Assembly: GCA_035573895.1 (NCBI GenBank) | Contig: DATLZR010000029.1 | Coordinates: 1-63,324, forward strand | Origin: Blastocatellia bacterium | Lineage (GTDB): Bacteria > Acidobacteriota > Blastocatellia > HR10 | DNA: 63,324 nucleotides | Direction: 5' to 3' | In this document: positions 1 through 63,324 of the stretch, piece after piece | Layout of the letters: every line of letters starts with the position of its first letter | Position numbering within the stretch: the stretch's first letter is position 1 | Program-made: the position numbers and the translations under genes | The notes under the pieces: model-generated | The model's input: only the letters and a program-made list of their open reading frames with translations | Told to the model about the DNA's origin: nothing | The model's database searches: none

Positions 1-93
1 GGGGAGGTGAAAGGCGAGGAAGAAGGCCAGCCACTTCCAGCGGGTTTCCCGCCATTCCTTCCAGATGAGGGCGCGTCTCATGGCGCGTGTCAT
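1..93 (-). CDS. ABC-2 type transporter permease, N-terminal fragment (cut by window edge)
   Basis: The minus strand opens with ATG at 93 and reads without a stop to the window edge, giving about 31 residues: a basic, Trp-rich head (MTRAMRRALIWKEWRETRWK) followed by the start of a hydrophobic segment. This head is typical of ABC-2 permeases, where a cytoplasmic amphipathic stretch precedes the first membrane helix. The start codon overlaps the stop of the upstream ATPase gene as ATGA, which indicates translational coupling and supports the pairing. The rest of the gene lies outside the window, so substrate and membrane topology cannot be judged. Confidence 0.7.
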   Translation of the reverse strand, partial: MTRAMRRALIWKEWRETRWKWLAFFLAFHLP

Positions 94-1013
94 TGACGTG
101 CCCCTTCGGAGGTGGTCGCCATGATCGTCTCCACGAAAATCTCTTCGAGCGTGAGCGACTCGACGTCGAGAGGAACAATGCCTCGGTCCTGGAGCGCTTG
201 CAGGATCGCTTCGCTGAAATCTCTGACGATGATCCACTCGTCTCCGTTGACCGACTCGCGCCGAAGGAATCCCGGCACATCGGTGGAGGAGATGGTTCTG
301 CCGTTTGTGCGGCATCGGATCTTCCGCACCGATTCTTTGAGCCATTTGATCGGCGCGGCCAGCAGAAGTCTCCCCTCGTGGAGAATGCCCACGTGATCGG
401 CGACTTTCTCGACTTCTTCCACAATATGTGAGGAAAAGAGGACGGTTTGTTGCGACTCCGTTCTTTCGCCGAGAATGTGAGTGGTGAAATCTCGCCGGAC
501 GATAGGATCGAGACCGGTCGTCGGCTCATCCAGGAGAAGGAGTTCGGGATTGAACGAAAGGGCCAGGGTGAGAGCGAGCCGCGCCCGGTTCCCCCGGGAG
601 AGTTCTCTCACTCGCTTGCTCAGGGGGAGATTGAAGCGTCGGACGAGGGCGGAGGCTTTCTCATCGTCCCAGGTCGCATGAAACGCTCGGGTGAAATGAA
701 TGATCTCGCGGACGGTCATCCACTCGTAGAGGTAATGATGTTCGGCGACGTAGCCGACGCGCTCGCGCAGCTTGATGCACTCGCCGTCGAGCGGGTGTCC
801 GAGGATTCGTATCCTGCCTCGCGTCGGTTTGAGATGCCCCATGAGCAATTTCAGCAGGGTGGATTTGCCGGAGCCGTTGGCTCCGAGCAGACCGAAGATG
901 GATCCCCTCGGCACCTGAAGGGTGACCGACCGGAGGGCCTCGACCGAGCCAAATGTGCGCCAGAGGTTCTCCGTCTCGACGGCGTATGGGCGATTCTCCT
1001 CACGGACAGTCAC
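90..1013 (-). CDS. ABC transporter ATP-binding protein (ABC-2 exporter family)
   Basis: A 307-residue ATPase. Walker A is GANGSGKS at about 44-51, the signature loop is LSRGN at about 138-142 (a variant of LSGGQ), Walker B is LLLLDEP at about 158-164, and the switch histidine lies in SSH near 196. The C-terminal ~80 residues form the accessory region usual in CcmA/NatA/YtrB-like ATPases that work with ABC-2 permeases. It should sit on the cytoplasmic face and power export together with the permease whose start overlaps its stop by four bases. The substrate cannot be told; lipid, polysaccharide, drug or peptide export and gliding-type functions are all known in this group. Confidence 0.92.
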   Translation of the reverse strand: MTVREENRPYAVETENLWRTFGSVEALRSVTLQVPRGSIFGLLGANGSGKSTLLKLLMGHLKPTRGRIRILGHPLDGECIKLRERVGYVAEHHYLYEWMTVREIIHFTRAFHATWDDEKASALVRRFNLPLSKRVRELSRGNRARLALTLALSFNPELLLLDEPTTGLDPIVRRDFTTHILGERTESQQTVLFSSHIVEEVEKVADHVGILHEGRLLLAAPIKWLKESVRKIRCRTNGRTISSTDVPGFLRRESVNGDEWIIVRDFSEAILQALQDRGIVPLDVESLTLEEIFVETIMATTSEGARQ

Positions 1014-1089
1014 GGTTGTCGGCGAATCCAGTTGCTGGTCGTGTGCCGTCTGCCGGTTGGCTCGGGCTGACGCCAGGAACCAGCCCGGA

Positions 1090-1809
1090 TCATTTCTTCG
1101 TCGAAGGGGGGCCGATATGAATGTGCGCGCCGGTAGCGGACTGCGGAACCTGGCCGGTGAAGGCGATGTAGGGAATCCCGCGTTCGCTGAGGAAACGGAT
1201 CACCCATTGTCCGGCTTCGCTTTCGGGATGAAGTGCGACATCAATGCGTCCGTGATGATTCAGACCGAGGCGATCGTGCGTCGGCGTTTGCCCGTAGGCG
1301 CTCACGGGAAGATCGGTGTGGAATCGTATTTTGAACTCGCGGAGCAATGTCGAAAAGTCCTCGTTCGTCCAGGAGCTTCGGCCGGCGGATCGGCTCACCC
1401 GGGTGATGAGGGGATGGGGAGAAGGAGAAGAGGGTTCTCCGTCCGCAGCGCGAGCTTTTGCCAGGTAGTCCTTGGCCCGCTCGACGACCTCGCGCGCCAG
1501 GGCGACGACCTCTTGCACTGCTGCCAGGCGAAGGCGGGCCTGCTCGGCATCGGATTCAGCTTTCTCCAGGTCCTGTCGGGCCACGACTCCGTAAGCGGCG
1601 AGCGCGCGATATTTCTTCACAAGCTCCTCGGCTCGGATGACCTCCGTTTCCGCCTGGGAGAGATCGCGCTCCGCGTTCTCCCGTTGAATTTCAGCGAGGC
1701 GAAGGCGCACCGTGGCGTCGGCCACGATCGCCTCCTTTTGAGCGGAGGTTGATGATGGAAGGGCGCTCACCAGCGCCATGAGCATGACGGCTTTCCCGAC
1801 GCGTCCCAT
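1090..1809 (-). CDS. Exported coiled-coil protein with C-terminal peptidase M15-like domain
   Basis: About 239 residues from ATG 1809, chosen because AGGAGG lies just upstream at 1813-1818; the frame extends to a GTG at 1845, but that codon overlaps a likely -10 box (TAAAAT, 1836-1841). A signal peptide ends near SSTSAQ. Residues ~25-130 are a charged heptad-rich coiled coil with a segment (GVVARQDLEKAESD) that resembles the hairpin of HlyD/TolC-type proteins. The last ~95 residues contain HDRLG, DVALHPES and the ending GAHIHIG, with spaced His/Asp residues that suggest a zinc site like that of M15 carboxypeptidase-like domains. Role inferred: periplasmic, possibly cell-wall related. The combination is unusual and enzymatic activity is unproven. 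It lies about 80 nt upstream of the ABC genes on the same strand. Confidence 0.68.
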   Translation of the reverse strand: MGRVGKAVMLMALVSALPSSTSAQKEAIVADATVRLRLAEIQRENAERDLSQAETEVIRAEELVKKYRALAAYGVVARQDLEKAESDAEQARLRLAAVQEVVALAREVVERAKDYLAKARAADGEPSSPSPHPLITRVSRSAGRSSWTNEDFSTLLREFKIRFHTDLPVSAYGQTPTHDRLGLNHHGRIDVALHPESEAGQWVIRFLSERGIPYIAFTGQVPQSATGAHIHIGPPSTKK

Positions 1810-1868
1810 TCTCCTCCTCGTCTGAAAGAGCCCCCATTTTAGCACAGCTTGCCGGCGGACCGAAAAGC

Positions 1869-2807
1869 TCAGGCGCTTGCGGGCGAGATATTCTTGAGAT
1901 TGTTCCAGAAGCTGAGGCGGTACTGGAGCAGCGTTTTATGAACCTGTCGGGGGGTGATCCCGCCGATTTTCTCCGACAGGTGTTTGTGCAATCCCATCTC
2001 CGGGGGCTCACTCTGCTTGAGGTAGTCGTTATAGGCGGCGATGATCTGTGCCCGTTGTTCGTCGGTCACATCGGGATCAGCCGTGAGGCTCTTGCGCCAC
2101 TCGTGTAATTTCTCCAACCACCACCAGACGCGCCCGACATCCAGTTGGAGTTCTCGAGCAGCCGTCTCCGCAATAGCACGAGCGTCGTCCTGTCCCTGAG
2201 CCAGCTCGCGCCAGTAGATTTTTTCGATGTCGAAATTGGTCCGTCGCAGCCGTTCATGCTGAAGGTAGTTGCGGACGACATCCGCCACGAGATTGTACGG
2301 CAGGCCGAGAAGCGCGGCGATTTTCTTCCGTCGCCCTTCGGGGGGACGCTCGTTCCGTGCGACCATGGCGCGATACATTTCTTCCACCCGGGCTCGCTGC
2401 TCGGGCGTGAGCGACATGGGCTTGGGCGGATGGGCGCGCCGCGGACGCAGTTTTTTCATTGTGGCGCGTGCCGCCTTGGGCCGACCCGGTCGCGCGCCGC
2501 GTCCTTTCTGGTCGCGCGGTCCAAGATGCTGGCGCCGGATCGGCTCCGCCTCATTCTGGTAGCGCGGCAGGCCCGGTCGTGCATGCGGACGGCCTCGATG
2601 GGGAGGCGACGGCGCCGGAGGGACAGAGCGGGATTGATATCGCGGCGGCGGGCTCTCCTCGATAACGGGTGGTACCGCCGTGCGCAAGCGAGCGTCTGCC
2701 GAGGAGAGGTCTTCCGGCCCCGGGCTCCCCGACGGCGACGTGGGTTTCTTAATGAGTCGGGGACGTGGGGGCGGGGCGGATGATTCTCGGGGCGGCTGTT
2801 TTTTCAT
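1869..2807 (-). CDS. Hypothetical protein, basic disordered N-terminus with helical C-terminal domain
   Basis: A 312-residue protein preceded by a good Shine-Dalgarno sequence (AAGGAGAAGG on the minus strand). Residues 1-130 are rich in Pro, Arg, Ser and Gly and should be disordered. Residues ~130-312 are a charged, Trp-containing helical region with phrases such as TPEQRARVEEMY, GRRKKIAALLGLPYNLVADVV and TDEQRAQIIAAYNDYL that look like repeated helix-turn-helix-like units. No signal peptide or membrane segment is visible, so a cytoplasmic, perhaps nucleic-acid-binding role is the best guess. I do not recognise a named family. Confidence 0.6.
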   Translation of the reverse strand: MKKQPPRESSAPPPRPRLIKKPTSPSGSPGPEDLSSADARLRTAVPPVIEESPPPRYQSRSVPPAPSPPHRGRPHARPGLPRYQNEAEPIRRQHLGPRDQKGRGARPGRPKAARATMKKLRPRRAHPPKPMSLTPEQRARVEEMYRAMVARNERPPEGRRKKIAALLGLPYNLVADVVRNYLQHERLRRTNFDIEKIYWRELAQGQDDARAIAETAARELQLDVGRVWWWLEKLHEWRKSLTADPDVTDEQRAQIIAAYNDYLKQSEPPEMGLHKHLSEKIGGITPRQVHKTLLQYRLSFWNNLKNISPASA

Positions 2808-3078
2808 CGTCCTTCTCCTTGATCACGCTTTCCTTCCGGCTCGTTTCCCAGTCTCATCTGACAACGTTCGACCTTCACCCGGTCGCGCTATATGATAGCA
2901 TCACGCTCCGATTTGCCCAAGGACAGAGGGTGTGTGCACTCGCGATCCGTTTTTCCTGTCACCGGCGTCTGTGATTTCTCCCCATGGTACACTCATCGCC
3001 ATGATGGGTCGGATCTCACTCCCGTTTGCCGCTTGCTCATCGCGTCTCTCTGTCGTAGCCTTATGACAGGCGGAAACA

Positions 3079-4788
3079 ATGATCGCATGGTGGTGGCCAC
3101 GACGAGAGTCATTTTTCACGCAATCCGCCGCCGCGGTGCTCGTGGCGGTGATGATTCTCCCGGGACCGGTGATCGGACAGAAGCGGCTGGAAAAATTCGT
3201 CAACGATAAACATCGGGTCTCGCTCTATTATTCCCCCGATGTGTGGAATTTCCAGCTCCAGAGTAGTCCGCGCAGCGATCTCGCCGTCTTCACGGCGAAG
3301 GGCGATCCCGAGGCCGTGGCTGTGCTCAACATGTTCGATCGGGTTCCGGGCTTCACGCTCACCCCACGTCAGCTCTACGAGATGGACAAAGCCTCGCTTC
3401 AAAGCATCTTCGGCGGCATGGAGATCCTCGATGAGCGCATGCTCACCCTCGGAGGAGCCAGCGCTCATCTGGTCGTCTTTGACGGCAAAGAGAAGCGCGT
3501 TATTCGGTACACCATCGTCCATCAGGGCTACGTGTACCTGCTGGGATATTTTGCTCCCAAGGAGAGACATGCGACTTATCTGAGCGATTTCAAAACGATG
3601 GTGGATACCTTCGCCATTGATGGGCTGACGACTCGCGCTCCCGTTCCCCCGATTGATCCCGCGGTGAGCGCACCCCCAGCCCCCTCGATGGCGCTGGAGA
3701 TTTCCACCCGCCCGCGAAAAGTTTTCCTCGAGCAAATCGGCGACAGTGTGACCTGGCATTATCATCTGGTCGTCAAGAATCCGACATCGGTGGAGGTCGA
3801 ACTCCAGGGAGCCTTGCTCAAACTCATGAGTGGGACGCGGGTGGTCGAGGACGTGAAACTCGATGCGGAGATGCTCAGGCAATCGGTTCGGACGGAAACG
3901 ACGCGTATTCCTCCGGGGGGAGAAATCGTTTTGCTTAATAATGCCGAGCGCCGCCCGGCCAGCATGCGCATTGACCGCGTGGAATATGCCCTGCAGTTTC
4001 GTCTAGCGGGGGATCGCCTCTACCAGCAGGTGATTTCCATTCCGCTGCTCTCCTATCGTCAGAAGACCTCCCTCATGTTGCCCTTCAATGGAACCTGGCG
4101 CGTCGTTCAGGGACACGACATCTTTGAGGGTCACCGCCAGGCCGCCGACGGGCAAGCGTTCGCCTACGATTTCGTCTATGAAGTGGAGGGGCGCGACCGA
4201 CGACCGACCTCGTCCTCATCTCGCAAGCCCGCTCTGGAAGATTTTTATGCCTATGGCCGGAAGGTTCGGGCTCCCGCCGATGGGCGTGTTGTCCGGGCCG
4301 TTGATGGCATAGAGGATGGTCCGCCCACGCTCACCCGTCCGCCCTTTGTCACGCCGCCAGCAAATAATCCCTATAGAATCCTCGGCAATTATGTTGTGCT
4401 TGATCACGGCAACGGCGAGTACAGCCTGCTGGCTCATCTGAAAAAGGGGTCGCTGACGTTCAAGGTGGGCGATCTGGTCAAAAAGGGGCAGATTCTCGGC
4501 GAGTGCGGCAATTCGGGAAACTCCACCCAGCCGCATATCCATTATCAACTGATGGATGGGCCGGATCATTTCAAGAGTCTCGGCTTGCCGGTGAGATTTT
4601 CTCGCTATCGGTCCCGACTGAACGAGAGAGAAGTGGAGGTGGCTGTTGGCACTCCGGTCGTGAGGGAACTGGTGGAGAATCTCGTCCCGCCAACTCCGCC
4701 CAAGCCGTCCCCGCGTCTGCGAAAGGCTCCACGCACGAAGGCCTCCGCACGTTCCGTTCCCTCGCGCCGACGAACGCAGCGACGATGA
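3079..4788 (+). CDS. Exported M23-family peptidase (LysM-free, long N-terminal region)
   Basis: A 569-residue protein with an N-terminal signal sequence ending near VIGQK. Residues ~30-190 are a lipoprotein/PsbP-like beta region and ~200-320 another beta-rich domain. The C-terminal ~150 residues are an M23/LytM peptidase fold: the HLKKG histidine near 453 and the PHIHY motif with H486 and H488 supply zinc and catalytic histidines. The first metal-binding motif is atypical; FAYDF probably supplies the aspartate, with the histidine in GHRQA further upstream than usual. The tail is Pro/Arg-rich. Expected to cut peptidoglycan cross-links in the periplasm, or to act as a non-catalytic activator if the first ligand is lost. 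The gene stands alone. Confidence 0.85.
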   Translation: MIAWWWPRRESFFTQSAAAVLVAVMILPGPVIGQKRLEKFVNDKHRVSLYYSPDVWNFQLQSSPRSDLAVFTAKGDPEAVAVLNMFDRVPGFTLTPRQLYEMDKASLQSIFGGMEILDERMLTLGGASAHLVVFDGKEKRVIRYTIVHQGYVYLLGYFAPKERHATYLSDFKTMVDTFAIDGLTTRAPVPPIDPAVSAPPAPSMALEISTRPRKVFLEQIGDSVTWHYHLVVKNPTSVEVELQGALLKLMSGTRVVEDVKLDAEMLRQSVRTETTRIPPGGEIVLLNNAERRPASMRIDRVEYALQFRLAGDRLYQQVISIPLLSYRQKTSLMLPFNGTWRVVQGHDIFEGHRQAADGQAFAYDFVYEVEGRDRRPTSSSSRKPALEDFYAYGRKVRAPADGRVVRAVDGIEDGPPTLTRPPFVTPPANNPYRILGNYVVLDHGNGEYSLLAHLKKGSLTFKVGDLVKKGQILGECGNSGNSTQPHIHYQLMDGPDHFKSLGLPVRFSRYRSRLNEREVEVAVGTPVVRELVENLVPPTPPKPSPRLRKAPRTKASARSVPSRRRTQRR

Positions 4789-4818
4789 GACTTTGACCGG
4801 GGAGGGCGGCCTCTCCTG

Positions 4819-4845
4819 TTGCCCTCGCGGGAGGTGGTGTAGAAT
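4819..4845 (+). promoter_or_regulatory. Predicted promoter, TTGCCC-15-TAGAAT
   Basis: A TTGCCC at 4819-4824 and a TAGAAT at 4840-4845 lie upstream of the methyltransferase/reductase gene. The 15-nt spacer is short, so the -35 assignment is weak, but the same TAGAAT box recurs before several other genes here. Confidence 0.45.
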
Positions 4846-4888
4846 AAGGCCGCTTTTCACGGCAGACAACCGGAGAGGGAGATGCGCG

Positions 4889-6757
4889 ATGGCCAGTGCG
4901 TTTTTGGATGTTCTGGAAAAAGAGGTGATGCTCGCCGACGGGGCGATGGGGACGATGCTGCTGGCGCGGGGCATTGATGTCAAAGCCCTCATGGAGCAAA
5001 ATCTCACCAACCCCGATCTCATCCGGAGCATCCACCTCGACTACATTCGGGCGGGAGCGCGACTGATCGAAACGAACACGTTCCTGGCGAATCGGCTGAG
5101 GCTGGCCGAATACGGATTGGAGCACGATCTGGAAGCGATCAATCGGGCGGGCGTGCGCATCGCCCGCGAGGCGGTGGCAGAAAGCGGCGAGCGAGTCTTT
5201 GTTGCCGGTTCGGTGGGACCGCTTGGCGCGCTCGTCAAACCCTACGGCAATCTCAGTCTGACTGATCTGGCCGCCGCCTACACGGAGCAGATGGCGATTC
5301 TCGTTGACGAAGGCGTGGACGTTCTCATTATCGAGACGCATCCCAGCCTGCTGGAGGCACTGGAAGCCGTTCGGGCCGCCAAAACCGTCTCGCCGACGAC
5401 GCCGATCATCGCCCAGATGACGTTTCTCGAAGATGGTCGGTCGAAATTCGGCGACGATCTGCGTCGCTCACTGGAGGCCCTGGCGGCTGCCGATGCCGAT
5501 GTCGTGGGCGTCAATTGCAGCGGGCCGCAGATGACCTATGACATCCTCTATGAGTTCCTCTCCACGACCGATCTTCGCGTCTCGGTGATGCCTAATGCCG
5601 GATTGCCCCAGTTCATCGGTGGACGCACGATCTATTTGTCCTCTCCCGAGTATCTGCGGGAATATGCCCGTCGCTTCGTTGAAGCGGGAGCCAATATTGT
5701 CGGCGGCTGCTGCGGCACCACCCCCGAACATATTCGGGCGATGGCGACCGTTGTTCAGAATCAGGTTCCCCGCCGCCGTCGCGTCCGTTCGAGTGTGACC
5801 GTCGTCGCCGAAGCGACGGGTATGGTCGAACCGGAAATGCAACGGCTTCAAACGCCCTTTCGGGAGAAACTCGGCAAACAGCTCGTCGTCACCGTCGAGG
5901 TGAATCCGCCCAGGGGATTGACCTTGGGTCCGCTGCTTGATGCCGTGCAGGCGCTCACGCGGCTCGGCGTGGATGCCTTCAGTGTGACGGATCATCAACT
6001 CGGTGGCATCCGATTATCGAGTCTGGCGCTGGCTCATCTCCTTCAAGGACGCACGGGACGGGAAGTCATCCTCCAGTATGCCTGCCGCGATCGCACTCTG
6101 GCGACCATTCATTCGGACCTGCTGGGCGCGGCGGCGCTCGGTATCCGAAACATTCTCGCCCTGACGGGGGAGGCCCCAAGCGGGGGCGAACTGCCGCGTC
6201 TGCCCGCCGCGCATGAGGTGAATGCGACGGGCCTGGTGAAGATCCTCGACAGCTTCAATCATGGATTTACCATGACGGGAGCAGCCATCGGCCCGGCAAC
6301 GGATTTTCTGATCGGCGTCGCGGTCAATCCGGCCGCCGACGATCTGGAGGCTGAAATGGAGCGGCTTCATGAGCGCCTCGAAGCGGGAGCCCACTTCGCC
6401 CAGACGCAGCCGATCTATGATCTCGATCTGTGTCGGCGGTTCTTGGACCGCTGTCGCTCACTCCGCGTGCCGGTTCTCGTCACGGTGCTTCCCCTCAAGA
6501 GCTGGCGTCACGCCGAATTTCTCCATCACGAAGTGCCCGGCATCACCATTCCCGAAGCCATTCGCGATCGCATGCGTCGGGCCGAACCGGATGCTCTGGC
6601 CGAAGGACTGGCGCTCGCTGCGGAATTCGTCGAGCAGCTTCGCGCCGATGTGGCGGGCATTCACATCATGCCTCCCGGCGAGAAGGTGGAGGTCATTGCC
6701 CCTCTGGTGGAAGTCTGCTCGGGGAAATCGGTCGGGTTGTCAAGCTCGGCGAAATGA
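4889..6757 (+). CDS. Bifunctional homocysteine S-methyltransferase / 5,10-methylenetetrahydrofolate reductase
   Basis: 622 residues from ATG 4889, chosen because GGAGAGGGAG lies just upstream and the conserved domain begins at once; the open frame itself runs back to 4793. Residues ~10-300 are the pfam02574 homocysteine methyltransferase domain with the zinc cysteines in VNCSGP and GGCCGTTPEHI. Residues ~335-610 are a MetF-type FAD barrel with TVEVNPPRG, SVTDHQ, ALTGE and AQTQPIYD. The fusion resembles Bacillus YitJ. It should make methyl-THF and methylate homocysteine, closing the methyl branch of methionine synthesis in the cytoplasm. Monocistronic, facing the HEPN gene convergently with a 16-bp gap. 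Confidence 0.93.
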   Translation: MASAFLDVLEKEVMLADGAMGTMLLARGIDVKALMEQNLTNPDLIRSIHLDYIRAGARLIETNTFLANRLRLAEYGLEHDLEAINRAGVRIAREAVAESGERVFVAGSVGPLGALVKPYGNLSLTDLAAAYTEQMAILVDEGVDVLIIETHPSLLEALEAVRAAKTVSPTTPIIAQMTFLEDGRSKFGDDLRRSLEALAAADADVVGVNCSGPQMTYDILYEFLSTTDLRVSVMPNAGLPQFIGGRTIYLSSPEYLREYARRFVEAGANIVGGCCGTTPEHIRAMATVVQNQVPRRRRVRSSVTVVAEATGMVEPEMQRLQTPFREKLGKQLVVTVEVNPPRGLTLGPLLDAVQALTRLGVDAFSVTDHQLGGIRLSSLALAHLLQGRTGREVILQYACRDRTLATIHSDLLGAAALGIRNILALTGEAPSGGELPRLPAAHEVNATGLVKILDSFNHGFTMTGAAIGPATDFLIGVAVNPAADDLEAEMERLHERLEAGAHFAQTQPIYDLDLCRRFLDRCRSLRVPVLVTVLPLKSWRHAEFLHHEVPGITIPEAIRDRMRRAEPDALAEGLALAAEFVEQLRADVAGIHIMPPGEKVEVIAPLVEVCSGKSVGLSSSAK

Positions 6758-6773
6758 CAAGGGGGTGGCCCGA

Positions 6774-7214
6774 TTAGGATTCCGTCTCGCCTGACGACTC
6801 AGTGGGCGACGGTTTGATCTTCATGGTCACGAATTCCACTGCCTCTGCCGCGAGGCGAACGGCGTCTGCGGCTGCTGCCTGCGTATAGACGCGAGCCGGG
6901 ATACTATCGGGAAGGCTGTGGGGGTACCGGGTCGGCACATAATAGCCGTCGAGGATCGCCCAGGTTTTACCTCTCTCAGCGAACTCGGGATCGTATTCCG
7001 ACGCCCGGCTGCACAGACGTTCAACCGAATGTCCCGTGACCACCGGCTCCCCTTGAGCGTAGAGGAACGCTTTGAGTGCCTTCTCAGCAATCTGCTGGGC
7101 GAGAAAGCAAGCGATATGGTAACCTCCTTCCGCTGCCAGCATCGTCGCCCATTTCAAATCTTCCTTTGCTTGTTCCAACCAACGGAGACCTTCCTCTTCA
7201 GGAGTTCTTTGCAT
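6774..7214 (-). CDS. HEPN domain protein (partner of MNT nucleotidyltransferase)
   Basis: A 146-residue, mostly helical protein. The opening WLEQAKEDLKWATML, the central ACFLAQQIAEKALKAFLY and the late YYVPTRYPHSLPD are hallmarks of HEPN proteins. The Rx4-6H RNase motif seen in toxic HEPNs is not evident, so RNase activity is doubtful. Its start at 7214 overlaps the 3' end of the MNT gene by 17 bp, so the two are one transcript and probably translationally coupled. In known MNT/HEPN modules the nucleotidyltransferase modifies and neutralises the HEPN partner. It may be an antitoxin-toxin pair or an unclassified nucleotide-modifying pair. Confidence 0.88.
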   Translation of the reverse strand: MQRTPEEEGLRWLEQAKEDLKWATMLAAEGGYHIACFLAQQIAEKALKAFLYAQGEPVVTGHSVERLCSRASEYDPEFAERGKTWAILDGYYVPTRYPHSLPDSIPARVYTQAAAADAVRLAAEAVEFVTMKIKPSPTESSGETES

Positions 7215-7551
7215 AAACGACGATTCCTTCCTTCAACACATGCCGGATGAACGGCGTCCGTTGCATTCGAGCAAATTCCTCCGGTGTGTATACGAGGATA
7301 TCGGCATCTACCTTCGGGTTGAGCTGTCGGTAGATTCGCCCATGCCGTTGGACAAAATCCCATTCACTGTTCATCACCACGATGAGGTCCAGATCACTAA
7401 AAATGTTCTCCCGGCCTCTGGCAAGCGATCCAAACAGGATAACTTTCTCTGCGCCCATTATTTTCAACACGCTGACAATACGGTCCAGTTCCTGGCGCAG
7501 GAGGTGCTCATAGGTGACCGGGGATCGAACCTCTGTCCGTAGCTTTTCCAT
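7198..7551 (-). CDS. MNT-type nucleotidyltransferase (minimal nucleotidyltransferase)
   Basis: 117 residues from ATG 7551; a GTG at 7554 is also possible. The pol-beta-type core GSLARGRENIFSDLDLIVV carries the GSxxRG motif and the two metal-binding aspartates in SDLDL; a third aspartate (VDADILVY) follows. This is the MNT half of an MNT/HEPN module and the first gene of the operon. There is no Shine-Dalgarno sequence; a -10 box ends only 10 nt upstream, so the mRNA is probably leaderless. In characterised modules MNT proteins AMPylate the HEPN protein; that reaction is family knowledge, not shown here. Confidence 0.9.
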   Translation of the reverse strand: MEKLRTEVRSPVTYEHLLRQELDRIVSVLKIMGAEKVILFGSLARGRENIFSDLDLIVVMNSEWDFVQRHGRIYRQLNPKVDADILVYTPEEFARMQRTPFIRHVLKEGIVVYAKNS

Positions 7552-7561
7552 CACGAGCGTG

Positions 7562-7590
7562 ATTCTACAGTTTTTCAGGGCGTGGGTCTA
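7562..7590 (-). promoter_or_regulatory. Predicted promoter of the MNT/HEPN operon, TAGACC-17-TAGAAT
   Basis: On the minus strand a TAGACC (7590-7585) and a TAGAAT (7567-7562) are 17 nt apart. Transcription would begin within a few bases of the start codon. Confidence 0.6.
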
Positions 7591-8114
7591 TCCTTTGATG
7601 TTGCTTAAAGGACTCGTCGCCAATCCGGTGTGGCGACTGACGGATAGGTTTTTCTCTCCCATTGATCTTCCGGGGCGGTTGAACGCGGCATGTCCGAAGG
7701 GGAATTCCTCCTTCTTCTCACCAACGAGCAGGGCGAGTGGAACTGCTCGCCTGACCAAGCTCATCGAGTGCGCTCAGATGAGGAGATCGGTTTCGCCGGG
7801 GGATTGGCCGGAAATCCCCCGGAGCGTTACCGGGTGAGCGGTGCACGTGGATCCGAGAACTCTCGCGATCGAGTATTGACTTTGAGGCGGAGACTCGGTG
7901 ATGATCACCCTCTCAAAGCCAACCCCACACGAAAGGCTGAGGGGGACGGTACATGCGGTGGACTGAAGATGGAGGGAGATTGAACGGGTGAGCGTCCGGG
8001 GCAGCAACTCCTCTCCCTCTCGCCGCGGTTGGGCAATGAAGGTTGGGAGAAAATGCCGACGGAATCGCCCGTCCTCGCCTTTTAGAGGGGACGTACGGGA
8101 TACCATGAAGCTGC
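7591..8114. other. Intergenic region with a perfect hairpin
   Basis: About 520 bp without a convincing gene. It contains a perfect 7-bp inverted repeat, CGAGCAG at 7725-7731 and CTGCTCG at 7743-7749, and an overlapping one (GGCGAG/CTCGCC). A TTGACT lies near 7876, but no good -10 box follows. Short open frames on both strands show no recognisable domain. The segment probably carries the promoter and leader of the amidohydrolase gene. Confidence 0.4.
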
Positions 8115-8126
8115 GGAGGTGAAACG

Positions 8127-11100
8127 ATGAAAAGACCATTCTCTCGTGTTGTCATGAGCTACATCCTCTTGCTGCTGATTGGACCGATGTTCGGTCAATG
8201 GCCTCGTGCCATCGTTCATGCCGCTTTTCAGGGATCCGCGCAAGAGGAGAAGAAAGACGAGAAGAAGAAAGATGAGGAGCTGCCGATCAAACCGACGGAG
8301 ACCATCGAGTTCACCACCGATGAAGGAACGTGGATGTCGCTCGATGTCTCGCCGGACGGCCAAACCATCATTTTTGATTTGCTCGGCGACATCTACACGC
8401 TTCCGATCAGCGGAGGGGAGGCCAGGCGAATTATCGGTGGGATGTCCTTTGAGAGCCAGCCGAAGTTTTCTCCCGATGGAAAAAAGATCGTGTTTCTCAG
8501 CGACCGGAGCGGAGCCGAGAACGTCTGGCTGGCCAACGCCGACGGATCGGACCCGAAGCCGCTGACCAAAGGCCGCAATCAAATGTTTTGTTCTCCCACC
8601 TGGACGCCGGACGGCAGGTACATTGTGGTGTCGCGGGCGACCGAAGCGATCGGGACATTTTCGCTCTGGATGTATCACATCGAAGGAGGCACGGGCGTTC
8701 TCATCGGCCCGCCGGAGCCGCCGTTACCCGAACCGGGTTCGCAGGAACCCGCGCGTCCCCGACAGAACAAGCTGGGAGCCGTCGTCTCGCCTGACGGTCG
8801 CTACATTTATTATTCGGTGCGCACGGGAGCTTTTAACTATAACGCGACGTTCCCCATCTGGCAGATCGCTCGATTTGATCGGGAGACGGGGGAGACGACC
8901 ACCATCACCAATGCGCAGGGGAGCGCCATGCGACCGGTTCTTTCACCGGACGGGAGGATGCTCGTTTACGCCACCCGGTACGAGACGGGCACGGGCTTGC
9001 GGGTGCGCGATCTGGAGACGGGGGAGGAGCGCTGGTTGATCTATCCCGTCACGCGGGACGATCAGGAATCGCGGGCGACGCGCGATACGATGCCCGGCTA
9101 TGATTTCCTGCCCGATGGACAATCGCTCGTTGTGCCGATTGACGGCAAGATTCGCCGGGTGGATTTTGAAACCGGTCAGTCCACGCTCATTCCCTTCACA
9201 GCCAGGGTGCAGGCCGAGATCGGCCCGCGCGTTTACTTCACATATCGGGTGGATGACAGTCCGACGGTTCGCGCGCGACTGATTCGATGGCCAAAACTCT
9301 CGCCCGATGGACGGCGGCTCGCCTTCACCGCATTCAATAAAATATGGGTGATGGACCTGCCCTCGGGAACGCCCCGCCGTCTGACGCAATCCACCGTCGG
9401 CGAGTTCATGCCCGTGTGGTCTCCCGATGGGCGATACATCACGTATGTGACGTGGTCCACAAGTGGCGGGCATATCTTTCGTGCGGCTGCCGATGGGAGC
9501 ACTCCGCCGGAGCAACTGACGCGCCGATCCGCCTATTACTCATCGCCCGTTTATTCGCCCGATGGATCGAAGATCGTTTTTATTTCCGGCACGACCACCC
9601 AGCAACTTTATGCTGATCTTCGGGAGTATCAGGCGAACCCGCATTACGACCTTTTGCCCGACGAGGCGATGATGGCGCGAGCGACAGAGATTTCGGGCAT
9701 CCCGCAGGCGGTGGGACTGGAGCTGCGGTGGATTCCGGCTGACGGCGGTGAGTCAACGCTCATCGGGCCGACGCAGGGAGGTCGGTCGCCTCATTTCAGC
9801 CGGGAACCCGACCGCGTTTACCTGACGACCGCGCGGGGACTCGTTTCGGTTCGGCTGGATGGGCTGGATCGGCGAACGCATTTCCGCGTGCGCGGGTCGG
9901 CTCCGGGCCCCTTTCCGCCCGATGCGGAAGAGATCAAGCTCTCGCCCGACGGCGAGCGGGCCTTCGTCAGTTTGCAGAACAAGCACTACTTGATCACCGT
10001 TCCCCGGGCCGGACGAGAAACGCTCACGATCACCATCGCTCCCAGCGGCACGCCGGCTGTTCCCGTGAAGAAAATGTCCGTCGAAGGAGGCGATTATCTG
10101 GAATGGTCAGCCGACGGGAAGCTGGTCACCTGGTCCTGGGGGGCGAAGTTTTACCGCCAGGAGATTTCCGCCGACAAGCCCGACATCACCGATGTGGTCG
10201 TGGAGGTCGCGCGGGCGCGGCCTCAAGGGACGATCGTTTTGAGCGGCGCTCGACTGATCACGATGAAAGGGGATGAAATCATCGAACGTGGCGACATCGT
10301 CATCACTGACAATCGCATTGCTGCCATTGGGCCGAAGGGGAAGGTCTCCGTTCCTGCGGGCGCGCGCGTCATTGATGTGACGGGCAAGACCATCATTCCC
10401 GGCTTCGTGGATGTTCATGCGCACATGTGGCCGCCCCGGGGCGTGCATCAAACGCAGGTCTGGCAATACCTGGCCAATCTGGCCTACGGCGTGACGACGA
10501 CGCGCGATCCCCAGAGTTCGACGACCGACGTTTTCGCCTACGCCGATCTGGTGGATGCCGGTGAGATTCTGGGGCCCCGGATTTTCACCACCGGTCCCGG
10601 CGTCTTCTCCGGGTCGGGGCTTGATGACAAAGACGCCGTGCGCGCTTTCATCAAGCGATACAAGGAGGCCTATCACACCAACACGCTCAAGCAGTACGTG
10701 GCTGGAGATCGCATCGTTCGCCAGTGGGTTGCGCAGGCCTGTCAGGAGTTCGGCATCACGCCGACGACCGAGGGGGCGCTGGATATGAAACTCGACCTCA
10801 CTCAGATGGCCGATGGATTTTCCGGCCACGAGCACGCGCTCCCGCTTCAGCCGCTTTACAAAGACGTCATCGAGTTCGTCGCGCGCACGAAAACCTTTTA
10901 TACGCCGACGATCCTTGTGGCCTACGGCGCGCCGTGGACGGAAAACTTCTACTTTGAGTCGGACGATGTCCATGGGAATCAGAAATTGCGCCGCTTCATC
11001 CCCCATGAACTGCTCGACACGATGGTCAAGCGCCGTCGCCAGTGGTTCATGGCCGAGGAATACGGCCACACCGGTATCGCCCGAGCCGCAGCGGCCATCG

Positions 11101-11477
11101 TCGCCGCTGGCGGACGCGTGTGTCTGGGCAGTCACGGACAATTGCAGGGGCTGGGAGCACACTGGGAGATCTGGAGCCTCGCGTCAGGCGGAATGCCCCC
11201 GCACGCCGTGCTCAAAGCTGCCACGATCTTCGGCGCCGAAGCGATCGGTCTTCAGCAGGATGTGGGCTCGCTCGAAGTGGGAAAACTGGCCGATCTGATC
11301 GTTCTGGACAAGGATCCGCTCAAAGATATTCGCAACACGACCGCGATCCGCTACGTGATGAAAAACGGCGAGCTGTTCGAGGGGGACACACTCGATCGAA
11401 TCTGGCCCACGCCGAAGAAGCTGGAGAAGCAGTACTGGTGGGGGACCGATCCTCCGCTCTCGACTACCAATAAATAG
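8127..11477 (+). CDS. Exported amidohydrolase with N-terminal TolB-like beta-propeller
   Basis: 1116 residues, preceded by GGAGGTG at 8115-8121. A signal peptide (~1-33) is followed by a short Lys/Glu-rich linker. Residues ~50-690 carry repeated SPDG motifs (for example DVSPDGQ, KFSPDGK, VWSPDGRY, VYSPDGS) typical of PD40/WD40-like TolB propellers. Residues ~705-1105 are an amidohydrolase domain with the composite beta-sandwich; the metal motif is VHAHM (H764, H766) and the end has GKLADLIVLDKDP. Likely periplasmic, hydrolysing a peptide-like or cyclic amide substrate, with the propeller acting as a substrate gate or binding surface. Substrate unknown. Monocistronic. Confidence 0.93.
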   Translation: MKRPFSRVVMSYILLLLIGPMFGQWPRAIVHAAFQGSAQEEKKDEKKKDEELPIKPTETIEFTTDEGTWMSLDVSPDGQTIIFDLLGDIYTLPISGGEARRIIGGMSFESQPKFSPDGKKIVFLSDRSGAENVWLANADGSDPKPLTKGRNQMFCSPTWTPDGRYIVVSRATEAIGTFSLWMYHIEGGTGVLIGPPEPPLPEPGSQEPARPRQNKLGAVVSPDGRYIYYSVRTGAFNYNATFPIWQIARFDRETGETTTITNAQGSAMRPVLSPDGRMLVYATRYETGTGLRVRDLETGEERWLIYPVTRDDQESRATRDTMPGYDFLPDGQSLVVPIDGKIRRVDFETGQSTLIPFTARVQAEIGPRVYFTYRVDDSPTVRARLIRWPKLSPDGRRLAFTAFNKIWVMDLPSGTPRRLTQSTVGEFMPVWSPDGRYITYVTWSTSGGHIFRAAADGSTPPEQLTRRSAYYSSPVYSPDGSKIVFISGTTTQQLYADLREYQANPHYDLLPDEAMMARATEISGIPQAVGLELRWIPADGGESTLIGPTQGGRSPHFSREPDRVYLTTARGLVSVRLDGLDRRTHFRVRGSAPGPFPPDAEEIKLSPDGERAFVSLQNKHYLITVPRAGRETLTITIAPSGTPAVPVKKMSVEGGDYLEWSADGKLVTWSWGAKFYRQEISADKPDITDVVVEVARARPQGTIVLSGARLITMKGDEIIERGDIVITDNRIAAIGPKGKVSVPAGARVIDVTGKTIIPGFVDVHAHMWPPRGVHQTQVWQYLANLAYGVTTTRDPQSSTTDVFAYADLVDAGEILGPRIFTTGPGVFSGSGLDDKDAVRAFIKRYKEAYHTNTLKQYVAGDRIVRQWVAQACQEFGITPTTEGALDMKLDLTQMADGFSGHEHALPLQPLYKDVIEFVARTKTFYTPTILVAYGAPWTENFYFESDDVHGNQKLRRFIPHELLDTMVKRRRQWFMAEEYGHTGIARAAAAIVAAGGRVCLGSHGQLQGLGAHWEIWSLASGGMPPHAVLKAATIFGAEAIGLQQDVGSLEVGKLADLIVLDKDPLKDIRNTTAIRYVMKNGELFEGDTLDRIWPTPKKLEKQYWWGTDPPLSTTNK

Positions 11478-11566
11478 GAGTTGCGCGCCTGGCTCAACCG
11501 CTCAGATGGGTGAAGGGGGCGGTGCCGCCGTCGTCCTCTGGTGGGCCGCCCGCTTGCGCCCTCTCC

Positions 11567-11738
11567 CATTCCAACAGGTGCGCTGCAGTTTTTCGCGGAC
11601 CGGAACGTCTGCGCTACTTCTGCCCCCTCGCATTCCGGCAGGTGCCTTGCAGTTCTTTTGGCGGACTGGAAAGTCCGCGCACCTTCTTCGTGGGCCGCGC
11701 CCGCTCGCACCTCTTCGCATTCGGACAGGTGCTGAAAC
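11567..11738. repeat. Degenerate tandem repeat with REP-like hairpins
   Basis: A ~64-bp unit beginning CATTCC recurs at 11567 and 11631, and its first part again near 11717. Units 1 and 2 each contain a GCGGAC..GGAA..GTC(T/C)GC hairpin; the second (11661-11678) is a perfect 7-bp stem with a GGAA loop. The repeat fills the gap between the convergent amidohydrolase and polA genes and may act as a bidirectional terminator or REP element. Sequence related to CTGCGCTAC here recurs in the hairpin at 21119-21157. Confidence 0.6.
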
Positions 11739-11937
11739 CCAATTTTCCGACATTACGGGTTGCGCGATCTCACGAGTCCTCGTGATGCTCGTCACCGGAC
11801 GGCGTAAGCCCCCATCAAAAGAGGAAAGGGACCGTCCCTTACCGTGTGATGACTCAGCCGATCATCCGCCTCGGTCGGTCAATCCTCACTGGGTCCAGGA
11901 GGCGGACATCGTCCCTTCCGAATCCTCTCTCGTTCGG

Positions 11938-14565
11938 TTATTCCCCCTTGGCTTCCAGCCAGTTGTGGCCTATGCCGACATCCACCACGAGGGGGACGCT
12001 CAGGGGATAGACGGTCTCCATCTCTGATTTGACGAGGGCGGGAACGATGTCTCGCTCGGCTTCCGGCACTTCGAGCAGAAGTTCATCATGGACCTGAAGG
12101 AGCATTCGACTCGTGAGGCGTTCTTTTTTGAGGCGGGAGTGGACGCGGATCATGGCCATTTTGACGAGGTCGGCAGCCGCTCCCTGGATCGGAGCATTGA
12201 TGGCTTCGCGCTCGGCGCGAGCCCGCAGGCTGGGATTCTTGTTGGCGATGTCGGGAATGGGTCGGATCCGTCCGCAGAAGGTTCGCACGTATCCCGTTTC
12301 ACGCGCGCGTTGAGGGGTCTGCTGCATGTAGCGGCGGACGGCGGTGTAGGTGCGGTAATAGTTCTCGATGATGCGGTGAGCCTCGCGGCGGGAAACCCCG
12401 ATGCGTTGCGCCAGGCCAAAGGCTCCGATGCTGTAGGCGATACCGAAGTTGACGATCTTGGCCAGTCGGCGCATCTCGCGGATCTGTTCCGGTGTCGTCG
12501 CTCCAAAGACGGTTCGCGCCACGTGCGCGTGAATGTCGGTGCCCTGGCGGAAGGCTTCGGTCATGGCCTCATCGCCGGTGATGTGCGCCAGCAGCCGCAA
12601 CTCGATCTGCGAGTAGTCCGCCGAAAGCAGGAGCCAGCCCGGCTCCGCCGTGAAAGCGCGACGAATCCGTTGCCCCCATTCGGTCCGCACGGGAATATTC
12701 TGCAGGTTCGGCGATGAGGAGGAGAGGCGCCCGGTCGCCGTCCCCGTCTGGTTGAAGGTCGTGTGAACCCGACCGGTCCGAGGATTGATGAGCTTGGGGA
12801 GGGCGTCCACATAGGTTCCCTTCAATTTCACCAGCTCCCGATATTCCAGCACGAGGCGGGGGAGAGGATGCGCGCGGGCGAGTTCTTCCAGAACATCGGC
12901 GCTGGTGGCGATGCGTCCCGTCTTTTTCGTTCGACGCGTGGTGGTGAGTCCCAGCCGCGCGAGGACGTCGCCGAGTTGCTGGGGAGAGTTGATATTGAAC
13001 TCCTGTCCGGCCGCGGCGTAAATCTCTCCGGTCAATCGTTCGATTTCTCCATCCATCTCGCGGGAGACGTCAGCCAGGGCCTGAGTATCAATTCTCACGC
13101 CGATTTGCTCCATCTCAGCGAGAATCTCGATGAGTGGAAGTTCGATCTCGCGATAGACCCGCACCAGTTCCAACTCCTCCATCCGCTGGTTGAGAACCTG
13201 ATGGAGGCGAAAAAGGAAATCGGCTTCGCGGGCGCGAACGCGCCAGGGCGTTTCGTCCTCCGGCCACTCGATGTGAAGGTGATCGCGCACGAGCGTCGGC
13301 AGGTCATATTTCCCTCGATTGGGATTGAGCAGCCAACCGGCGATCATCACATCATCGGCCAATCCTTCAAGTGCGATGCCCCTCTGGGCGAGCAGCTTGA
13401 GGGAGGTTTTGACATCGTGTCCGATCTTGGCAATGAGGCCGTTTTCAAAAACATCGCGCACGGCAGCGAGCGAGCCCTCGGCCTGATGGAGGTCGAGATA
13501 GTCCGCCGACTGAGGCGCTGTGGCCAGGGCCAGACCTTTGATCTCGCCGTCGGCGACGTCGAGGGAGAAAGCGAGCCGATCCTTTTGCCAGATTTTCTCC
13601 AGCGCGCTGGCGACGTCCGAGGGATGAGTCACCAACCGGTAGGTTCCTGAGACCGGTGTGAGGGTGGAGGGAACGGGAGCTGCTTTTTCGGCCGCTCCGA
13701 AGGCCGCGATCAGCTCTCTCAAGAGCGAGGTGAACTCCAGCTCTGTGAAAAGCTCACGCATGGCTTTGACGTCGGGGCCGGTGTAGACTAGATGAGAGAA
13801 GTCAATCTCCAGGGGGACATCGAGCCGCAGAGTGACGAGCTGGCGAGATTTGAGAATCTGTTCCCGATGATCCCGCAATGATTCCCGGTAACTTCGCTTC
13901 TCGATTTTGTCCCAGTTCTCCAGGGCTTTTTCCAGAGTGCCGAACTGGCGAATGATCTGAGCGGCTCCTTTTTCGCCGATGCCGGGAGCGCCGGGAATGT
14001 TATCCACCGAATCGCCCACGAGCGCGAGATAATCGGCCACCTGCGAGGGTTTGACGCCGAGGCGCTCCTCCACGCCTTTTTCATCGTAGTAGACGTAGTT
14101 TTGCCGATCGGCTTTGAGAATGCGAACCTTGTCGTCAACGAGCTGACAGAGGTCCTTGTCGTTGGAGACGATGACGACGTCCATTCCCCGGTCGGCGGCG
14201 CGTCGGGCCAGAGTCGCAATGATGTCATCCGCCTCGTAGCCCGGTTTGGTGAGCACGGGCACCCGCAACGCCTCGCACACGCGGTAGATATAGGGGATCT
14301 GTTCGGCCAGATCATCCGGCATTTCGCTGCGCGTCGCCTTGTAGTCGGGAAACATTTCGTGACGAAACGTCGGTTCGGCGGTGTCGAAGACGACGGCGAG
14401 ATAGTCGGGCTTCTCCTCGGTGATGAGTTTCTTGAGCATGGCGGTGAAGCCGTAGATGGCATTGGTGGGAAAGCCCCGCGAGGTCGAGAGCCCGCGAATC
14501 GCATAATAGGCGCGGAAGATGTTCGACATCCCGTCAATGAGGAAAAGCCGCCGTTTCGTGCTCAT
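11938..14565 (-). CDS. polA: DNA polymerase I with degenerate 3'-5' exonuclease domain
   Basis: 875 residues from ATG 14565; longer upstream starts lack homology. Residues 1-290 are the 5'-3' nuclease (FLIDGMSNIFRAYYA; Asp-rich VSNDKDLCQLV; GVKPSQVADYLALVGDSVDNIPG). Residues ~310-460 are the 3'-5' exonuclease fold, but only one carboxylate is kept: D336 is present, the exo I glutamate is A338, the exo II aspartate is S388 and the exo III aspartate is E447. Residues ~470-875 are the polymerase domain with DYSQIELRLLAH, the O-helix KIVNFGIAYSIG and HDELLLEVP. It should do gap filling, primer removal and repair without proofreading, as in Taq-like enzymes. No Shine-Dalgarno sequence is visible. 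Confidence 0.96.
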   Translation of the reverse strand: MSTKRRLFLIDGMSNIFRAYYAIRGLSTSRGFPTNAIYGFTAMLKKLITEEKPDYLAVVFDTAEPTFRHEMFPDYKATRSEMPDDLAEQIPYIYRVCEALRVPVLTKPGYEADDIIATLARRAADRGMDVVIVSNDKDLCQLVDDKVRILKADRQNYVYYDEKGVEERLGVKPSQVADYLALVGDSVDNIPGAPGIGEKGAAQIIRQFGTLEKALENWDKIEKRSYRESLRDHREQILKSRQLVTLRLDVPLEIDFSHLVYTGPDVKAMRELFTELEFTSLLRELIAAFGAAEKAAPVPSTLTPVSGTYRLVTHPSDVASALEKIWQKDRLAFSLDVADGEIKGLALATAPQSADYLDLHQAEGSLAAVRDVFENGLIAKIGHDVKTSLKLLAQRGIALEGLADDVMIAGWLLNPNRGKYDLPTLVRDHLHIEWPEDETPWRVRAREADFLFRLHQVLNQRMEELELVRVYREIELPLIEILAEMEQIGVRIDTQALADVSREMDGEIERLTGEIYAAAGQEFNINSPQQLGDVLARLGLTTTRRTKKTGRIATSADVLEELARAHPLPRLVLEYRELVKLKGTYVDALPKLINPRTGRVHTTFNQTGTATGRLSSSSPNLQNIPVRTEWGQRIRRAFTAEPGWLLLSADYSQIELRLLAHITGDEAMTEAFRQGTDIHAHVARTVFGATTPEQIREMRRLAKIVNFGIAYSIGAFGLAQRIGVSRREAHRIIENYYRTYTAVRRYMQQTPQRARETGYVRTFCGRIRPIPDIANKNPSLRARAEREAINAPIQGAAADLVKMAMIRVHSRLKKERLTSRMLLQVHDELLLEVPEAERDIVPALVKSEMETVYPLSVPLVVDVGIGHNWLEAKGE

Positions 14566-14573
14566 CGGTGTGA

Positions 14574-14603
14574 ATTCTACTTGGTTGCCGGGAGCCGTTT
14601 CAA
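14574..14603 (-). promoter_or_regulatory. Predicted polA promoter, TTGAAA-18-TAGAAT
   Basis: On the minus strand TTGAAA (14603-14598) and TAGAAT (14579-14574) are 18 nt apart, and only 8 nt separate the -10 box from the polA ATG. Transcription would begin at or next to the start codon. Confidence 0.65.
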
Positions 14604-14765
14604 TCTCATCCTGCGGCGCGGGATCCCCTGTCGCCGGGATAACGAGTTTGGCCCTGACGCGGGGAACGAGAAGAATTTTCGCCTCGGGTGGCGCCACTCT
14701 CCGGAATCCCGGGGTAACTTCGTTGTGGTGAACGTCCTGCCGTCGCCGCTGCGCTGAGAAGCGAG

Positions 14766-14795
14766 TTGACAAACGAAACGAGGTTGTATTATAAA
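14766..14795 (+). promoter_or_regulatory. Predicted promoter of the Rieske/cytochrome b operon, TTGACA-18-TATAAA
   Basis: A consensus TTGACA at 14766-14771 and TATAAA at 14790-14795 with an 18-nt spacer (an alternative -10, TATTAT, starts at 14787). It is followed by ~300 nt of leader before the Rieske gene. Confidence 0.72.
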
Positions 14796-15105
14796 ATCGC
14801 CTCATTTCGTGGGACGAGGTAGGAGAGTCTACGTGTTGAACCACAGGTGGCTACGGCAGGTGCTATTGTCTTGAACCGTTGCGGAGTGAGGGGATGCGCA
14901 AGCGGACCGGCGAAAAAACCCGAGCGATCGCTCACCGTAGGAGAGGCCGTGACTAGGGCGCGTCGAGACCTCAAGCCAGTGGGCCTTTCGAGCATTCTCC
15001 CCGCCGTTCGTTTTCTTCCCGTAAACCAGCAGAGCGAGCGGGATCAACCGATCCGCTCCAAAGGGCATTCCCTTCGAACGATTTTCTTCCTGAGGGGGAA
15101 CGAAT
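14796..15105 (+). other. ~300-nt untranslated leader of the respiratory operon
   Basis: Between the predicted promoter and the Rieske ATG there is no convincing open frame. A Shine-Dalgarno stretch (GAGGGGG) lies at 15092-15098. The length leaves room for post-transcriptional control, but I recognise no riboswitch. Confidence 0.35.
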
Positions 15106-15732
15106 ATGGATAAGGTGAACCCTTCGGTCGGTGCGGCAGAGAAAATTCCGGCCACCTCTGCCGCCGGGGTCCCGTCGGCAGCCCGGACCGCGAAAAAGGA
15201 TGCCGGAGAAGTGGCTCCGTCGGTTCCCACCGATGAAGCGTCGGACCGCTCTCTCATAAACCGGATGCGTCGTCGTCTCGTGTGGACGTCGGTCGTCGGA
15301 TTTTTGACGGCGAACTTCCTGATGTTCTTGCGATTCTTTTTCCCTCGGGCATTGTTCGAACCGAGTACGGTTTTCCGCATCGGCTATCCATCGGATTTCG
15401 CTCCCGGCGTGGATACGCGGTTTCAGGATAAGTATCGGATCTGGGTGGTGCGAACCGCCGATCGGTTGTTTGTCATTTATGCGCGGTGCACGCATCTGGG
15501 CTGCACGCCCAACTGGAGCCAGGGGGAGAATAAGTTCAAGTGTCCCTGCCATGGCAGCGGCTATGATATGGAGGGGATCAACTTTGAAGGCCCCGCGCCA
15601 CGCCCGATGGACCGCGCCAAGGTTGAACTGGACGCCGAGGGACAGATCGTCGTGGATGTCAGTAAGCTCTATTCCTGGCCCAAAGGCGGTCCGAATCAGT
15701 TCAATGAGCCGGGTTCCTATATTCCCGTTTAG
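15106..15732 (+). CDS. Rieske iron-sulfur protein of a cytochrome bc/b6f-type complex
   Basis: 208 residues. A 60-residue charged cytoplasmic head is followed by one membrane anchor (~58-80, WTSVVGFLTANFLMFLRFFF) and a periplasmic Rieske domain with CTHLGC (C128, H130, C133) and CPCHGSG (C146, C148, H149). It binds a 2Fe-2S cluster and takes electrons from quinol at the Qo site. It is the first gene of an operon with cytochrome b, subunit IV-like and multihaem subunits, under a TTGACA-type promoter. The long N-terminal extension is unusual compared with classical PetA/QcrA. Confidence 0.93.
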   Translation: MDKVNPSVGAAEKIPATSAAGVPSAARTAKKDAGEVAPSVPTDEASDRSLINRMRRRLVWTSVVGFLTANFLMFLRFFFPRALFEPSTVFRIGYPSDFAPGVDTRFQDKYRIWVVRTADRLFVIYARCTHLGCTPNWSQGENKFKCPCHGSGYDMEGINFEGPAPRPMDRAKVELDAEGQIVVDVSKLYSWPKGGPNQFNEPGSYIPV

Positions 15733-15945
15733 AGCGTTCCGTGGGCGATCTCACATGATCCGGGGAGCGATTGAGGAGGCCGGTGCTCGAACTCGGATGC
15801 CGGAAAGGTCTGTCGCATTGATGGTGTCCTTATGTGAGCTGCTTCGGGAGGAGACTGTGCGGTCGCCTGCGGCGATGCACAGAAATACAGCGTGTCCCGT
15901 CCGCGGGGACATGCGGGCTCGTAAGCCTGATCGGGGGAGACCATT

Positions 15946-16857
15946 ATGAGCGAGGAACTGAAGTCCAAAAGCAGCGGCGTCGGCTTGCTGGAACGGGTTC
16001 GTGAGGAGATCGAAACCCTCAAGCCGAGGGTGGTGGAGGAACTGGAAGAGCTTAAGAAGGATTTCAAGGAACCGCAACGAACCCAGATCTGGCGGTCCAT
16101 CTTTCGCGTGCCTCATGATCGAAAGGATCCGCGCAATCGCGCCATTGCCGTGCTGGCTAACGTCTTTTTGCATTTGCATCCGGCGCGGGTCAATCGAGAT
16201 GCAGTGAGGTACAGTTACACCTGGGGCATGGGTGGCATCACCTTCTACCTTTTCATCGTTCTCACCTTCACCGGGGTGTTGCTCATGTTCTATTATCACC
16301 CGACCAAGGTTCAGGCCTTCCGCGACATTCTCTACCTGGAGCACGATGTTCCCTTCGGGCGACTCCTCAGGAACATGCATCGGTGGGCTGCTCATTTGAT
16401 GGTCATCACGACGTGGCTGCATATGTTTCGGGTCGTATTGACGGGGTCGTACAAGAAGCCGCGCGAGTTCAACTGGTGCGTGGGTGTGATCTTGCTCGTG
16501 CTGACGCTGCTTTTGAGCTTTACCGGCTACCTTTTGCCCGACGATCAGTTGGGCGTGTGGGCTGTCACCGTCGGCACGAACATGGCGCGAGCGACCCCGT
16601 TACTGGGCCATGAAGGGCCGTTCGGACCGCAATTGGGGATGACGCCGTACAATGACGTGCGATTTGCCCTGCTCGGCGGTTCGATCGTGGATGCCAATGC
16701 CTTGTTGCGGGCGTATATCTGGCATTGCATTGCCATTCCGCTCATTGCCGCGATCTTCATGGGGGTTCATTTCTGGCGGGTGCGCAAAGATGGCGGAATC
16801 TCCGGCCCGGCTCCCGTGATGCTGGAGTCCGAGATGAAGCCGGTGAGGAAACTGTGA
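15946..16857 (+). CDS. Cytochrome b6-like N-terminal cytochrome b subunit
   Basis: 303 residues with a ~70-residue charged, coiled N-terminal extension, then four membrane helices. Helix B has the haem-ligand pattern MHRWAAH...WLHMFRV followed by LTGSYKKPREF, and helix D has YIWHCIAIP...GVHFWRV followed by RKDGGISGP; both are close to cytochrome b6. The b6 cysteine that holds haem cn (YCLGGIT in plants and cyanobacteria) is replaced by glycine (WGMGGIT), so a covalently bound third haem is not expected. It carries the two b haems and most of the Qi/Qo sites. A good RBS (GGGGGAGA) lies just upstream. Confidence 0.92.
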   Translation: MSEELKSKSSGVGLLERVREEIETLKPRVVEELEELKKDFKEPQRTQIWRSIFRVPHDRKDPRNRAIAVLANVFLHLHPARVNRDAVRYSYTWGMGGITFYLFIVLTFTGVLLMFYYHPTKVQAFRDILYLEHDVPFGRLLRNMHRWAAHLMVITTWLHMFRVVLTGSYKKPREFNWCVGVILLVLTLLLSFTGYLLPDDQLGVWAVTVGTNMARATPLLGHEGPFGPQLGMTPYNDVRFALLGGSIVDANALLRAYIWHCIAIPLIAAIFMGVHFWRVRKDGGISGPAPVMLESEMKPVRKL

Positions 16858-16939
16858 GGGAGCGGAGGGAAAGAAAGTCGGCGCTCCCGCCCGGATGGCC
16901 ACACTGCGGCTGAGCCTCGTGTGAGGAGGAGGGACGCGT

Positions 16940-17875
16940 ATGGATTGGGGTCAACTCTGGGAAATTATTTCCGCTCCGGATAACATCCCCATCGTGGCCT
17001 TGATGATTCTGGTCCCGTTTTATACCTGGTACGGGTTTCGGCAGGCGCGGGCCAATGATCGCCTGATCGCCGAACTGGAAGCTAATCCCGAACTGGCCAA
17101 GACGCATCATCGGAAAACGTTTCCCTACCGTCCGGGTTGGCCGCTGGAGGTTCACACCTGGCCCTATTTGCTGCGGATCGAGTTTCTGGCGGCGATCGTT
17201 GTGACGGCCATCTTGATGGTCTGGTCCATCACGTTGAACGCGCCGCTGGAAGAGCCGGCGAATCCCAACTTGACGCCCAATCCCTCGAAAGCTCCCTGGT
17301 ATTTCGTCGGGCTCCAGGAAATGCTCGTCTATTTCGATCCCTGGTTCGCCGGCGTGGTTTTGCCCACGTTAATTATTCTCGGCCTGATGGCTTTCCCCTA
17401 CGTAGATGCCAATCCGCTGGGCAACGGTTATTACACCTGGCGGCAGCGGACGGTGGCGGTGACGTCGTTCTGTCTGGGCTTCCTCATGTGGATCCTTTTG
17501 ATCTTCATCGGGACGCTCATTCGCGGGCCGGGATGGATGTGGTTCTGGCCGGGGCAGACCTGGGATCACAATCGCCTCATCTACGAAGTCAACCGCGACC
17601 TGCCGGATCTGTTTGGCGTCACCAGCGTCTGGGGCAAGGCCGTTCTGGGGTTTTTCGCCGTCGCACTCTTTTATCTTGTTGCGGGCTGGGTCATTCATAA
17701 GCTGGTGACACGGACGCCGCTCAATCGGAAGATTTTCGAGCGGACGAGTTTGGTTCAGTACCTCACGTTTCAATTTTTCGCCATCACGATTTTAGCCGGG
17801 TTGCCGATGAAGATGTTGCTGCGGCATCTGTTCCGCATCAAGTACGTGTGGATCACACCCTGGTTTAACGTGTGA
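16940..17875 (+). CDS. Cytochrome b C-terminal / subunit IV-like protein
   Basis: 311 residues with an initial membrane helix (~10-27), a soluble loop, then several helices. The phrase NPSKAPWYFVGLQE stands where Qo-site PEWY normally lies: the motif is APWY, so the catalytic-loop glutamate is replaced by proline. This variant is typical of multihaem-type alternative bc complexes in several phyla (family knowledge). At 311 residues it is much longer than plant subunit IV (~160) and has two to three extra helices toward the C-terminus. It lies 82 nt after the cytochrome b6-like gene and pairs with it as a split cytochrome b. Confidence 0.9.
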   Translation: MDWGQLWEIISAPDNIPIVALMILVPFYTWYGFRQARANDRLIAELEANPELAKTHHRKTFPYRPGWPLEVHTWPYLLRIEFLAAIVVTAILMVWSITLNAPLEEPANPNLTPNPSKAPWYFVGLQEMLVYFDPWFAGVVLPTLIILGLMAFPYVDANPLGNGYYTWRQRTVAVTSFCLGFLMWILLIFIGTLIRGPGWMWFWPGQTWDHNRLIYEVNRDLPDLFGVTSVWGKAVLGFFAVALFYLVAGWVIHKLVTRTPLNRKIFERTSLVQYLTFQFFAITILAGLPMKMLLRHLFRIKYVWITPWFNV

Positions 17876-17900
17876 CCGGGGAGGTCGGGGAGAAGCAACA

Positions 17901-20900
17901 ATGGAAGAACCGATCACCGAACGCGACTCGCTGAATCAGGCAACGGATGATCCCGATCCGATCGTCAGCTCGTCCTTGAGCGGACCGCTGCTGATTGCCT
18001 CGCTGGCCCTGATCGGAACGCTCCTTTGGGCGCTGTACGATGAGATTTACGGCAGTCGCCCGTGGAAGGCGATGCAGCGGCAGTTCGTCGAACGCTATAC
18101 TGCGTATCTGAAGCGGCTGATGCCTCAACAGGAGCGGGCCGAGCGAGCGTTGCGCCAGTCACCCGAATTTCAAAAGATCGAGCAGGAGCTGCTCGCTGCC
18201 GAGCGCGAAGCGGCCCCGCGCGTGCGGGAGATTGACGCCGAACTGGCGCTCATTGAGCGACAGTTTTCGGCCATCACCGTTGTCTTTCAGGATGCCAGGG
18301 CGAAGATCGGAGCCCTCACCTACGAGTGGGAGGTCGCCACGAGCGAGCGGGCCAAGCGGTCCAAGCAACAGGAGATTGATAAGGCCAAGCAGGGACCCTA
18401 CACAGTAGCCTGGCCGACCACCGTCGCCGATGGGAACACCGAGGAACGGCGCATGAGCTTTGCCGAATTGGAGGAGACCTTCAATCGGCTCCAGCAGCGA
18501 AAGGCCCAGCTTGTCGCCGAGAAAGCCCGGGTTCTTGCCCGCGCCACCGAGTTGCGCCGACAGCGGGATGCTTATCTCCAGGAACATCTGGTTGGCTTGA
18601 GCCGGGAGCAAATTGACGGACTCATCCGCAAGATGGAATCCTTCACCATCGGAATCAAGCAGATCCATGTTCAGGATGGGGACCTGGTGGATCGCTGTGA
18701 GTCCTGTCACCTCGGCATTCGGGAACCGGTGACGTTGACGGCGGCGACGATGGGCAATCGGGCCTTCGTCAGTCATCCCAATCCCCGGCTGTTGAAGATT
18801 CACGATCCCGAAAGGTTCGGGTGTTCGCCCTGTCATGGAGGGAACGGTCGGGCAACGAGTAGTGTGATCAAAGCGCACGGACTCTACAAGCACTGGCTCT
18901 GGCCGCTCTATCGGCGGGAGAACGTGGAGGCGGGATGCCTTCAGTGTCACTTCTATGATCGTGTTCTGGAGGAAGCTCCCGTCCTCACCCTGGGGCGCGA
19001 TCTGTTTGAGTTGAAAGGATGCGTCGGCTGTCACCGCTATGAGGGGTACGATCGGGAGACTGACGGCCTGATCGCCACCCGTCAGGAGATTCGGCGCCTG
19101 GAGGCCGAACGCGCCGCCAATCTCCGCGAGATGGATCGAGCAACAAAACAGGCCGATCAAACGGCCGATGATGCCGAGGCGCGACGACTCTATGCCCTGG
19201 CCGAGAGCTTGCGGGTGCGCAATAGCCAGATCGCCGATAAGCTCGAGCAGCTCGAACTCCAGGCCAAATACCTGATGCAGGATCAGAAGAAAGTCGGTCC
19301 GAATCTCAAAGATGTCCGGGTCAAGCTGCGACCGGAGTGGATTCCCGTGTGGTTGGAGAATCCCCATGCCTTTCGTCCGGGGACGAAGATGCCGCGATTC
19401 CGGTTCAATCCGGGCGAACTTCAGGCGATTGCTGCCTACCTCTGGCAGTCGGGGCTGGAGGAGAAACTGCCTCCGCAGCCGCCAGGGGATCCGATTCGCG
19501 GCCGGGAATTGTTTGAGACGCGCGGCTGTTTAGCCTGTCATTCCATCGGGGAGGGCGATCAACGACTGGGTGGCACGTTCGCCGCCAATCTCTCCCGTGT
19601 GGGCGAGAAGATCCGTTATGACTACCTCGTGCGCTGGATTCACAATCCTCGCGAGCGATTGCGTCCCTACTGCCCGACGGAGAAGCGCGACATTGGCCCG
19701 GAGGACTATGCCAAGCGAGGACTGCCCGTCGTCTTCGATCTGGATCATTCGCGCTGCCCAAGCTGCGGACACGAATTACAGGTTCAGCAGATGACGGTCA
19801 TGCCGAGTCTTCGTCTGTCCTGGCAGGAGGCGCGAGACATCGCCAGCTTCTTGATGACTCAAAAACATCGTGACGCTTCCTATCCACCGGCACCTTTCCT
19901 GAATGACACCCGCCTGCGCCAGCAGGGAGCGCTTTTGATTCGGCGGTATGGGTGCGCGGGCTGTCACGAGATTCGCGGGTTCGAGGAGGAACCGCGCATC
20001 GGCACGGAGCTGACGCGGGAAGGAAGCAAGCCGCTCGAGCAGCTCGATTTTGCCCTGCTCACCCGTCAGGCCAAGAAGGAAGGGTGGTACAATCACAAAG
20101 GCTTCTTCGAGAACAAACTCAAAGATCCCGCCATTTATGATCGGGGCAAGCAGAAACCCCCGGAGGAACGTCTCCGGATGCCAAACATTGAGTTGACGCC
20201 GCAGGAGATCACCGCCCTGACGACGTTCCTTCTGGGCAGCGTCAATCCCACGCTTCCACCGAGTTACTATTACCGGCCGACCGACCAGCGGCGCGATATT
20301 CAAGAAGGATGGTGGGTGATCAAGAAGTACAACTGCATGGGGTGCCATACCATTCAGGTCGGTCAGAGGTCGGTCTTGAGCACGTTGCCGAGGTATCAGG
20401 ACCCCGACTGGAAAGAGCAACTTCCACCGAGTCTCATCGGCGAGGGCGCCCGCGTCAATCCCGAGTGGCTCGTGCGATTTTTAACTAACCCGGCATTGAG
20501 CACAACGGATCTGGACCGCAACGGCGTGCGAGGCTATCTGAAGGTCCGTATGCCGACGTTTAACTTCTCGCCGAACGAGATCCGCATTCTGGTGAGGTTT
20601 TTCGAGGCATTGTCGGCGCAGCCTCAACCGTATATTCCGCCGACGCTCGAACCCATCACCGATCAGGAGCGAATGATTGCGCGCCAGCTCTTCACCTCAC
20701 AGGCGGCACCCTGTCTGAAATGCCATATGACAGGAGACCCCGCGCATGATGCGCGCGCGACGGCGCCCAATTTTCTGCTGGCGCGAGAGCGCCTCAAACC
20801 CGGCTGGACAGGACGGTGGATGATTGACCCTCAATCCATCAGTCCGGGAACGGCGATGCCCTCGGGATTATTCCGGCGAGAAGGAGATCGCTGGGTATTC

Positions 20901-21104
20901 GCCGGACCGCTGCCGGAATCTCTCAAACAGTATCGGGGCGATCACGTTGATCTGCTCGTCCGCTATATGTTCCAGTTCACCCCGGAGGAGCAGCGACGGT
21001 TAATCGGGGCCACGCGTCTGGTCACGGGGACGAATCCCCGGGCGGCGCGTCGTGTCGCGTCGGGATCGTCTCAACCCAAACTCGTTATGCGGGCACAAAA
21101 ATAG
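17901..21104 (+). CDS. Octahaem membrane-anchored cytochrome c subunit of the bc-type complex
   Basis: 1067 residues. One N-terminal membrane anchor (~28-48) and no cleavable signal; residues ~75-235 form a long coiled coil. Eight CxxCH haem sites follow: CESCH 266, CSPCH 308, CLQCH 346, CVGCH 374, CLACH 543, CAGCH 685, CMGCH 812 and CLKCH 938. A CPSCG near 619 is not a haem site and may bind metal. Between them are cytochrome c class I-like modules with methionine-containing loops (PGTKMPRF, MPSGLF). It replaces cytochrome c1/f and would carry electrons from the Rieske protein to the oxidase, copper protein or other acceptors. It starts 25 nt after the subunit IV gene. Confidence 0.9.
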   Translation: MEEPITERDSLNQATDDPDPIVSSSLSGPLLIASLALIGTLLWALYDEIYGSRPWKAMQRQFVERYTAYLKRLMPQQERAERALRQSPEFQKIEQELLAAEREAAPRVREIDAELALIERQFSAITVVFQDARAKIGALTYEWEVATSERAKRSKQQEIDKAKQGPYTVAWPTTVADGNTEERRMSFAELEETFNRLQQRKAQLVAEKARVLARATELRRQRDAYLQEHLVGLSREQIDGLIRKMESFTIGIKQIHVQDGDLVDRCESCHLGIREPVTLTAATMGNRAFVSHPNPRLLKIHDPERFGCSPCHGGNGRATSSVIKAHGLYKHWLWPLYRRENVEAGCLQCHFYDRVLEEAPVLTLGRDLFELKGCVGCHRYEGYDRETDGLIATRQEIRRLEAERAANLREMDRATKQADQTADDAEARRLYALAESLRVRNSQIADKLEQLELQAKYLMQDQKKVGPNLKDVRVKLRPEWIPVWLENPHAFRPGTKMPRFRFNPGELQAIAAYLWQSGLEEKLPPQPPGDPIRGRELFETRGCLACHSIGEGDQRLGGTFAANLSRVGEKIRYDYLVRWIHNPRERLRPYCPTEKRDIGPEDYAKRGLPVVFDLDHSRCPSCGHELQVQQMTVMPSLRLSWQEARDIASFLMTQKHRDASYPPAPFLNDTRLRQQGALLIRRYGCAGCHEIRGFEEEPRIGTELTREGSKPLEQLDFALLTRQAKKEGWYNHKGFFENKLKDPAIYDRGKQKPPEERLRMPNIELTPQEITALTTFLLGSVNPTLPPSYYYRPTDQRRDIQEGWWVIKKYNCMGCHTIQVGQRSVLSTLPRYQDPDWKEQLPPSLIGEGARVNPEWLVRFLTNPALSTTDLDRNGVRGYLKVRMPTFNFSPNEIRILVRFFEALSAQPQPYIPPTLEPITDQERMIARQLFTSQAAPCLKCHMTGDPAHDARATAPNFLLARERLKPGWTGRWMIDPQSISPGTAMPSGLFRREGDRWVFAGPLPESLKQYRGDHVDLLVRYMFQFTPEEQRRLIGATRLVTGTNPRAARRVASGSSQPKLVMRAQK

Positions 21105-21118
21105 CGCAACACAATCGA

Positions 21119-21154
21119 GCGAAGGCTTTCCGGTCGGCGCCGCAAAGCCTGCGC
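21119..21154. repeat. REP-like imperfect hairpin
   Basis: GCGAAGGCTTT (21119-21129) pairs with AAAGCCTGCGC (21144-21154) with one mismatch. It lies between the octahaem gene and the copper-like protein gene and could stabilise or attenuate the operon mRNA. The 3' arm shares CTGCGCTAC with the repeat near 11609. Confidence 0.5.
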
Positions 21155-21182
21155 TACATTCTTCGGAGGAGGAAAAAGAGAC

Positions 21183-22040
21183 ATGGTTCGTTCGATGACA
21201 CGTTCTCTCGCATTGATCATCGGTCTTGCCCTTTTCTTTACAAATTGCGGCAAGAAGGAAGAGACACAGCAACAGGAGCAACCGGCCGAGCAAATGGCGG
21301 CGACCTATCAGCCCACCGGTGATGAAGCAACCATTACCGGCGTCGTCAACTTCACCGGTGAGCCGCCGGCCCGCCGGAAGATTCAGATGGATGCCGATCC
21401 GGTGTGCGCTCAAAAGAACCCCAATGCGCTGGCCGAGGATGTCATCGTCAATAATGGCAAGCTCCAGAACGTCTTCATTTATGTCAAGAGTGGAGCGGAG
21501 AAGTGGTCGTTTCCAACGCCCCAGGAGGAAGTCGTGCTCGACCAGGACGGGTGCGTTTATGTTCCGCACGTCCTGGGCATCCAGGCGAATCAGCCGTTGA
21601 AAATCACCTCGTCCGACAATACGAACCACAACATCCATCCTTCGCCCAAGAACAATCCCGAGTGGAACGTGAGTCAGCCACCGGGCTCGCCCCCGATCAT
21701 CAAGACGTTCGCTCGCGCCGAAGTCATGATCCCGGTCAAGTGCAATCAGCATCCCTGGATGCGGGCCTATATCGGTGTGCTGCGCCATCCGTTCTATGCC
21801 GTGAGCAAAGCCGATGGGACCTTCGAATTGAAGGGACTGCCGCCGGGTGAATACGAAATCGAGGCCTGGCACGAGAAGTACGGAGCGCAGACGACCCGGG
21901 TGACGCTCGCCGCCAAGGAGGCTAAGTCCATCGAGTTCACCTATCAGGCGACGCAGGCCTATCGGCCCGGATCATTGAAGATGATGCCGGCACTGGTTCT
22001 CCCGTGCTGCGGCGAGGGAGCAAACGCCGAAGGCCATTGA
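21183..22040 (+). CDS. Exported cupredoxin-like/carboxypeptidase-regulatory-like protein, probable lipoprotein
   Basis: 285 residues, RBS GGAGGAGG. The N-terminal hydrophobic segment ends at FFTNCGKK; a lipid-modified cysteine is possible, although the residues before it fit the lipobox poorly. Residues ~45-190 look like a beta-sandwich with NHNIHPSP and VKCNQHPWMRAY, a His...Cys-x2-His-x2-Met set that could hold a mononuclear copper. The following GTFELKGLPPGEYEIEAWH is a CarboxypepD_reg-like strand pair. It ends the quinol oxidoreductase operon, so it may be an electron shuttle between the octahaem subunit and the oxidase. Copper binding is inferred only. Confidence 0.78.
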   Translation: MVRSMTRSLALIIGLALFFTNCGKKEETQQQEQPAEQMAATYQPTGDEATITGVVNFTGEPPARRKIQMDADPVCAQKNPNALAEDVIVNNGKLQNVFIYVKSGAEKWSFPTPQEEVVLDQDGCVYVPHVLGIQANQPLKITSSDNTNHNIHPSPKNNPEWNVSQPPGSPPIIKTFARAEVMIPVKCNQHPWMRAYIGVLRHPFYAVSKADGTFELKGLPPGEYEIEAWHEKYGAQTTRVTLAAKEAKSIEFTYQATQAYRPGSLKMMPALVLPCCGEGANAEGH

Positions 22041-22054
22041 GAGAAGATTCAGAC

Positions 22055-22085
22055 CGGAGGCGGGGGATTGTCGCCTCAGCCTCCG
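22055..22085 (+). terminator. Hairpin after the bc-type operon, two alternative pairings
   Basis: CGGAGGC (22055-22061) pairs with GCCTCCG (22079-22085). An overlapping GAGGCG/CGCCTC pairing competes with it. No T-run follows, so it may be an attenuator rather than a classical terminator. Confidence 0.4.
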
Positions 22086-22265
22086 AAAGTGCTCTCTCGC
22101 TCTCGATGAGGGTTCACTGACGGGAGAGGCCTGCGCGGTGATTGTTGACGGAAGCGCGTGACTCTCCCACGTCGGGTGCATCACGAACGGCAGGTCGTGA
22201 GTTTCTGCCAAGATCAGCAGCACCTGCCGCGCTGATAGCTCCCTGCTTCTTCGCGTTTGACGAGT

Positions 22266-23234
22266 ATGAGGGACATGACAAAGAGTCCCTGGGGACACCG
22301 CCTGGCCTGTATGACGGCGGGGATGACGTTGCTCCTGCTTATTATCGGAGGATTGGTCACCAGCAATGAAGCGGGAGATTCGGTTCCCGATTGGCCGCTG
22401 GCTTTCGGGCGGCTTCTTCCCCTGGGATATCTGGTGGGCAATGTCGTTTACGAATACACGCATCGGGTGGTCGCGGCGAGCGTCGGAGTGCTGACCCTCG
22501 TGCTGAACCTCTGGCTGTGGCGACGGGAACAACGACCCTGGATCCGTCATGTCGGATGGGCCGCGTTGATCGCCGTTGTCACCCAGGGCTTATTGGGAGG
22601 CGTGCGCGTTCTGTTGCTGGAGTATCGTGTCCCGGTGGCGATCATTCATGCGACGCTGGCCCAACTTTTCTTCAGTCTCACCATTGTCCTCGTGGAGATC
22701 ACATCGGCTCGATGGGAAGCGTTATCTCCGCAGGGGGAGGGAAGTGCGAAGGAACCCTCGCGTGCGAGGGCGCTGGCGAGTTTGTCTGTGGCGGCCCTCT
22801 TCGTTCAACTCATTCTCGGCGCGGCCTATCGTCACAAGGCTATCGGTATCATTCCTCACGCTGTTGGAGCCGGAGTCGTTAGCCTGCTGCTCGTTCTCGC
22901 GGTGAGATCGGTGCTGCGTGTCACCCGAACGCCGTCAGCAGCAACACTGGAGCCGACGCGGACCCTGCTTCGACGTCCTGCCCGTTGGGTTCTGGGGACC
23001 TTGCTCGTTCAAGTTCCTCTCGGTATTGCGGCATATCTTGCACGACGCGCCTCAATCGGGGATCCGCAGCCGATGGAGCCGATGATTTCTCTCACCGTGA
23101 GCCACCTCGCCTGTGGGGCCGTGTTGCTGGCAGCGACATTGACGCTCGCCCTCCGTCTCCATCGTGTTTTCGGGGCGGGGATGGAAAAGAGGGAACTCTC
23201 CACGGCGGTTCCTCGACCGATGACCTCGAGCTAA
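22266..23234 (+). CDS. ctaA: Haem A synthase (CtaA/Cox15 family)
   Basis: About 322 residues from ATG 22266 (ATG 22275 is equally possible; 22257 is TTG). Eight hydrophobic segments are visible. GGLVTSNEAGDSVPDWP in the first periplasmic loop, EYTHRVVAA and the later RHKAIGIIPHAVGA/HLACGAVL histidines are the conserved CtaA features. It oxidises haem O to haem A in the membrane. It lies just upstream of ctaB and convergent with the cytochrome oxidase genes that need haem A. Confidence 0.93.
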   Translation: MRDMTKSPWGHRLACMTAGMTLLLLIIGGLVTSNEAGDSVPDWPLAFGRLLPLGYLVGNVVYEYTHRVVAASVGVLTLVLNLWLWRREQRPWIRHVGWAALIAVVTQGLLGGVRVLLLEYRVPVAIIHATLAQLFFSLTIVLVEITSARWEALSPQGEGSAKEPSRARALASLSVAALFVQLILGAAYRHKAIGIIPHAVGAGVVSLLLVLAVRSVLRVTRTPSAATLEPTRTLLRRPARWVLGTLLVQVPLGIAAYLARRASIGDPQPMEPMISLTVSHLACGAVLLAATLTLALRLHRVFGAGMEKRELSTAVPRPMTSS

Positions 23235-23245
23235 GGCACCCTTTT

Positions 23246-24151
23246 ATGGAGCGCGCTCAGGCACTTCTCATTCAGTTGACCGAGCGATCGCCGCTGTTGG
23301 CCCGGCTGTATGCCCTGTTCGAGCTGACCAAGCCGGAGATCAGCTTCCTCGTCATCATGACGGCGGTGACGGCGTTTCTCCTCGGGTCCGACCGTCCCCT
23401 CGACTTCGTCCGGCTCGGCGTCGCCACCGGTGGGATTACGCTTCTGTCCTGCGGTATCGCTACGATGAATCAGTATCTGGAACGCCGGCTCGATGGGAAG
23501 ATGCGGCGGACCGAGCGTCGTCCACTCCCCAGCGGTCGTTTGACGGCGGAGGTCGCCCTTCTTTTTGGCCTCACCCTCTCGGTCGCTGGCGAAGTCATTC
23601 TTCTTTTCTTCGTCAACGGACTGACGGCCCTCGTCGGCGCGGCGGCCTTTGTGAGCTATCTCTTCGGTTACACGCCGTTGAAAACCAAGACTACGCTCTG
23701 CACGGCGGTGGGTGCGATCCCCGGTGCCCTCCCTCCAGTCATGGGGTGGACGGCGGCGCGGGGAGAGCTGTCTCTGGAAGCGTGGGTTCTCTTTGCTCTG
23801 CTCTTCCTCTGGCAGTTTCCCCACTTTTTCGCGATTGCCTGGCTCTACCGGGAAGACTACGCCCGCGCGGGCATCCGCATGTTGCCGGTCGTTGATCCGG
23901 CGGGGAAAGTGACGGGACAGCAAATTGTCCTTTACACGGGGATGCTCGTTGGCGTGAGTTTTCTGCCGGTGGTGATGAAAATGTCGGGTGTGATCTATCT
24001 GGTGGCAGCGATCATCCTCGGGATCTATTTCCTCGCCGTTTGTATTCGAGCGGCCATCACTCGTTCCAAATGGGACGCACGTCGAGCCATCCACGCCTCA
24101 GTGATTTACCTTCAGCTTCTGCTCCTGGCCATGGTTCTCGGTCGGCTGTAG
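23246..24151 (+). CDS. ctaB: Protohaem IX farnesyltransferase (haem O synthase)
   Basis: 301 residues from ATG 23246, 11 nt after ctaA; the open frame runs further back inside ctaA, but the conserved part begins at FELTKPEISFLVIMT. The prenyl-diphosphate motif NQYLERRLDGKMRRT followed by ERRPLPSG and the second motif (YTPLKTKT) are typical UbiA-superfamily CtaB signatures. Nine or so membrane helices. It makes haem O for CtaA. Its last ~95 bp overlap the 3' end of the oppositely oriented small membrane protein gene. Confidence 0.94.
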   Translation: MERAQALLIQLTERSPLLARLYALFELTKPEISFLVIMTAVTAFLLGSDRPLDFVRLGVATGGITLLSCGIATMNQYLERRLDGKMRRTERRPLPSGRLTAEVALLFGLTLSVAGEVILLFFVNGLTALVGAAAFVSYLFGYTPLKTKTTLCTAVGAIPGALPPVMGWTAARGELSLEAWVLFALLFLWQFPHFFAIAWLYREDYARAGIRMLPVVDPAGKVTGQQIVLYTGMLVGVSFLPVVMKMSGVIYLVAAIILGIYFLAVCIRAAITRSKWDARRAIHASVIYLQLLLLAMVLGRL

Positions 24152-24389
24152 CCCAGGTCTCTTCCTGGCGCCAGCGTGACATGAGAACGAAAATGGCGAC
24201 GAAAAGAAGCAAGGCGGGAACCAGAAGAGCGAAAATTCCCAGGTTCAAAACGCGACTGATGTGATCCGTGTTGGACGCGGCGGCGACGGACGTTTTGCAC
24301 ATGGCGCATTGAGCGAAGCCGGAGAGCGCATCGGCCAGAATGAGCAAGCTCGCCGGGACCAGCGGTGGCCGGAGACAAGTTCTCATCAT
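24057..24389 (-). CDS. Small exported membrane protein of the oxidase cluster (CAMCK motif)
   Basis: About 110 residues from ATG 24389, chosen because GGGAGG lies 3-4 nt upstream on the minus strand. A signal-like segment ends at GFAQ, then CAMCK, a short loop, and one membrane helix (~45-68, FALLVPALLLFVAIFVLM) with a basic cytoplasmic tail. Short proteins of this layout are found next to oxidase genes in acidobacteria-like genomes (recalled, not searched). It may help copper insertion, given the paired cysteines. It ends inside ctaB on the opposite strand. Confidence 0.68.
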   Translation of the reverse strand: MMRTCLRPPLVPASLLILADALSGFAQCAMCKTSVAAASNTDHISRVLNLGIFALLVPALLLFVAIFVLMSRWRQEETWATADREPWPGAEAEGKSLRRGWLDVRPIWNE

Positions 24390-24459
24390 TCTTCCCTCCC
24401 TGTGTCGGACGGCGATCAAGAAGCTCCCGTTTGATCCTCTCTCCCGCTCCGGCGGTCGG

Positions 24460-24783
24460 TCAGCGGACGCCCAGCTCGTTCAGACGGAAGCTATCCGGGA
24501 AAAATGCCGCCAGCAGAGAGATGGTAATGACCATCATCGGCACGAGCGTGAAGACGAGGTTGAGCTTCTCGAACCGAAGATGCATGAAATGGGCGATGAT
24601 GAGCGCGGCTTTGACGATCGAAATGCCCATGAGCAGGACGATCATCAGGTGAACCGAGAGCTGCTCGTAGGCGAGGAAGACTTCGACTGCCGTGAGAATC
24701 AGCAGCCAGACCCACGTCATATAATAGAGGCGGTGGCTGGTCTCCGAATGAGTCGTTGTTGTTGCGGCGTGTTCGTGTGCCAT
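24460..24783 (-). CDS. Cytochrome c oxidase subunit IV (prokaryotic type)
   Basis: 107 residues with a short His/Thr-rich head and three membrane helices (VWLLILTAVEVFLAY, LMIVLLMGISIVKAALII, VFTLVPMMVITISLLAAFF). The pattern AALIIAHFMHLRFE is characteristic of the COX4_pro family. It is a small structural subunit of the aa3/caa3 oxidase, following subunit III by 27 nt. Confidence 0.9.
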   Translation of the reverse strand: MAHEHAATTTTHSETSHRLYYMTWVWLLILTAVEVFLAYEQLSVHLMIVLLMGISIVKAALIIAHFMHLRFEKLNLVFTLVPMMVITISLLAAFFPDSFRLNELGVR

Positions 24784-24810
24784 AAGATGCCTCCGTAGGT
24801 CTCCCTCGCG

Positions 24811-25446
24811 TCAGAGCTTGACCGAGAGGAGGTAGACGAGGGGAAAGATGAACATCCACACGAGATCAACGAAGTGCCAGTAGAGGCCGCTCACTTCCAC
24901 ATCCTCGTGCGTGAGTCGTCCCCGGGCGTAGGCCAGAGCGATGACGGCGAGGTAGACGGTCCCGCTGAAGACGTGAAACATGTGCAGTCCGGTCAGGGTG
25001 AAAAACGCCGCGCCGAAAAGCGGTACGTCGGGGGCCCAGGGATTCTCCGTGAGCTTGAGCCCTTCGTGAATGAGACCTCGCCATTCATTGGCGTGCAGCA
25101 GGATGAAGGCCCACCCGCCGAGAATCGTCAGCCAGATAAAGCGTGCGGCCTGGGACCGGTTTCCTCGCGCCGATGCCGAGACGGCAAGCACCATCGTCAA
25201 GCTGCTTGAGAGCAAAAAGAATGTCATCAAGCTGGCCATCGCGATGGACGGCCAGAGGTGAAAGGGCATCGGCCAGTGCGGACTCGCCACGCGAAGGTAG
25301 CTATAGCCGACGAGCAATCCCGCAAAGGTGAGCGAATCCGAGACGATGAACAACCACATTCCTAATTTCTTCGAGCCGATGGCGTAAGGCAGGACGCCTC
25401 CACCCCACACCGACTCTTTCGCATTCTCCACGCGTGCGCTCGCCAT
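24811..25446 (-). CDS. coxC: Cytochrome c oxidase subunit III
   Basis: 211 residues, five membrane helices. Conserved features are GMWLFIVSDSLTFAGL near the start, FFTLTGLHMFHVFSGTVYL, and the ending SGLYWHFVDLVWMFIFPLVYL. This is the CtaE/CoxC family, which stabilises subunit I and may guide proton or O2 access. It starts 9 nt after a second subunit III-like gene, so the oxidase has two paralogous subunits III. Confidence 0.93.
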   Translation of the reverse strand: MASARVENAKESVWGGGVLPYAIGSKKLGMWLFIVSDSLTFAGLLVGYSYLRVASPHWPMPFHLWPSIAMASLMTFFLLSSSLTMVLAVSASARGNRSQAARFIWLTILGGWAFILLHANEWRGLIHEGLKLTENPWAPDVPLFGAAFFTLTGLHMFHVFSGTVYLAVIALAYARGRLTHEDVEVSGLYWHFVDLVWMFIFPLVYLLSVKL

Positions 25447-25455
25447 GGTGGTCGT

Positions 25456-26136
25456 TTACCTCCAGAGGAAAAGGAGTAACACCAAGAAGATCCATAATCC
25501 ATCAAGGAAATGCCAGTAGAGCGACGTGACATCAACCGCAATGCGGCAGCGAGCAATAGTCGCTGACGTGGCTTCGGTCGGGCGAACAAGTCGCCAGGCG
25601 AGAATGCTCAGCCACAGCAGCGCCACTATCCCTCCGGCGAGATGAACGCCGTGCGTTCCCGTCAACAGATAGAAGAAGGAGCTGTTGGGGTTTGTGTTCA
25701 GATAGATGCCGCGCATCCGGAGTTGGTGCCAGACCCAGAGCTGCCCCGCGAGAAATCCAAGACCCAGAAGAGACGTCACCGTTGTCCATCGGGCGAACGC
25801 GCGCCAGTGAGTATGATGAAAACAAACCCCCGCCCGCCACAAGGTGGCGCTGCTGGTGAGCAGGACCACCGTGTTCACCCACAGAACAGGAGGCCAATCG
25901 AACGGTTGCCAATCCCCTCCGAGTCCCTGGCGGACCACATAAGCGCTGGTGAATCCCAGAAAGAGCATGGAAATCCCGGCCAGTGCGAAGATCATCCCCA
26001 GCCGATAGGTGCGCGGCGACGGAGGCGGTGGCTCCCCCCGATCGGGCGGTCGGCCATCATCGGGACGCCCGGCTCCGGGCCGCTGGCCGAGCGCCGGGGT
26101 TCGCACCCGCGTCGTTGTTGTTACCGAGGGAATCAT
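25456..26136 (-). CDS. Second cytochrome c oxidase subunit III-like protein
   Basis: 226 residues with a ~40-residue Pro/Arg-rich cytoplasmic head, then five membrane helices. AGISMLFLGFTSAYVVRQ, FYLLTGTHGVHLAGGIV and VTSLYWHFLDGLWIFLVLLLF match subunit III. It diverges clearly from the downstream copy, so this is an old duplication. The gene lies 9 nt after coxA, so it is cotranscribed with it. One copy may serve an assembly role. Confidence 0.9.
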   Translation of the reverse strand: MIPSVTTTTRVRTPALGQRPGAGRPDDGRPPDRGEPPPPSPRTYRLGMIFALAGISMLFLGFTSAYVVRQGLGGDWQPFDWPPVLWVNTVVLLTSSATLWRAGVCFHHTHWRAFARWTTVTSLLGLGFLAGQLWVWHQLRMRGIYLNTNPNSSFFYLLTGTHGVHLAGGIVALLWLSILAWRLVRPTEATSATIARCRIAVDVTSLYWHFLDGLWIFLVLLLFLWR

Positions 26137-26145
26137 ATCGTCGTC

Positions 26146-27903
26146 TCAGGTTCTGGCCGGGGCTTCGGTTTGCATGATGAAATCTTTCTCGGCTCCGGGA
26201 ACACTGTACTCGTACGGCCCGTGGTAAACGAGAGGATCCGTGTGCCCGAAGTTATCGTGTGGCGGCGGTGAGGGAACCGTCCACTCCAGGGTCGTGGCCT
26301 CCCAGGGATTCACGCTCGCTTTCTGTCCCTTGGCCAGGCTCCACACGATATTGAACAGGAAAAGCAGTTGAACGGCGGCCGTGAAGATAGCCGCATAGGT
26401 GATGAACTCATGAATCGGCATGATCGGCTTGAGGAAGTCGTAACCGATGCTCTCAGCATAGCGTCGCGGATGGCCGACGATGCCCATGATGTGCATGGGT
26501 ACGAAAATGGCGTAGACGCCGATGAAGGTGAGCCAGAAGTGAATCTTGCCGAGCCCCTCGCTCATCATGCGACCGAACATCTTGGGGAACCAGTAGTAAA
26601 CGCCCGCGAAGATCCCGAAAATCGCCGCCACCCCCATGATCAGGTGGAAGTGAGCGACCACAAAATAGGTGTCGTGAAAGTAGAGATCCAGAGCGGGCTG
26701 GCCCAGAACCAATCCTGACAGGCCTCCACTCACAAAGAGCGAGACAAATCCAATGGCGAAGAGCATGGGAGTCGTGAACCGTATCTTGCCTCCCCAGAGC
26801 GTGGCCAGCCAGTTGAAGGTCTTAATCGCCGATGGGACTCCGATCGAAAGCGTCAGAAGCGAGAAGGCAATCGAGGAGTAAGGGCTCATTCCGCTGATGA
26901 ACATGTGATGGCCCCACACGAGGAACCCCAGGAGCCCGATGGCGAAAATCGCCAGACACATTGCTCGATAACCAAAGACCGGCTTACGGGCGAAGGTCGA
27001 AAGAAGTTGCGACGTGAGCCCCATGCCCGGCAGGATGGCGATGTAGACTTCAGGATGACCGAAGAACCAGAAGAGATGCTGCCACAATAGCGGAGAGCCC
27101 CCTTTGTGAGGGATGATCTTATCACTGACGACCATGCCAGCCGGGACGAAGAAGCTCGTTCCTCCAATGCGATCCAAAAGCAGCAAAATGCCGCCGGCCA
27201 GCAAGACCGGGAACGCCAGCAGCGCCAGCACCGCCGTCGTGAACCAGGCCCATACCGTCAGGGGCAATCGGCTGAGCGACATCCCTTTGGTCCGGAGGTT
27301 GATCGTGGTGGTGATAAAGTTCAGGGCGCTCAGCAACGACGCCAGGCAAAAGAGGGCAATGCTGATGATCCAGAGATTTTGACCCATACCCAGTCCCGGC
27401 CCAGCCACCTCGCCGATGGCGCTTAAGGGAGCATAGGCCGTCCAGCCGGAAATTGGCGCCCCTCCTTCCACCACAAGCGCCGCCAGCATCACCAGGAAAG
27501 AGGCCAGTGTTACCCAGAACGACAGCATGTTGAGGACGGGGAATGCCATATCACGAGCGCCGATCTGGATGGGCAGGAAATAGTTGCCGAATCCTCCCAT
27601 CGGTGCCGTCGTCAGCACGAAAAAGACCATGATCGTTCCGTGCATGGTCATCAGTGAGAGGTAGAACTCCGGCGTCATCGTTCCATTGGCCATCCCTTCC
27701 GGGAAGAGCTTGGAAAGCAAGGGCCAGGTTTCGGTGGGCCAGGCCAGGCGTAACCTCATGTAGAGGGAGAGAACGATCCCGATCAAAACCGCCACAAGCG
27801 CCAGCATCAGATACTGGATTCCGATGATCTTGTGATCGGTGCTGAAGATATAGCGGCGAATGAAACTGCTCGGCGGGTGATGAGTAGTGACGGCGTCCGT
27901 CAT
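26146..27903 (-). CDS. coxA: Cytochrome c oxidase subunit I
   Basis: 585 residues with 12 or more membrane helices. WFFGHPEVYI supplies a CuB histidine, the cross-linked tyrosine and the A1-type glutamate; VWGHHMF gives two more CuB ligands; HDTYFVVAHFH gives the haem a3 and a histidines; MTMHGTIMVFF gives the other haem a ligand. The D-channel entry is DMAFPVLNMLSFW. This is a class A1 haem-copper oxidase reducing O2 and pumping protons. RBS GGAGGAGG. It follows coxB after a 441-bp spacer that contains an intrinsic terminator. Confidence 0.96.
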   Translation of the reverse strand: MTDAVTTHHPPSSFIRRYIFSTDHKIIGIQYLMLALVAVLIGIVLSLYMRLRLAWPTETWPLLSKLFPEGMANGTMTPEFYLSLMTMHGTIMVFFVLTTAPMGGFGNYFLPIQIGARDMAFPVLNMLSFWVTLASFLVMLAALVVEGGAPISGWTAYAPLSAIGEVAGPGLGMGQNLWIISIALFCLASLLSALNFITTTINLRTKGMSLSRLPLTVWAWFTTAVLALLAFPVLLAGGILLLLDRIGGTSFFVPAGMVVSDKIIPHKGGSPLLWQHLFWFFGHPEVYIAILPGMGLTSQLLSTFARKPVFGYRAMCLAIFAIGLLGFLVWGHHMFISGMSPYSSIAFSLLTLSIGVPSAIKTFNWLATLWGGKIRFTTPMLFAIGFVSLFVSGGLSGLVLGQPALDLYFHDTYFVVAHFHLIMGVAAIFGIFAGVYYWFPKMFGRMMSEGLGKIHFWLTFIGVYAIFVPMHIMGIVGHPRRYAESIGYDFLKPIMPIHEFITYAAIFTAAVQLLFLFNIVWSLAKGQKASVNPWEATTLEWTVPSPPPHDNFGHTDPLVYHGPYEYSVPGAEKDFIMQTEAPART

Positions 27904-28344
27904 CGTTGCCTCCTCCGAAAATTAGCCACAGAGGGCATAGATTTGGCCTGAGCTTTTATGATCAAATCCTCGGAAAAAAGCCCACGAAAAACGCCAATGG
28001 ACGCGGCATCCATGGGCATCTTTCAGCCGCTGGCAGTTCGGGTTTTTGATCGTTTCCGAGAAGCCCTCCCGTGCTCCGTGAGCAATTCCGCCAGTGCTGG
28101 AACGCCTTTTGGGCGGAGCCGAGTCCCCCAGCATACCGCCCGAATGCCTTTAGCCAAGGGCGGGATCGGTCTCCACCGATGTTCTCTGCCGCGAACGGCC
28201 ACTCACCGGCAACGCTGTCCGGGAATTTCTGATTGAGGATTTTCCACCGATGCCGAAGATCGCCGAGTGTGACCGGAAGGCCGAAACCCGCTCGCTGTTG
28301 GGGCCAACGACCGATCGTTGTTCCCCCCATGCAAGAAAAGCTTT
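27904..28344 (-). other. 441-bp spacer between coxB and coxA
   Basis: Unusually long for two genes of one complex. A 128-codon open frame (27962-28348) overlaps the coxB stop as ATGA but has no recognisable domain, and its end runs through a terminator hairpin, so I do not call it a gene. The spacer must also hold whatever drives coxA; no clear promoter is visible in the last 70 nt. Confidence 0.5.
27974..28017 (-). terminator. Intrinsic terminator between coxB and coxA
   Basis: On the minus strand a 9-bp stem with one mismatch (28017-28009 pairing with 28001-27993, 7-nt loop) is followed by TTTTT (27991-27987) and, after CGTGGGC, by TTTTTT (27979-27974). Confidence 0.72.
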
Positions 28345-29136
28345 TCATTGGCTTGCTCGTTGCTGTAACCAGCGCTGGAAGTCGCTTTCCGACTGAACCG
28401 ACAAAAACCCTCGCATCCGATGGTGTCCGAGTCCGCAGAGTTCAGCACAGGCGATCTCGTATTCTCCGATCTTCGTTGCTTTGAAGTGAATGGTGATCGC
28501 CAGCCCCGGAACCGTATCCTGTTTCAGTCGCAGCCAGGGGACCCAGAAGCTGTGAATGACATCTTTACTGCGAAGGATGAGTCGAATGTCGCGGTTAACC
28601 GGGATGGCCATCCGGTTCACCGTCACGATGTCGTCACGTGCAGCCGGATCGGTCAAATCGAGCCCGACCGGGTTATCCACATCATTGATGAGTTCGGGTT
28701 TCGTGCGGCCAAATTTCCCGTCGGGTCCCGGATAGCGAATGTTCCACACAAACTGCTGCCCCGTGACCTCGATGGGGACGGCGTCGGCGGACGGTTCAGT
28801 CAGGTGAACTTTCGCCCAAATGCGCTGGCTGAGTACGGAAAGACCGACGAAGACAATCGCCGTCACGACCGTCCAGGCCACTTCCAGCTTCGGGTTGTCG
28901 TGCCAATAGCTGGCCCGTTCGCTGCCCCTGGCACGATAGCGGAGGACAAAGTAGCCGAGAGCCAGTTGAGCGAGGATGAAAGCAACACCGATGACCCCGA
29001 TCGTCAACGCGAACTGGCCGTCGAGGTCCTGACCGTGCTCGGAGATGGATTCGGGGAACCACCAGTGTTTTCCGGCAAAGAGAAGTGTCGTCGCAATAGC
29101 AATCACCCAGATGAGTACTGCAAGTGCAACCCCCAC
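28345..29136 (-). CDS. coxB: Cytochrome c oxidase subunit II (CuA)
   Basis: 263 residues from a GTG at 29136 with AGGAG upstream. Two membrane helices (~3-22 and ~45-67) precede a periplasmic cupredoxin domain. The CuA site is complete: histidine in DVIHSFWVP and the cluster CAELCGLGHHRM with both cysteines, the glutamate, the histidine and the methionine. There is no CxxCH, so it is not a caa3-type fusion. It receives electrons from cytochrome c or a copper protein. It is the first gene after the strong promoter. Confidence 0.95.
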   Translation of the reverse strand: MGVALAVLIWVIAIATTLLFAGKHWWFPESISEHGQDLDGQFALTIGVIGVAFILAQLALGYFVLRYRARGSERASYWHDNPKLEVAWTVVTAIVFVGLSVLSQRIWAKVHLTEPSADAVPIEVTGQQFVWNIRYPGPDGKFGRTKPELINDVDNPVGLDLTDPAARDDIVTVNRMAIPVNRDIRLILRSKDVIHSFWVPWLRLKQDTVPGLAITIHFKATKIGEYEIACAELCGLGHHRMRGFLSVQSESDFQRWLQQRASQ

Positions 29137-29176
29137 CGGCGAACGCTCCTTTGTTTGAGATTAAATGTAAGGCCGT

Positions 29177-29205
29177 TTTATAGCAAAGCCCCTTGGGGTT
29201 GTCAA
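29177..29205 (-). promoter_or_regulatory. Predicted cox operon promoter, TTGACA-17-TATAAA
   Basis: On the minus strand a perfect TTGACA (29205-29200) and TATAAA (29182-29177) with a 17-nt spacer lie ~40 nt upstream of the coxB start. Confidence 0.82.
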
Positions 29206-29840
29206 CGGACAGGGTGTTACACCGTCAGCGTTGAAGGTCGCGTCCATCCCGTCTTCCGGAGAGGCCGCCCAAGGTCATCCCGCCTCGCCCCAGCAAGCCT
29301 AACAGCAAATCGCTGATGCGGGGCCCACCTCGCAGGTGGAGCGACCTTCTTTTGTCTCCTCGCGCCGGTCGTGCGAGGCCTTCTCGATCTCCCGGTACTT
29401 CCGTAAAAACTCTCGCCACTCCTGGGCCCCTCCCGTACCATCAGGCCTGTCGGTCCATACACTCTTTTAGGGTCGCACCTTGCGATCTTTGATCTGCTCA
29501 AGCTGGCGCTTCAACCTGAAGGCCTGTTGCTCCACATCGGCCCGATCCAGCTCACCCTTCCAACGCTCTGCTGGGGACGCGTGACCGCACGGTCGAGCAG
29601 TCATGATTGAAACGGCTGAGGGATGGTCCGTGAGTGCTGATGGGGTGGTGCTCTCTCCAGGGGCAAGGGGATGCTTCATCTCGCCAGCTTACGGAAGGGA
29701 ACCGGGCGGGCCACTGCGGCGATCATCGCAAGAGCGCGCGGCTCAGGCACCCAAGTAAGCAGGCCGGTGGGGGATTCGCCCGCTACCGCCGATGCTCGTG
29801 ATCTTTATCGAGACCGATCTTGATCTCAGGTTGCTTGACA
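29206..29840. other. 635-bp intergenic region with a REP-like hairpin
   Basis: No convincing gene. A small perfect hairpin CCACCT-CGC-AGGTGG (29325-29339) is followed by a pyrimidine-rich TTCTTTTGT on the plus strand. Short minus-strand frames (29217-29501, 29467-29679) lack recognisable domains. It separates the cox promoter from the promoter of the di-haem gene. Confidence 0.4.
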
Positions 29841-29869
29841 ATGACAAACCGGGTCGCACTGCCTATAAT
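29841..29869 (+). promoter_or_regulatory. Predicted promoter of the di-haem gene, ATGACA-17-TATAAT
   Basis: ATGACA at 29841-29846 and a perfect TATAAT at 29864-29869, 17-nt spacer. It places transcription start near 29876 and supports ATG 29910 as the start codon. Confidence 0.72.
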
Positions 29870-29909
29870 TGCTAGTGGGATCATTAGGGAAATATTCTGG
29901 AGCCGAGGT

Positions 29910-31455
29910 ATGTACAGTCAAATCATAAAACTGGTTTCTTGTGGGTTATTGCTTGGAGGTTTCGCCGTTTTCGGAGATAACGAAGTTGGTGCGCAAAGGG
30001 AGGGAAGACGCTTCGGGGAGCGGCCAGCTTTGGAGAGGCACCTGGATCAGGCCGAGATCGAAGGAGGTCGGATTCCGTTTGATGAGCTTTTGGAAGTCGG
30101 TGAGCGGATCTTCGCCGCTCGGTGGACGACGCTTGACGGGCAAGGGCGTCCGGCAGCGACCGGGAGCGGCGTGCCGACCAAGCGCGATCGGAACAATGCG
30201 CGACGCTTCTCGCGCGTTTCGGGGCCGGATGCGACAAGCTGCGCCGATTGCCATTTCCAGCCGACCGTTGGCGGTGCGGGGGGCTTTGTGGCCAACGTCT
30301 TCGTTCTGGCGCAGACACTCGATCCCCCGACCGATTCTATCTCCGCCGAATTCTCCAATGAGCGGAACACGTTGGGGATGAACGGATCAGGGGCGATCGA
30401 AATGCTCGCCCGCGAGATGAGCCTGCAGCTGCAAGCCATCCGAGCAGCGGCCGTGGCTGAGGCTCGGTCATCAGGACGATCAGTGACGAGGGCGCTTGCG
30501 ACGAAGGGGGTGAGTTTTGGCCAGATCACAGCCCATCCCGATGGGACGGTGGATGCCTCGCGAGTCGAGGGAGTAGATCGCGACTTGATCATCAAGCCAT
30601 TTAATCAAAAGGGGACGGTCGTCTCGCTGCGGGTCTTCTCCATCAATGCCATGAACCATCATCACGGGATGCAGGCCGTGGAGCGCTTTGGCGTCGGGCA
30701 GAAGGACAGTCAGGGGAACCTCATCACGACGTCGGATTTTGACGAAGATGGGGTGCCGGATGAGCTGACCGTGGGGGACATCACAGCTTTGACGCTCTTT
30801 CAAGCGGCGATGAATATTCCGGGGCGGGTCTTGCCCGATGATCCTGTGCGACGGGCGGCGGCCGAGCGAGGGGAGCAGCTTTTCGCTGCGATCGGGTGTA
30901 CCGATTGCCATCGTCCGGCGCTTCTTTTGGACAATCCCGTCTTCAGCAAGCCCAATCCCTTCAATCCCGCCGGGGAATTTGCGTCCGGAGGAGGTCACGC
31001 GCCCGATCACGTTCGATCTGACGCGCGACGGGCCGGGACCTCGGCTGGAGCGAACGTCCGACGGCAGGGCTATCGTGCGGGCCTATACGGACCTGAAGCG
31101 CCACGTGATCTGCGACGAGCAGGATCAGTTCTTCTGCAATGAGCGGAAGGTTCAAGATGGAGTGCCGCCGGAACAATTCCTTACGCGGAAGTTGTGGGAT
31201 GTGGGAAGCACGGCCCCTTATGGACATCGAGGGGATCTGACGACCATCACCGAAGCGATCCTCCATCACGCTGGGGAAGCCCGCCCCCAGCGAGAGCGAT
31301 TTGCCGCGCTCAAGGAGAAGAAGCAGGCGGCGATCGTGGAGTTTTCGAAGACGTTGCAGGTCTTGCCTCCGGGAGCGCCGCCGGTGCTGACCGAAAGCGA
31401 GTTGCAGGAGTTGGTGCGGCAGCGGCGGATGGCTGGAAGGGAGTGGAACCAGTAG
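29910..31455 (+). pseudogene. Di-haem cytochrome c peroxidase/oxidoreductase-like gene, single frameshift
   Basis: From ATG 29910 the first frame encodes a signal peptide (ending near VGAQR) and a di-haem protein with CADCH (~111) and CTDCH (~330), separated by FNQKGTVVSLR and NAMNHHHGMQ. It is close to DHOR/DUF1111 and MauG-like families. Near the GGGG run at 30972-30975 the homologous reading passes to the +1 frame: FNPAG continues as NLRPEEVTRPITFDL and ends with WDVGSTAPYGHRG at 31455. Removing one G restores a ~514-residue protein. Either a recent inactivating insertion or a sequencing error in a homopolymer. The intact product would be a periplasmic haem enzyme. Confidence 0.82.
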
Positions 31456-32424
31456 TTTTTTCGTGGGGACTCACGCAACTCCCCCTGTATGGGATTTACG
31501 GAGGTCAAGCGTATACACTTGCATCGGAGAGAGCTATAGCCCTTTTGTTCGTCCTTGTGCTTTTTGTGTGGCCCCCAGGGCACGAGCCAACCCTTATCCT
31601 CAAGAGCAACAGAGTGCGTCGTCAAACGAGGTTCAAGAAGCCGAGCGGGAGCGGCAGCTTGAAGCTTTGCGGTAGCAGGTTTTGACCAAACGGGCGGCTC
31701 ATTTTCGACCGATCCCATTGCATGCTCCATTTTGGCGGGTGGGGGAGGGATTTCGCTCCCTTTTGATCAACCGGTTTGCAGCGGACAATCGCTGGACAGC
31801 ACAACTGTGGCTCGAATGCCGAATCACCTTCACTTGACGTGTGGGGATCGTGTGCTCACTGCGGGATTGGGCAGCCATCCCGGAATAGTTAAGACTGTCA
31901 CTGATGTATGCCCGGGGGATGGGGAAGGCCAGTTCACTGGGCCGGAGGTGACTGCATGCACCGCAACCAGCTCCTGCCAGAGTGGTCCACACGAGAATTT
32001 AAGAGGAACTTCCTTAGCGAAGAGGGACAGGGTCGCCAGGGGGAGTCAATCTCAACGGGAGCGGGATTGATCGCACCAACACAGTGATCCAGATCGAATT
32101 CTCCTGCACGAATCCTCCGGCCAACTGTCCCGCTTTTGAGGGCAGGAGGTACCGGAGGCCTGCGAGCTTATGGACAGCTTGCCAAGACATCCCTACGGTT
32201 GGCACCACGGTGGCGGTGTGGCACCGGCACCCGATTTTGAGATGTAGTCATCCCGTTTTTATTCAGGGGATCGGATGCCGGATAGTCCAGGATACCGGGG
32301 CGGGTCCCCCTCCTCCCCAAGATTGGATTGATTATTACGGTGGGATTGGGCGAGCGGTTTGTAGTCAATGAACCAATCCCGTCGGGCGGGTTATCAAGAT
32401 CAATATGATGGGGAAGGCCTTATG
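31456..32424. other. ~970-bp region without an intact gene, possible coding remnant
   Basis: A T6 run follows the di-haem gene stop. The frame at ~32020-32371 reads GGVNLNGSGIDRTNTVIQIEF after a TAG and then degenerates into a PPPPQDW-ending tail, which looks like the remains of an exported protein gene. Other frames show no pattern. Its composition differs from the neighbouring genes, consistent with decayed sequence. Confidence 0.35.
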
Positions 32425-32438
32425 AAAGGAGGGTACTC

Positions 32439-33377
32439 ATGATTCCCATCAGCTTGACGCTTTTGCTCATTTCTAGCCTGGGGCACGTTCCGATCTTTTG
32501 GATGGGTCAGAGAGGCAGGGAGGTTCAGGTGATCAACAACGAGATCTTCGTCCGGGAGGAATCTGGAGTGTTGAGGCAGCTGACCCGCGATGGTTCTGTC
32601 AAGGAGCATGTCACGGTGAGCCCGATGATGCGAAAGGTCGTCTACAGTCGGCCCTGGACGGCATACGGGATGGAGGCAACGCTTCCTACCTTTGTCGTTG
32701 TAGATTTGGAGACGGGCGAGAAGGTGCGAGAAATTCGACCCACCCTGTGGCTCTCCAGAGTCATCAGCAGCGTGAAATGGATAGATGAGCGGTTCCTTAT
32801 GGTCAGGGGCGAATTCGTGGTCATTTTCGATGTGGAGAGCGGGAAGCAAACGCACCATCTGTATGCAGATGCCTACTTCGCCCTTTCACCTGATGGTCGA
32901 ATGATGGTTTTTGTCAGGGGACGGCTCCCTCGATACGGATATAAGCCACCGCAGGATGAGTCGGATGAGATCATGTTGAGTGTTATCGGCGTCGAGCTGC
33001 CGCTCAAAGAGATGAGGATCAACGCGGCCGCCCGTGCAATTTATCCGGAATTGCGTCCTTGGGGAGAGACTGAGGATCGGTGGTATGAGGATCTCAGCGA
33101 GCGGCATCAGGTGAAAAGCGGGTCATTCTGGTCCGCGGAGAGTCGGGAGGTCGCGTTTGTGGAGGAGCATCGGGGAGGGTTCTGGTTGGTGGTGTTAGCT
33201 CTCGACGTGAGGGGATCGGAAGTGGGAGTTGCTCCGAGGGCGTTCAAATTGGGGGAGAAGCTGGGGGTGACGGCGGTGGAGTGGGTGGGCGATAGACGCG
33301 CGATCAGGGTGAGGGCCAAAGAAGTCGTTTACGTCGTTGACCTTGAGCGGGGGACGGTTCAAGTGCCGTCGAGGTGA
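32439..33377 (+). CDS. Exported beta-propeller-like hypothetical protein
   Basis: 312 residues, RBS AAAGGAGGG. A short signal peptide (ILISSLGH region) is followed by repeated beta strands with FALSPDGRMMVFV and FWSAESREVAFVEE, which resemble TolB/PD40 propeller blades (SPDG-type). It ends with YVVDLERGTVQV. It should sit in the periplasm or outer membrane, most likely for binding rather than catalysis. No partner gene is visible; it sits between decayed regions. Confidence 0.68.
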   Translation: MIPISLTLLLISSLGHVPIFWMGQRGREVQVINNEIFVREESGVLRQLTRDGSVKEHVTVSPMMRKVVYSRPWTAYGMEATLPTFVVVDLETGEKVREIRPTLWLSRVISSVKWIDERFLMVRGEFVVIFDVESGKQTHHLYADAYFALSPDGRMMVFVRGRLPRYGYKPPQDESDEIMLSVIGVELPLKEMRINAAARAIYPELRPWGETEDRWYEDLSERHQVKSGSFWSAESREVAFVEEHRGGFWLVVLALDVRGSEVGVAPRAFKLGEKLGVTAVEWVGDRRAIRVRAKEVVYVVDLERGTVQVPSR

Positions 33378-34018
33378 TGCTGCTCCCAGTCGGGAATCGA
33401 ACAGACCACAGGTGAGGATTCATTTCATCTGGCGAATTTGATCCGTCCGAAGAGAGATGGCGGAGACCGGAGAGGTGGGATCTTTGAGGAAGGAAGTTGA
33501 GGAAGACGCGAGCCCTGCAAAAAGCTACTTCGACTCTCCGGTCTTTCCCGCAAAAGACCACAGCATGGACCAGATCACTTAATGAAAATATCGGTTGAGA
33601 GTTGGGCAGTTTCTGAATGGCGCTTGTGGCGTCGTTTGCTGCTGGAGTTGGGATCCGAACAACTGTAGCGAGGAGCGGTGCTGCCCTCCCGGTGAGATGT
33701 AGCGTAGCTTCGAGAGCAGAACATGCCGTCGCTTCCCCAGAGGCCGTTGAGCCTAACTCGATCACCATTAGTTGTGCTCTTTTGCGATAGAACTCCTGCG
33801 ATGAGGGTTAAGCTTAACGGGGTGGGCATGCAAAAATTGGGCTGACACGACTACCTACGCTTAGCCGGAGGTCAGGATCATGCATCGCTATGGTTTTTTG
33901 TTGCGTCCCTTTGCTGCATTGGAGATTGAGCTTCTGGTTTCTCCGGGCGTGCTCAGTGAGGCGGGGAGATTATCTTGCGCACAGATAGATAGCCCGAAGG
34001 GACGATCTGGGGGTTCAT
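33378..34018. other. ~640-bp intergenic region with a perfect hairpin
   Basis: No convincing gene. GGTCTTT (33540-33546) pairs perfectly with AAAGACC (33553-33559). A 57-codon plus-strand frame from 33615 (MALVASFAAGVGIR) and minus-strand frames of 84-154 codons lack recognisable domains. Probably decayed coding sequence. Confidence 0.35.
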
Positions 34019-35012
34019 ATGCAAGATGAGCCCCCACTCCTGTGGGATCTCAATAGGAATCAGGCTCATTCTGTGCCCAAGACGGCTTTCAGCCGCCTGC
34101 GGGGATTGGCCGATAAGAAAGCTGAGGCGAAGGCCTCAGGCCGTTCGGCGACCGACAGGGAGGAAGAAATGAGCAAGCTGAAGGCCTCCATCCTGCGGAG
34201 AATAGCGAGGCTTAAGCCGGAGCTGATAAAAGAACTGGCGGAGATACATCCCACGGGGGCACCACACAAGCGGCTGTTTTTGACTGGACTCCCGAGGCGG
34301 ATGCCGTAATGGTGGTCGCCACGGAGGAGATCGAGCGCAACCCGGCCCTTGCCGCGGAACTCTTGTTTGCGGCTCGCGGTGAGTCCGCCCCGGCCACGCC
34401 TGCGCCCCGTTTTGTTGACATGTCAAGCCTGAAGCCGCTGCGGAGGATGACACCCGGGAGATTGAAAAGGCCGCGTCGCAGGTGAAAACCAGCAGAGATT
34501 CGAGAGCCCGCGGCGAAGAGTACAGGAAGCTAGCAATAGACGCAGCGCTGAGGGCAGATGTGCGATTGGCTGAGGAACTCCTGTCGAGGATCGAGAACGA
34601 CGAACTCCGGCGAAGGGCGAGCGTCGGCGTATACGGTCCGCTTGTGAGGAAAACGTTGGGCGAAGCCGACTGGGTCCAGGCAAAGATATATGCGCTCAAG
34701 ATCGGTGACCCGCTTGGGCGAACTCTGGTGGTTGATTGGGTAGCCCGCGCGATGACGGCAGCGAATCAGGAGGAGCAGGCTATTAAGGAGCTTTACTACG
34801 CGGCGCTGGCACAGCTTCAGCGGGATTCACGCACACATGACCTTGGCAAAAGCTTCCTGATCCTTGCCCGGTCACTTTTCACGATGGACCCGGAAGGCAG
34901 CTTTATCGCCATAAATGTGGCGGTCTCCGCGCAGCCTCGCGCGGGGCTTTTTCCCTGCGAGTACGGATCAGGGATGGGCTTCGATAGAGCGCGGCGCAGC
35001 ACAAGCGGCTGA
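34019..35012 (+). pseudogene. Multi-frameshift remnant of a helical-repeat hypothetical protein
   Basis: Three successive frames encode one continuous protein-like message. Frame A (to ~34275) has EEEMSKLKASILRRIARLKPELIKEL. Frame B (~34275-34445) has FDWTPEADAVMVVATEEIE and NPALAAELLFAARG. Frame C (from ~34430) has AEDDTREIEKAASQ and then ALRADVRLAEELLSRIE and VVDWVARAMTAANQEEQ. The message breaks off near AINVAVS (~34920), followed by unrelated residues. At least two frameshifts plus a 3' truncation make it non-functional. The intact family resembles TPR-like helical-repeat proteins common in acidobacteria (recalled, not searched). Confidence 0.7.
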
Positions 35013-35059
35013 GCTTCCCCTTTCGATTGCTTCAGCTCTCAATCTATACTCACGACGCT

Positions 35060-36043
35060 ATGGGGAATGGGGGAGAAGTCCAGCTAAATGTTTCCCGCGA
35101 CTGGCAGGGCATGCGCTTGGATCACTTTCTCGCCCGGCAGTTTCCTCAAATCAGTCGAGTCGTCCTTCGCCGCGCGACGGCCGAGGGGAGAATTCGAGTG
35201 AATGGTCAACCCTCCCGCTCGAATTATCGCTTGCGCGAAGGGGACGTCGTTACCGTCGCGATCACCGAAGCGCCATCCCCCGGTCTGATCCCCGAGCCCA
35301 TTCCTCTGACGATTCTCTTTGAAGATGAGCACCTGCTTGTGGTGGACAAGCCCGCCGGGATGTTAGTCCATCCCACGCGCACAGTCACATCGGGAACGCT
35401 GCTGAATGCCCTCAGTTTTTATCTGCAAAGCCAGCAACCGCCCTCTCGTCCGGGGCTGGTTCACCGGTTGGATCGAGAGACGTCGGGCCTTGTGGTCGTG
35501 GCCAAGACCGAGCAGGCACACCGCGTGCTGGCCCGACATTTTCGAGAGCGCCGTGTGAGCAAATACTACCTGGCGCTCGTTCGAGGAACAGTTGCCGAGG
35601 AGACGTTTGACATCACCTGGCCCATCGGATGGGTGGCTGACCGGTATCCCCATTGGGGGGTGGTGGAGGCGGGACGGCCCGCCCTCACCACCATTCGCGT
35701 ATGCGAACGATTGCCCGGATTCACTCTCGTCGAGGCGGAACCGAAAACGGGACGCACGCATCAGATTCGGATACACCTGGCGGCCTGTGGTCATCCCGTC
35801 GCTGGGGATCGGCTTTACGGGAGAGATCGGGTTGAGTCCGTCGGGGAATCTGAAGCATCCGGGCCCATATTTCCTCGTCATTTTCTTCATGCCTGGCGGA
35901 TCGTGTTCCATCATCCTCGCACCGGAGACTGGTGTGACATCCGCTCGCCTCTTCCGTCGGATCTGGCTTCGCTGCTCGACGAGATTCGGTCTGACGGCAG
36001 GCAGTCTCGCCGGGAGTTCGATCGCACGAACGGTAATTGCTGA
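35060..36043 (+). CDS. rluD: RluD/RluA-family 23S rRNA pseudouridine synthase
   Basis: 327 residues from ATG 35060 (a TTG at 35027 extends the frame without homology). Residues ~8-75 are an S4 RNA-binding domain (MRLDHFLARQFPQISR). The catalytic motif is HRLDRETSGL with its aspartate; PKTGRTHQIRIHL and GHPVAGDRLYG follow. It should isomerise uridines in 23S rRNA; RluD-like sites are the best guess, RluC or another RluA member is possible. A TATACT box at 35045-35050 ends 9 nt before the ATG and there is no clear Shine-Dalgarno, so the mRNA may be leaderless. Confidence 0.93.
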   Translation: MGNGGEVQLNVSRDWQGMRLDHFLARQFPQISRVVLRRATAEGRIRVNGQPSRSNYRLREGDVVTVAITEAPSPGLIPEPIPLTILFEDEHLLVVDKPAGMLVHPTRTVTSGTLLNALSFYLQSQQPPSRPGLVHRLDRETSGLVVVAKTEQAHRVLARHFRERRVSKYYLALVRGTVAEETFDITWPIGWVADRYPHWGVVEAGRPALTTIRVCERLPGFTLVEAEPKTGRTHQIRIHLAACGHPVAGDRLYGRDRVESVGESEASGPIFPRHFLHAWRIVFHHPRTGDWCDIRSPLPSDLASLLDEIRSDGRQSRREFDRTNGNC

Positions 36044-36066
36044 TGGCGATCTCCATCGGCTAGAAT
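36037..36066 (+). promoter_or_regulatory. Predicted promoter of the Cdc48-like gene, TTGCTG-18-TAGAAT
   Basis: TTGCTG at 36037-36042 (overlapping the rluD stop) and TAGAAT at 36061-36066. The ATG at 36079 is only 12 nt from the -10 box. Confidence 0.65.
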
Positions 36067-36078
36067 TACGTCGCGCGT

Positions 36079-38244
36079 ATGGAGAACCCAGGGGATCAGC
36101 GACCAACCGAGCTAATTCTCCGTGTCGTTGAGGCACGTTGCCGCGATGTCGGTCGAGGTCTGGCCCGGTTACATCCCGCGGATTTAGAGCTGCTCGGTAT
36201 TGTGCCCGGTCAACTCCTGGAAATCGTCGGGCAGCGACGGACGGTTGCCCGCGCGATGCCCACGCTGGGGATTGAGCGAGGGACCAATGTCATCCAGATT
36301 GATGGGATCATCCGGGAGAATGCCGGCGTCGGCCTGGATGCGCCAGTCACCGTCCGCCCCGTTGAGGGATCGCTGGCGACGCGCGTGACCCTGCGGCCCC
36401 TGTCCGAGGCGGAAACCCCTCTGCCTCGGGAGGAGACGATAAAGTACATTGCCCGGCAACTTGACGGAATCCCCGCTGTCGTCGGAGATATGGTTCGCGT
36501 TTCCTTCTTCGGGACGAGCGGACAGGAGTATGCTGTCGTCGCCACCGATCCGAGCGGGCCAGTGATCCTCCAGCTAACCACCGATTTTGAGATCAGCATT
36601 GCCGAGTCCTCGGACACGCCGCCGGTCCGATGCTCTCGACGATTCTCTTACGAAGACATCGGCGGACTGAAACGAGAGGTCGCCGAATTGCGGCAGGTGG
36701 TTGAGATCTCTCTCGGGCATCCGGACGTCTTCGCCCGCGTCGGGATCGAAGCCCCCCGCGCCCTTCTTTTGAGCGGCCCGCCCGGCGTGGGGAAATCGCT
36801 CATTGCTCAGGTGGTCACGGAGAACTGTCAGGCGACCTTCATCTCGACGAGCGCGCCGGAGATCATCTTCGCCTCTTACCGTCAGAACGAGTCCGTGCTG
36901 GAAAGTCTCTTTGCTCAGGCGCGCGCCCGGCAGCCGGCTGTTCTTTTCATTGACGAGATTGATCTGATCGCCTCGCGTCAGAACCTGGTCGCCGGAAGCT
37001 GGGAGAAACGAGCGACGGCGGAGTTGCTCGCCTTAATTGATCGCCTCGATCCGACCGATCGTGTTCTCGTCATTGGTGCGACAACCAATGCTGATAATCT
37101 CGATCCGTCGCTTCGGCGTCAGGGTCGGTTTGAACGTGTCATTCATCTGGGTGTCCCCACCTACCGGGATCGGATTGAGATTCTGGAGATTCATTCGCGG
37201 GGGATGCCGCTGGCTGAGGACGTTGACCTGCAGCGGATCGCCGAGCTGACGCCCCGGTTCGTCGGAGCCGATCTACGGGCGCTCTGTCAGGAAGCGGCTC
37301 TTTCGGCTATGCGGGATGTCTTGATCGAGCATGCGGGTTCAGAGCGGCTGTCGTTAGAGATGCTGAGTGATCTCAAGATTACAATGGAACATTTCCTCAA
37401 CGCCCTGCGAACGATAACCTCCCTGCGCCCGGAATCTTCCATAGGGGAGCTAATTGAAGTGGGATGGGATCATGTCGGTGGACTCGCCCACATTCGTCGG
37501 CTCCTGTTCGAAGCCGTCATCCATCCGCTCCGATCACCAAAGGTATATGCTGACCTTCGCGCTCGACCGGTTCGCGGCGTGTTGCTGTATGGCCCGCCGG
37601 GGACAGGCAAGACCCTGCTGGCGCGTGCCTTGGCGGGAGAAACGGGGATTAATTTCCTCTCCCTTGGCGGATCCGACATTCTCTCGCAGTGTGCGGCATC
37701 GTCGGGGCACATCATTCGGGAACTTTTCCACCGCGCCCGCCAAATGTCTCCCTCCATCATTTTCCTGGATGATCTCGATTTGCTGTCGCCCGTCCGTCAA
37801 CGCGGAGAGATGGCCAGCCTGGCAGAAAAAGCCGTGGCCGATTTGGTTCGTGAGATTGACCGACTGGAAGAACTGCGCGGGGTTGTTTTGTTGGCGGCAG
37901 CTCACAGCCTCGATGATATCCCGCCGGAGCTTCTCCGACCGGGCCGCTTTGACCTTTTGCTTGAAGTCCCGTTACCTGATCTGGCAGCTCTGCAGGAGAT
38001 TTTCGCCATTCACCTTCGCGGTCGCCCTCTGGCTGACGATGTTGACCTCCTCGCATTGGCGCACCTGGCCTGCGGCTTCACGGGAGCTGACGTGGAAGCC
38101 GTCTGTCAGGAAGCTGCCTTACTGGCGATCAAAGAACACCTCGCGGAGGGAACGACTGCGTCTCTCCCCTCACCGGTCATCGCCCAACGCCACCTCACCG
38201 TTGCTGTCGAACAGATGTGTTTGCGTAAACTCCAGGAACGATGA
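36079..38244 (+). CDS. Cdc48/VAT-like two-domain AAA+ ATPase
   Basis: 721 residues. The N-terminal ~180 residues match the Cdc48 N-domain double-psi barrel (LHPADLELLGIVPGQLLEI). D1 has Walker A GPPGVGKS (~233) and Walker B VLFIDEID (~289). D2 has Walker A GPPGTGKT (~505) and Walker B IIFLDDLD (~560), where the catalytic glutamate is an aspartate. Both have second-region-of-homology arginines (LRRQGRF and LLRPGRF). It should be a hexameric unfoldase/segregase in the cytoplasm. The weakened D2 glutamate suggests D1 does most hydrolysis or that D2 is slow. No Shine-Dalgarno; a promoter sits 12 nt upstream. It is followed by a HEAT/lipoyl gene with its own promoter. Confidence 0.93.
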   Translation: MENPGDQRPTELILRVVEARCRDVGRGLARLHPADLELLGIVPGQLLEIVGQRRTVARAMPTLGIERGTNVIQIDGIIRENAGVGLDAPVTVRPVEGSLATRVTLRPLSEAETPLPREETIKYIARQLDGIPAVVGDMVRVSFFGTSGQEYAVVATDPSGPVILQLTTDFEISIAESSDTPPVRCSRRFSYEDIGGLKREVAELRQVVEISLGHPDVFARVGIEAPRALLLSGPPGVGKSLIAQVVTENCQATFISTSAPEIIFASYRQNESVLESLFAQARARQPAVLFIDEIDLIASRQNLVAGSWEKRATAELLALIDRLDPTDRVLVIGATTNADNLDPSLRRQGRFERVIHLGVPTYRDRIEILEIHSRGMPLAEDVDLQRIAELTPRFVGADLRALCQEAALSAMRDVLIEHAGSERLSLEMLSDLKITMEHFLNALRTITSLRPESSIGELIEVGWDHVGGLAHIRRLLFEAVIHPLRSPKVYADLRARPVRGVLLYGPPGTGKTLLARALAGETGINFLSLGGSDILSQCAASSGHIIRELFHRARQMSPSIIFLDDLDLLSPVRQRGEMASLAEKAVADLVREIDRLEELRGVVLLAAAHSLDDIPPELLRPGRFDLLLEVPLPDLAALQEIFAIHLRGRPLADDVDLLALAHLACGFTGADVEAVCQEAALLAIKEHLAEGTTASLPSPVIAQRHLTVAVEQMCLRKLQER

Positions 38245-38253
38245 AACGGTCTC

Positions 38254-38282
38254 TTGACCCTGTGGTGGTTCCTCTATAGAAT
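38254..38282 (+). promoter_or_regulatory. Predicted promoter, TTGACC-17-TAGAAT
   Basis: TTGACC at 38254-38259 and TAGAAT at 38277-38282 with an ideal 17-nt spacer. The next ATG (38297) is 14 nt from the -10 box. Confidence 0.78.
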
Positions 38283-38296
38283 TCGCGGCGGTTGAG

Positions 38297-39160
38297 ATGA
38301 TGAGAACGCCAATCTCCTTTCAGCCTCCCTCGCGCACGGAGCCACAGAAGCGCCGTCCCTCACCGGCTCTGTTGATGGTTCTCGCCTTCCTGTTTGTGTT
38401 TGTTCCTTTCCTGACCTGGTATCTGACCTGGTTCGGGCGACCCCTCACCGACAGCCAGATCGAGGCTTACCTGAACGATCAGGAGAAGCCACGGCACGCC
38501 CAGCATGCGCTGTCGCGGATTGCTGACCGTATGATGCGGGGAGATCGGTCGGTCACACGATGGTATCCCAGGATTGTCGCCCTGGCCGATCACCCCTTAC
38601 CCGAGATTCGACAGACGGTCGCCTGGGTGATGGGCCAGGATAATGAATCCGCCGAATTTCATCAGGCGCTCGTCCGGTTGCTTGAGGATCCCGTTCTGAT
38701 GGTGCGGTGGAATGCGGCGCTTGCGCTTGTGCGATTTGGTGATACCAGGGGTCGGCAGACGATCCGGGAGATGCTCAAACCGCATGTCATCACCGCGCCA
38801 AGCGATGGTGTAGTCACGGCCAGCATCGAACCGGGCACATCGGTCCGTCCGGGAACGGGACTGGTTTCCCTGACGAGAGACGATGGGCAGGTCGTGAAGG
38901 TGAGATCACCTCTTATGGGACGAGCCGATGTTCTCCTTGTTCCCGTGGGCTCGCGCGTCACTGCCGGACGCGAACTGATCCGCATCACTCCGGCGAGCGA
39001 AACGGTCTACGAGGCCCTGCGGGCACTCTACCTGATCGGAGACGCCGACGATCTGCCGGAAGTGGATCGCTACGCCAGTGGCGTGGATGGCATGTCCGAT
39101 GCCGTGCGCCAGCAAGCCGTCTTCACGGCTCGCGCCATTCGACAGCGCCTTTCGGGATGA
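38297..39160 (+). CDS. Membrane-anchored HEAT-repeat protein with inserted lipoyl/biotinyl-like domain
   Basis: 287 residues. A ~25-residue cytoplasmic head, one membrane helix (~26-46, LLMVLAFLFVFVPFLTWYL), then helical HEAT-like repeats (~60-155: LPEIRQTVAWVMGQD, VLMVRWNAALALVRFGD). Residues ~158-235 are beta-rich with VITAPSDGVVTASIEPGTSV and VPVGSRVTAGRELIRI, like the half-barrel lipoyl motifs of membrane fusion proteins; no biotinylated or lipoylated lysine is visible. The last ~50 residues return to helices. Function unknown. It follows the Cdc48 gene by 52 nt but has its own promoter, and no Shine-Dalgarno. Confidence 0.7.
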   Translation: MMRTPISFQPPSRTEPQKRRPSPALLMVLAFLFVFVPFLTWYLTWFGRPLTDSQIEAYLNDQEKPRHAQHALSRIADRMMRGDRSVTRWYPRIVALADHPLPEIRQTVAWVMGQDNESAEFHQALVRLLEDPVLMVRWNAALALVRFGDTRGRQTIREMLKPHVITAPSDGVVTASIEPGTSVRPGTGLVSLTRDDGQVVKVRSPLMGRADVLLVPVGSRVTAGRELIRITPASETVYEALRALYLIGDADDLPEVDRYASGVDGMSDAVRQQAVFTARAIRQRLSG

Positions 39161-39373
39161 CACGGCCAAAGCCGGTAAGCACAGCGCGGTGAAGAGGAAG
39201 TTTTGGTGGCCGTTGGGGCCGTCGCATTCCCCATTGACGTGAGCCCGGGATAGCTCTTCTCCTGGCCGAAGGTGCTTTATGGCTCCGAGAAGAGATGTCG
39301 TCTCCTCTGGAGCAATTGCCCGGGTGAAATCAGCCCGCCTGGACCAGATCTCGCGGTGAGAACGCCCTGGCCA

Positions 39374-39778
39374 TCAAACGTACTCAGCGGGGACAATCAT
39401 CCACTCGCTCGGGGGACGATTGGGAGTATCGGGTAACCGAACTCCGCGCGCTGCCTCCCATTCCTCGGTGCGAACCATGTCAATGGCATCCCAGGGGCAG
39501 CCGTCGAGGAATGTTCCGTCGGGCCCTTTGCTCGTGCATTTGGCGCAGCCGATGCAAAGCGTTTTATCCACTTCGATGCGCCCGAAGGGAGGATGCTCTT
39601 CGTCAGGGACCCAGAACATGCACTTGTCAACCGGGCAGTATTCCACACAGGCCGGCGAACCCGCGCACCCGGTGCAGTTCTCGTTGATCACAGCCACGAG
39701 TTTGGGCTTGCGTTTGCGAAGGTCGGTGCGCCCGGATGAAATCGGCGCGCGCTTCTGAATGATGAGGGCAGTAGTCAT
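39374..39778 (-). CDS. Ferredoxin with two 4Fe-4S clusters
   Basis: 134 residues from ATG 39778 with AAGGAGGAG upstream. Cluster 1 cysteines are C35, C38, C44 and C48 (CTGCAGSPACVEYCP) and cluster 2 are C75, C78, C81 and C94 (CIGCAKC...GCP); an extra cysteine is at 53. The spacing of the first set (Cx2Cx5Cx3C) and the long Cx12C of the second are seen in ferredoxins of acidobacteria and related phyla rather than clostridial ones. A basic ~30-residue head and ~40-residue tail flank the core. Soluble electron carrier; redox partner not visible nearby. Confidence 0.92.
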   Translation of the reverse strand: MTTALIIQKRAPISSGRTDLRKRKPKLVAVINENCTGCAGSPACVEYCPVDKCMFWVPDEEHPPFGRIEVDKTLCIGCAKCTSKGPDGTFLDGCPWDAIDMVRTEEWEAARGVRLPDTPNRPPSEWMIVPAEYV

Positions 39779-39848
39779 TGAACTCTCCTCCTTGCCCGAG
39801 CCGTTACAGTGTCCTCGAATCTCATCACGACCATCGAGCGTGAATCCT

Positions 39849-39878
39849 ACTCTAGCACAGTATGTCCATACTGAGCAA
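39849..39878 (-). promoter_or_regulatory. Predicted ferredoxin promoter, TTGCTC-18-TAGAGT, overlapped by an operator-like palindrome
   Basis: On the minus strand TTGCTC (39878-39873) and TAGAGT (39854-39849) with an 18-nt spacer. The spacer contains a perfect 16-bp palindrome, CAGTATG-TC-CATACTG (39858-39873), placed where a repressor would block RNA polymerase. The regulator is unknown. Confidence 0.6.
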
Positions 39879-40180
39879 TTCCCTGCGATGCGGCGGGACA
39901 CCGTATCCATGCGCGAGGGTGATTTCTCCGGATTAAGGACGTTTCTCGCCCCACCTGGTCATGACGGAGCGCGAGCTTTCACCCGGAGCTGTGGTAGTTG
40001 CCCCATTGCGGAGGAGGCCGATGGAGCCGCGCCTCATTTCACTCCGCCTAATCTGTCATAACCAGAGAGTTGGACAAGGAGGGCACCGGACCAGCAACGG
40101 CACGCAATTTGCACATCAAACTGTGTGTCACGAGCGATAATTGGCATCTTACTCACGAGCCGCCCGCAAAAGCAGCGGCG
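39879..40180. other. ~300-bp intergenic region between divergent genes
   Basis: No gene seen. A GATAAT lies near 40135 and a TTGCAC near 40108, but the 21-nt distance does not fit a standard promoter, so the start of the rightward transcript is unassigned. Confidence 0.3.
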
Positions 40181-40192
40181 AGGAGGTGACTG

Positions 40193-40519
40193 ATGAAACG
40201 CGACGCACTAGTACATATCAAGAGTGTCCTCTCGTGGATGGGGTGGGGAACTCTCATTGCCGGAGTCTTCGTCGGAACGTTCATGATGGGAGGGATAGTT
40301 GGTCTGATGCTGCTTCACCTTGTCGCGTGGAGTGCACTTTTTCTGATTCTCTGGGACTCCCGGTTCCCGGTTTCCGAGAAGGCCTTCTTCCTCTGCGGGG
40401 ACTGTCGCTATCACTGGCCGCTCGATGAACACAACGCTATCTGTGCGCTCACGGAGCAGCCGGCGTTTGCTCCTAATCCGGCGTGCCGGGAGATGAGGGT
40501 GAAGCGGCCAGCCGCCTGA
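40193..40519 (+). CDS. Small two-helix membrane protein with C-terminal cysteine cluster
   Basis: 108 residues, strong RBS (GGAGGTGA at 40184-40191). Two membrane helices (~13-32 and ~35-54: TLIAGVFVGTFMMGGIVGL, LLHLVAWSALFLILW), then a hydrophilic tail with CGDCRYHW, ICALTEQ and NPACREM, that is four cysteines in Cx2Cx15Cx13C, possibly a metal site. Its product could be an electron-transfer or metal-sensing membrane protein. It is convergent with the outer-membrane barrel gene and divergent from the ferredoxin. No named family recognised. Confidence 0.72.
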   Translation: MKRDALVHIKSVLSWMGWGTLIAGVFVGTFMMGGIVGLMLLHLVAWSALFLILWDSRFPVSEKAFFLCGDCRYHWPLDEHNAICALTEQPAFAPNPACREMRVKRPAA

Positions 40520-40591
40520 ACCGGGGGACGGGACCGGGCAGCCGGACGATGTCTCGATGATGACCGATTTATTGCGTGCAGGACAGGCGTA

Positions 40592-42694
40592 TCAGAATGA
40601 AACTTTCAGGCTCGTGGTAAAGAGGTTTGCGCGATAATCCTGAACTGATCGGAACCGGTCGTTGTAGCCGTAGTGCTGATAGTTCAGATTGACGCTGAGG
40701 GCGCGGTGCAGAGGAACGCTCAGCCGCGCATACGGGCGGTGGAACCGAATCGGGAGACTGCCCTCGGAGTGCACCAGGCCATACCCGACGGCGAGGCGGG
40801 CTTCTTTGTAAAGGGTGAGGTCGAGGCCCCCGTGGAAGACATGGCTGTCCTCCCGATACAGCAGCGAAGGGCGAGGAGCCCCTCCGGCGCGCACGTCTAT
40901 GAGCGCCATCCGGGCCGTCAGGTGACTCCGGGTGTAATCGGCATCCACAGCCACACGTTCGGTAGCAGCCCAGGAGAGCGAAAATCCCCCGCTACGACCG
41001 CGATTTTGATTGCGGAACGTTCGGTCCAGAGCAAGCGCCCGACTCGGCCGCGTTTGATCGGTGAGCGACCCGGAAGCCGTGATCGTCCATTTGTCGTTCG
41101 GCCGGAGGGTCAGGCGGACGCGCCCGCGCTGATAATCGCGAGGATCCACTCCGGTGAATTCCGTCAGGTATCCCCCGTTTTCATAATCGAGGGCAAGGCG
41201 GAAAAATCGCCGCACGCGGTAACTGAGTCCGGCCAGCAGCGTCTCTGTCGTTTGCTCGCTTTCGATCCGCCGTTGCCGATTGAGCGTGGGAAAATCAGGG
41301 CCGGAGATCGTGTCGAATCCCACATCGGTTTGATCGAGGAGGACGCGGCGGTGCTCCACCCGGTATCCCCCTCTCACGACGAGCGTGGGAGTCAGGAGCA
41401 CATCCCCCTCCACCTGATTCGTCACGGTGGCGAGTCGAGTCCGTCGGAAAGAGGATTCCTGTCTGCCCACGGGGACGTCGGGAAAATCACGATCCGTCAG
41501 TTGCTCGGTGAGAAATCGTGATCCCGCAATGGTGAAATGAGTCCCTCGAAAGGTAGTCGTCACAGTGAGGCGACGGGTCAGGGCAACGCGCACCGTCCCG
41601 TCAGCGACGGTCATGGGTTTGGTCGGTTGGGCGCGATGTCTCGATAGGCCATCGGCAGCGAATATACTGGTCTCCCGATTCAAAACCAGACCGGCAAACG
41701 ACTGGGCGAAGTGGTAATCGCTATCGGTATCGCTATAGGTGAGCCGCGCAGTGAAGGCAATCCGCCGCAACCGGTGCGAGGCCAGGGAGACGCGGGTGAG
41801 GGGAGCCGTCCCCCGGACAAAGTAACTGCGGAGAAAATCGGTGAGGAATAATTGCTCGAGATCGAAAATCAAATCGGGATCGTTACCCAGGCTCAGACGG
41901 CCCGGCAGGGTATTCCCCTGATCATCTTTGAACTGACGGAATCCTTGTTCCAGGCTGAGCCGAAGCGGACCCAGTCGCAGATCCACTCCCGCGCGGTAGT
42001 CGTTCACCGTGTTCTTGACCAGGCGACGGATGAGGAATTCATCTCCGCCCAGATTGACGGTGGTGAAGGCCGGGCCGAAAGCGGCATTGCGACTGTAGCT
42101 CAGATGGGCTTGAAAGCGATCGGCATCGGGGAATAACTCTAACCGGAACGAGGACATCCGACGGGTCGAATCGTAGCTGTGCTGGTCGAATAAAATTCCC
42201 CGGTCGAAAAGAGGATTGGCGAAATCGGGAATGAAGGTGAAGTAATCAATCTTCCGGTAGCGATAGTGCAGGTCGTAGACGAGGTTTTTCTTCAGGTGCA
42301 CATCCGCCGTGTTATAAGGATCACCGCCCCAGTTGTCGAGTGCTACCGAGAAGAGGTCGAACAAGCGCCCGCTGCTCTCCGGCACGGTTGCTTCCAGCGA
42401 CGAGTGAAGGAGTTTCAATCCGGTTCCCAGGTTGATGTGACTCCGGTAGACGTGCTCGTTGCCGCTCACGTCCCGCCAGCGGGGTCCAAATTCGAGCGTG
42501 TGCTTAACTGCCACACCGCGCACGGTGAGTCCTTCCTGAGCGCGTGGCCGAGGCGATGGATTCGCTCCTGGTGGGGCCGCCGGACGAACCTCTGCGACCG
42601 AGTCTTTCTCTCCCGATTGGAGTGCTCCGACGACGGGCATTCCCGTGGAGAGGAGAAAAAGCACGGCGAGCATAATGAGCCTGCATTCCCTCAT
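40592..42694 (-). CDS. Outer-membrane beta-barrel, MtrB/PioB-like
   Basis: 700 residues with a signal peptide (~1-25) and a Pro-rich linker. The remainder is long alternating amphipathic strands ending in an aromatic residue (LFTTSLKVSF), as in large outer-membrane barrels. It follows the decahaem cytochrome gene by 13 nt with an AGGGAAG RBS between them, the arrangement of MtrA-MtrB and PioA-PioB. The N-terminal CxxC of Shewanella MtrB is absent. The barrel would hold the decahaem protein across the outer membrane. The family is called mainly from context and barrel character, so a different porin cannot be excluded. Confidence 0.75.
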   Translation of the reverse strand: MRECRLIMLAVLFLLSTGMPVVGALQSGEKDSVAEVRPAAPPGANPSPRPRAQEGLTVRGVAVKHTLEFGPRWRDVSGNEHVYRSHINLGTGLKLLHSSLEATVPESSGRLFDLFSVALDNWGGDPYNTADVHLKKNLVYDLHYRYRKIDYFTFIPDFANPLFDRGILFDQHSYDSTRRMSSFRLELFPDADRFQAHLSYSRNAAFGPAFTTVNLGGDEFLIRRLVKNTVNDYRAGVDLRLGPLRLSLEQGFRQFKDDQGNTLPGRLSLGNDPDLIFDLEQLFLTDFLRSYFVRGTAPLTRVSLASHRLRRIAFTARLTYSDTDSDYHFAQSFAGLVLNRETSIFAADGLSRHRAQPTKPMTVADGTVRVALTRRLTVTTTFRGTHFTIAGSRFLTEQLTDRDFPDVPVGRQESSFRRTRLATVTNQVEGDVLLTPTLVVRGGYRVEHRRVLLDQTDVGFDTISGPDFPTLNRQRRIESEQTTETLLAGLSYRVRRFFRLALDYENGGYLTEFTGVDPRDYQRGRVRLTLRPNDKWTITASGSLTDQTRPSRALALDRTFRNQNRGRSGGFSLSWAATERVAVDADYTRSHLTARMALIDVRAGGAPRPSLLYREDSHVFHGGLDLTLYKEARLAVGYGLVHSEGSLPIRFHRPYARLSVPLHRALSVNLNYQHYGYNDRFRSVQDYRANLFTTSLKVSF

Positions 42695-42707
42695 GGCAGC
42701 TTCCCTT

Positions 42708-43721
42708 TCATCGGAGAAAGAGACGGTTCGTATTTGATCCGTGGATCATCACATGGCAGCTCGTGCAGTTTTGATACCGCGGGCTGCTCAGATCGTGAAA
42801 CCCTTGAGGCGCATCCGCCGCCGCTCCCTGGCGATCACCGTGACATTCCAGGCAAAGCAGCCGGATGTCGCTGCGAACGAGCATGCGGGGATTGATCGAA
42901 CCGTGCGGGACGTGACAGGCGAGGCACCGATCCGATCTCAACGCGATGTGCTCGAAGACGAAGGGGCCCTCCTTATCCGTATGACAGCGGAGACAAAGGG
43001 CATCCCGGCCGCCGAGCGTCTCCACGCTCTGCGTGATATTGAAAGAGGAATGTTGCTCGTGACAGTCGCGGCAGTTCATCCCTCCTTCGGGAACCTTGTG
43101 GTGAAACGGGCGGGCGAATTCCGCTCGAATCTCGCGGTGGCAATCGAAGCAGAGGCCCGGCGCCTGGTGACGAAGGATATAAGGATGCGTTACCTCCTGG
43201 TGGGGATTGTGACAATCGTTGCAGGTGACGGAATCAATTTTGTGCTGGTTTTGATGGAAGCCGCATGTCCCCGCCCGCTTCTCCTGGTGGCAGGTAATAC
43301 ACATCTCTGCGACTTCTCGTGCCGAGGCTTTTGCCGGATTGAAGATATGTCCCTGTCCCCCGGCCTGGACGTGTTGTCGGCCCGGGCCATGACACATCTC
43401 GCAACCTTTGACCGGAGGAACGTACCTTGGGCTACGTACGGTCGCAAAATGAGCCGTCCGCGAGAACCAGGTGTAAAACTGCGGGTGACACGCGCGACAG
43501 GTCTCTGCCCCCACAAAATCGGCTGCCTGGGCAGGCTGTTGCGTCTGCTGTTGGTGAGCCGGTACCTCGTCCCGGCTGTGAGAATTCGGGTGAGCCGCGA
43601 CCATGCTCGACGCTCTTGCCGGGATCGCGCTTCCCACAAAAGCATCGGCCACGGTCGCGCCGATAATGAGTGAGAGGGCAACAAGAGGAATCCAGATCAT
43701 CCAGGAGTGGTTCTGCGTCAT
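42708..43721 (-). CDS. Decahaem c-type cytochrome, MtrA/DmsE-like
   Basis: 337 residues from ATG 43721; an in-frame ATG at 43781 has a better RBS (AGGGAAG) and would add 20 residues. After a signal sequence and a Gln-rich linker there are exactly ten CxxCH sites: CRACH, CEMCH, CITCH, CNDCH, CFDCH, CRDCH, CLRCH, CLACH, CLECH and CTSCH. The even spacing, the CNDCHNPHQ phrase and the ~310-residue size match MtrA/DmsE/PioA. It would pass electrons through the outer membrane within the barrel encoded next. No outer-surface MtrC-type cytochrome or CymA is in the window, so direction of flow is open. Confidence 0.9.
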   Translation of the reverse strand: MTQNHSWMIWIPLVALSLIIGATVADAFVGSAIPARASSMVAAHPNSHSRDEVPAHQQQTQQPAQAADFVGAETCRACHPQFYTWFSRTAHFATVRSPRYVPPVKGCEMCHGPGRQHVQAGGQGHIFNPAKASAREVAEMCITCHQEKRAGTCGFHQNQHKIDSVTCNDCHNPHQEVTHPYILRHQAPGLCFDCHREIRAEFARPFHHKVPEGGMNCRDCHEQHSSFNITQSVETLGGRDALCLRCHTDKEGPFVFEHIALRSDRCLACHVPHGSINPRMLVRSDIRLLCLECHGDRQGAAADAPQGFHDLSSPRYQNCTSCHVMIHGSNTNRLFLR

Positions 43722-43793
43722 AGGATCGCTTCGATCATCGCCAAAGGGAGAGGGGAAAGAGCGGGGCCGTTCGATCGCCATTCTTCCCTGCAA

Positions 43794-44103
43794 GTTCCTT
43801 GCGGGATGTTACGCCTGCCACCGGTCATCTTACCCTCCCTGGCGACGAGCGTATCATCTCCGTTTCTCAACCCGCTCGGAAGCATCCTCCCACTCTGGGG
43901 AGAGATAATCGAGATCACGCCTGATGTACCCACCCTCAGGCAGCGCAGCTTAAACGTGCTCTCCCTCATCCTGAATTACGCCTATCCTAGGAAGGTGAAG
44001 ACGGCCATGTTAATGATCTGAGACCGCTCCGTCAATGAAAAATGATCTACGTGATGCAAGTCGTGGGTTAGAAAAAAAGAACAGCAGTCAAGCAAAAAGT
44101 TAG
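43794..44103. other. Intergenic region upstream of the decahaem gene
   Basis: No gene seen. It contains A/T-rich runs (A7 near 44075) and is divergently upstream of the molybdoenzyme promoter. No clear promoter for the decahaem gene; a TAACAT on the minus strand lacks a partner -35 box. Confidence 0.3.
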
Positions 44104-44131
44104 TTGACACGGCGGCGCAGAAGCATACAAT
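44104..44131 (+). promoter_or_regulatory. Predicted promoter upstream of molybdoenzyme genes, TTGACA-16-TACAAT
   Basis: A consensus TTGACA at 44104-44109 and TACAAT at 44126-44131. The first recognised gene starts ~640 nt downstream, leaving a very long leader. Confidence 0.65.
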
Positions 44132-44771
44132 AATACGCGACCCATCCTGGTGAAGAACTAGCCTTCGGTGCAAATTGCAAGGAGAGGGGCCAGGAAAGCT
44201 GTGGAGTGGAAAAATCAAGGTTTTGGTGTAACTGCCAGGCGACATGATTTCGTATTTGCTGACGGCCTTATGATATTTCATTGGGTGAGGTGTCTGGACA
44301 ATCGGTCGTATGATTTTCTCCCTTTGAACGCAAGGCAGAAGTCAGTTTTCAGGGTTCTTTACTCCAGGTAGATTTTCGTTAGCAGCCGTTTCTTTTGAGA
44401 AAGCACCGGAGGGATGCGGGTGAGGGGAAGGCGAGAGCGGGCATTCCACGACAGGGTCAGACTTAATAAGGTCCGCCGGCTTCACATCGCTCTTCTCTGG
44501 ACGTTCTCCTTCCAAGTCAGGAGGCCCGCTGTGCAGTACACGTTCACCTGCTGCCGGGTCGGTGCGCGTGATCCCTTCTACGTTTCCCGAGCAGACCTGG
44601 TCGAAGGCGGCGTCATCAAAAGGCGATACTTTGTGCCTTTCTCAACCGCTCCACTCGGTGCGCGGGTGCTTATCGCAAGCATTTCCTTCGGGGTGTCGTT
44701 TGGCAGCAGGGGGGATCAGTTTCCTCGCCCTGTGCTTTTGACCACACCAAAACTTAAGGAGGGATCAGCCT
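44132..44771 (+). other. ~640-nt leader before the first molybdoenzyme pair
   Basis: Two short frames (44168-44371 and 44414-44794) show no recognisable domain, and the second overlaps the real start of the next gene. GGTGCAAATTGCAAGGAG near 44166 faintly recalls a riboswitch core but does not fit a known class. The leader may hold a small RNA, a regulatory RNA or decayed sequence. Confidence 0.35.
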
Positions 44772-45236
44772 ATGGCGATAAATCTCAAAGTTAACGGGAG
44801 GTCGGTGACACTTGACGTTGATCCGACGATGCCCCTTCTTTACGTGCTCAGCGATTTCCTCCAGCTCAACGGACCGAAGTTCGGCTGTGGTCTCGGGCAG
44901 TGCGGGGCCTGCACGGTTTTAGTCGAAGGTGAGGCCATTCGCTCGTGCATTACGCCGGTGTCGTCCGTTGAGGGGTTCGAGATCGTGACCTTAGAGGGGC
45001 TTGGATCGCCGGATAATCCACATCCGATTCAGCGGATATTTATCGAGGAACAGGCTGTGCAGTGTGGCTTTTGCCTGAGTGGGGTCATCCTCACGGCTAA
45101 GGCGATTCTCGATCAGAACCCGCGCGCCAGCGAAGAGGATATCTCTCGGGCCATGAGCGGCGTTCTCTGCCGCTGCTGCACGCATGTTCGGATGGTGAAA
45201 GCCATTCAGCGTTACCAGAAGGAGGTGGCCGTATGA
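44772..45236 (+). CDS. (2Fe-2S) subunit of isoquinoline-1-oxidoreductase-type molybdenum hydroxylase, copy 1
   Basis: 154 residues, RBS AAGGAGGG. The N-terminal plant-type cluster uses C39, C44, C47 and C59 (FGCGLGQCGACTV). The C-terminal cluster uses C98 and C101 (CGFC) plus C133 and C135 in CRCCTHV. In the usual motif CRCGTY a glycine follows the last cysteine; here it is a cysteine (C136). This subunit passes electrons from the molybdenum cofactor to an acceptor. Its stop overlaps the start of the large subunit as ATGA. Confidence 0.92.
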   Translation: MAINLKVNGRSVTLDVDPTMPLLYVLSDFLQLNGPKFGCGLGQCGACTVLVEGEAIRSCITPVSSVEGFEIVTLEGLGSPDNPHPIQRIFIEEQAVQCGFCLSGVILTAKAILDQNPRASEEDISRAMSGVLCRCCTHVRMVKAIQRYQKEVAV

Positions 45237-47677
45237 AGAAAAGACGAGTCCGAAGGACGTATGAGCCGCTTCTGACTGCTGATGCCCAGGCCGCCCTGGA
45301 GAGGGCGGGCTTCACCCGCCGGAATTTTCTCAAGGGAGCCGGGGCCTTGATCGTTAGTTTCAGCATGGCCGGCGTTGCCGAGAAGGTCGTGGGATCGGCA
45401 GCCGGTGCCGTACAGCAACCGGCGGATCCAAGAGACCTGCTCGATTCCTGGATCGCCATCGCCGAAGATGGGCGAGTGACCGCTTACGTGGGCAAGGTGG
45501 AGCTGGGGCAGGGAATCGCGACGGCTCAAGTGCAGTTGGTTGCGGAGGAGCTTTATGTTCCCATCTCGCGCGTGACGCTGATCTACGGCGACACAGCCGT
45601 TGCGCCTGATCAAGGAGTGACGGCGGGCAGTCAATCGCATCCCACTAATTTCAATCCGCTGAATCCATCGAGTCCCGGAAATCGCAGTTTGCTGACGGCC
45701 GCCGCGTCGGCTCGTGAAGCTCTGCTGAAATTGGCCTCCGAGCGCTTGGGCGTTCCCGTCGAGCAGCTCACCATTTCCGAAGGAGTGATCAGCGTGAAGT
45801 CCGATCCCTCCAAGAGGGTGAGCTACGGCGAGTTGGTCGGCGGCAAGAAATTCAACCTTCCCGTTGATCCCAATGCCAAGCCGAAAGATCCAAAGGAATG
45901 GACCATTCGTGGAACCTCCGTTCCTCGTCTGGAGATCCCGGCGATGGTCACCGGTCAGTTCGAGTATGTTGGAACGGTGCGGGTTCCCGGCATGGTTCAC
46001 GGACGTGTCGTGCGGCCGCCGGTTGTCGGAGCGACGCTCGTCAGCATTGACAATCAAAGCGAAGTTGAACAAATGCCGGGCAACGTGAAGGTTGTCCGCA
46101 AGGGCAACTTCGTGGGCGTTGTGGCTGACACCCAATGGGCTGCCCAGAAGGCCGCGGAGGCGCTCAAGATCACCTGGAAGATGCCCGATACTCCTCTGCC
46201 TCCCTTTTCGGAGTTTTATCAGTGGCTGCGCTCGCAGCCGCTCGATAAGTTCAGCCACACCCGACCTGTTGACTCTGGCGACGTGGATCAGAAGCTGGCT
46301 AATGCTGCTAAGGTCATTCGGGCGACGTACTTTCACCCCTACCAGATGCATGCCTCAATGGGAGCTTCCGTAGCTGTCGCCGACGTGCAAGGAGATAAAG
46401 CGACGATCTGGTGCGCCAGCCAGAATGTCTACGCTCATCGGGATACGGCCGCGCGTATTCTCGGCATCCCTGCGAGCAACATTCGCGTGATCTTTCGCAC
46501 TGGCACCGGCTGCTACGGGCTCAATGGGGCGGACACGGTCGGATTCGATGCCGCGATTCTATCCCAAGCTGTGGGCAAGCCCGTGCGCGTGCAACTTTCG
46601 CGCAAAGATGAGATGGCCTGGGAGAACTATGGGCCGGCCTACGTCATCGAGCAGCGCGCCGCCGTTGATGCTCAAGGAAACATCATCGCCTGGGACCATG
46701 AGAGCTGGACGCTGAACCGGGGTGGTCGCCCCAATGCGAATAATCCGGGCAATGTTCCCACGGGCTATCTTGTCGGATTCCCCTCGCCGACGGTCACGCC
46801 GAGCGGCACAATCCCCAATCCTCCGCAAGCTTTCCCCCGAAATGGGAGCAACCACGTTCCCTCGTATGTCACCGGTCGAGGACGAGACGGGGTGGCCCGG
46901 TATCTGGGAACGGTGGAAAGTCAGCGGGTGATCGTGCACACGCTGGCGTCACCCTTCTTTACCGGACCGCTTCGGTCTCCGGCGCGATTGCAAAACACTT
47001 TCGCCCACGAATCGTTCATAGATGAAATTGCGGCCGCTGTTGGCGCTGACCCGGTGGAATTTCGTCTCCGCCACCTCAACAACGTCCCGCCGACCGAGGA
47101 GATCAGCGGTGAACGACTCAAGGCGGTTATTCGGGCGGCGGCCCAAGCTGCGGGCTGGGATCCGCGACCTTCTCCCAAGCCCGGCAACCCCCGTACCGGT
47201 GTTGTCACGGGTCGTGGAATTGCCGCCTGTCTCTACGAGGGCGACAATGGCTATTGCGCGGTCGTGGCGGAAGTCGAAGTGGATCAGGACACGGGTGTGA
47301 TTACTCCCACGAGGTTCTTCGTCGGCCATGATTGCGGCCCCATCACCAATCCCGATGGATTGCGCAATCAGATCGAAGGCGGCCTCTATCAGGGCATGAG
47401 TCGGGCTCTGGTGGAAGAAGTGAAGTGGGATAGTGAGAAGATCACCTCTGTGGACTGGATCACCTATCCTGTGATGACGTTCGGCCACAAGACTCCTGAG
47501 ATCGTGAGCGTACTCATTGACCGCCGGGACGTCGAAGCCATGGGTGCCGGTGAGACAACGATTACCGTTGTCGCTGCTGCCATTGCCAATGCTGTTTTCG
47601 ATGCCACGGGCGCTCGGCTCCGGCAGATTCCCTTCACGCCGGAACGAGTTAAGGCAGCATTGGCCGCACGTGGGTAG
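45233..47677 (+). CDS. Molybdenum cofactor-binding subunit (IorB-type), copy 1, Tat-exported
   Basis: 814 residues. A twin-arginine signal FTRRNFLKGAGALIVSFSM lies at ~27-45, later than usual, so the enzyme should be carried folded to the periplasm together with its small partner. The body has YVGKVELGQGIATAQ, VGRVVRPPV-like and APLRSPARLQN-type stretches of the aldehyde dehydrogenase/IorB family, and ends with GAGETTITVVAAAIANAVFD, whose glutamate is the catalytic base. The substrate could be an N-heterocycle or aldehyde; it is not readable from sequence. ATGA overlap with the small subunit shows coupled translation. Confidence 0.92.
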   Translation: MKKRRVRRTYEPLLTADAQAALERAGFTRRNFLKGAGALIVSFSMAGVAEKVVGSAAGAVQQPADPRDLLDSWIAIAEDGRVTAYVGKVELGQGIATAQVQLVAEELYVPISRVTLIYGDTAVAPDQGVTAGSQSHPTNFNPLNPSSPGNRSLLTAAASAREALLKLASERLGVPVEQLTISEGVISVKSDPSKRVSYGELVGGKKFNLPVDPNAKPKDPKEWTIRGTSVPRLEIPAMVTGQFEYVGTVRVPGMVHGRVVRPPVVGATLVSIDNQSEVEQMPGNVKVVRKGNFVGVVADTQWAAQKAAEALKITWKMPDTPLPPFSEFYQWLRSQPLDKFSHTRPVDSGDVDQKLANAAKVIRATYFHPYQMHASMGASVAVADVQGDKATIWCASQNVYAHRDTAARILGIPASNIRVIFRTGTGCYGLNGADTVGFDAAILSQAVGKPVRVQLSRKDEMAWENYGPAYVIEQRAAVDAQGNIIAWDHESWTLNRGGRPNANNPGNVPTGYLVGFPSPTVTPSGTIPNPPQAFPRNGSNHVPSYVTGRGRDGVARYLGTVESQRVIVHTLASPFFTGPLRSPARLQNTFAHESFIDEIAAAVGADPVEFRLRHLNNVPPTEEISGERLKAVIRAAAQAAGWDPRPSPKPGNPRTGVVTGRGIAACLYEGDNGYCAVVAEVEVDQDTGVITPTRFFVGHDCGPITNPDGLRNQIEGGLYQGMSRALVEEVKWDSEKITSVDWITYPVMTFGHKTPEIVSVLIDRRDVEAMGAGETTITVVAAAIANAVFDATGARLRQIPFTPERVKAALAARG

Positions 47678-48093
47678 TCGGTTTTCGGGGCGTGGGTCGG
47701 TAGTGCCCACGCCCGATCTCGTGACGCCAAGAGGAATGGGATGAGGGTATCTTCGCCTGATGAGACCGGTCGGGGCAGCCTGTACCGGTCTGCCGATCTT
47801 CAGCCGGTTCGTTCTCATCGCTCCAGGTGTTTCCCGTTCGGATCGAGGCGGAAGAGGAGTAATCCGCATTTTTTTGACTTGAGAAACGCGAAAAGAGCGC
47901 TGTGGTCAGTTTCAGGAGACGCCGTTCATAGAGTCTCGCGCCCCGTGACTTGGGGTCATCGGGGCGGTGGATGAAGGAGTCTGCATCAAAAGGAGCTGAC
48001 CTAAGAAAGGTCCGCAGACCTTGCGATGCGCGTCCCCTGGAGCATGGCGTGAGCTTCAGGTGGAAAACCCAAACTGAAAGGAGGCATATCAGC
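47678..48093 (+). other. Spacer between the two molybdoenzyme pairs
   Basis: 416 bp without a recognised gene. A TTGACT lies at 47874-47879, but no good -10 box follows at the right distance. An RBS (AAAGGAGG) stands at 48077-48084. The second pair may have its own promoter here that I cannot place. Confidence 0.35.
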
Positions 48094-48561
48094 ATGAGTC
48101 GCATCACCCTGAAGGTCAACGGTCGTTCGGTTACGGTGGACGTGGAGCCGGACACGCCATTGCTGTACGTGTTGCGCAATGACCTGGGATTGAACGGGCC
48201 GCGATTCGGCTGTGGTCTCGGGCAGTGCGGAGCCTGTACGGTGATCGTGGAGGGCGAAGCGATCCGATCCTGTATCACCCCCGTTGAATTCGTCGAGGGA
48301 TTCGACATCATCACGCTCGAGGGATTGGGAACGTTGGAAAATCCACATCCCATCCAGAAGGCGTTCATCGAGAACCAGGCGGCACAGTGCGGTTACTGCA
48401 TCAACGGGTTCATCATGCAGGCAAAGGCGTTTCTCGATCAGAATCCGCGGGCGAGCGACCAAGAGATCATCGCCGCGTTAGAGGGAAATCTGTGCCGTTG
48501 TGGGACCTATCTGCGAATCCTCCAGGCCGTCAAGCAATATCAACAGGAGGTGCGCCTATGA
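48094..48561 (+). CDS. (2Fe-2S) subunit of isoquinoline-1-oxidoreductase-type molybdenum hydroxylase, copy 2
   Basis: 155 residues from ATG 48094, chosen for the RBS and homology to copy 1. Both cluster motifs are canonical: CGLGQCGACTV with the fourth cysteine in RSCITP, and CGYC plus CRCGTYLRI. It is close in sequence to copy 1, so the pairs arose by tandem duplication. Its stop overlaps the next start as ATGA. It should carry electrons from molybdenum to a periplasmic acceptor such as a c-type cytochrome. Confidence 0.93.
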   Translation: MSRITLKVNGRSVTVDVEPDTPLLYVLRNDLGLNGPRFGCGLGQCGACTVIVEGEAIRSCITPVEFVEGFDIITLEGLGTLENPHPIQKAFIENQAAQCGYCINGFIMQAKAFLDQNPRASDQEIIAALEGNLCRCGTYLRILQAVKQYQQEVRL

Positions 48562-50897
48562 TGACGAGAACACTCATGCCAGAAGCTGTTGCCGACCCGA
48601 CCAGTGTCGAGGATGTCTTCGCCATCACCGGTTTTGATGAGACCGTGAAAAGGCGAGGGATGTCCCGGCGAAGTTTCCTCAAAGGCACGGGCATGCTGGT
48701 TGTTTCCTTCAGCCTTGGTCGTGCTATGAAGCTGGCGGAGTGGGGAGAGGAGGCGCTCGCCCAGGTTCCGTCCAACCAGGTTGATTCTTTCATCGCCATC
48801 GCGGCCGATGGAAGTGTCACCGCCTTTACCGGGAAGGTGGATCTTGGCACGGGGATTTCCGTCGGTTTGAGGCAGATGCTGGCGGAGGAACTCGATGTCG
48901 CTTACGAACGCATCCGTTGGATTCAAGGGGATACGGCTGTTGTCCCCGATCAAGGGGCGACTGTGGGCAGCCGATCCATTTCCGACGGAGGAGCCACAAT
49001 CCGGCGAGCCGGAGCCGCCGCCCGCCAATTCCTTCTCAATCTGGCGTCCGAACGATTGGGTGTCCCTGTGGATCAACTGGTCGTCAATGATGGCGTGGTC
49101 AGCGTCAAGTCCGATTCGAGCCGCAAGGTCACCTATGGGGAGCTTATCGGTGATCGGAAGTTCGGCCTGACAGTTCCGGCCGCCGGTCAGATCCAACTGA
49201 AGACGCCCGATCAGTTCCGGGTCATCGGCAAACCGATTCCGCGAGGAGACATCGCGGAGAGAATCTTTGGCGTTCCCTTCGTGCAGAATGTCCGCGTGCC
49301 GGGGATGGTACATGCCCGGGTCGTTCATCCTCCAGCCAGCAATGCCAAGCTTCTCAGCGTGGATGAATCGGCCGTGAGGCAAGTACCGGGCTTCATCGCG
49401 CTCGTCGTCAAAGGGGACTTCGTCGGCGTGGTTTGTGAACGGGAGGAACAGGCGATCAAAGCGGCCAAAGTCCTCAAGGAGGCCTGCCGGTGGTCAACTC
49501 CTGATCCCTCGTTCCCGCCAATGACCGACCTTTACACATGGATGAAGCAAGCGGATGCTGCGCCGAGCAATATCATTCCACCCGTCGGCGATGTGGATGC
49601 CGCTCTGGCCAGTGCTCCCCGGGTTTTCAGTCAAACCTACTACTGGCCCTTTCAAATGCATGGAGCCATGACGCCCATGTGCTCGGTCGCCGATGTCAAA
49701 GGGGACAAGGTGACCATCTGGTCGGGGACCCAGTATCCACATGGGACGCGCACGCCGGTGGCCAATTACCTGGGCATTCCTGTAGAGAATGTGCGGGTGA
49801 TCTACGCCGAAACCTCAGGGGTCTATGGCCGGGCAGTGACCGACGATTCCGTCCTTGAAGCGGTGATCCTCTCACAGGCGGTGGGTCGTCCGGTCAGACT
49901 GCAGTGGATGCGCGAAGATGAGCACGGCTGGGAACCAAAAGGTCCGGCTCACGTGATGACTGTCCGGGCAGGTACGGATGCGGCGGGTACGATCATCGCC
50001 TGGGAGTTCGAGGATCGGACGTTTCCCTGGACGATGTCCGAACCTTTAGCGGCCCGGCTTATGGGCTCGACACGTCCGGATGGGACCTTCAATAATGGGT
50101 CCGGCTGTGCCGGTCAGGAGTACGCCTTCCCCAACAAGCGGATCATCAGACGTAACCTCAGTTTTGCTGCTCTGGCCAAGTTCCAGCAGAATACGACGCT
50201 TCGGACAACGGCCTTGCGGGCCCCGGGAGATCCGGCGCGCGCCTTCGCCTGTGAGTCGTTCATTGACGAGCTGGCGGCAGCAGTCCAGGCCGATCCCATC
50301 GAATATCGGCTGCGCCATCTCAACCCGAGCGACGCTGTTCAATCACGGGTCATTGATGTGATCAAGGCAGCAGCGGAACGGAGTGGATGGCAGCCGGGAC
50401 CTTCTCCGCGGCCGGGGGTCCCACGAACGGGCGTCGTGACGGGACGGGGATTTGCCTTCGCCCGTCGGGGAACGTATGTAGCTGCTGTTGCTGACGTCGA
50501 AGTGGATCAGGACACCGGTGGAGTCCGGGTCACTCGCATCGTCATTGCCCACGACTGCGGGTTGATCATTAATCCCGATAGTGTGGTGCAACAGATCGAG
50601 GGGCAGGTCATCCAGACCGTCGGTCGAGCCCTCCGGGAAGAGGTCGTCTTTGATCAGTATCGGGTGACGAGTCTGGACTGGATCACCTATCCCGTCACGC
50701 GGTTCCCGGACGTGCCTCAAGTGGACATCGTGCTCATCAATCGGCCCGATCAATCTCCAATGGGCGTTGGTGAGCCTGCCCTCAATCCCGTCCCGGCAGC
50801 AATCGCGAATGCGATCTTCAACGCGACGGGAGCCCGGCTCCGTCAGGTGCCTTTCACGCCGGATAGGGTGAAGGCCGCCCTTGACGCTCGTCGCTGA
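48558..50897 (+). CDS. Molybdenum cofactor-binding subunit (IorB-type), copy 2, Tat-exported
   Basis: 779 residues from ATG 48558. The Tat motif MSRRSFLKGTGMLVVSFSL is at ~34-52. FTGKVDLGTGISVGLRQ, TALRAPGDPARAFACESF and the ending GVGEPALNPVPAAIANAIFN show the IorB family and the catalytic glutamate. It shares the C-terminal phrase TGARLRQ(I/V)PFTP with copy 1 but differs strongly around the substrate pocket, so the two enzymes probably act on different compounds. A strong hairpin terminator follows directly. Confidence 0.93.
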   Translation: MMTRTLMPEAVADPTSVEDVFAITGFDETVKRRGMSRRSFLKGTGMLVVSFSLGRAMKLAEWGEEALAQVPSNQVDSFIAIAADGSVTAFTGKVDLGTGISVGLRQMLAEELDVAYERIRWIQGDTAVVPDQGATVGSRSISDGGATIRRAGAAARQFLLNLASERLGVPVDQLVVNDGVVSVKSDSSRKVTYGELIGDRKFGLTVPAAGQIQLKTPDQFRVIGKPIPRGDIAERIFGVPFVQNVRVPGMVHARVVHPPASNAKLLSVDESAVRQVPGFIALVVKGDFVGVVCEREEQAIKAAKVLKEACRWSTPDPSFPPMTDLYTWMKQADAAPSNIIPPVGDVDAALASAPRVFSQTYYWPFQMHGAMTPMCSVADVKGDKVTIWSGTQYPHGTRTPVANYLGIPVENVRVIYAETSGVYGRAVTDDSVLEAVILSQAVGRPVRLQWMREDEHGWEPKGPAHVMTVRAGTDAAGTIIAWEFEDRTFPWTMSEPLAARLMGSTRPDGTFNNGSGCAGQEYAFPNKRIIRRNLSFAALAKFQQNTTLRTTALRAPGDPARAFACESFIDELAAAVQADPIEYRLRHLNPSDAVQSRVIDVIKAAAERSGWQPGPSPRPGVPRTGVVTGRGFAFARRGTYVAAVADVEVDQDTGGVRVTRIVIAHDCGLIINPDSVVQQIEGQVIQTVGRALREEVVFDQYRVTSLDWITYPVTRFPDVPQVDIVLINRPDQSPMGVGEPALNPVPAAIANAIFNATGARLRQVPFTPDRVKAALDARR

Positions 50898-50904
50898 GGA
50901 AGCG

Positions 50905-50945
50905 GGCTGCTCCCTCGTCCGGTATCCGCTATTGAGGGAGCAGCC
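50905..50945 (+). terminator. Hairpin terminator after molybdoenzyme pair 2
   Basis: A perfect 12-bp stem: GGCTGCTCCCTC (50905-50916) with GAGGGAGCAGCC (50934-50945), 17-nt loop, starting 8 nt after the stop codon. The following TTCCCCT is only weakly U-rich. Confidence 0.72.
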
Positions 50946-51055
50946 TTCCCCTGTCGCGGGATGACAAGAGAGAAATCTGTCTCGTCTGGCTGCTGAAAGG
51001 GGGTGGAACACAGGGGCCATCTGCGGTTTTTGCGCGCTCTGACCGAGGAAACTTT

Positions 51056-52978
51056 ATGCGTATAGTGCTGCTGTGGATCAGCGTCGTTGTCGTCATTCTG
51101 ACCCCATTTCATCACCTCCTGCATCCGGTAGGCGCCGCATTCAACACTCGGACTCGTCATGCAATTCAGTGGTCTGGCCATCTCAATGAGGCCGACACCC
51201 GGCCGCAGAGTAAGCTGAGCGTCTACGCCCCTGATCGAATTGTGGCCGACAGCCCAACTCGCGTGGTGGAGTTCATGTCCACGGGGTTTCGATATGTTCC
51301 CAGGGGAATTTCGGTTCCCGACTTCCACTTCGGGCTGGAGACGATTTCGGCAGGAAATTTCCTGCTCCGCGTACGAGATCACCAAACGCTTCCTCAGCTG
51401 ACCGGTGAAAGCGAAGTCAGCTATCCCCGGGGATTCGGCGTGACCGAAGTCTATTTGGTTTTTGACAATGGGATTGAGCAGTTATTTTTCCTGAAGCAAA
51501 ACCCGAATCCCGCGGCCCGCGCCCTCATCATTTCCGGTCGGGTTCTCACGGAACTATGGAGTCCCGTTACGACGACGGTTCGGGGAATAACGTTCTACGC
51601 CGATGGGCGCGCGGCTCTGCACTACGGTCCGGTGACCGTTATTGATGCAAAGGGTCGTACGCTGCGGGCGGAGATGGCTTTCACCGGCACGCACCTGAAC
51701 ATCATCATTGATGGAGCCTGGTTGCGAGAGGCGACATATCCGGTTGTGGTTGATCCGTTCATCGGCCCGGTGACTCCGATCGCGGCGACGCCTTCTGCTG
51801 CGGGACATCCGGCCATGGCCAGCGACACGGACCACGGCCGCTACCTGGTTGTTTGGGAGCAGGAAACCTCCGGCGACAGTGAGATCATGGGGCAGTTGAT
51901 TGATGCCAGCGGCAGTCCTGCGACCTGTCATCCCGATCCGTTTCCGATCAGTCGGCAGCAGCGGGCTCGCGATACTTCGCCGGCCATCGTGTACGATCCA
52001 TCTCGCCGGAGATTTCTCGTTGTTTGGGAAGAGCGGGACTCTGACTCAGCAATGGTCACCTCCCGGATCAAAGGACGGTTTGTCGGCAGTCCCGACGATT
52101 GTGCTTCTCTGACTCCGGCAGGATCTGCCCTTGAGCTGACGCGGGGAGATGCCCGCGCGCGAGCCCCCGATGTGGCCGTCGGCGTGCTGCCCGATGGAAC
52201 AACGCGCTTCCTCGTCGTATTCCTCAAGCAGGGGGCAGGTGAGGAGGCCGATGTCTTCGGGCAGATCGTCACGGAGGAGGGAATGTTGTCCGGAGACTCC
52301 ATCTACATCGGAGGACCAACCGGGTTCGCGCCTCGGTTTCATCCTTCGGTGGCCTTTGGTGAAGCGGGCCGCGCTGAATTTTTCTCGGTCGTCTACCGGG
52401 CAGCGGATCGAGTCTTACGAATGGCCAGAGTAACGCCCGCGGGGAAGAGTCAGCCGGTGGCTCAACAATTGATCGTTGATCCGGTGGTGAATGATGATCC
52501 CGCTGACGGAGGACCGCTGGCCACCGACGTGCGTCCCGTGATCGCCTATAGCCGTTGGGGTCATCGGTGGATGGTGAGCTGGATTGACTACTCTCCTCGT
52601 TTTGGCGCGGTCTTGCAATGGATGGAAGTGCTGGCCACGAGCTTCCTCTGGCAGAGCACATTCACCACACTTCTCGGCCCCTTCCGCTACGTTCGAGGTT
52701 TGTCGTTGACCAGTTCTCCACACTCACCGGATTTTGTCGCTGCCCTCGCCGTCGGGGTGAGTCCGCGGACGGGATTTGACATCTTTGTCTTCCAGCTTCA
52801 GTACCGGATTGACTTCTTCAGCGCAACACTCCGACGCGATACCCTGGCGGGCGGAAGCTGGAACGATTGGTATCCGATCATCGGAGCGAGTTCACAACCG
52901 GAGGATTATTTTGTCGTCTGGCAGCGGAATCTTCCCGATGGGACGTTCGACATTGTCGGGCAGAGTTATGTTCCCTAG
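51056..52978 (+). CDS. Large exported hypothetical protein
   Basis: 640 residues with an N-terminal signal segment (LLWISVVVVILTPF), RBS GAGGAA. Residues ~35-235 are beta-rich and end with YPVVVDPFIGPV, a phrase common at the end of an extracellular DUF-type beta domain. Residues ~245-640 hold repeats such as GRYLVVWEQE, RRFLVVWEER and DYFVVWQRN, spaced like blades of a propeller. No cysteine motif or catalytic pattern seen. It lies between the terminator of the molybdoenzymes and xdhC, so it may be cotranscribed with the cofactor genes by chance. Function unknown. Confidence 0.68.
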   Translation: MRIVLLWISVVVVILTPFHHLLHPVGAAFNTRTRHAIQWSGHLNEADTRPQSKLSVYAPDRIVADSPTRVVEFMSTGFRYVPRGISVPDFHFGLETISAGNFLLRVRDHQTLPQLTGESEVSYPRGFGVTEVYLVFDNGIEQLFFLKQNPNPAARALIISGRVLTELWSPVTTTVRGITFYADGRAALHYGPVTVIDAKGRTLRAEMAFTGTHLNIIIDGAWLREATYPVVVDPFIGPVTPIAATPSAAGHPAMASDTDHGRYLVVWEQETSGDSEIMGQLIDASGSPATCHPDPFPISRQQRARDTSPAIVYDPSRRRFLVVWEERDSDSAMVTSRIKGRFVGSPDDCASLTPAGSALELTRGDARARAPDVAVGVLPDGTTRFLVVFLKQGAGEEADVFGQIVTEEGMLSGDSIYIGGPTGFAPRFHPSVAFGEAGRAEFFSVVYRAADRVLRMARVTPAGKSQPVAQQLIVDPVVNDDPADGGPLATDVRPVIAYSRWGHRWMVSWIDYSPRFGAVLQWMEVLATSFLWQSTFTTLLGPFRYVRGLSLTSSPHSPDFVAALAVGVSPRTGFDIFVFQLQYRIDFFSATLRRDTLAGGSWNDWYPIIGASSQPEDYFVVWQRNLPDGTFDIVGQSYVP

Positions 52979-53046
52979 TGGGCTGGACAGCAGTGGCCGA
53001 CCGTTCTACCATTGCCTCATCGCACGCATGGGGAGGAGGAAAAGTC

Positions 53047-54189
53047 ATGAGCGAGCGGGAGGAACTCCTTCGAGCGATTGACGCAGCAGGAGCGGTGGGC
53101 AAGAGGATGGCCCTTGCTTCTGTCGTTCGCGTGACAGGCTCCGCCTACCGACGAGAAGGAACCCGAATGCTCATTGACGAAGACGGGACAATGACCTGCA
53201 TGATCTCCGGCGGCTGTCTGGAACCGACAATCGCCGAGATCGCCCGAACCGTCATGGAAACGAACAAACCCGCGATCCATCATTTCGATCTGGAAGAAGA
53301 TGTCGTCTGGGGACTCGGCATCGGTTGTGGCGGCTCCGTTGATGTCTATATCGAACCTCTGGAAGTGGTTTCTCCCGTTGATGTGTGGTTGGAGGATTTG
53401 CGAGAAGGGAAGGCGGTGACGCTCGCCACCGTGATCGAGGCTTCTGGGCCGGGAGAGGTCTCCGTTGGAAACCGCATGCTCGTGCGCGAGGATGGGTCGC
53501 AGAGGGGAACGCTGGGGTCATTGAAGTTGGACGAAGCGGTTCGCCAGGTCGTGGAGCAAAAGTTCCGTGAGTTGATGCCGCGGTCGGAGACGCGGAAATT
53601 TTCTCTGCCCACGGGACAGACGGCGGATGTTTTTATTGATGTGACCGTCCCGCCGTCAGAACTCGTCATCTTCGGGGCCGGTCACGATGCCATTCCGCTA
53701 GCGGCTCTGGGGCTCGGCCAGGGGTACCGGGTGGTGGTCGTGGATGCGCGACCGGCCTTTGTGACATCGGAGCGTTTCCCCGGAGCGAAGCTCATCCTTG
53801 CTCATCCGGCCGAGTTCAAGGATCGTGTTGTGCTTGGCCCGCGCAGTTACATCGTCATCATGAACCATCATCTGGAGCGGGATCGCGCCTGTCTCCGGTT
53901 CGCCCTTGAATCGGCGGCCCCTTATGTCGGGGTGTTAGGGCCGCGTTCGCGATTTGAGAGATTGGTCGAGGGCCTTCGCGAGGAGGGATTCGAGCTGACC
54001 GATGATCACCGTGCTCGGGTCTACAGCCCCGTGGGTCTCGATGTGGGAGCTGACTCGCCGGAGGAGGTTGCCCTCAGCATACTGGCCGAAATTCTCGCCG
54101 TGAGGAATCAGCATGCGGGGGGCTTTCTGCGTCAACGCCCCGGTCGCATTCACGCTCCGGCTAAAGGCGCGGAGGCGTCCGCCGCATGA
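53047..54189 (+). CDS. XdhC/CoxI-family molybdenum cofactor maturation protein
   Basis: 380 residues from ATG 53047, RBS GGGAGGAGG. The N-terminal XdhC_CoxI domain has VVRVTGSAYRREGTRMLI and CMISGGCLEPT; GLGIGCGGSVDVYIEP follows. The C-terminal XdhC_C domain is a Rossmann fold (LVIFGAGHDAIPLAALG) and ends in EEVALSILAEILA. In the family XdhC binds and sulfurates the molybdenum cofactor and loads it into xanthine-dehydrogenase-type enzymes, so it should mature the two hydroxylases upstream. Confidence 0.93.
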   Translation: MSEREELLRAIDAAGAVGKRMALASVVRVTGSAYRREGTRMLIDEDGTMTCMISGGCLEPTIAEIARTVMETNKPAIHHFDLEEDVVWGLGIGCGGSVDVYIEPLEVVSPVDVWLEDLREGKAVTLATVIEASGPGEVSVGNRMLVREDGSQRGTLGSLKLDEAVRQVVEQKFRELMPRSETRKFSLPTGQTADVFIDVTVPPSELVIFGAGHDAIPLAALGLGQGYRVVVVDARPAFVTSERFPGAKLILAHPAEFKDRVVLGPRSYIVIMNHHLERDRACLRFALESAAPYVGVLGPRSRFERLVEGLREEGFELTDDHRARVYSPVGLDVGADSPEEVALSILAEILAVRNQHAGGFLRQRPGRIHAPAKGAEASAA

Positions 54190-54281
54190 AGGTGAATCGA
54201 ACGGGCTTCCGGATCCGAAGGGCCCAGGAGGCCCAAAAAAGAGGCCGTCTCAGGCGATGAATTGCCATCGGTTGCAGGAAC

Positions 54282-55286
54282 ATGGGGGGAGGAACGGGAC
54301 AGTTGACTGATTCCTTTGGCCGCGTGGCACGGAAGTTGCGCATCTCGGTGACCGATCGCTGCAATTTCCGCTGCTTTTTCTGTATGCCCGTGGATCCAAG
54401 CTGGCTGCCGCGCGACAAGATGCTGACGTATGAGGAGATCGCCCGATTGGTTCGGATCTTTGCATCGCTCGGCATCTCGAAGGTGAGGCTCACCGGAGGC
54501 GAGCCGCTCGTGCGGCGAGAAATCGAGACGCTCGTGGCGATGATTCGCCAGGTGCCGGGAATCGAGACGATCAATCTCACGACCAATGGGTTTTATCTGG
54601 CTGAGAAAGCGGCCAGCCTCCGAGCCAGCGGCCTTCAGGGAGTCACCGTCAGTCTTCATAGCCTCCGCCCGGATCGGTTCCATGACATGGTCCGGGCCAG
54701 TGGCGTCTTCGAGAGAGTACTGACCGGGATCGACTGCGCCAGGCGCGAGGGGCTGCACGTCAAGATCAACTGTGTCGTGATTCGAGGCTGCAACGAAGAT
54801 GAATTGCTTGATTTCGCCCGGCTCGCCTACGAGGGCAATGTAACGGTGCGGTTCATCGAGTATATGCCGTTCGATGGGGAACAGTCCTGGGATATGAGGA
54901 AGGTCGTCAGCGGGGAGGAAATCATCGAGCGCATCTCAGCGGTGTATCGTCTGATCGAATGTCCCCGGGAAGCTGGAAGCACGGCCCAGCTCTATCGCTT
55001 CCAGGAGGGATCGGACGGGGAGATCGGGCTGATCACCTCCATGACCAAACCCTTCTGCGGTGATTGTGATCGCGTGCGCCTGAAGGTCAATGGAGCCATC
55101 GTGCCCTGTATGTTCAGCCCTGCCGAATACAGTATCATGCCCCTGTTGCGGGGAGGGGCATCGGATGAGGACCTGAGATCGTTCATCTCCAGCGTTTTTT
55201 CAAAGAAAGCGCCGGGCGTTCAAGCACTCCTGCAGCACGCTAATCTGGGTTCTCATGTTCGTCCCATGTACACCATCGGTGGGTAG
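54282..55286 (+). CDS. moaA: GTP 3',8-cyclase
   Basis: 334 residues. The radical-SAM motif is C27-x3-C31-x2-C34 (DRCNFRCFFCMP), followed by RLTGGEPLVRR. The second 4Fe-4S site near the end is KPFCGDCDRVRL with a third cysteine in VPCMF. The C-terminal double glycine (YTIGG) needed for catalysis is present. It converts GTP to 3',8-cyclo-dihydro-GTP, the first step of molybdenum cofactor synthesis; moaC is not in the window. It lies 92 nt after xdhC and 30 nt before the MoaD-MoaE fusion. Confidence 0.96.
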   Translation: MGGGTGQLTDSFGRVARKLRISVTDRCNFRCFFCMPVDPSWLPRDKMLTYEEIARLVRIFASLGISKVRLTGGEPLVRREIETLVAMIRQVPGIETINLTTNGFYLAEKAASLRASGLQGVTVSLHSLRPDRFHDMVRASGVFERVLTGIDCARREGLHVKINCVVIRGCNEDELLDFARLAYEGNVTVRFIEYMPFDGEQSWDMRKVVSGEEIIERISAVYRLIECPREAGSTAQLYRFQEGSDGEIGLITSMTKPFCGDCDRVRLKVNGAIVPCMFSPAEYSIMPLLRGGASDEDLRSFISSVFSKKAPGVQALLQHANLGSHVRPMYTIGG

Positions 55287-55316
55287 GATGGCCTGCTCAC
55301 ATCGAAATCAGTAGCA

Positions 55317-56012
55317 ATGGTTACGGTCCGCGTCATTTTCTTCGCCCGCTGTCGAGATATCACGGGAACCGAAGAGGACGAGCTTATCCTTGCCGATGAG
55401 CCGTCGGTGAAGATGGCTGTCGAACGCCTGGCGGAGAAGTATCCTCGTCTCAAGGAAATGCTCGATCGGTCTCTGCTGGCGGTCAACGAAGAGTTCGCCA
55501 CCTTGACCACCCGGCTCCGGGAAGGCGATACGCTGGCTATTTTGCCCCCGGTGAGTGGCGGCAGCGAGGACGACCTCTGCGAGATCACCCGTGAGCCGAT
55601 TGATCCCTCCGGTGTGATCAAACGCCTGCTCCGGGATGAGGATGGAGCCGTGGTGACCTTTGAAGGTGTGGTGCGCAATCACTCGATGGGGAAGACTGTC
55701 CTTCACCTGGAGTACGAGGCCTATGAGCCGATGGCACTCAAAATGATGCGTCAGATTGCGGAGGAGGTTCACCAGAAGTGGCCGATAGATCGGATTGGAA
55801 TCGTTCATCGGCTGGGGCGGCTCTCCATCGGAGAGACAAGCGTTCTGATCGTGGTCACATCAGCACACCGGCGAGAGGCTTTTGAAGCCTGTCACTACGC
55901 TATTGATCGGCTGAAGAAGATTGTGCCGATCTGGAAACGGGAATATTTCGAGGATGGGGTGGTGTGGGTTGAAGGGGAAGGGCGCTTCCCCGCAGAGGGT
56001 TCCCCATCGTAG
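55317..56012 (+). CDS. MoaD-MoaE fusion (molybdopterin synthase)
   Basis: 231 residues. Residues 1-82 are a full MoaD ubiquitin-like fold ending in PPVSGG (G81-G82), the double glycine that is thiocarboxylated in free MoaD. Residues ~88-225 are MoaE with VVRNHSMGK, HRLGRLSIGE, SAHRREAFEACHYAID and the catalytic-loop KKIVPIWKREYFEDG. Because GG is internal, the fusion must be cut after G82 to work; mycobacterial MoaX is a known case of such cleavage. It would convert cPMP to molybdopterin for the nearby hydroxylases. Confidence 0.94.
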   Translation: MVTVRVIFFARCRDITGTEEDELILADEPSVKMAVERLAEKYPRLKEMLDRSLLAVNEEFATLTTRLREGDTLAILPPVSGGSEDDLCEITREPIDPSGVIKRLLRDEDGAVVTFEGVVRNHSMGKTVLHLEYEAYEPMALKMMRQIAEEVHQKWPIDRIGIVHRLGRLSIGETSVLIVVTSAHRREAFEACHYAIDRLKKIVPIWKREYFEDGVVWVEGEGRFPAEGSPS

Positions 56013-56013
56013 C

Positions 56014-56036
56014 CGCGCGAGCCTTGTCATCGCGCG
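56014..56036 (+). terminator. Hairpin after the molybdopterin genes
   Basis: CGCGCGA (56014-56020) pairs perfectly with TCGCGCG (56030-56036) directly after the stop codon. No T-run, so termination strength is uncertain. Confidence 0.5.
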
Positions 56037-56174
56037 ATGGCCCTGATATGAGGTGAGGTCTTTCTCGCCACGAAAGCAGGAGGACGCACGGGCGATCCTC
56101 CGAGCGAAACGCTCGACAGATATTTTTTGGCGCAATCTGCCCGAAGACACTCATCTTGCAAGGAGAGGGAAACG

Positions 56175-57956
<1,782 letters not shown>

Positions 57957-57980
57957 AAAGATTCTTCTGCCGCTCATCCG

Positions 57981-58020
57981 TCGCGCCAGTTCCGGAGCGA
58001 CCTCCCGGCGGCTGGCGCGA
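57981..58020. terminator. Bidirectional hairpin between convergent genes
   Basis: A perfect 9-bp stem TCGCGCCAG (57981-57989) / CTGGCGCGA (58012-58020) separates the VCBS gene from the LolA-like gene. No clear T-run on either side. Confidence 0.55.
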
Positions 58021-58029
58021 TGGATTCTC

Positions 58030-58737
58030 CTACCCTTTCACGCGTTGCACATTGGAGGGGAGTTTTTGTGAGAAGAGATTCTCAGGGAGCTTGACGTTCA
58101 ATTTCAGCTCATCCAGGGTGAGGGTGGTAACGTCGCGGTTGATCTCGATGAATTTCTGGATGGTCGGAAGCCAGACGCTATGATCAATCCAGAGATCAAC
58201 CTGCCGATAGAGCCCTTTCTTATTGACCTTCGGCATCAGGGTCAGGTGGGTTGTGCGACGCCCTTGAATCGTTTCCTCGCCAACCACCGAGATGGAATAG
58301 TCCTCCATTGCCTGCGACAGCCCTCCGAGAAGATAGGCTAAAAACCCGGCTGCCGCTCGGCTCGCATACCGGTCAATGCTTCCTTCGATGACTTGATTGA
58401 TCCGCGGCTGATAGAAGGTGAAATAGTTGTCCTTGACCGTCAGGATTCGGACGTCAGGAACCTTGATCTCCACGCGAATCGAGAATTTTCCATCGGGTTT
58501 CCGCTTGGCGTACAGAATACCGCGTTCGGGAGGATCTTCCAGACCCAACTGGGTGTAGGCCTTCTGCTGGCTGAGCGTGGCTTGAAGCGTTTGCATCCGA
58601 CGGAGGGTGCCGGCCATGCGGTCGAGAATGGGAGTGAGCGAGGCATCTCCTCCAGAAGCAGGGCGGGTTGTCCCACCGACGGGCGGCAAGAACCACCCCA
58701 TCAGGATCACGACAAGCGCACTGAGGGTCTTGGTCAT
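58030..58737 (-). CDS. LolA-like outer-membrane lipoprotein carrier protein
   Basis: 235 residues from ATG 58737, RBS AGGAGAGAGGAG on the minus strand. A signal peptide is followed by a single LolA-type half barrel: a starting helix (ILDRMAGTLRRMQTLQATLSQQK), strands including RGILYAKRKPDGKFSI and DNYFTFYQPRINQVIEGSI, then the LTLMPKVNKKGLYRQVDLWID hairpin. It would shuttle lipoproteins across the periplasm. It is downstream of the LolC/D-like genes but has its own TTGACA-type promoter. Confidence 0.82.
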   Translation of the reverse strand: MTKTLSALVVILMGWFLPPVGGTTRPASGGDASLTPILDRMAGTLRRMQTLQATLSQQKAYTQLGLEDPPERGILYAKRKPDGKFSIRVEIKVPDVRILTVKDNYFTFYQPRINQVIEGSIDRYASRAAAGFLAYLLGGLSQAMEDYSISVVGEETIQGRRTTHLTLMPKVNKKGLYRQVDLWIDHSVWLPTIQKFIEINRDVTTLTLDELKLNVKLPENLFSQKLPSNVQRVKG

Positions 58738-58768
58738 CTCCTCTCTCCTGCCCAGATCAGAGCGAGAC

Positions 58769-58797
58769 ATGGTAGGAATCACGCCGGATTTTGTCAA
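58769..58797 (-). promoter_or_regulatory. Predicted promoter of the LolA-like gene, TTGACA-17-TACCAT
   Basis: On the minus strand TTGACA (58797-58792) and TACCAT (58774-58769), 17-nt spacer, ~30 nt upstream of the start codon. Confidence 0.7.
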
Positions 58798-58843
58798 GCC
58801 TGCTGCCGACGGTGGGTCCGTGCTTTGGGAAGGGCCTTCTTCT

Positions 58844-59098
58844 TCACCGTCTTGACGGTGACCTCTGATCCTCGGAGTCTTTCTCCGCATTTGGGGAATT
58901 GTCTGGAGGGGTCTGAGAACCGGTGACCGTCTCCTTCTGGTTTGTAACAGGAGGAGCAGATGCAGGTTGCGGTTTATGAAACCAGTCGCTTGGGGTAAGG
59001 AAGATGAAAGCCAGAATGAGGATGCAGAGGACATCATACTGCCACGAGCCCCGTTCGTAGGACCAAAGGAGGATGTTCTTGACCATCTTCCTGATCAT
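58844..59098 (-). CDS. Small single-pass membrane protein in the Lol-like cluster
   Basis: 84 residues from ATG 59098, with AGGAAA upstream. A basic head and [20 protein letters not shown] lead into one membrane helix ending in [10 protein letters not shown], then a Pro/Ser/Glu-rich tail. The YERGSWQYD...LTP phrase is conserved in small acidobacterial proteins (recalled, not searched). Function unknown; its place between the ATPase and the carrier suggests an assembly or accessory role in the cluster. Confidence 0.72.
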
Positions 59099-59142
59099 GG
59101 CGCGATTTCCTGTCACCTCAGTGCGTCGAGGCTGTCCCCGGA

Positions 59143-59844
59143 TCAAGAGATAATTTTGCCATCCCGCATGTGGATGATGCGATTGGAATAGGCGGCAGCC
59201 TCCGGGTTGTGAGTGATCATAATGATGGTTTGACCGAAGCGCGAGTTCAAATCCTTGAGCATTTTGAGCACGATGTGCGAGTTCTCGGAATCGAGGCTGC
59301 CGGTCGGCTCGTCGGCAAGGATGATGGCCGGTTGCGTGATGATCGCCCGGGCAATGGCGACGCGTTGTTGCTCGCCTCCGCTCAATTCGTTGGGTTTGTG
59401 AGCGAGCTTATCTTCCAGTCCGAGCAGACGGAGGATTTCCGCCCGCCGCTGGGGATCCCCTTCCCGTGTGCCCGTGCCGTTGTAGTAAATTCGTTCTGCC
59501 AGGCGGAGGTTTCCCTCCACCGAGAGCGTCGGAAAGAGATTCAGTCGTTGAAAAACGAATCCGATCTTTCGTCGTCGGAGATCCGTTCGGGCGGCATCAG
59601 ACAGTTTGGTGATTTCCACTCCGTCAACATAGACTCTGCCGGAGGTGGGCGTGAGCAACCCCCCGATGATGTGCAGGAGGGTGGACTTGCCGCATCCCGA
59701 AGGTCCCATGATGGAGACGAATTCACCTTCGGAGACCTCCAGATTCACCCCTCGAAGCGCATGAACGTTGACCTTGCCCATGCGATAGATCATCTGAAGG
59801 TCTTCCGTTTTGACGACAGTCTTCATGAGTGCTTTCACCGTCAT
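59143..59844 (-). CDS. lolD: LolD/MacB-type ABC transporter ATP-binding protein
   Basis: 233 residues. Walker A is GPSGCGKST at 47-55, Q-loop in [15 protein letters not shown], signature LSGGEQQR at 154-161, Walker [10 protein letters not shown] at 174-182, and H-loop MITHNPEAA. These features define the LolD/MacB/FtsE group. Its start overlaps the permease stop as ATGA. Together they form a type VII (mechanotransmission) ABC system in the inner membrane, probably for releasing lipoproteins to the LolA-like carrier. Confidence 0.92.
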
Positions 59845-60962
59845 TCATACGCCAGGGCCTTCACCGGATCCTGATTGGCGGCATAAAGTGCCGGATAGAG
59901 CGCTCCGAGCGCACCCGCGAGCAATCCAATTCCTGCTGCCGCCAGACACCATTTGAGTTCAAACTTGACGATGAGTGTCGTATAAGTGGTGATGCCCATC
60001 TTCGTGAGATAGGAGGCGATGTAGCCGGTCACGATGCCCAGCAGGCTGATGGTGATGGCTTCCTTCTCAATGGTCAGGACGATGAATCGGCGCGAGGCGC
60101 CCAGCGACTTGAGAATTCCGATCTCCCTCGTCCGTTCGGTGATGGACGTGTACATGGCCAGCAGGATGACGAGCGAGCTGACGACCAGCGCGAGTCCGAT
60201 GACGACCCGGAGGAAGACGTTGAGCGACGGCATCCCCTTTTCGTAATAGCTGGGGATATCGCGGGTGAAGACGATCTGGTTTCCCGGCAGCGCAGCATCA
60301 ATGCGGCTGGCGACGATCTCTTGCTCCTCGGGATTTTTGCATTTGATCAGAATAGAGGAGCATTTTCCCGGCGCCGCCAGAAGCTCCTGCATTTTGCTGA
60401 GCCGCATCTTCACGCGCGCCCCGCTCTCGGGCTCATAAATGCCGGCGACGCGAAACGTATGGTTGAACAGCTCGATGCGGGATCCCGGCCCGACCTTCCG
60501 GTTAAGGGCGTAGCGGCGATCAACCAGCACGTCATTGTCGCTGGTCATCGGCTGCCCCTCGACGATCCGAATGCCGCTGATTTCGGCGTAGGAGACGTAG
60601 CCGTCCTGCGCCCGATCGGCAATCCCTTCGATCAATTCGAAGCCGATTCCCGTCGCCCCGCTGCGAATGTAGCGACCCACCGGGGTCACGGCCTGAACGC
60701 CCTCGATCTGTCGCAGCCGCTCGCAGTAGGCCAGCGGCACTACCAGCGGCGTCGCCGTCACGCTCGCGCCGAGACTGCCCGGAGACTGAAATAAAATCTC
60801 CGCTCCCACATTTTTCTCCCGCTGGCCGGTGTCGGACAAAATCCCTCGGGCCAGCCCCACCGTCACCATCACGAGGACAACACCCAGAGCAATTCCCAGG
60901 AGGCTGGCGATGGTCCGCGCCGGTCGGGCGGCCAGGTTGGAAAGGACGAAACTGTTCGACAT
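59841..60962 (-). CDS. LolC/E-MacB-type ABC permease
   Basis: 373 residues. One N-terminal membrane helix (~15-37, [20 protein letters not shown]), a ~210-residue periplasmic domain (MacB_PCD-like; [17 protein letters not shown]), and three C-terminal helices of the FtsX type ([51 protein letters not shown]). The REIGILKALGA-like phrase couples to the ATPase. It starts immediately after the stop of the lipoprotein gene (TAA then ATG) and overlaps lolD, so the three genes are one operon. LolE, LolC or MacB-like roles are all possible. Confidence 0.88.
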
Positions 60963-61937
60963 TTAGGGACGCCTCTTATCGAGATCAATCACTTTGACCG
61001 GTTCCTCCCACTCCGGGGGCTTCTCCAGATGAAACGCGGTCGTCGCCACATCGCCATTGACGACGATCGTGCTTTGATCAATTTCAATCCGCGCCGAATA
61101 GTGATCGTAGGGTCGGGTGATCCTCACGGCAATCGGCACCAGCATCTGCGACGTCGCGTCCACGGCGTAATTGTCGTAGCGAATATCGCTGATGATCTCA
61201 CCGGACTCGCCGAAAATTTCCTGACGGGCGAGCAGAAGACCGCGCGTTCGATCAAACCAGATCTTTCGTCGGATCGTTCCGCGATTTCCCTGGACCTCGA
61301 TGAGTGAGATCACGTAGTAGCTCCGAACGACGAGACGCCGCTTCTGGCCCGGCGGCCGGTCCTCCTCGATCTGCCGCGTTTCTTCGAGGACGGGGACGAG
61401 CTGTGGGCGGGGTTCGATGGGTTCAATGAGAAACGCTTCGCTGAAATGCTGCGGCCGCATGTTGCGAAACCCTCCCACCTCTTTCCAGGTGGGATCGCTG
61501 ATCGGGGCGCGACTGAGCGCCGAGTAGTCATTTCGATTCGTCCCCTGGAGGATCATCCGATACTTCTCCGGATAAACGATGACCTGAAATTTCTCCCCGT
61601 CCGTGGCCATGTCAGCGATTTTCGTCTTGACCAGGGGAGCCTGGATGAGCAACCGCATGTTTTGAGGGCGGGCCAGAATCAATCGCCCGTCGGCCGACGG
61701 ATAGAGGCGAGCCAGTCCCGATTCGGAGTTCTCCGTCTGGACCTGAATGGAGATGCGCGCCGTAAACGTGGTGAGTCGCTGCCAATCATTAGTGCGAGCG
61801 ATGAGGTCATCGAGCGTTGCGTGAGACAGGGGCGTCAGAAGCTGTGGGACGCGAACCCCGCGCGGGATGAGGCCGCAGCCGGCGGAAATGAGTGGCACTA
61901 TGGCGATGATCAGTGCCCTCCATCGAAGCCCGCTCAT
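60963..61937 (-). CDS. Outer-membrane lipoprotein, LolB/DUF4292-like
   Basis: 324 residues. The signal peptide ends in a clear lipobox, LISAGC, so the mature protein is lipid-anchored at that cysteine. The body has a helix (ATLDDLIARTNDWQRLTTFT) followed by long strands, including ARISIQVQ, LARPQNMRLLIQAP and KYRMILQGTN, which resemble the LolA/LolB incomplete barrel. It precedes the permease with no gap and is first in the operon. It could be the acceptor that inserts lipoproteins in the outer membrane. Identification rests on fold-like features and context. Confidence 0.78.
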   Translation of the reverse strand: MSGLRWRALIIAIVPLISAGCGLIPRGVRVPQLLTPLSHATLDDLIARTNDWQRLTTFTARISIQVQTENSESGLARLYPSADGRLILARPQNMRLLIQAPLVKTKIADMATDGEKFQVIVYPEKYRMILQGTNRNDYSALSRAPISDPTWKEVGGFRNMRPQHFSEAFLIEPIEPRPQLVPVLEETRQIEEDRPPGQKRRLVVRSYYVISLIEVQGNRGTIRRKIWFDRTRGLLLARQEIFGESGEIISDIRYDNYAVDATSQMLVPIAVRITRPYDHYSARIEIDQSTIVVNGDVATTAFHLEKPPEWEEPVKVIDLDKRRP

Positions 61938-61983
61938 TCGTCTATCCGTCTCGGTTGGTTTCCTCCTTCACCAAAATCGTCAA

Positions 61984-62011
61984 ATTATCAGAAACCGTCC
62001 GCCACTGTCAA
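61984..62011 (-). promoter_or_regulatory. Predicted promoter of the Lol-like operon, TTGACA-16-GATAAT
   Basis: On the minus strand TTGACA (62011-62006) and GATAAT (61989-61984), 16-nt spacer. An AGGAGG Shine-Dalgarno lies between it and the start at 61937. Confidence 0.72.
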
Positions 62012-62145
62012 ACGAGAGATGGTCCGGGAGAGTCGCTGTGGGAGCTTGTTTTTCAGAAGGCGAATGACTTCTGCTTAGAGGCGAGAACGATCAGACAGCG
62101 GTGGCTTTCCTTTCGGAGCTTCATCCGGCCTGCCGGGAGGAACCC

Positions 62146-62174
62146 TTGAGTTCAGCGCTGGCTTTGGCTAGAAT
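62146..62174 (+). promoter_or_regulatory. Predicted promoter of the CapA-like gene, TTGAGT-17-TAGAAT
   Basis: TTGAGT at 62146-62151 and TAGAAT at 62169-62174 with an ideal 17-nt spacer; an AGGAGGTGAGG Shine-Dalgarno follows, so this TAGAAT promoter does have a normal leader. Confidence 0.75.
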
Positions 62175-62203
62175 GGCCGCCGCCGATAGGAGGTGAGGTT
62201 CCG

Positions 62204-63324
62204 ATGATAACGAAACTGAGCGGGCTTTTGGTCGCCTTCTTCCTGGCCATCCCCGTCCTGTCGCAACAGGTCGCGCCCCCTGAGGGGGCGATTCGCTTTG
62301 CGCTCACGGGGGATTCGATCATCACGCGACGGCTATCGGTGTACGACGAGCCTGATTTCCTCCGTTTGATCGAGATGATCCGCCGCGCCGATGTCGCCTT
62401 CACCAACCTGGAGATGTTGCTTCACAACTACGAAGGCTCTCCCGCGGCACAAAGCGGCGGGACATATATGGCGGCGGAACCGGAGATGGCCCGGGAACTC
62501 CAATGGGCGGGGTTCGATCTCGTGTCTCGCGCCAATAATCACGCCGTGGATTACGGAGTCGAGGGACTGATGACTACCTCGAAGGTGCTCGATGAAGTGG
62601 GGCTGGTTCACGCCGGGGTGGGGGAAAATCTCGCGCGAGCGCGTGCTCCGGCCTACCTCGACACGAAGAAAGGACGAGTAGCTCTCATTTCCTGCGCCTC
62701 GACCTTCCCCGCCTTTGGTCGGGCGGGCGAGCAACGTCCGGATGTCAAAGGTCGCCCCGGATTGAATCCTCTGCGATTCACCACGACCTATGTGGTGGAC
62801 AGCGCCTCGCTTGCTCAGCTCAGGAAAATCGCCGAAGCCCTCAAGCTGCCGTCAGGGGGTGGGGAGATATTCACTTTCCTCGGCCTTCGCTTCAAAGAAG
62901 GACCCGCGCCCGCCGTCGTCACGGAACCGCACGCGGGAGATTTGCAGGCCATCCTCGCCAGGATTCGAGAAGCCCGGCGTCAGGCCGATTGGGTGATCGT
63001 CTCCATCCATGCGCATGAGGGACTGCCGGGCAATCGAGAAGCTCCCGCCCAGTTCCTGGTCACGTTCGCCCGCGCCGCCGTTGATGCTGGTGCCGACATC
63101 GTCGTAGGACATGGACCGCATGTCCTGCGGGCGATTGAAATCTACAAGGGAAAGCCGATCTTTTACAGCCTGGCGAACTTCATCTTCCAGAACGAAACGG
63201 TTCGGTTTCTCCCGGCCGAAAACTATGAGCAATACGGACTCGGCCCGGAGGCCCTACCGGCGGATTTTTACGACGCGCGGTCGGATCATGATCGTCGTAG
63301 CTTTCCTGCTGATAAGCTCAACTG
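62204..63324 (+). CDS. CapA/PgsA-family exported metallophosphatase-like protein, 3' end beyond window
   Basis: From ATG 62204 the frame is open to the window end (373 codons). It has a signal peptide (~1-20), then the CapA metallophosphatase signatures: FALTGDSIITRR, NLEML, SRANNHAVDYG, SIHAHEG and GHGPHVLRAIEIYKGKPIFY with SLANFIFQ. These supply the Asp, Asn and His residues of a calcineurin-like di-metal site. Family members take part in poly-gamma-glutamate synthesis or act on cell-envelope polymers; the true substrate here is unknown. The gene diverges from the Lol-like operon. Confidence 0.9.
   Translation, partial: MITKLSGLLVAFFLAIPVLSQQVAPPEGAIRFALTGDSIITRRLSVYDEPDFLRLIEMIRRADVAFTNLEMLLHNYEGSPAAQSGGTYMAAEPEMARELQWAGFDLVSRANNHAVDYGVEGLMTTSKVLDEVGLVHAGVGENLARARAPAYLDTKKGRVALISCASTFPAFGRAGEQRPDVKGRPGLNPLRFTTTYVVDSASLAQLRKIAEALKLPSGGGEIFTFLGLRFKEGPAPAVVTEPHAGDLQAILARIREARRQADWVIVSIHAHEGLPGNREAPAQFLVTFARAAVDAGADIVVGHGPHVLRAIEIYKGKPIFYSLANFIFQNETVRFLPAENYEQYGLGPEALPADFYDARSDHDRRSFPADKLN

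Follow-up and report, generated by a model that had tools for sequence, protein, structure and literature searches.

A probable MtrAB-type outer-membrane electron conduit standing alone in a Blastocatellia genome that holds a second mtrAB pair and one MtrC-family gene

A decahaem cytochrome gene and a barrel gene separated by 13 nt

The window analyzed here is a stretch of 63,324 nucleotides, contig 29 of a 3.9-Mb draft genome (97% complete) from an uncultured member of the Acidobacteriota. On its minus strand, an mtrA-like gene for a decahaem c-type cytochrome of 337 aa (42708..43721, with the ATG at 43721 and the stop at 42708) is followed by an mtrB-like gene for an outer-membrane beta-barrel of 700 aa (40592..42694). 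The gap between them (42695..42707) is 13 nt long and, read directly, contains a Shine-Dalgarno-like GGGAAG stretch on the same strand. The original prediction of a ten-haem cytochrome adjacent to a large barrel was exact in its coordinates, strand, and gap. Such a short gap suggests that the decahaem and barrel genes are co-transcribed. An Rfam scan of the window gave no match, while the yield of a terminator scan was below expectation and that of a promoter scan near expectation.

The cytochrome carries, as judged by eye, a Sec-type signal peptide and is exported. It scored 219.2 bits against TIGR03508, the DmsE/MtrA family model, over residues 71 to 332, which is above the curated cut-off of 192.2 bits. 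It also aligned over nearly its full length with NF041028, the model for the GSU2203-family decahaem cytochrome, yet its 194 bits are far under the cut-off of that model (325 bits). The protein contains exactly ten CXXCH motifs, and these are invariant across 35 full-length relatives, a pattern that is not due to chance. In the same relatives, nine further His residues are invariant and two are conserved at 86%; these could act as distal haem ligands. In a phmmer search of PDB sequences, MtrA of 6R2Q came out as the best match (E 5.6e-30), and the ten haem motifs paired one-to-one with the ten of that chain. The chain carries another label in the PDB file, and we take it to be MtrA because the entry is that of the Mtr complex.

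Among the annotated genes around the pair, we saw neither an OmcA/MtrC gene nor a NapC/CymA gene. The neighbouring ferredoxin, HEAT, and AAA genes were considered as partners and set aside, as close homologues are absent beside the pairs of relatives. The ferredoxin-like gene, which is small and of the 4Fe-4S type (39374-39910), shares the strand of the barrel gene and lies about 0.7 kb downstream of it. Divergent from the mtrAB pair are two tandem pairs of molybdenum hydroxylase genes (44772-50897), assigned by xanthine-dehydrogenase-family models; each pair comprises a 2Fe-2S subunit and a large subunit with a Tat-like start.

Relationship of the barrel to MtrB

The barrel protein has a signal-peptide-like start, a C-terminal Phe, and one Cys, and it contains no CXXC. 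Curated Pfam and NCBIfam scans returned no family match for it. Against PF11854 (MtrB/PioB porin), it reached 12.4 bits (E 0.06), under the curated cut-off of 23 bits, while a paralogue on contig 6 of the same genome scored 18.4 bits and one relative 24.5 bits. Among 36 homologous barrels, 11 matched PF11854 when E values up to 1 were admitted, the best at 3.3e-6. By these scores, the window barrel appears to be a remote relative of PF11854 and not a formal member. Comparison of a profile of the 36 barrels with one Photobacterium MtrB in hhalign gave a weak match (probability 9%), and a profile of four barrels searched against PDB sequences produced chance matches only. A third barrel-like match in the genome, on contig 143 (E 0.0015, with two stops), was taken as chance.

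The AlphaFold2 model of the barrel, built from four sequences and of moderate confidence (pLDDT 59, pTM 0.53), has 26 long beta strands as counted from the model, and 26 is also the strand number reported for MtrB (PMC7198977). In a Foldseek search with this model, 6r2q_B (MtrB) ranked first among PDB entries at 5.2e-15, with the runner-up at 4.5e-10. VIA aligned the model to 6r2q_B with a Z of 18.5 over 512 residues at 3.6 Å, and the next row had a Z of 13.8 and an rmsd of 15.8 Å; identity to MtrB over the structural alignment is about 14%. For the barrel, the original prediction had looked to profile searches against MtrB/PioB: on this point the sequence is ambiguous and the structure clear.

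Gene order adds a further line of evidence. In all 36 barrels collected, a multihaem gene lies directly ahead of the barrel gene, and it encodes ten haems wherever the contig does not end within it. Because PF11854 matches 11 of the 36 family members, MtrB is the best fold, well clear of other barrels, and the partner gene is always present, we regard the window barrel as MtrB-like in its predicted fold and its partner, although it scores under the Pfam cut-off. The same three observations speak against a soluble periplasmic decahaem cytochrome that lies beside an unrelated porin and forms no conduit, a reading that can draw on the missing curated match of the window barrel when taken alone and that we consider very improbable. 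Family, fold, and conserved gene order support the MtrA/MtrB-like conduit originally predicted, and we estimate a probability of roughly 0.75 that the window pair encodes an MtrAB-type outer-membrane electron conduit.

Other electron-transfer genes and two mtrAB lineages in the order

The original prediction held that the conduit has no MtrC partner or CymA and proposed a search of the rest of the genome; this holds for the neighbourhood but not genome-wide. One OmcA/MtrC-family protein, with ten haems and a score of 512 bits, is encoded on contig 24 and is the only match to that family in the genome; its gene is set apart from the other electron-transfer genes seen there. On contig 6 lies a second decahaem-barrel pair, whose barrel is 38% and whose decahaem protein is 46% identical to those of the window pair. 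Two genes lie upstream of this contig-6 mtrAB. One encodes an 11-haem protein with a fused membrane domain that resembles cytochrome b561/formate dehydrogenase gamma, and the other a five-haem NapC/NirT-family (NapC/NrfH-like) protein, the only NapC/NirT match above cut-off in the genome. The 11-haem/cytochrome-b and pentahaem proteins look like a quinol-side entry.

Two side observations concern these loci. Nitrate-reductase-like beta and delta subunits are encoded upstream of the contig-6 mtrAB cluster (4555-6688 of locus L011, G000:C6), with no obvious large molybdenum subunit adjoining in that stretch. The OmcA/MtrC-family proteins of the order (that of contig 24, 8871-10919 of L070, and the homologues in L071, L072, and L013) have a signal-like start without a lipobox cysteine, and for this reason their surface anchoring may differ from that of the Shewanella lipoproteins.

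We compared the window genome (G000) with genomes of a sister genus (among them G003-G005) and of other families of the order (G020-G023). In the trees of both proteins, the window pair clusters with second copies in G020, G021, G022, and G023 (five members, support 100/100), while the contig-6 copy falls among the full clusters, which come from the sister genus and from G020-G023. Since the window pair and the contig-6 copy fall in separate tree groups, the order holds two mtrAB lineages, one of full clusters and one of stand-alone pairs. The stand-alone lineage is present in the window genome and in four of four genomes of other families; it was not found in the five sister-genus genomes, where there is the full cluster only. 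The branch leading to the one proteobacterial MtrA in the tree, from a Photobacterium plasmid, is very long.

The stand-alone pair has different flanking genes in the window genome, in G022, and in G020/G021; conservation is thus limited to the two genes of the pair, and neither mtrC nor napC was seen next to them in the loci examined. In G022, genes for the 11-haem protein, MtrC, the five-haem protein, MtrA, and MtrB occur together within about 11 kb (L071), and in G003-G005, the distance between mtrC and the pair is about 6 to 12 kb. One MtrC per two MtrAB pairs was counted in each of G000, G021, and G022; the MtrC of G020 is divided between two contigs, and two are present in G023. In G023 (C192, 5080-14642), an OmcA/MtrC-family gene is flanked on both sides by DmsE-family decahaem genes, of which that genome has four.

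Relation to known conduits and direction of electron flow

The window pair resembles Shewanella MtrCAB (PDB 6R2Q) in its decahaem MtrA homologue, its barrel of MtrB fold with 26 strands, and its adjacent genes with the cytochrome first. It differs in its acidobacterial host, in lacking an adjoining mtrC (the single OmcA/MtrC-family gene on contig 24 is not clustered with it), and in a barrel without the N-terminal CXXC motif known from MtrB of metal-reducing Gammaproteobacteria (PMC12175506). Its closest counterpart within the genome, the contig-6 mtrAB, is a paralogue with the same gene order that, unlike the window copy, has the 11-haem/cytochrome-b and pentahaem proteins upstream.

We propose that the MtrA-like protein, once exported, would fold into a bis-His haem wire that sits inside the MtrB-like barrel and conducts electrons, with periplasmic cytochromes at one end and the cell surface at the other. 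As the second and stand-alone MtrAB of the genome, the window pair would provide an alternative exit fed from a shared periplasmic pool; at its outer end, it may borrow the single MtrC of the genome or may stop at an exposed terminal haem. No partner gene is conserved in the stand-alone lineage, so that its gene context does not reveal donor, acceptor, or direction. Outward flow through the window conduit is nevertheless mildly favoured, since the genome encodes MtrC as well as a NapC-family protein on the quinol side.

Flow in the opposite direction, in which Fe(II), minerals, or other cells would supply electrons to periplasmic cytochromes without a surface cytochrome, seems to us rather unlikely but deserves consideration. 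MtoAB of Sideroxydans and PioAB of Rhodopseudomonas are likewise two-gene conduits without an adjoining surface multihaem protein, and inward flow is known or proposed for them (PMC12016527). MtrAB homologues of iron oxidisers without MtrC have been noted (PMC8805035), MtrAB itself is reversible (PMC12016527), and the missing mtrC and napC beside the stand-alone lineage fit the same picture. The window pair differs from the MtoAB and PioAB systems in having no adjacent mtoD or cymA and in belonging to a genome where MtrC is present together with a second mtrAB and its NapC-family gene. Against inward flow stand the MtrC and the quinol-side cytochrome of the genome, and also the search for PioC: the HiPIP model PF01355 matched one control genome but none of ten draft genomes from the order. 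Gene content alone cannot fix direction, however, and PioAB-like uptake, as proposed in the original prediction, keeps a lesser probability than outward flow.

It is improbable that the conduit, in the manner of DmsEF, delivers electrons not to a mineral but to a soluble acceptor or to an enzyme that is extracellular or on the outer surface. The decahaem protein does match the DmsE-family model, and the pair is separate from mtrC, but unlike in DmsEFAB, no DmsA/DmsB of the DMSO-reductase family adjoins it. No DMSO-reductase catalytic subunit was present among the scanned neighbours, where the molybdenum enzymes are of the xanthine-dehydrogenase family. These hydroxylases were also considered as electron donors and rejected, as they are not conserved companions: G020-G022 carry the conduit without close copies of the large subunit, whereas about 17 close relatives of it occur in G023. 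Two such hydroxylase genes also adjoin the mtrAB of the full-cluster lineage in G023 (L074, C97, 3978-9527); given those copy numbers, this adjacency is probably due to chance.

Returning to the outward-favoured conduit, the window pair joins a known kind, and the twist is the presence of two conduit lineages with one MtrC. More tentatively still than inward flow, we raise the idea that an MtrAB lineage split within this order and has permanently done without a dedicated surface cytochrome beside a complete MtrC-bearing system in the same cells, so that the two wires would have different partners or opposite directions, the one exporting electrons and the other taking them up. With two conduit lineages in five genomes of the order and exactly one MtrC in three of them, whether an MtrAB needs an MtrC of its own becomes testable.

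Porin-cytochrome conduits have been reported in Acidobacteriota for Holophaga (PMC7399161), and the Acidobacteriota matches in a survey of MtrCAB came only from the class Acidobacteriia (PMC8805035). In a limited literature search, we found no report of such conduits in Blastocatellia. Homologous conduit barrels occur in half of 162 genomes of the class, the closest named relative being listed as Blastocatellia bacterium. As most of these barrels do not reach a match to PF11854, porin searches with that model would miss them. In one case (L079, G094:C25), two decahaem-barrel pairs lie in tandem on a single contig, and their barrels are widely diverged.
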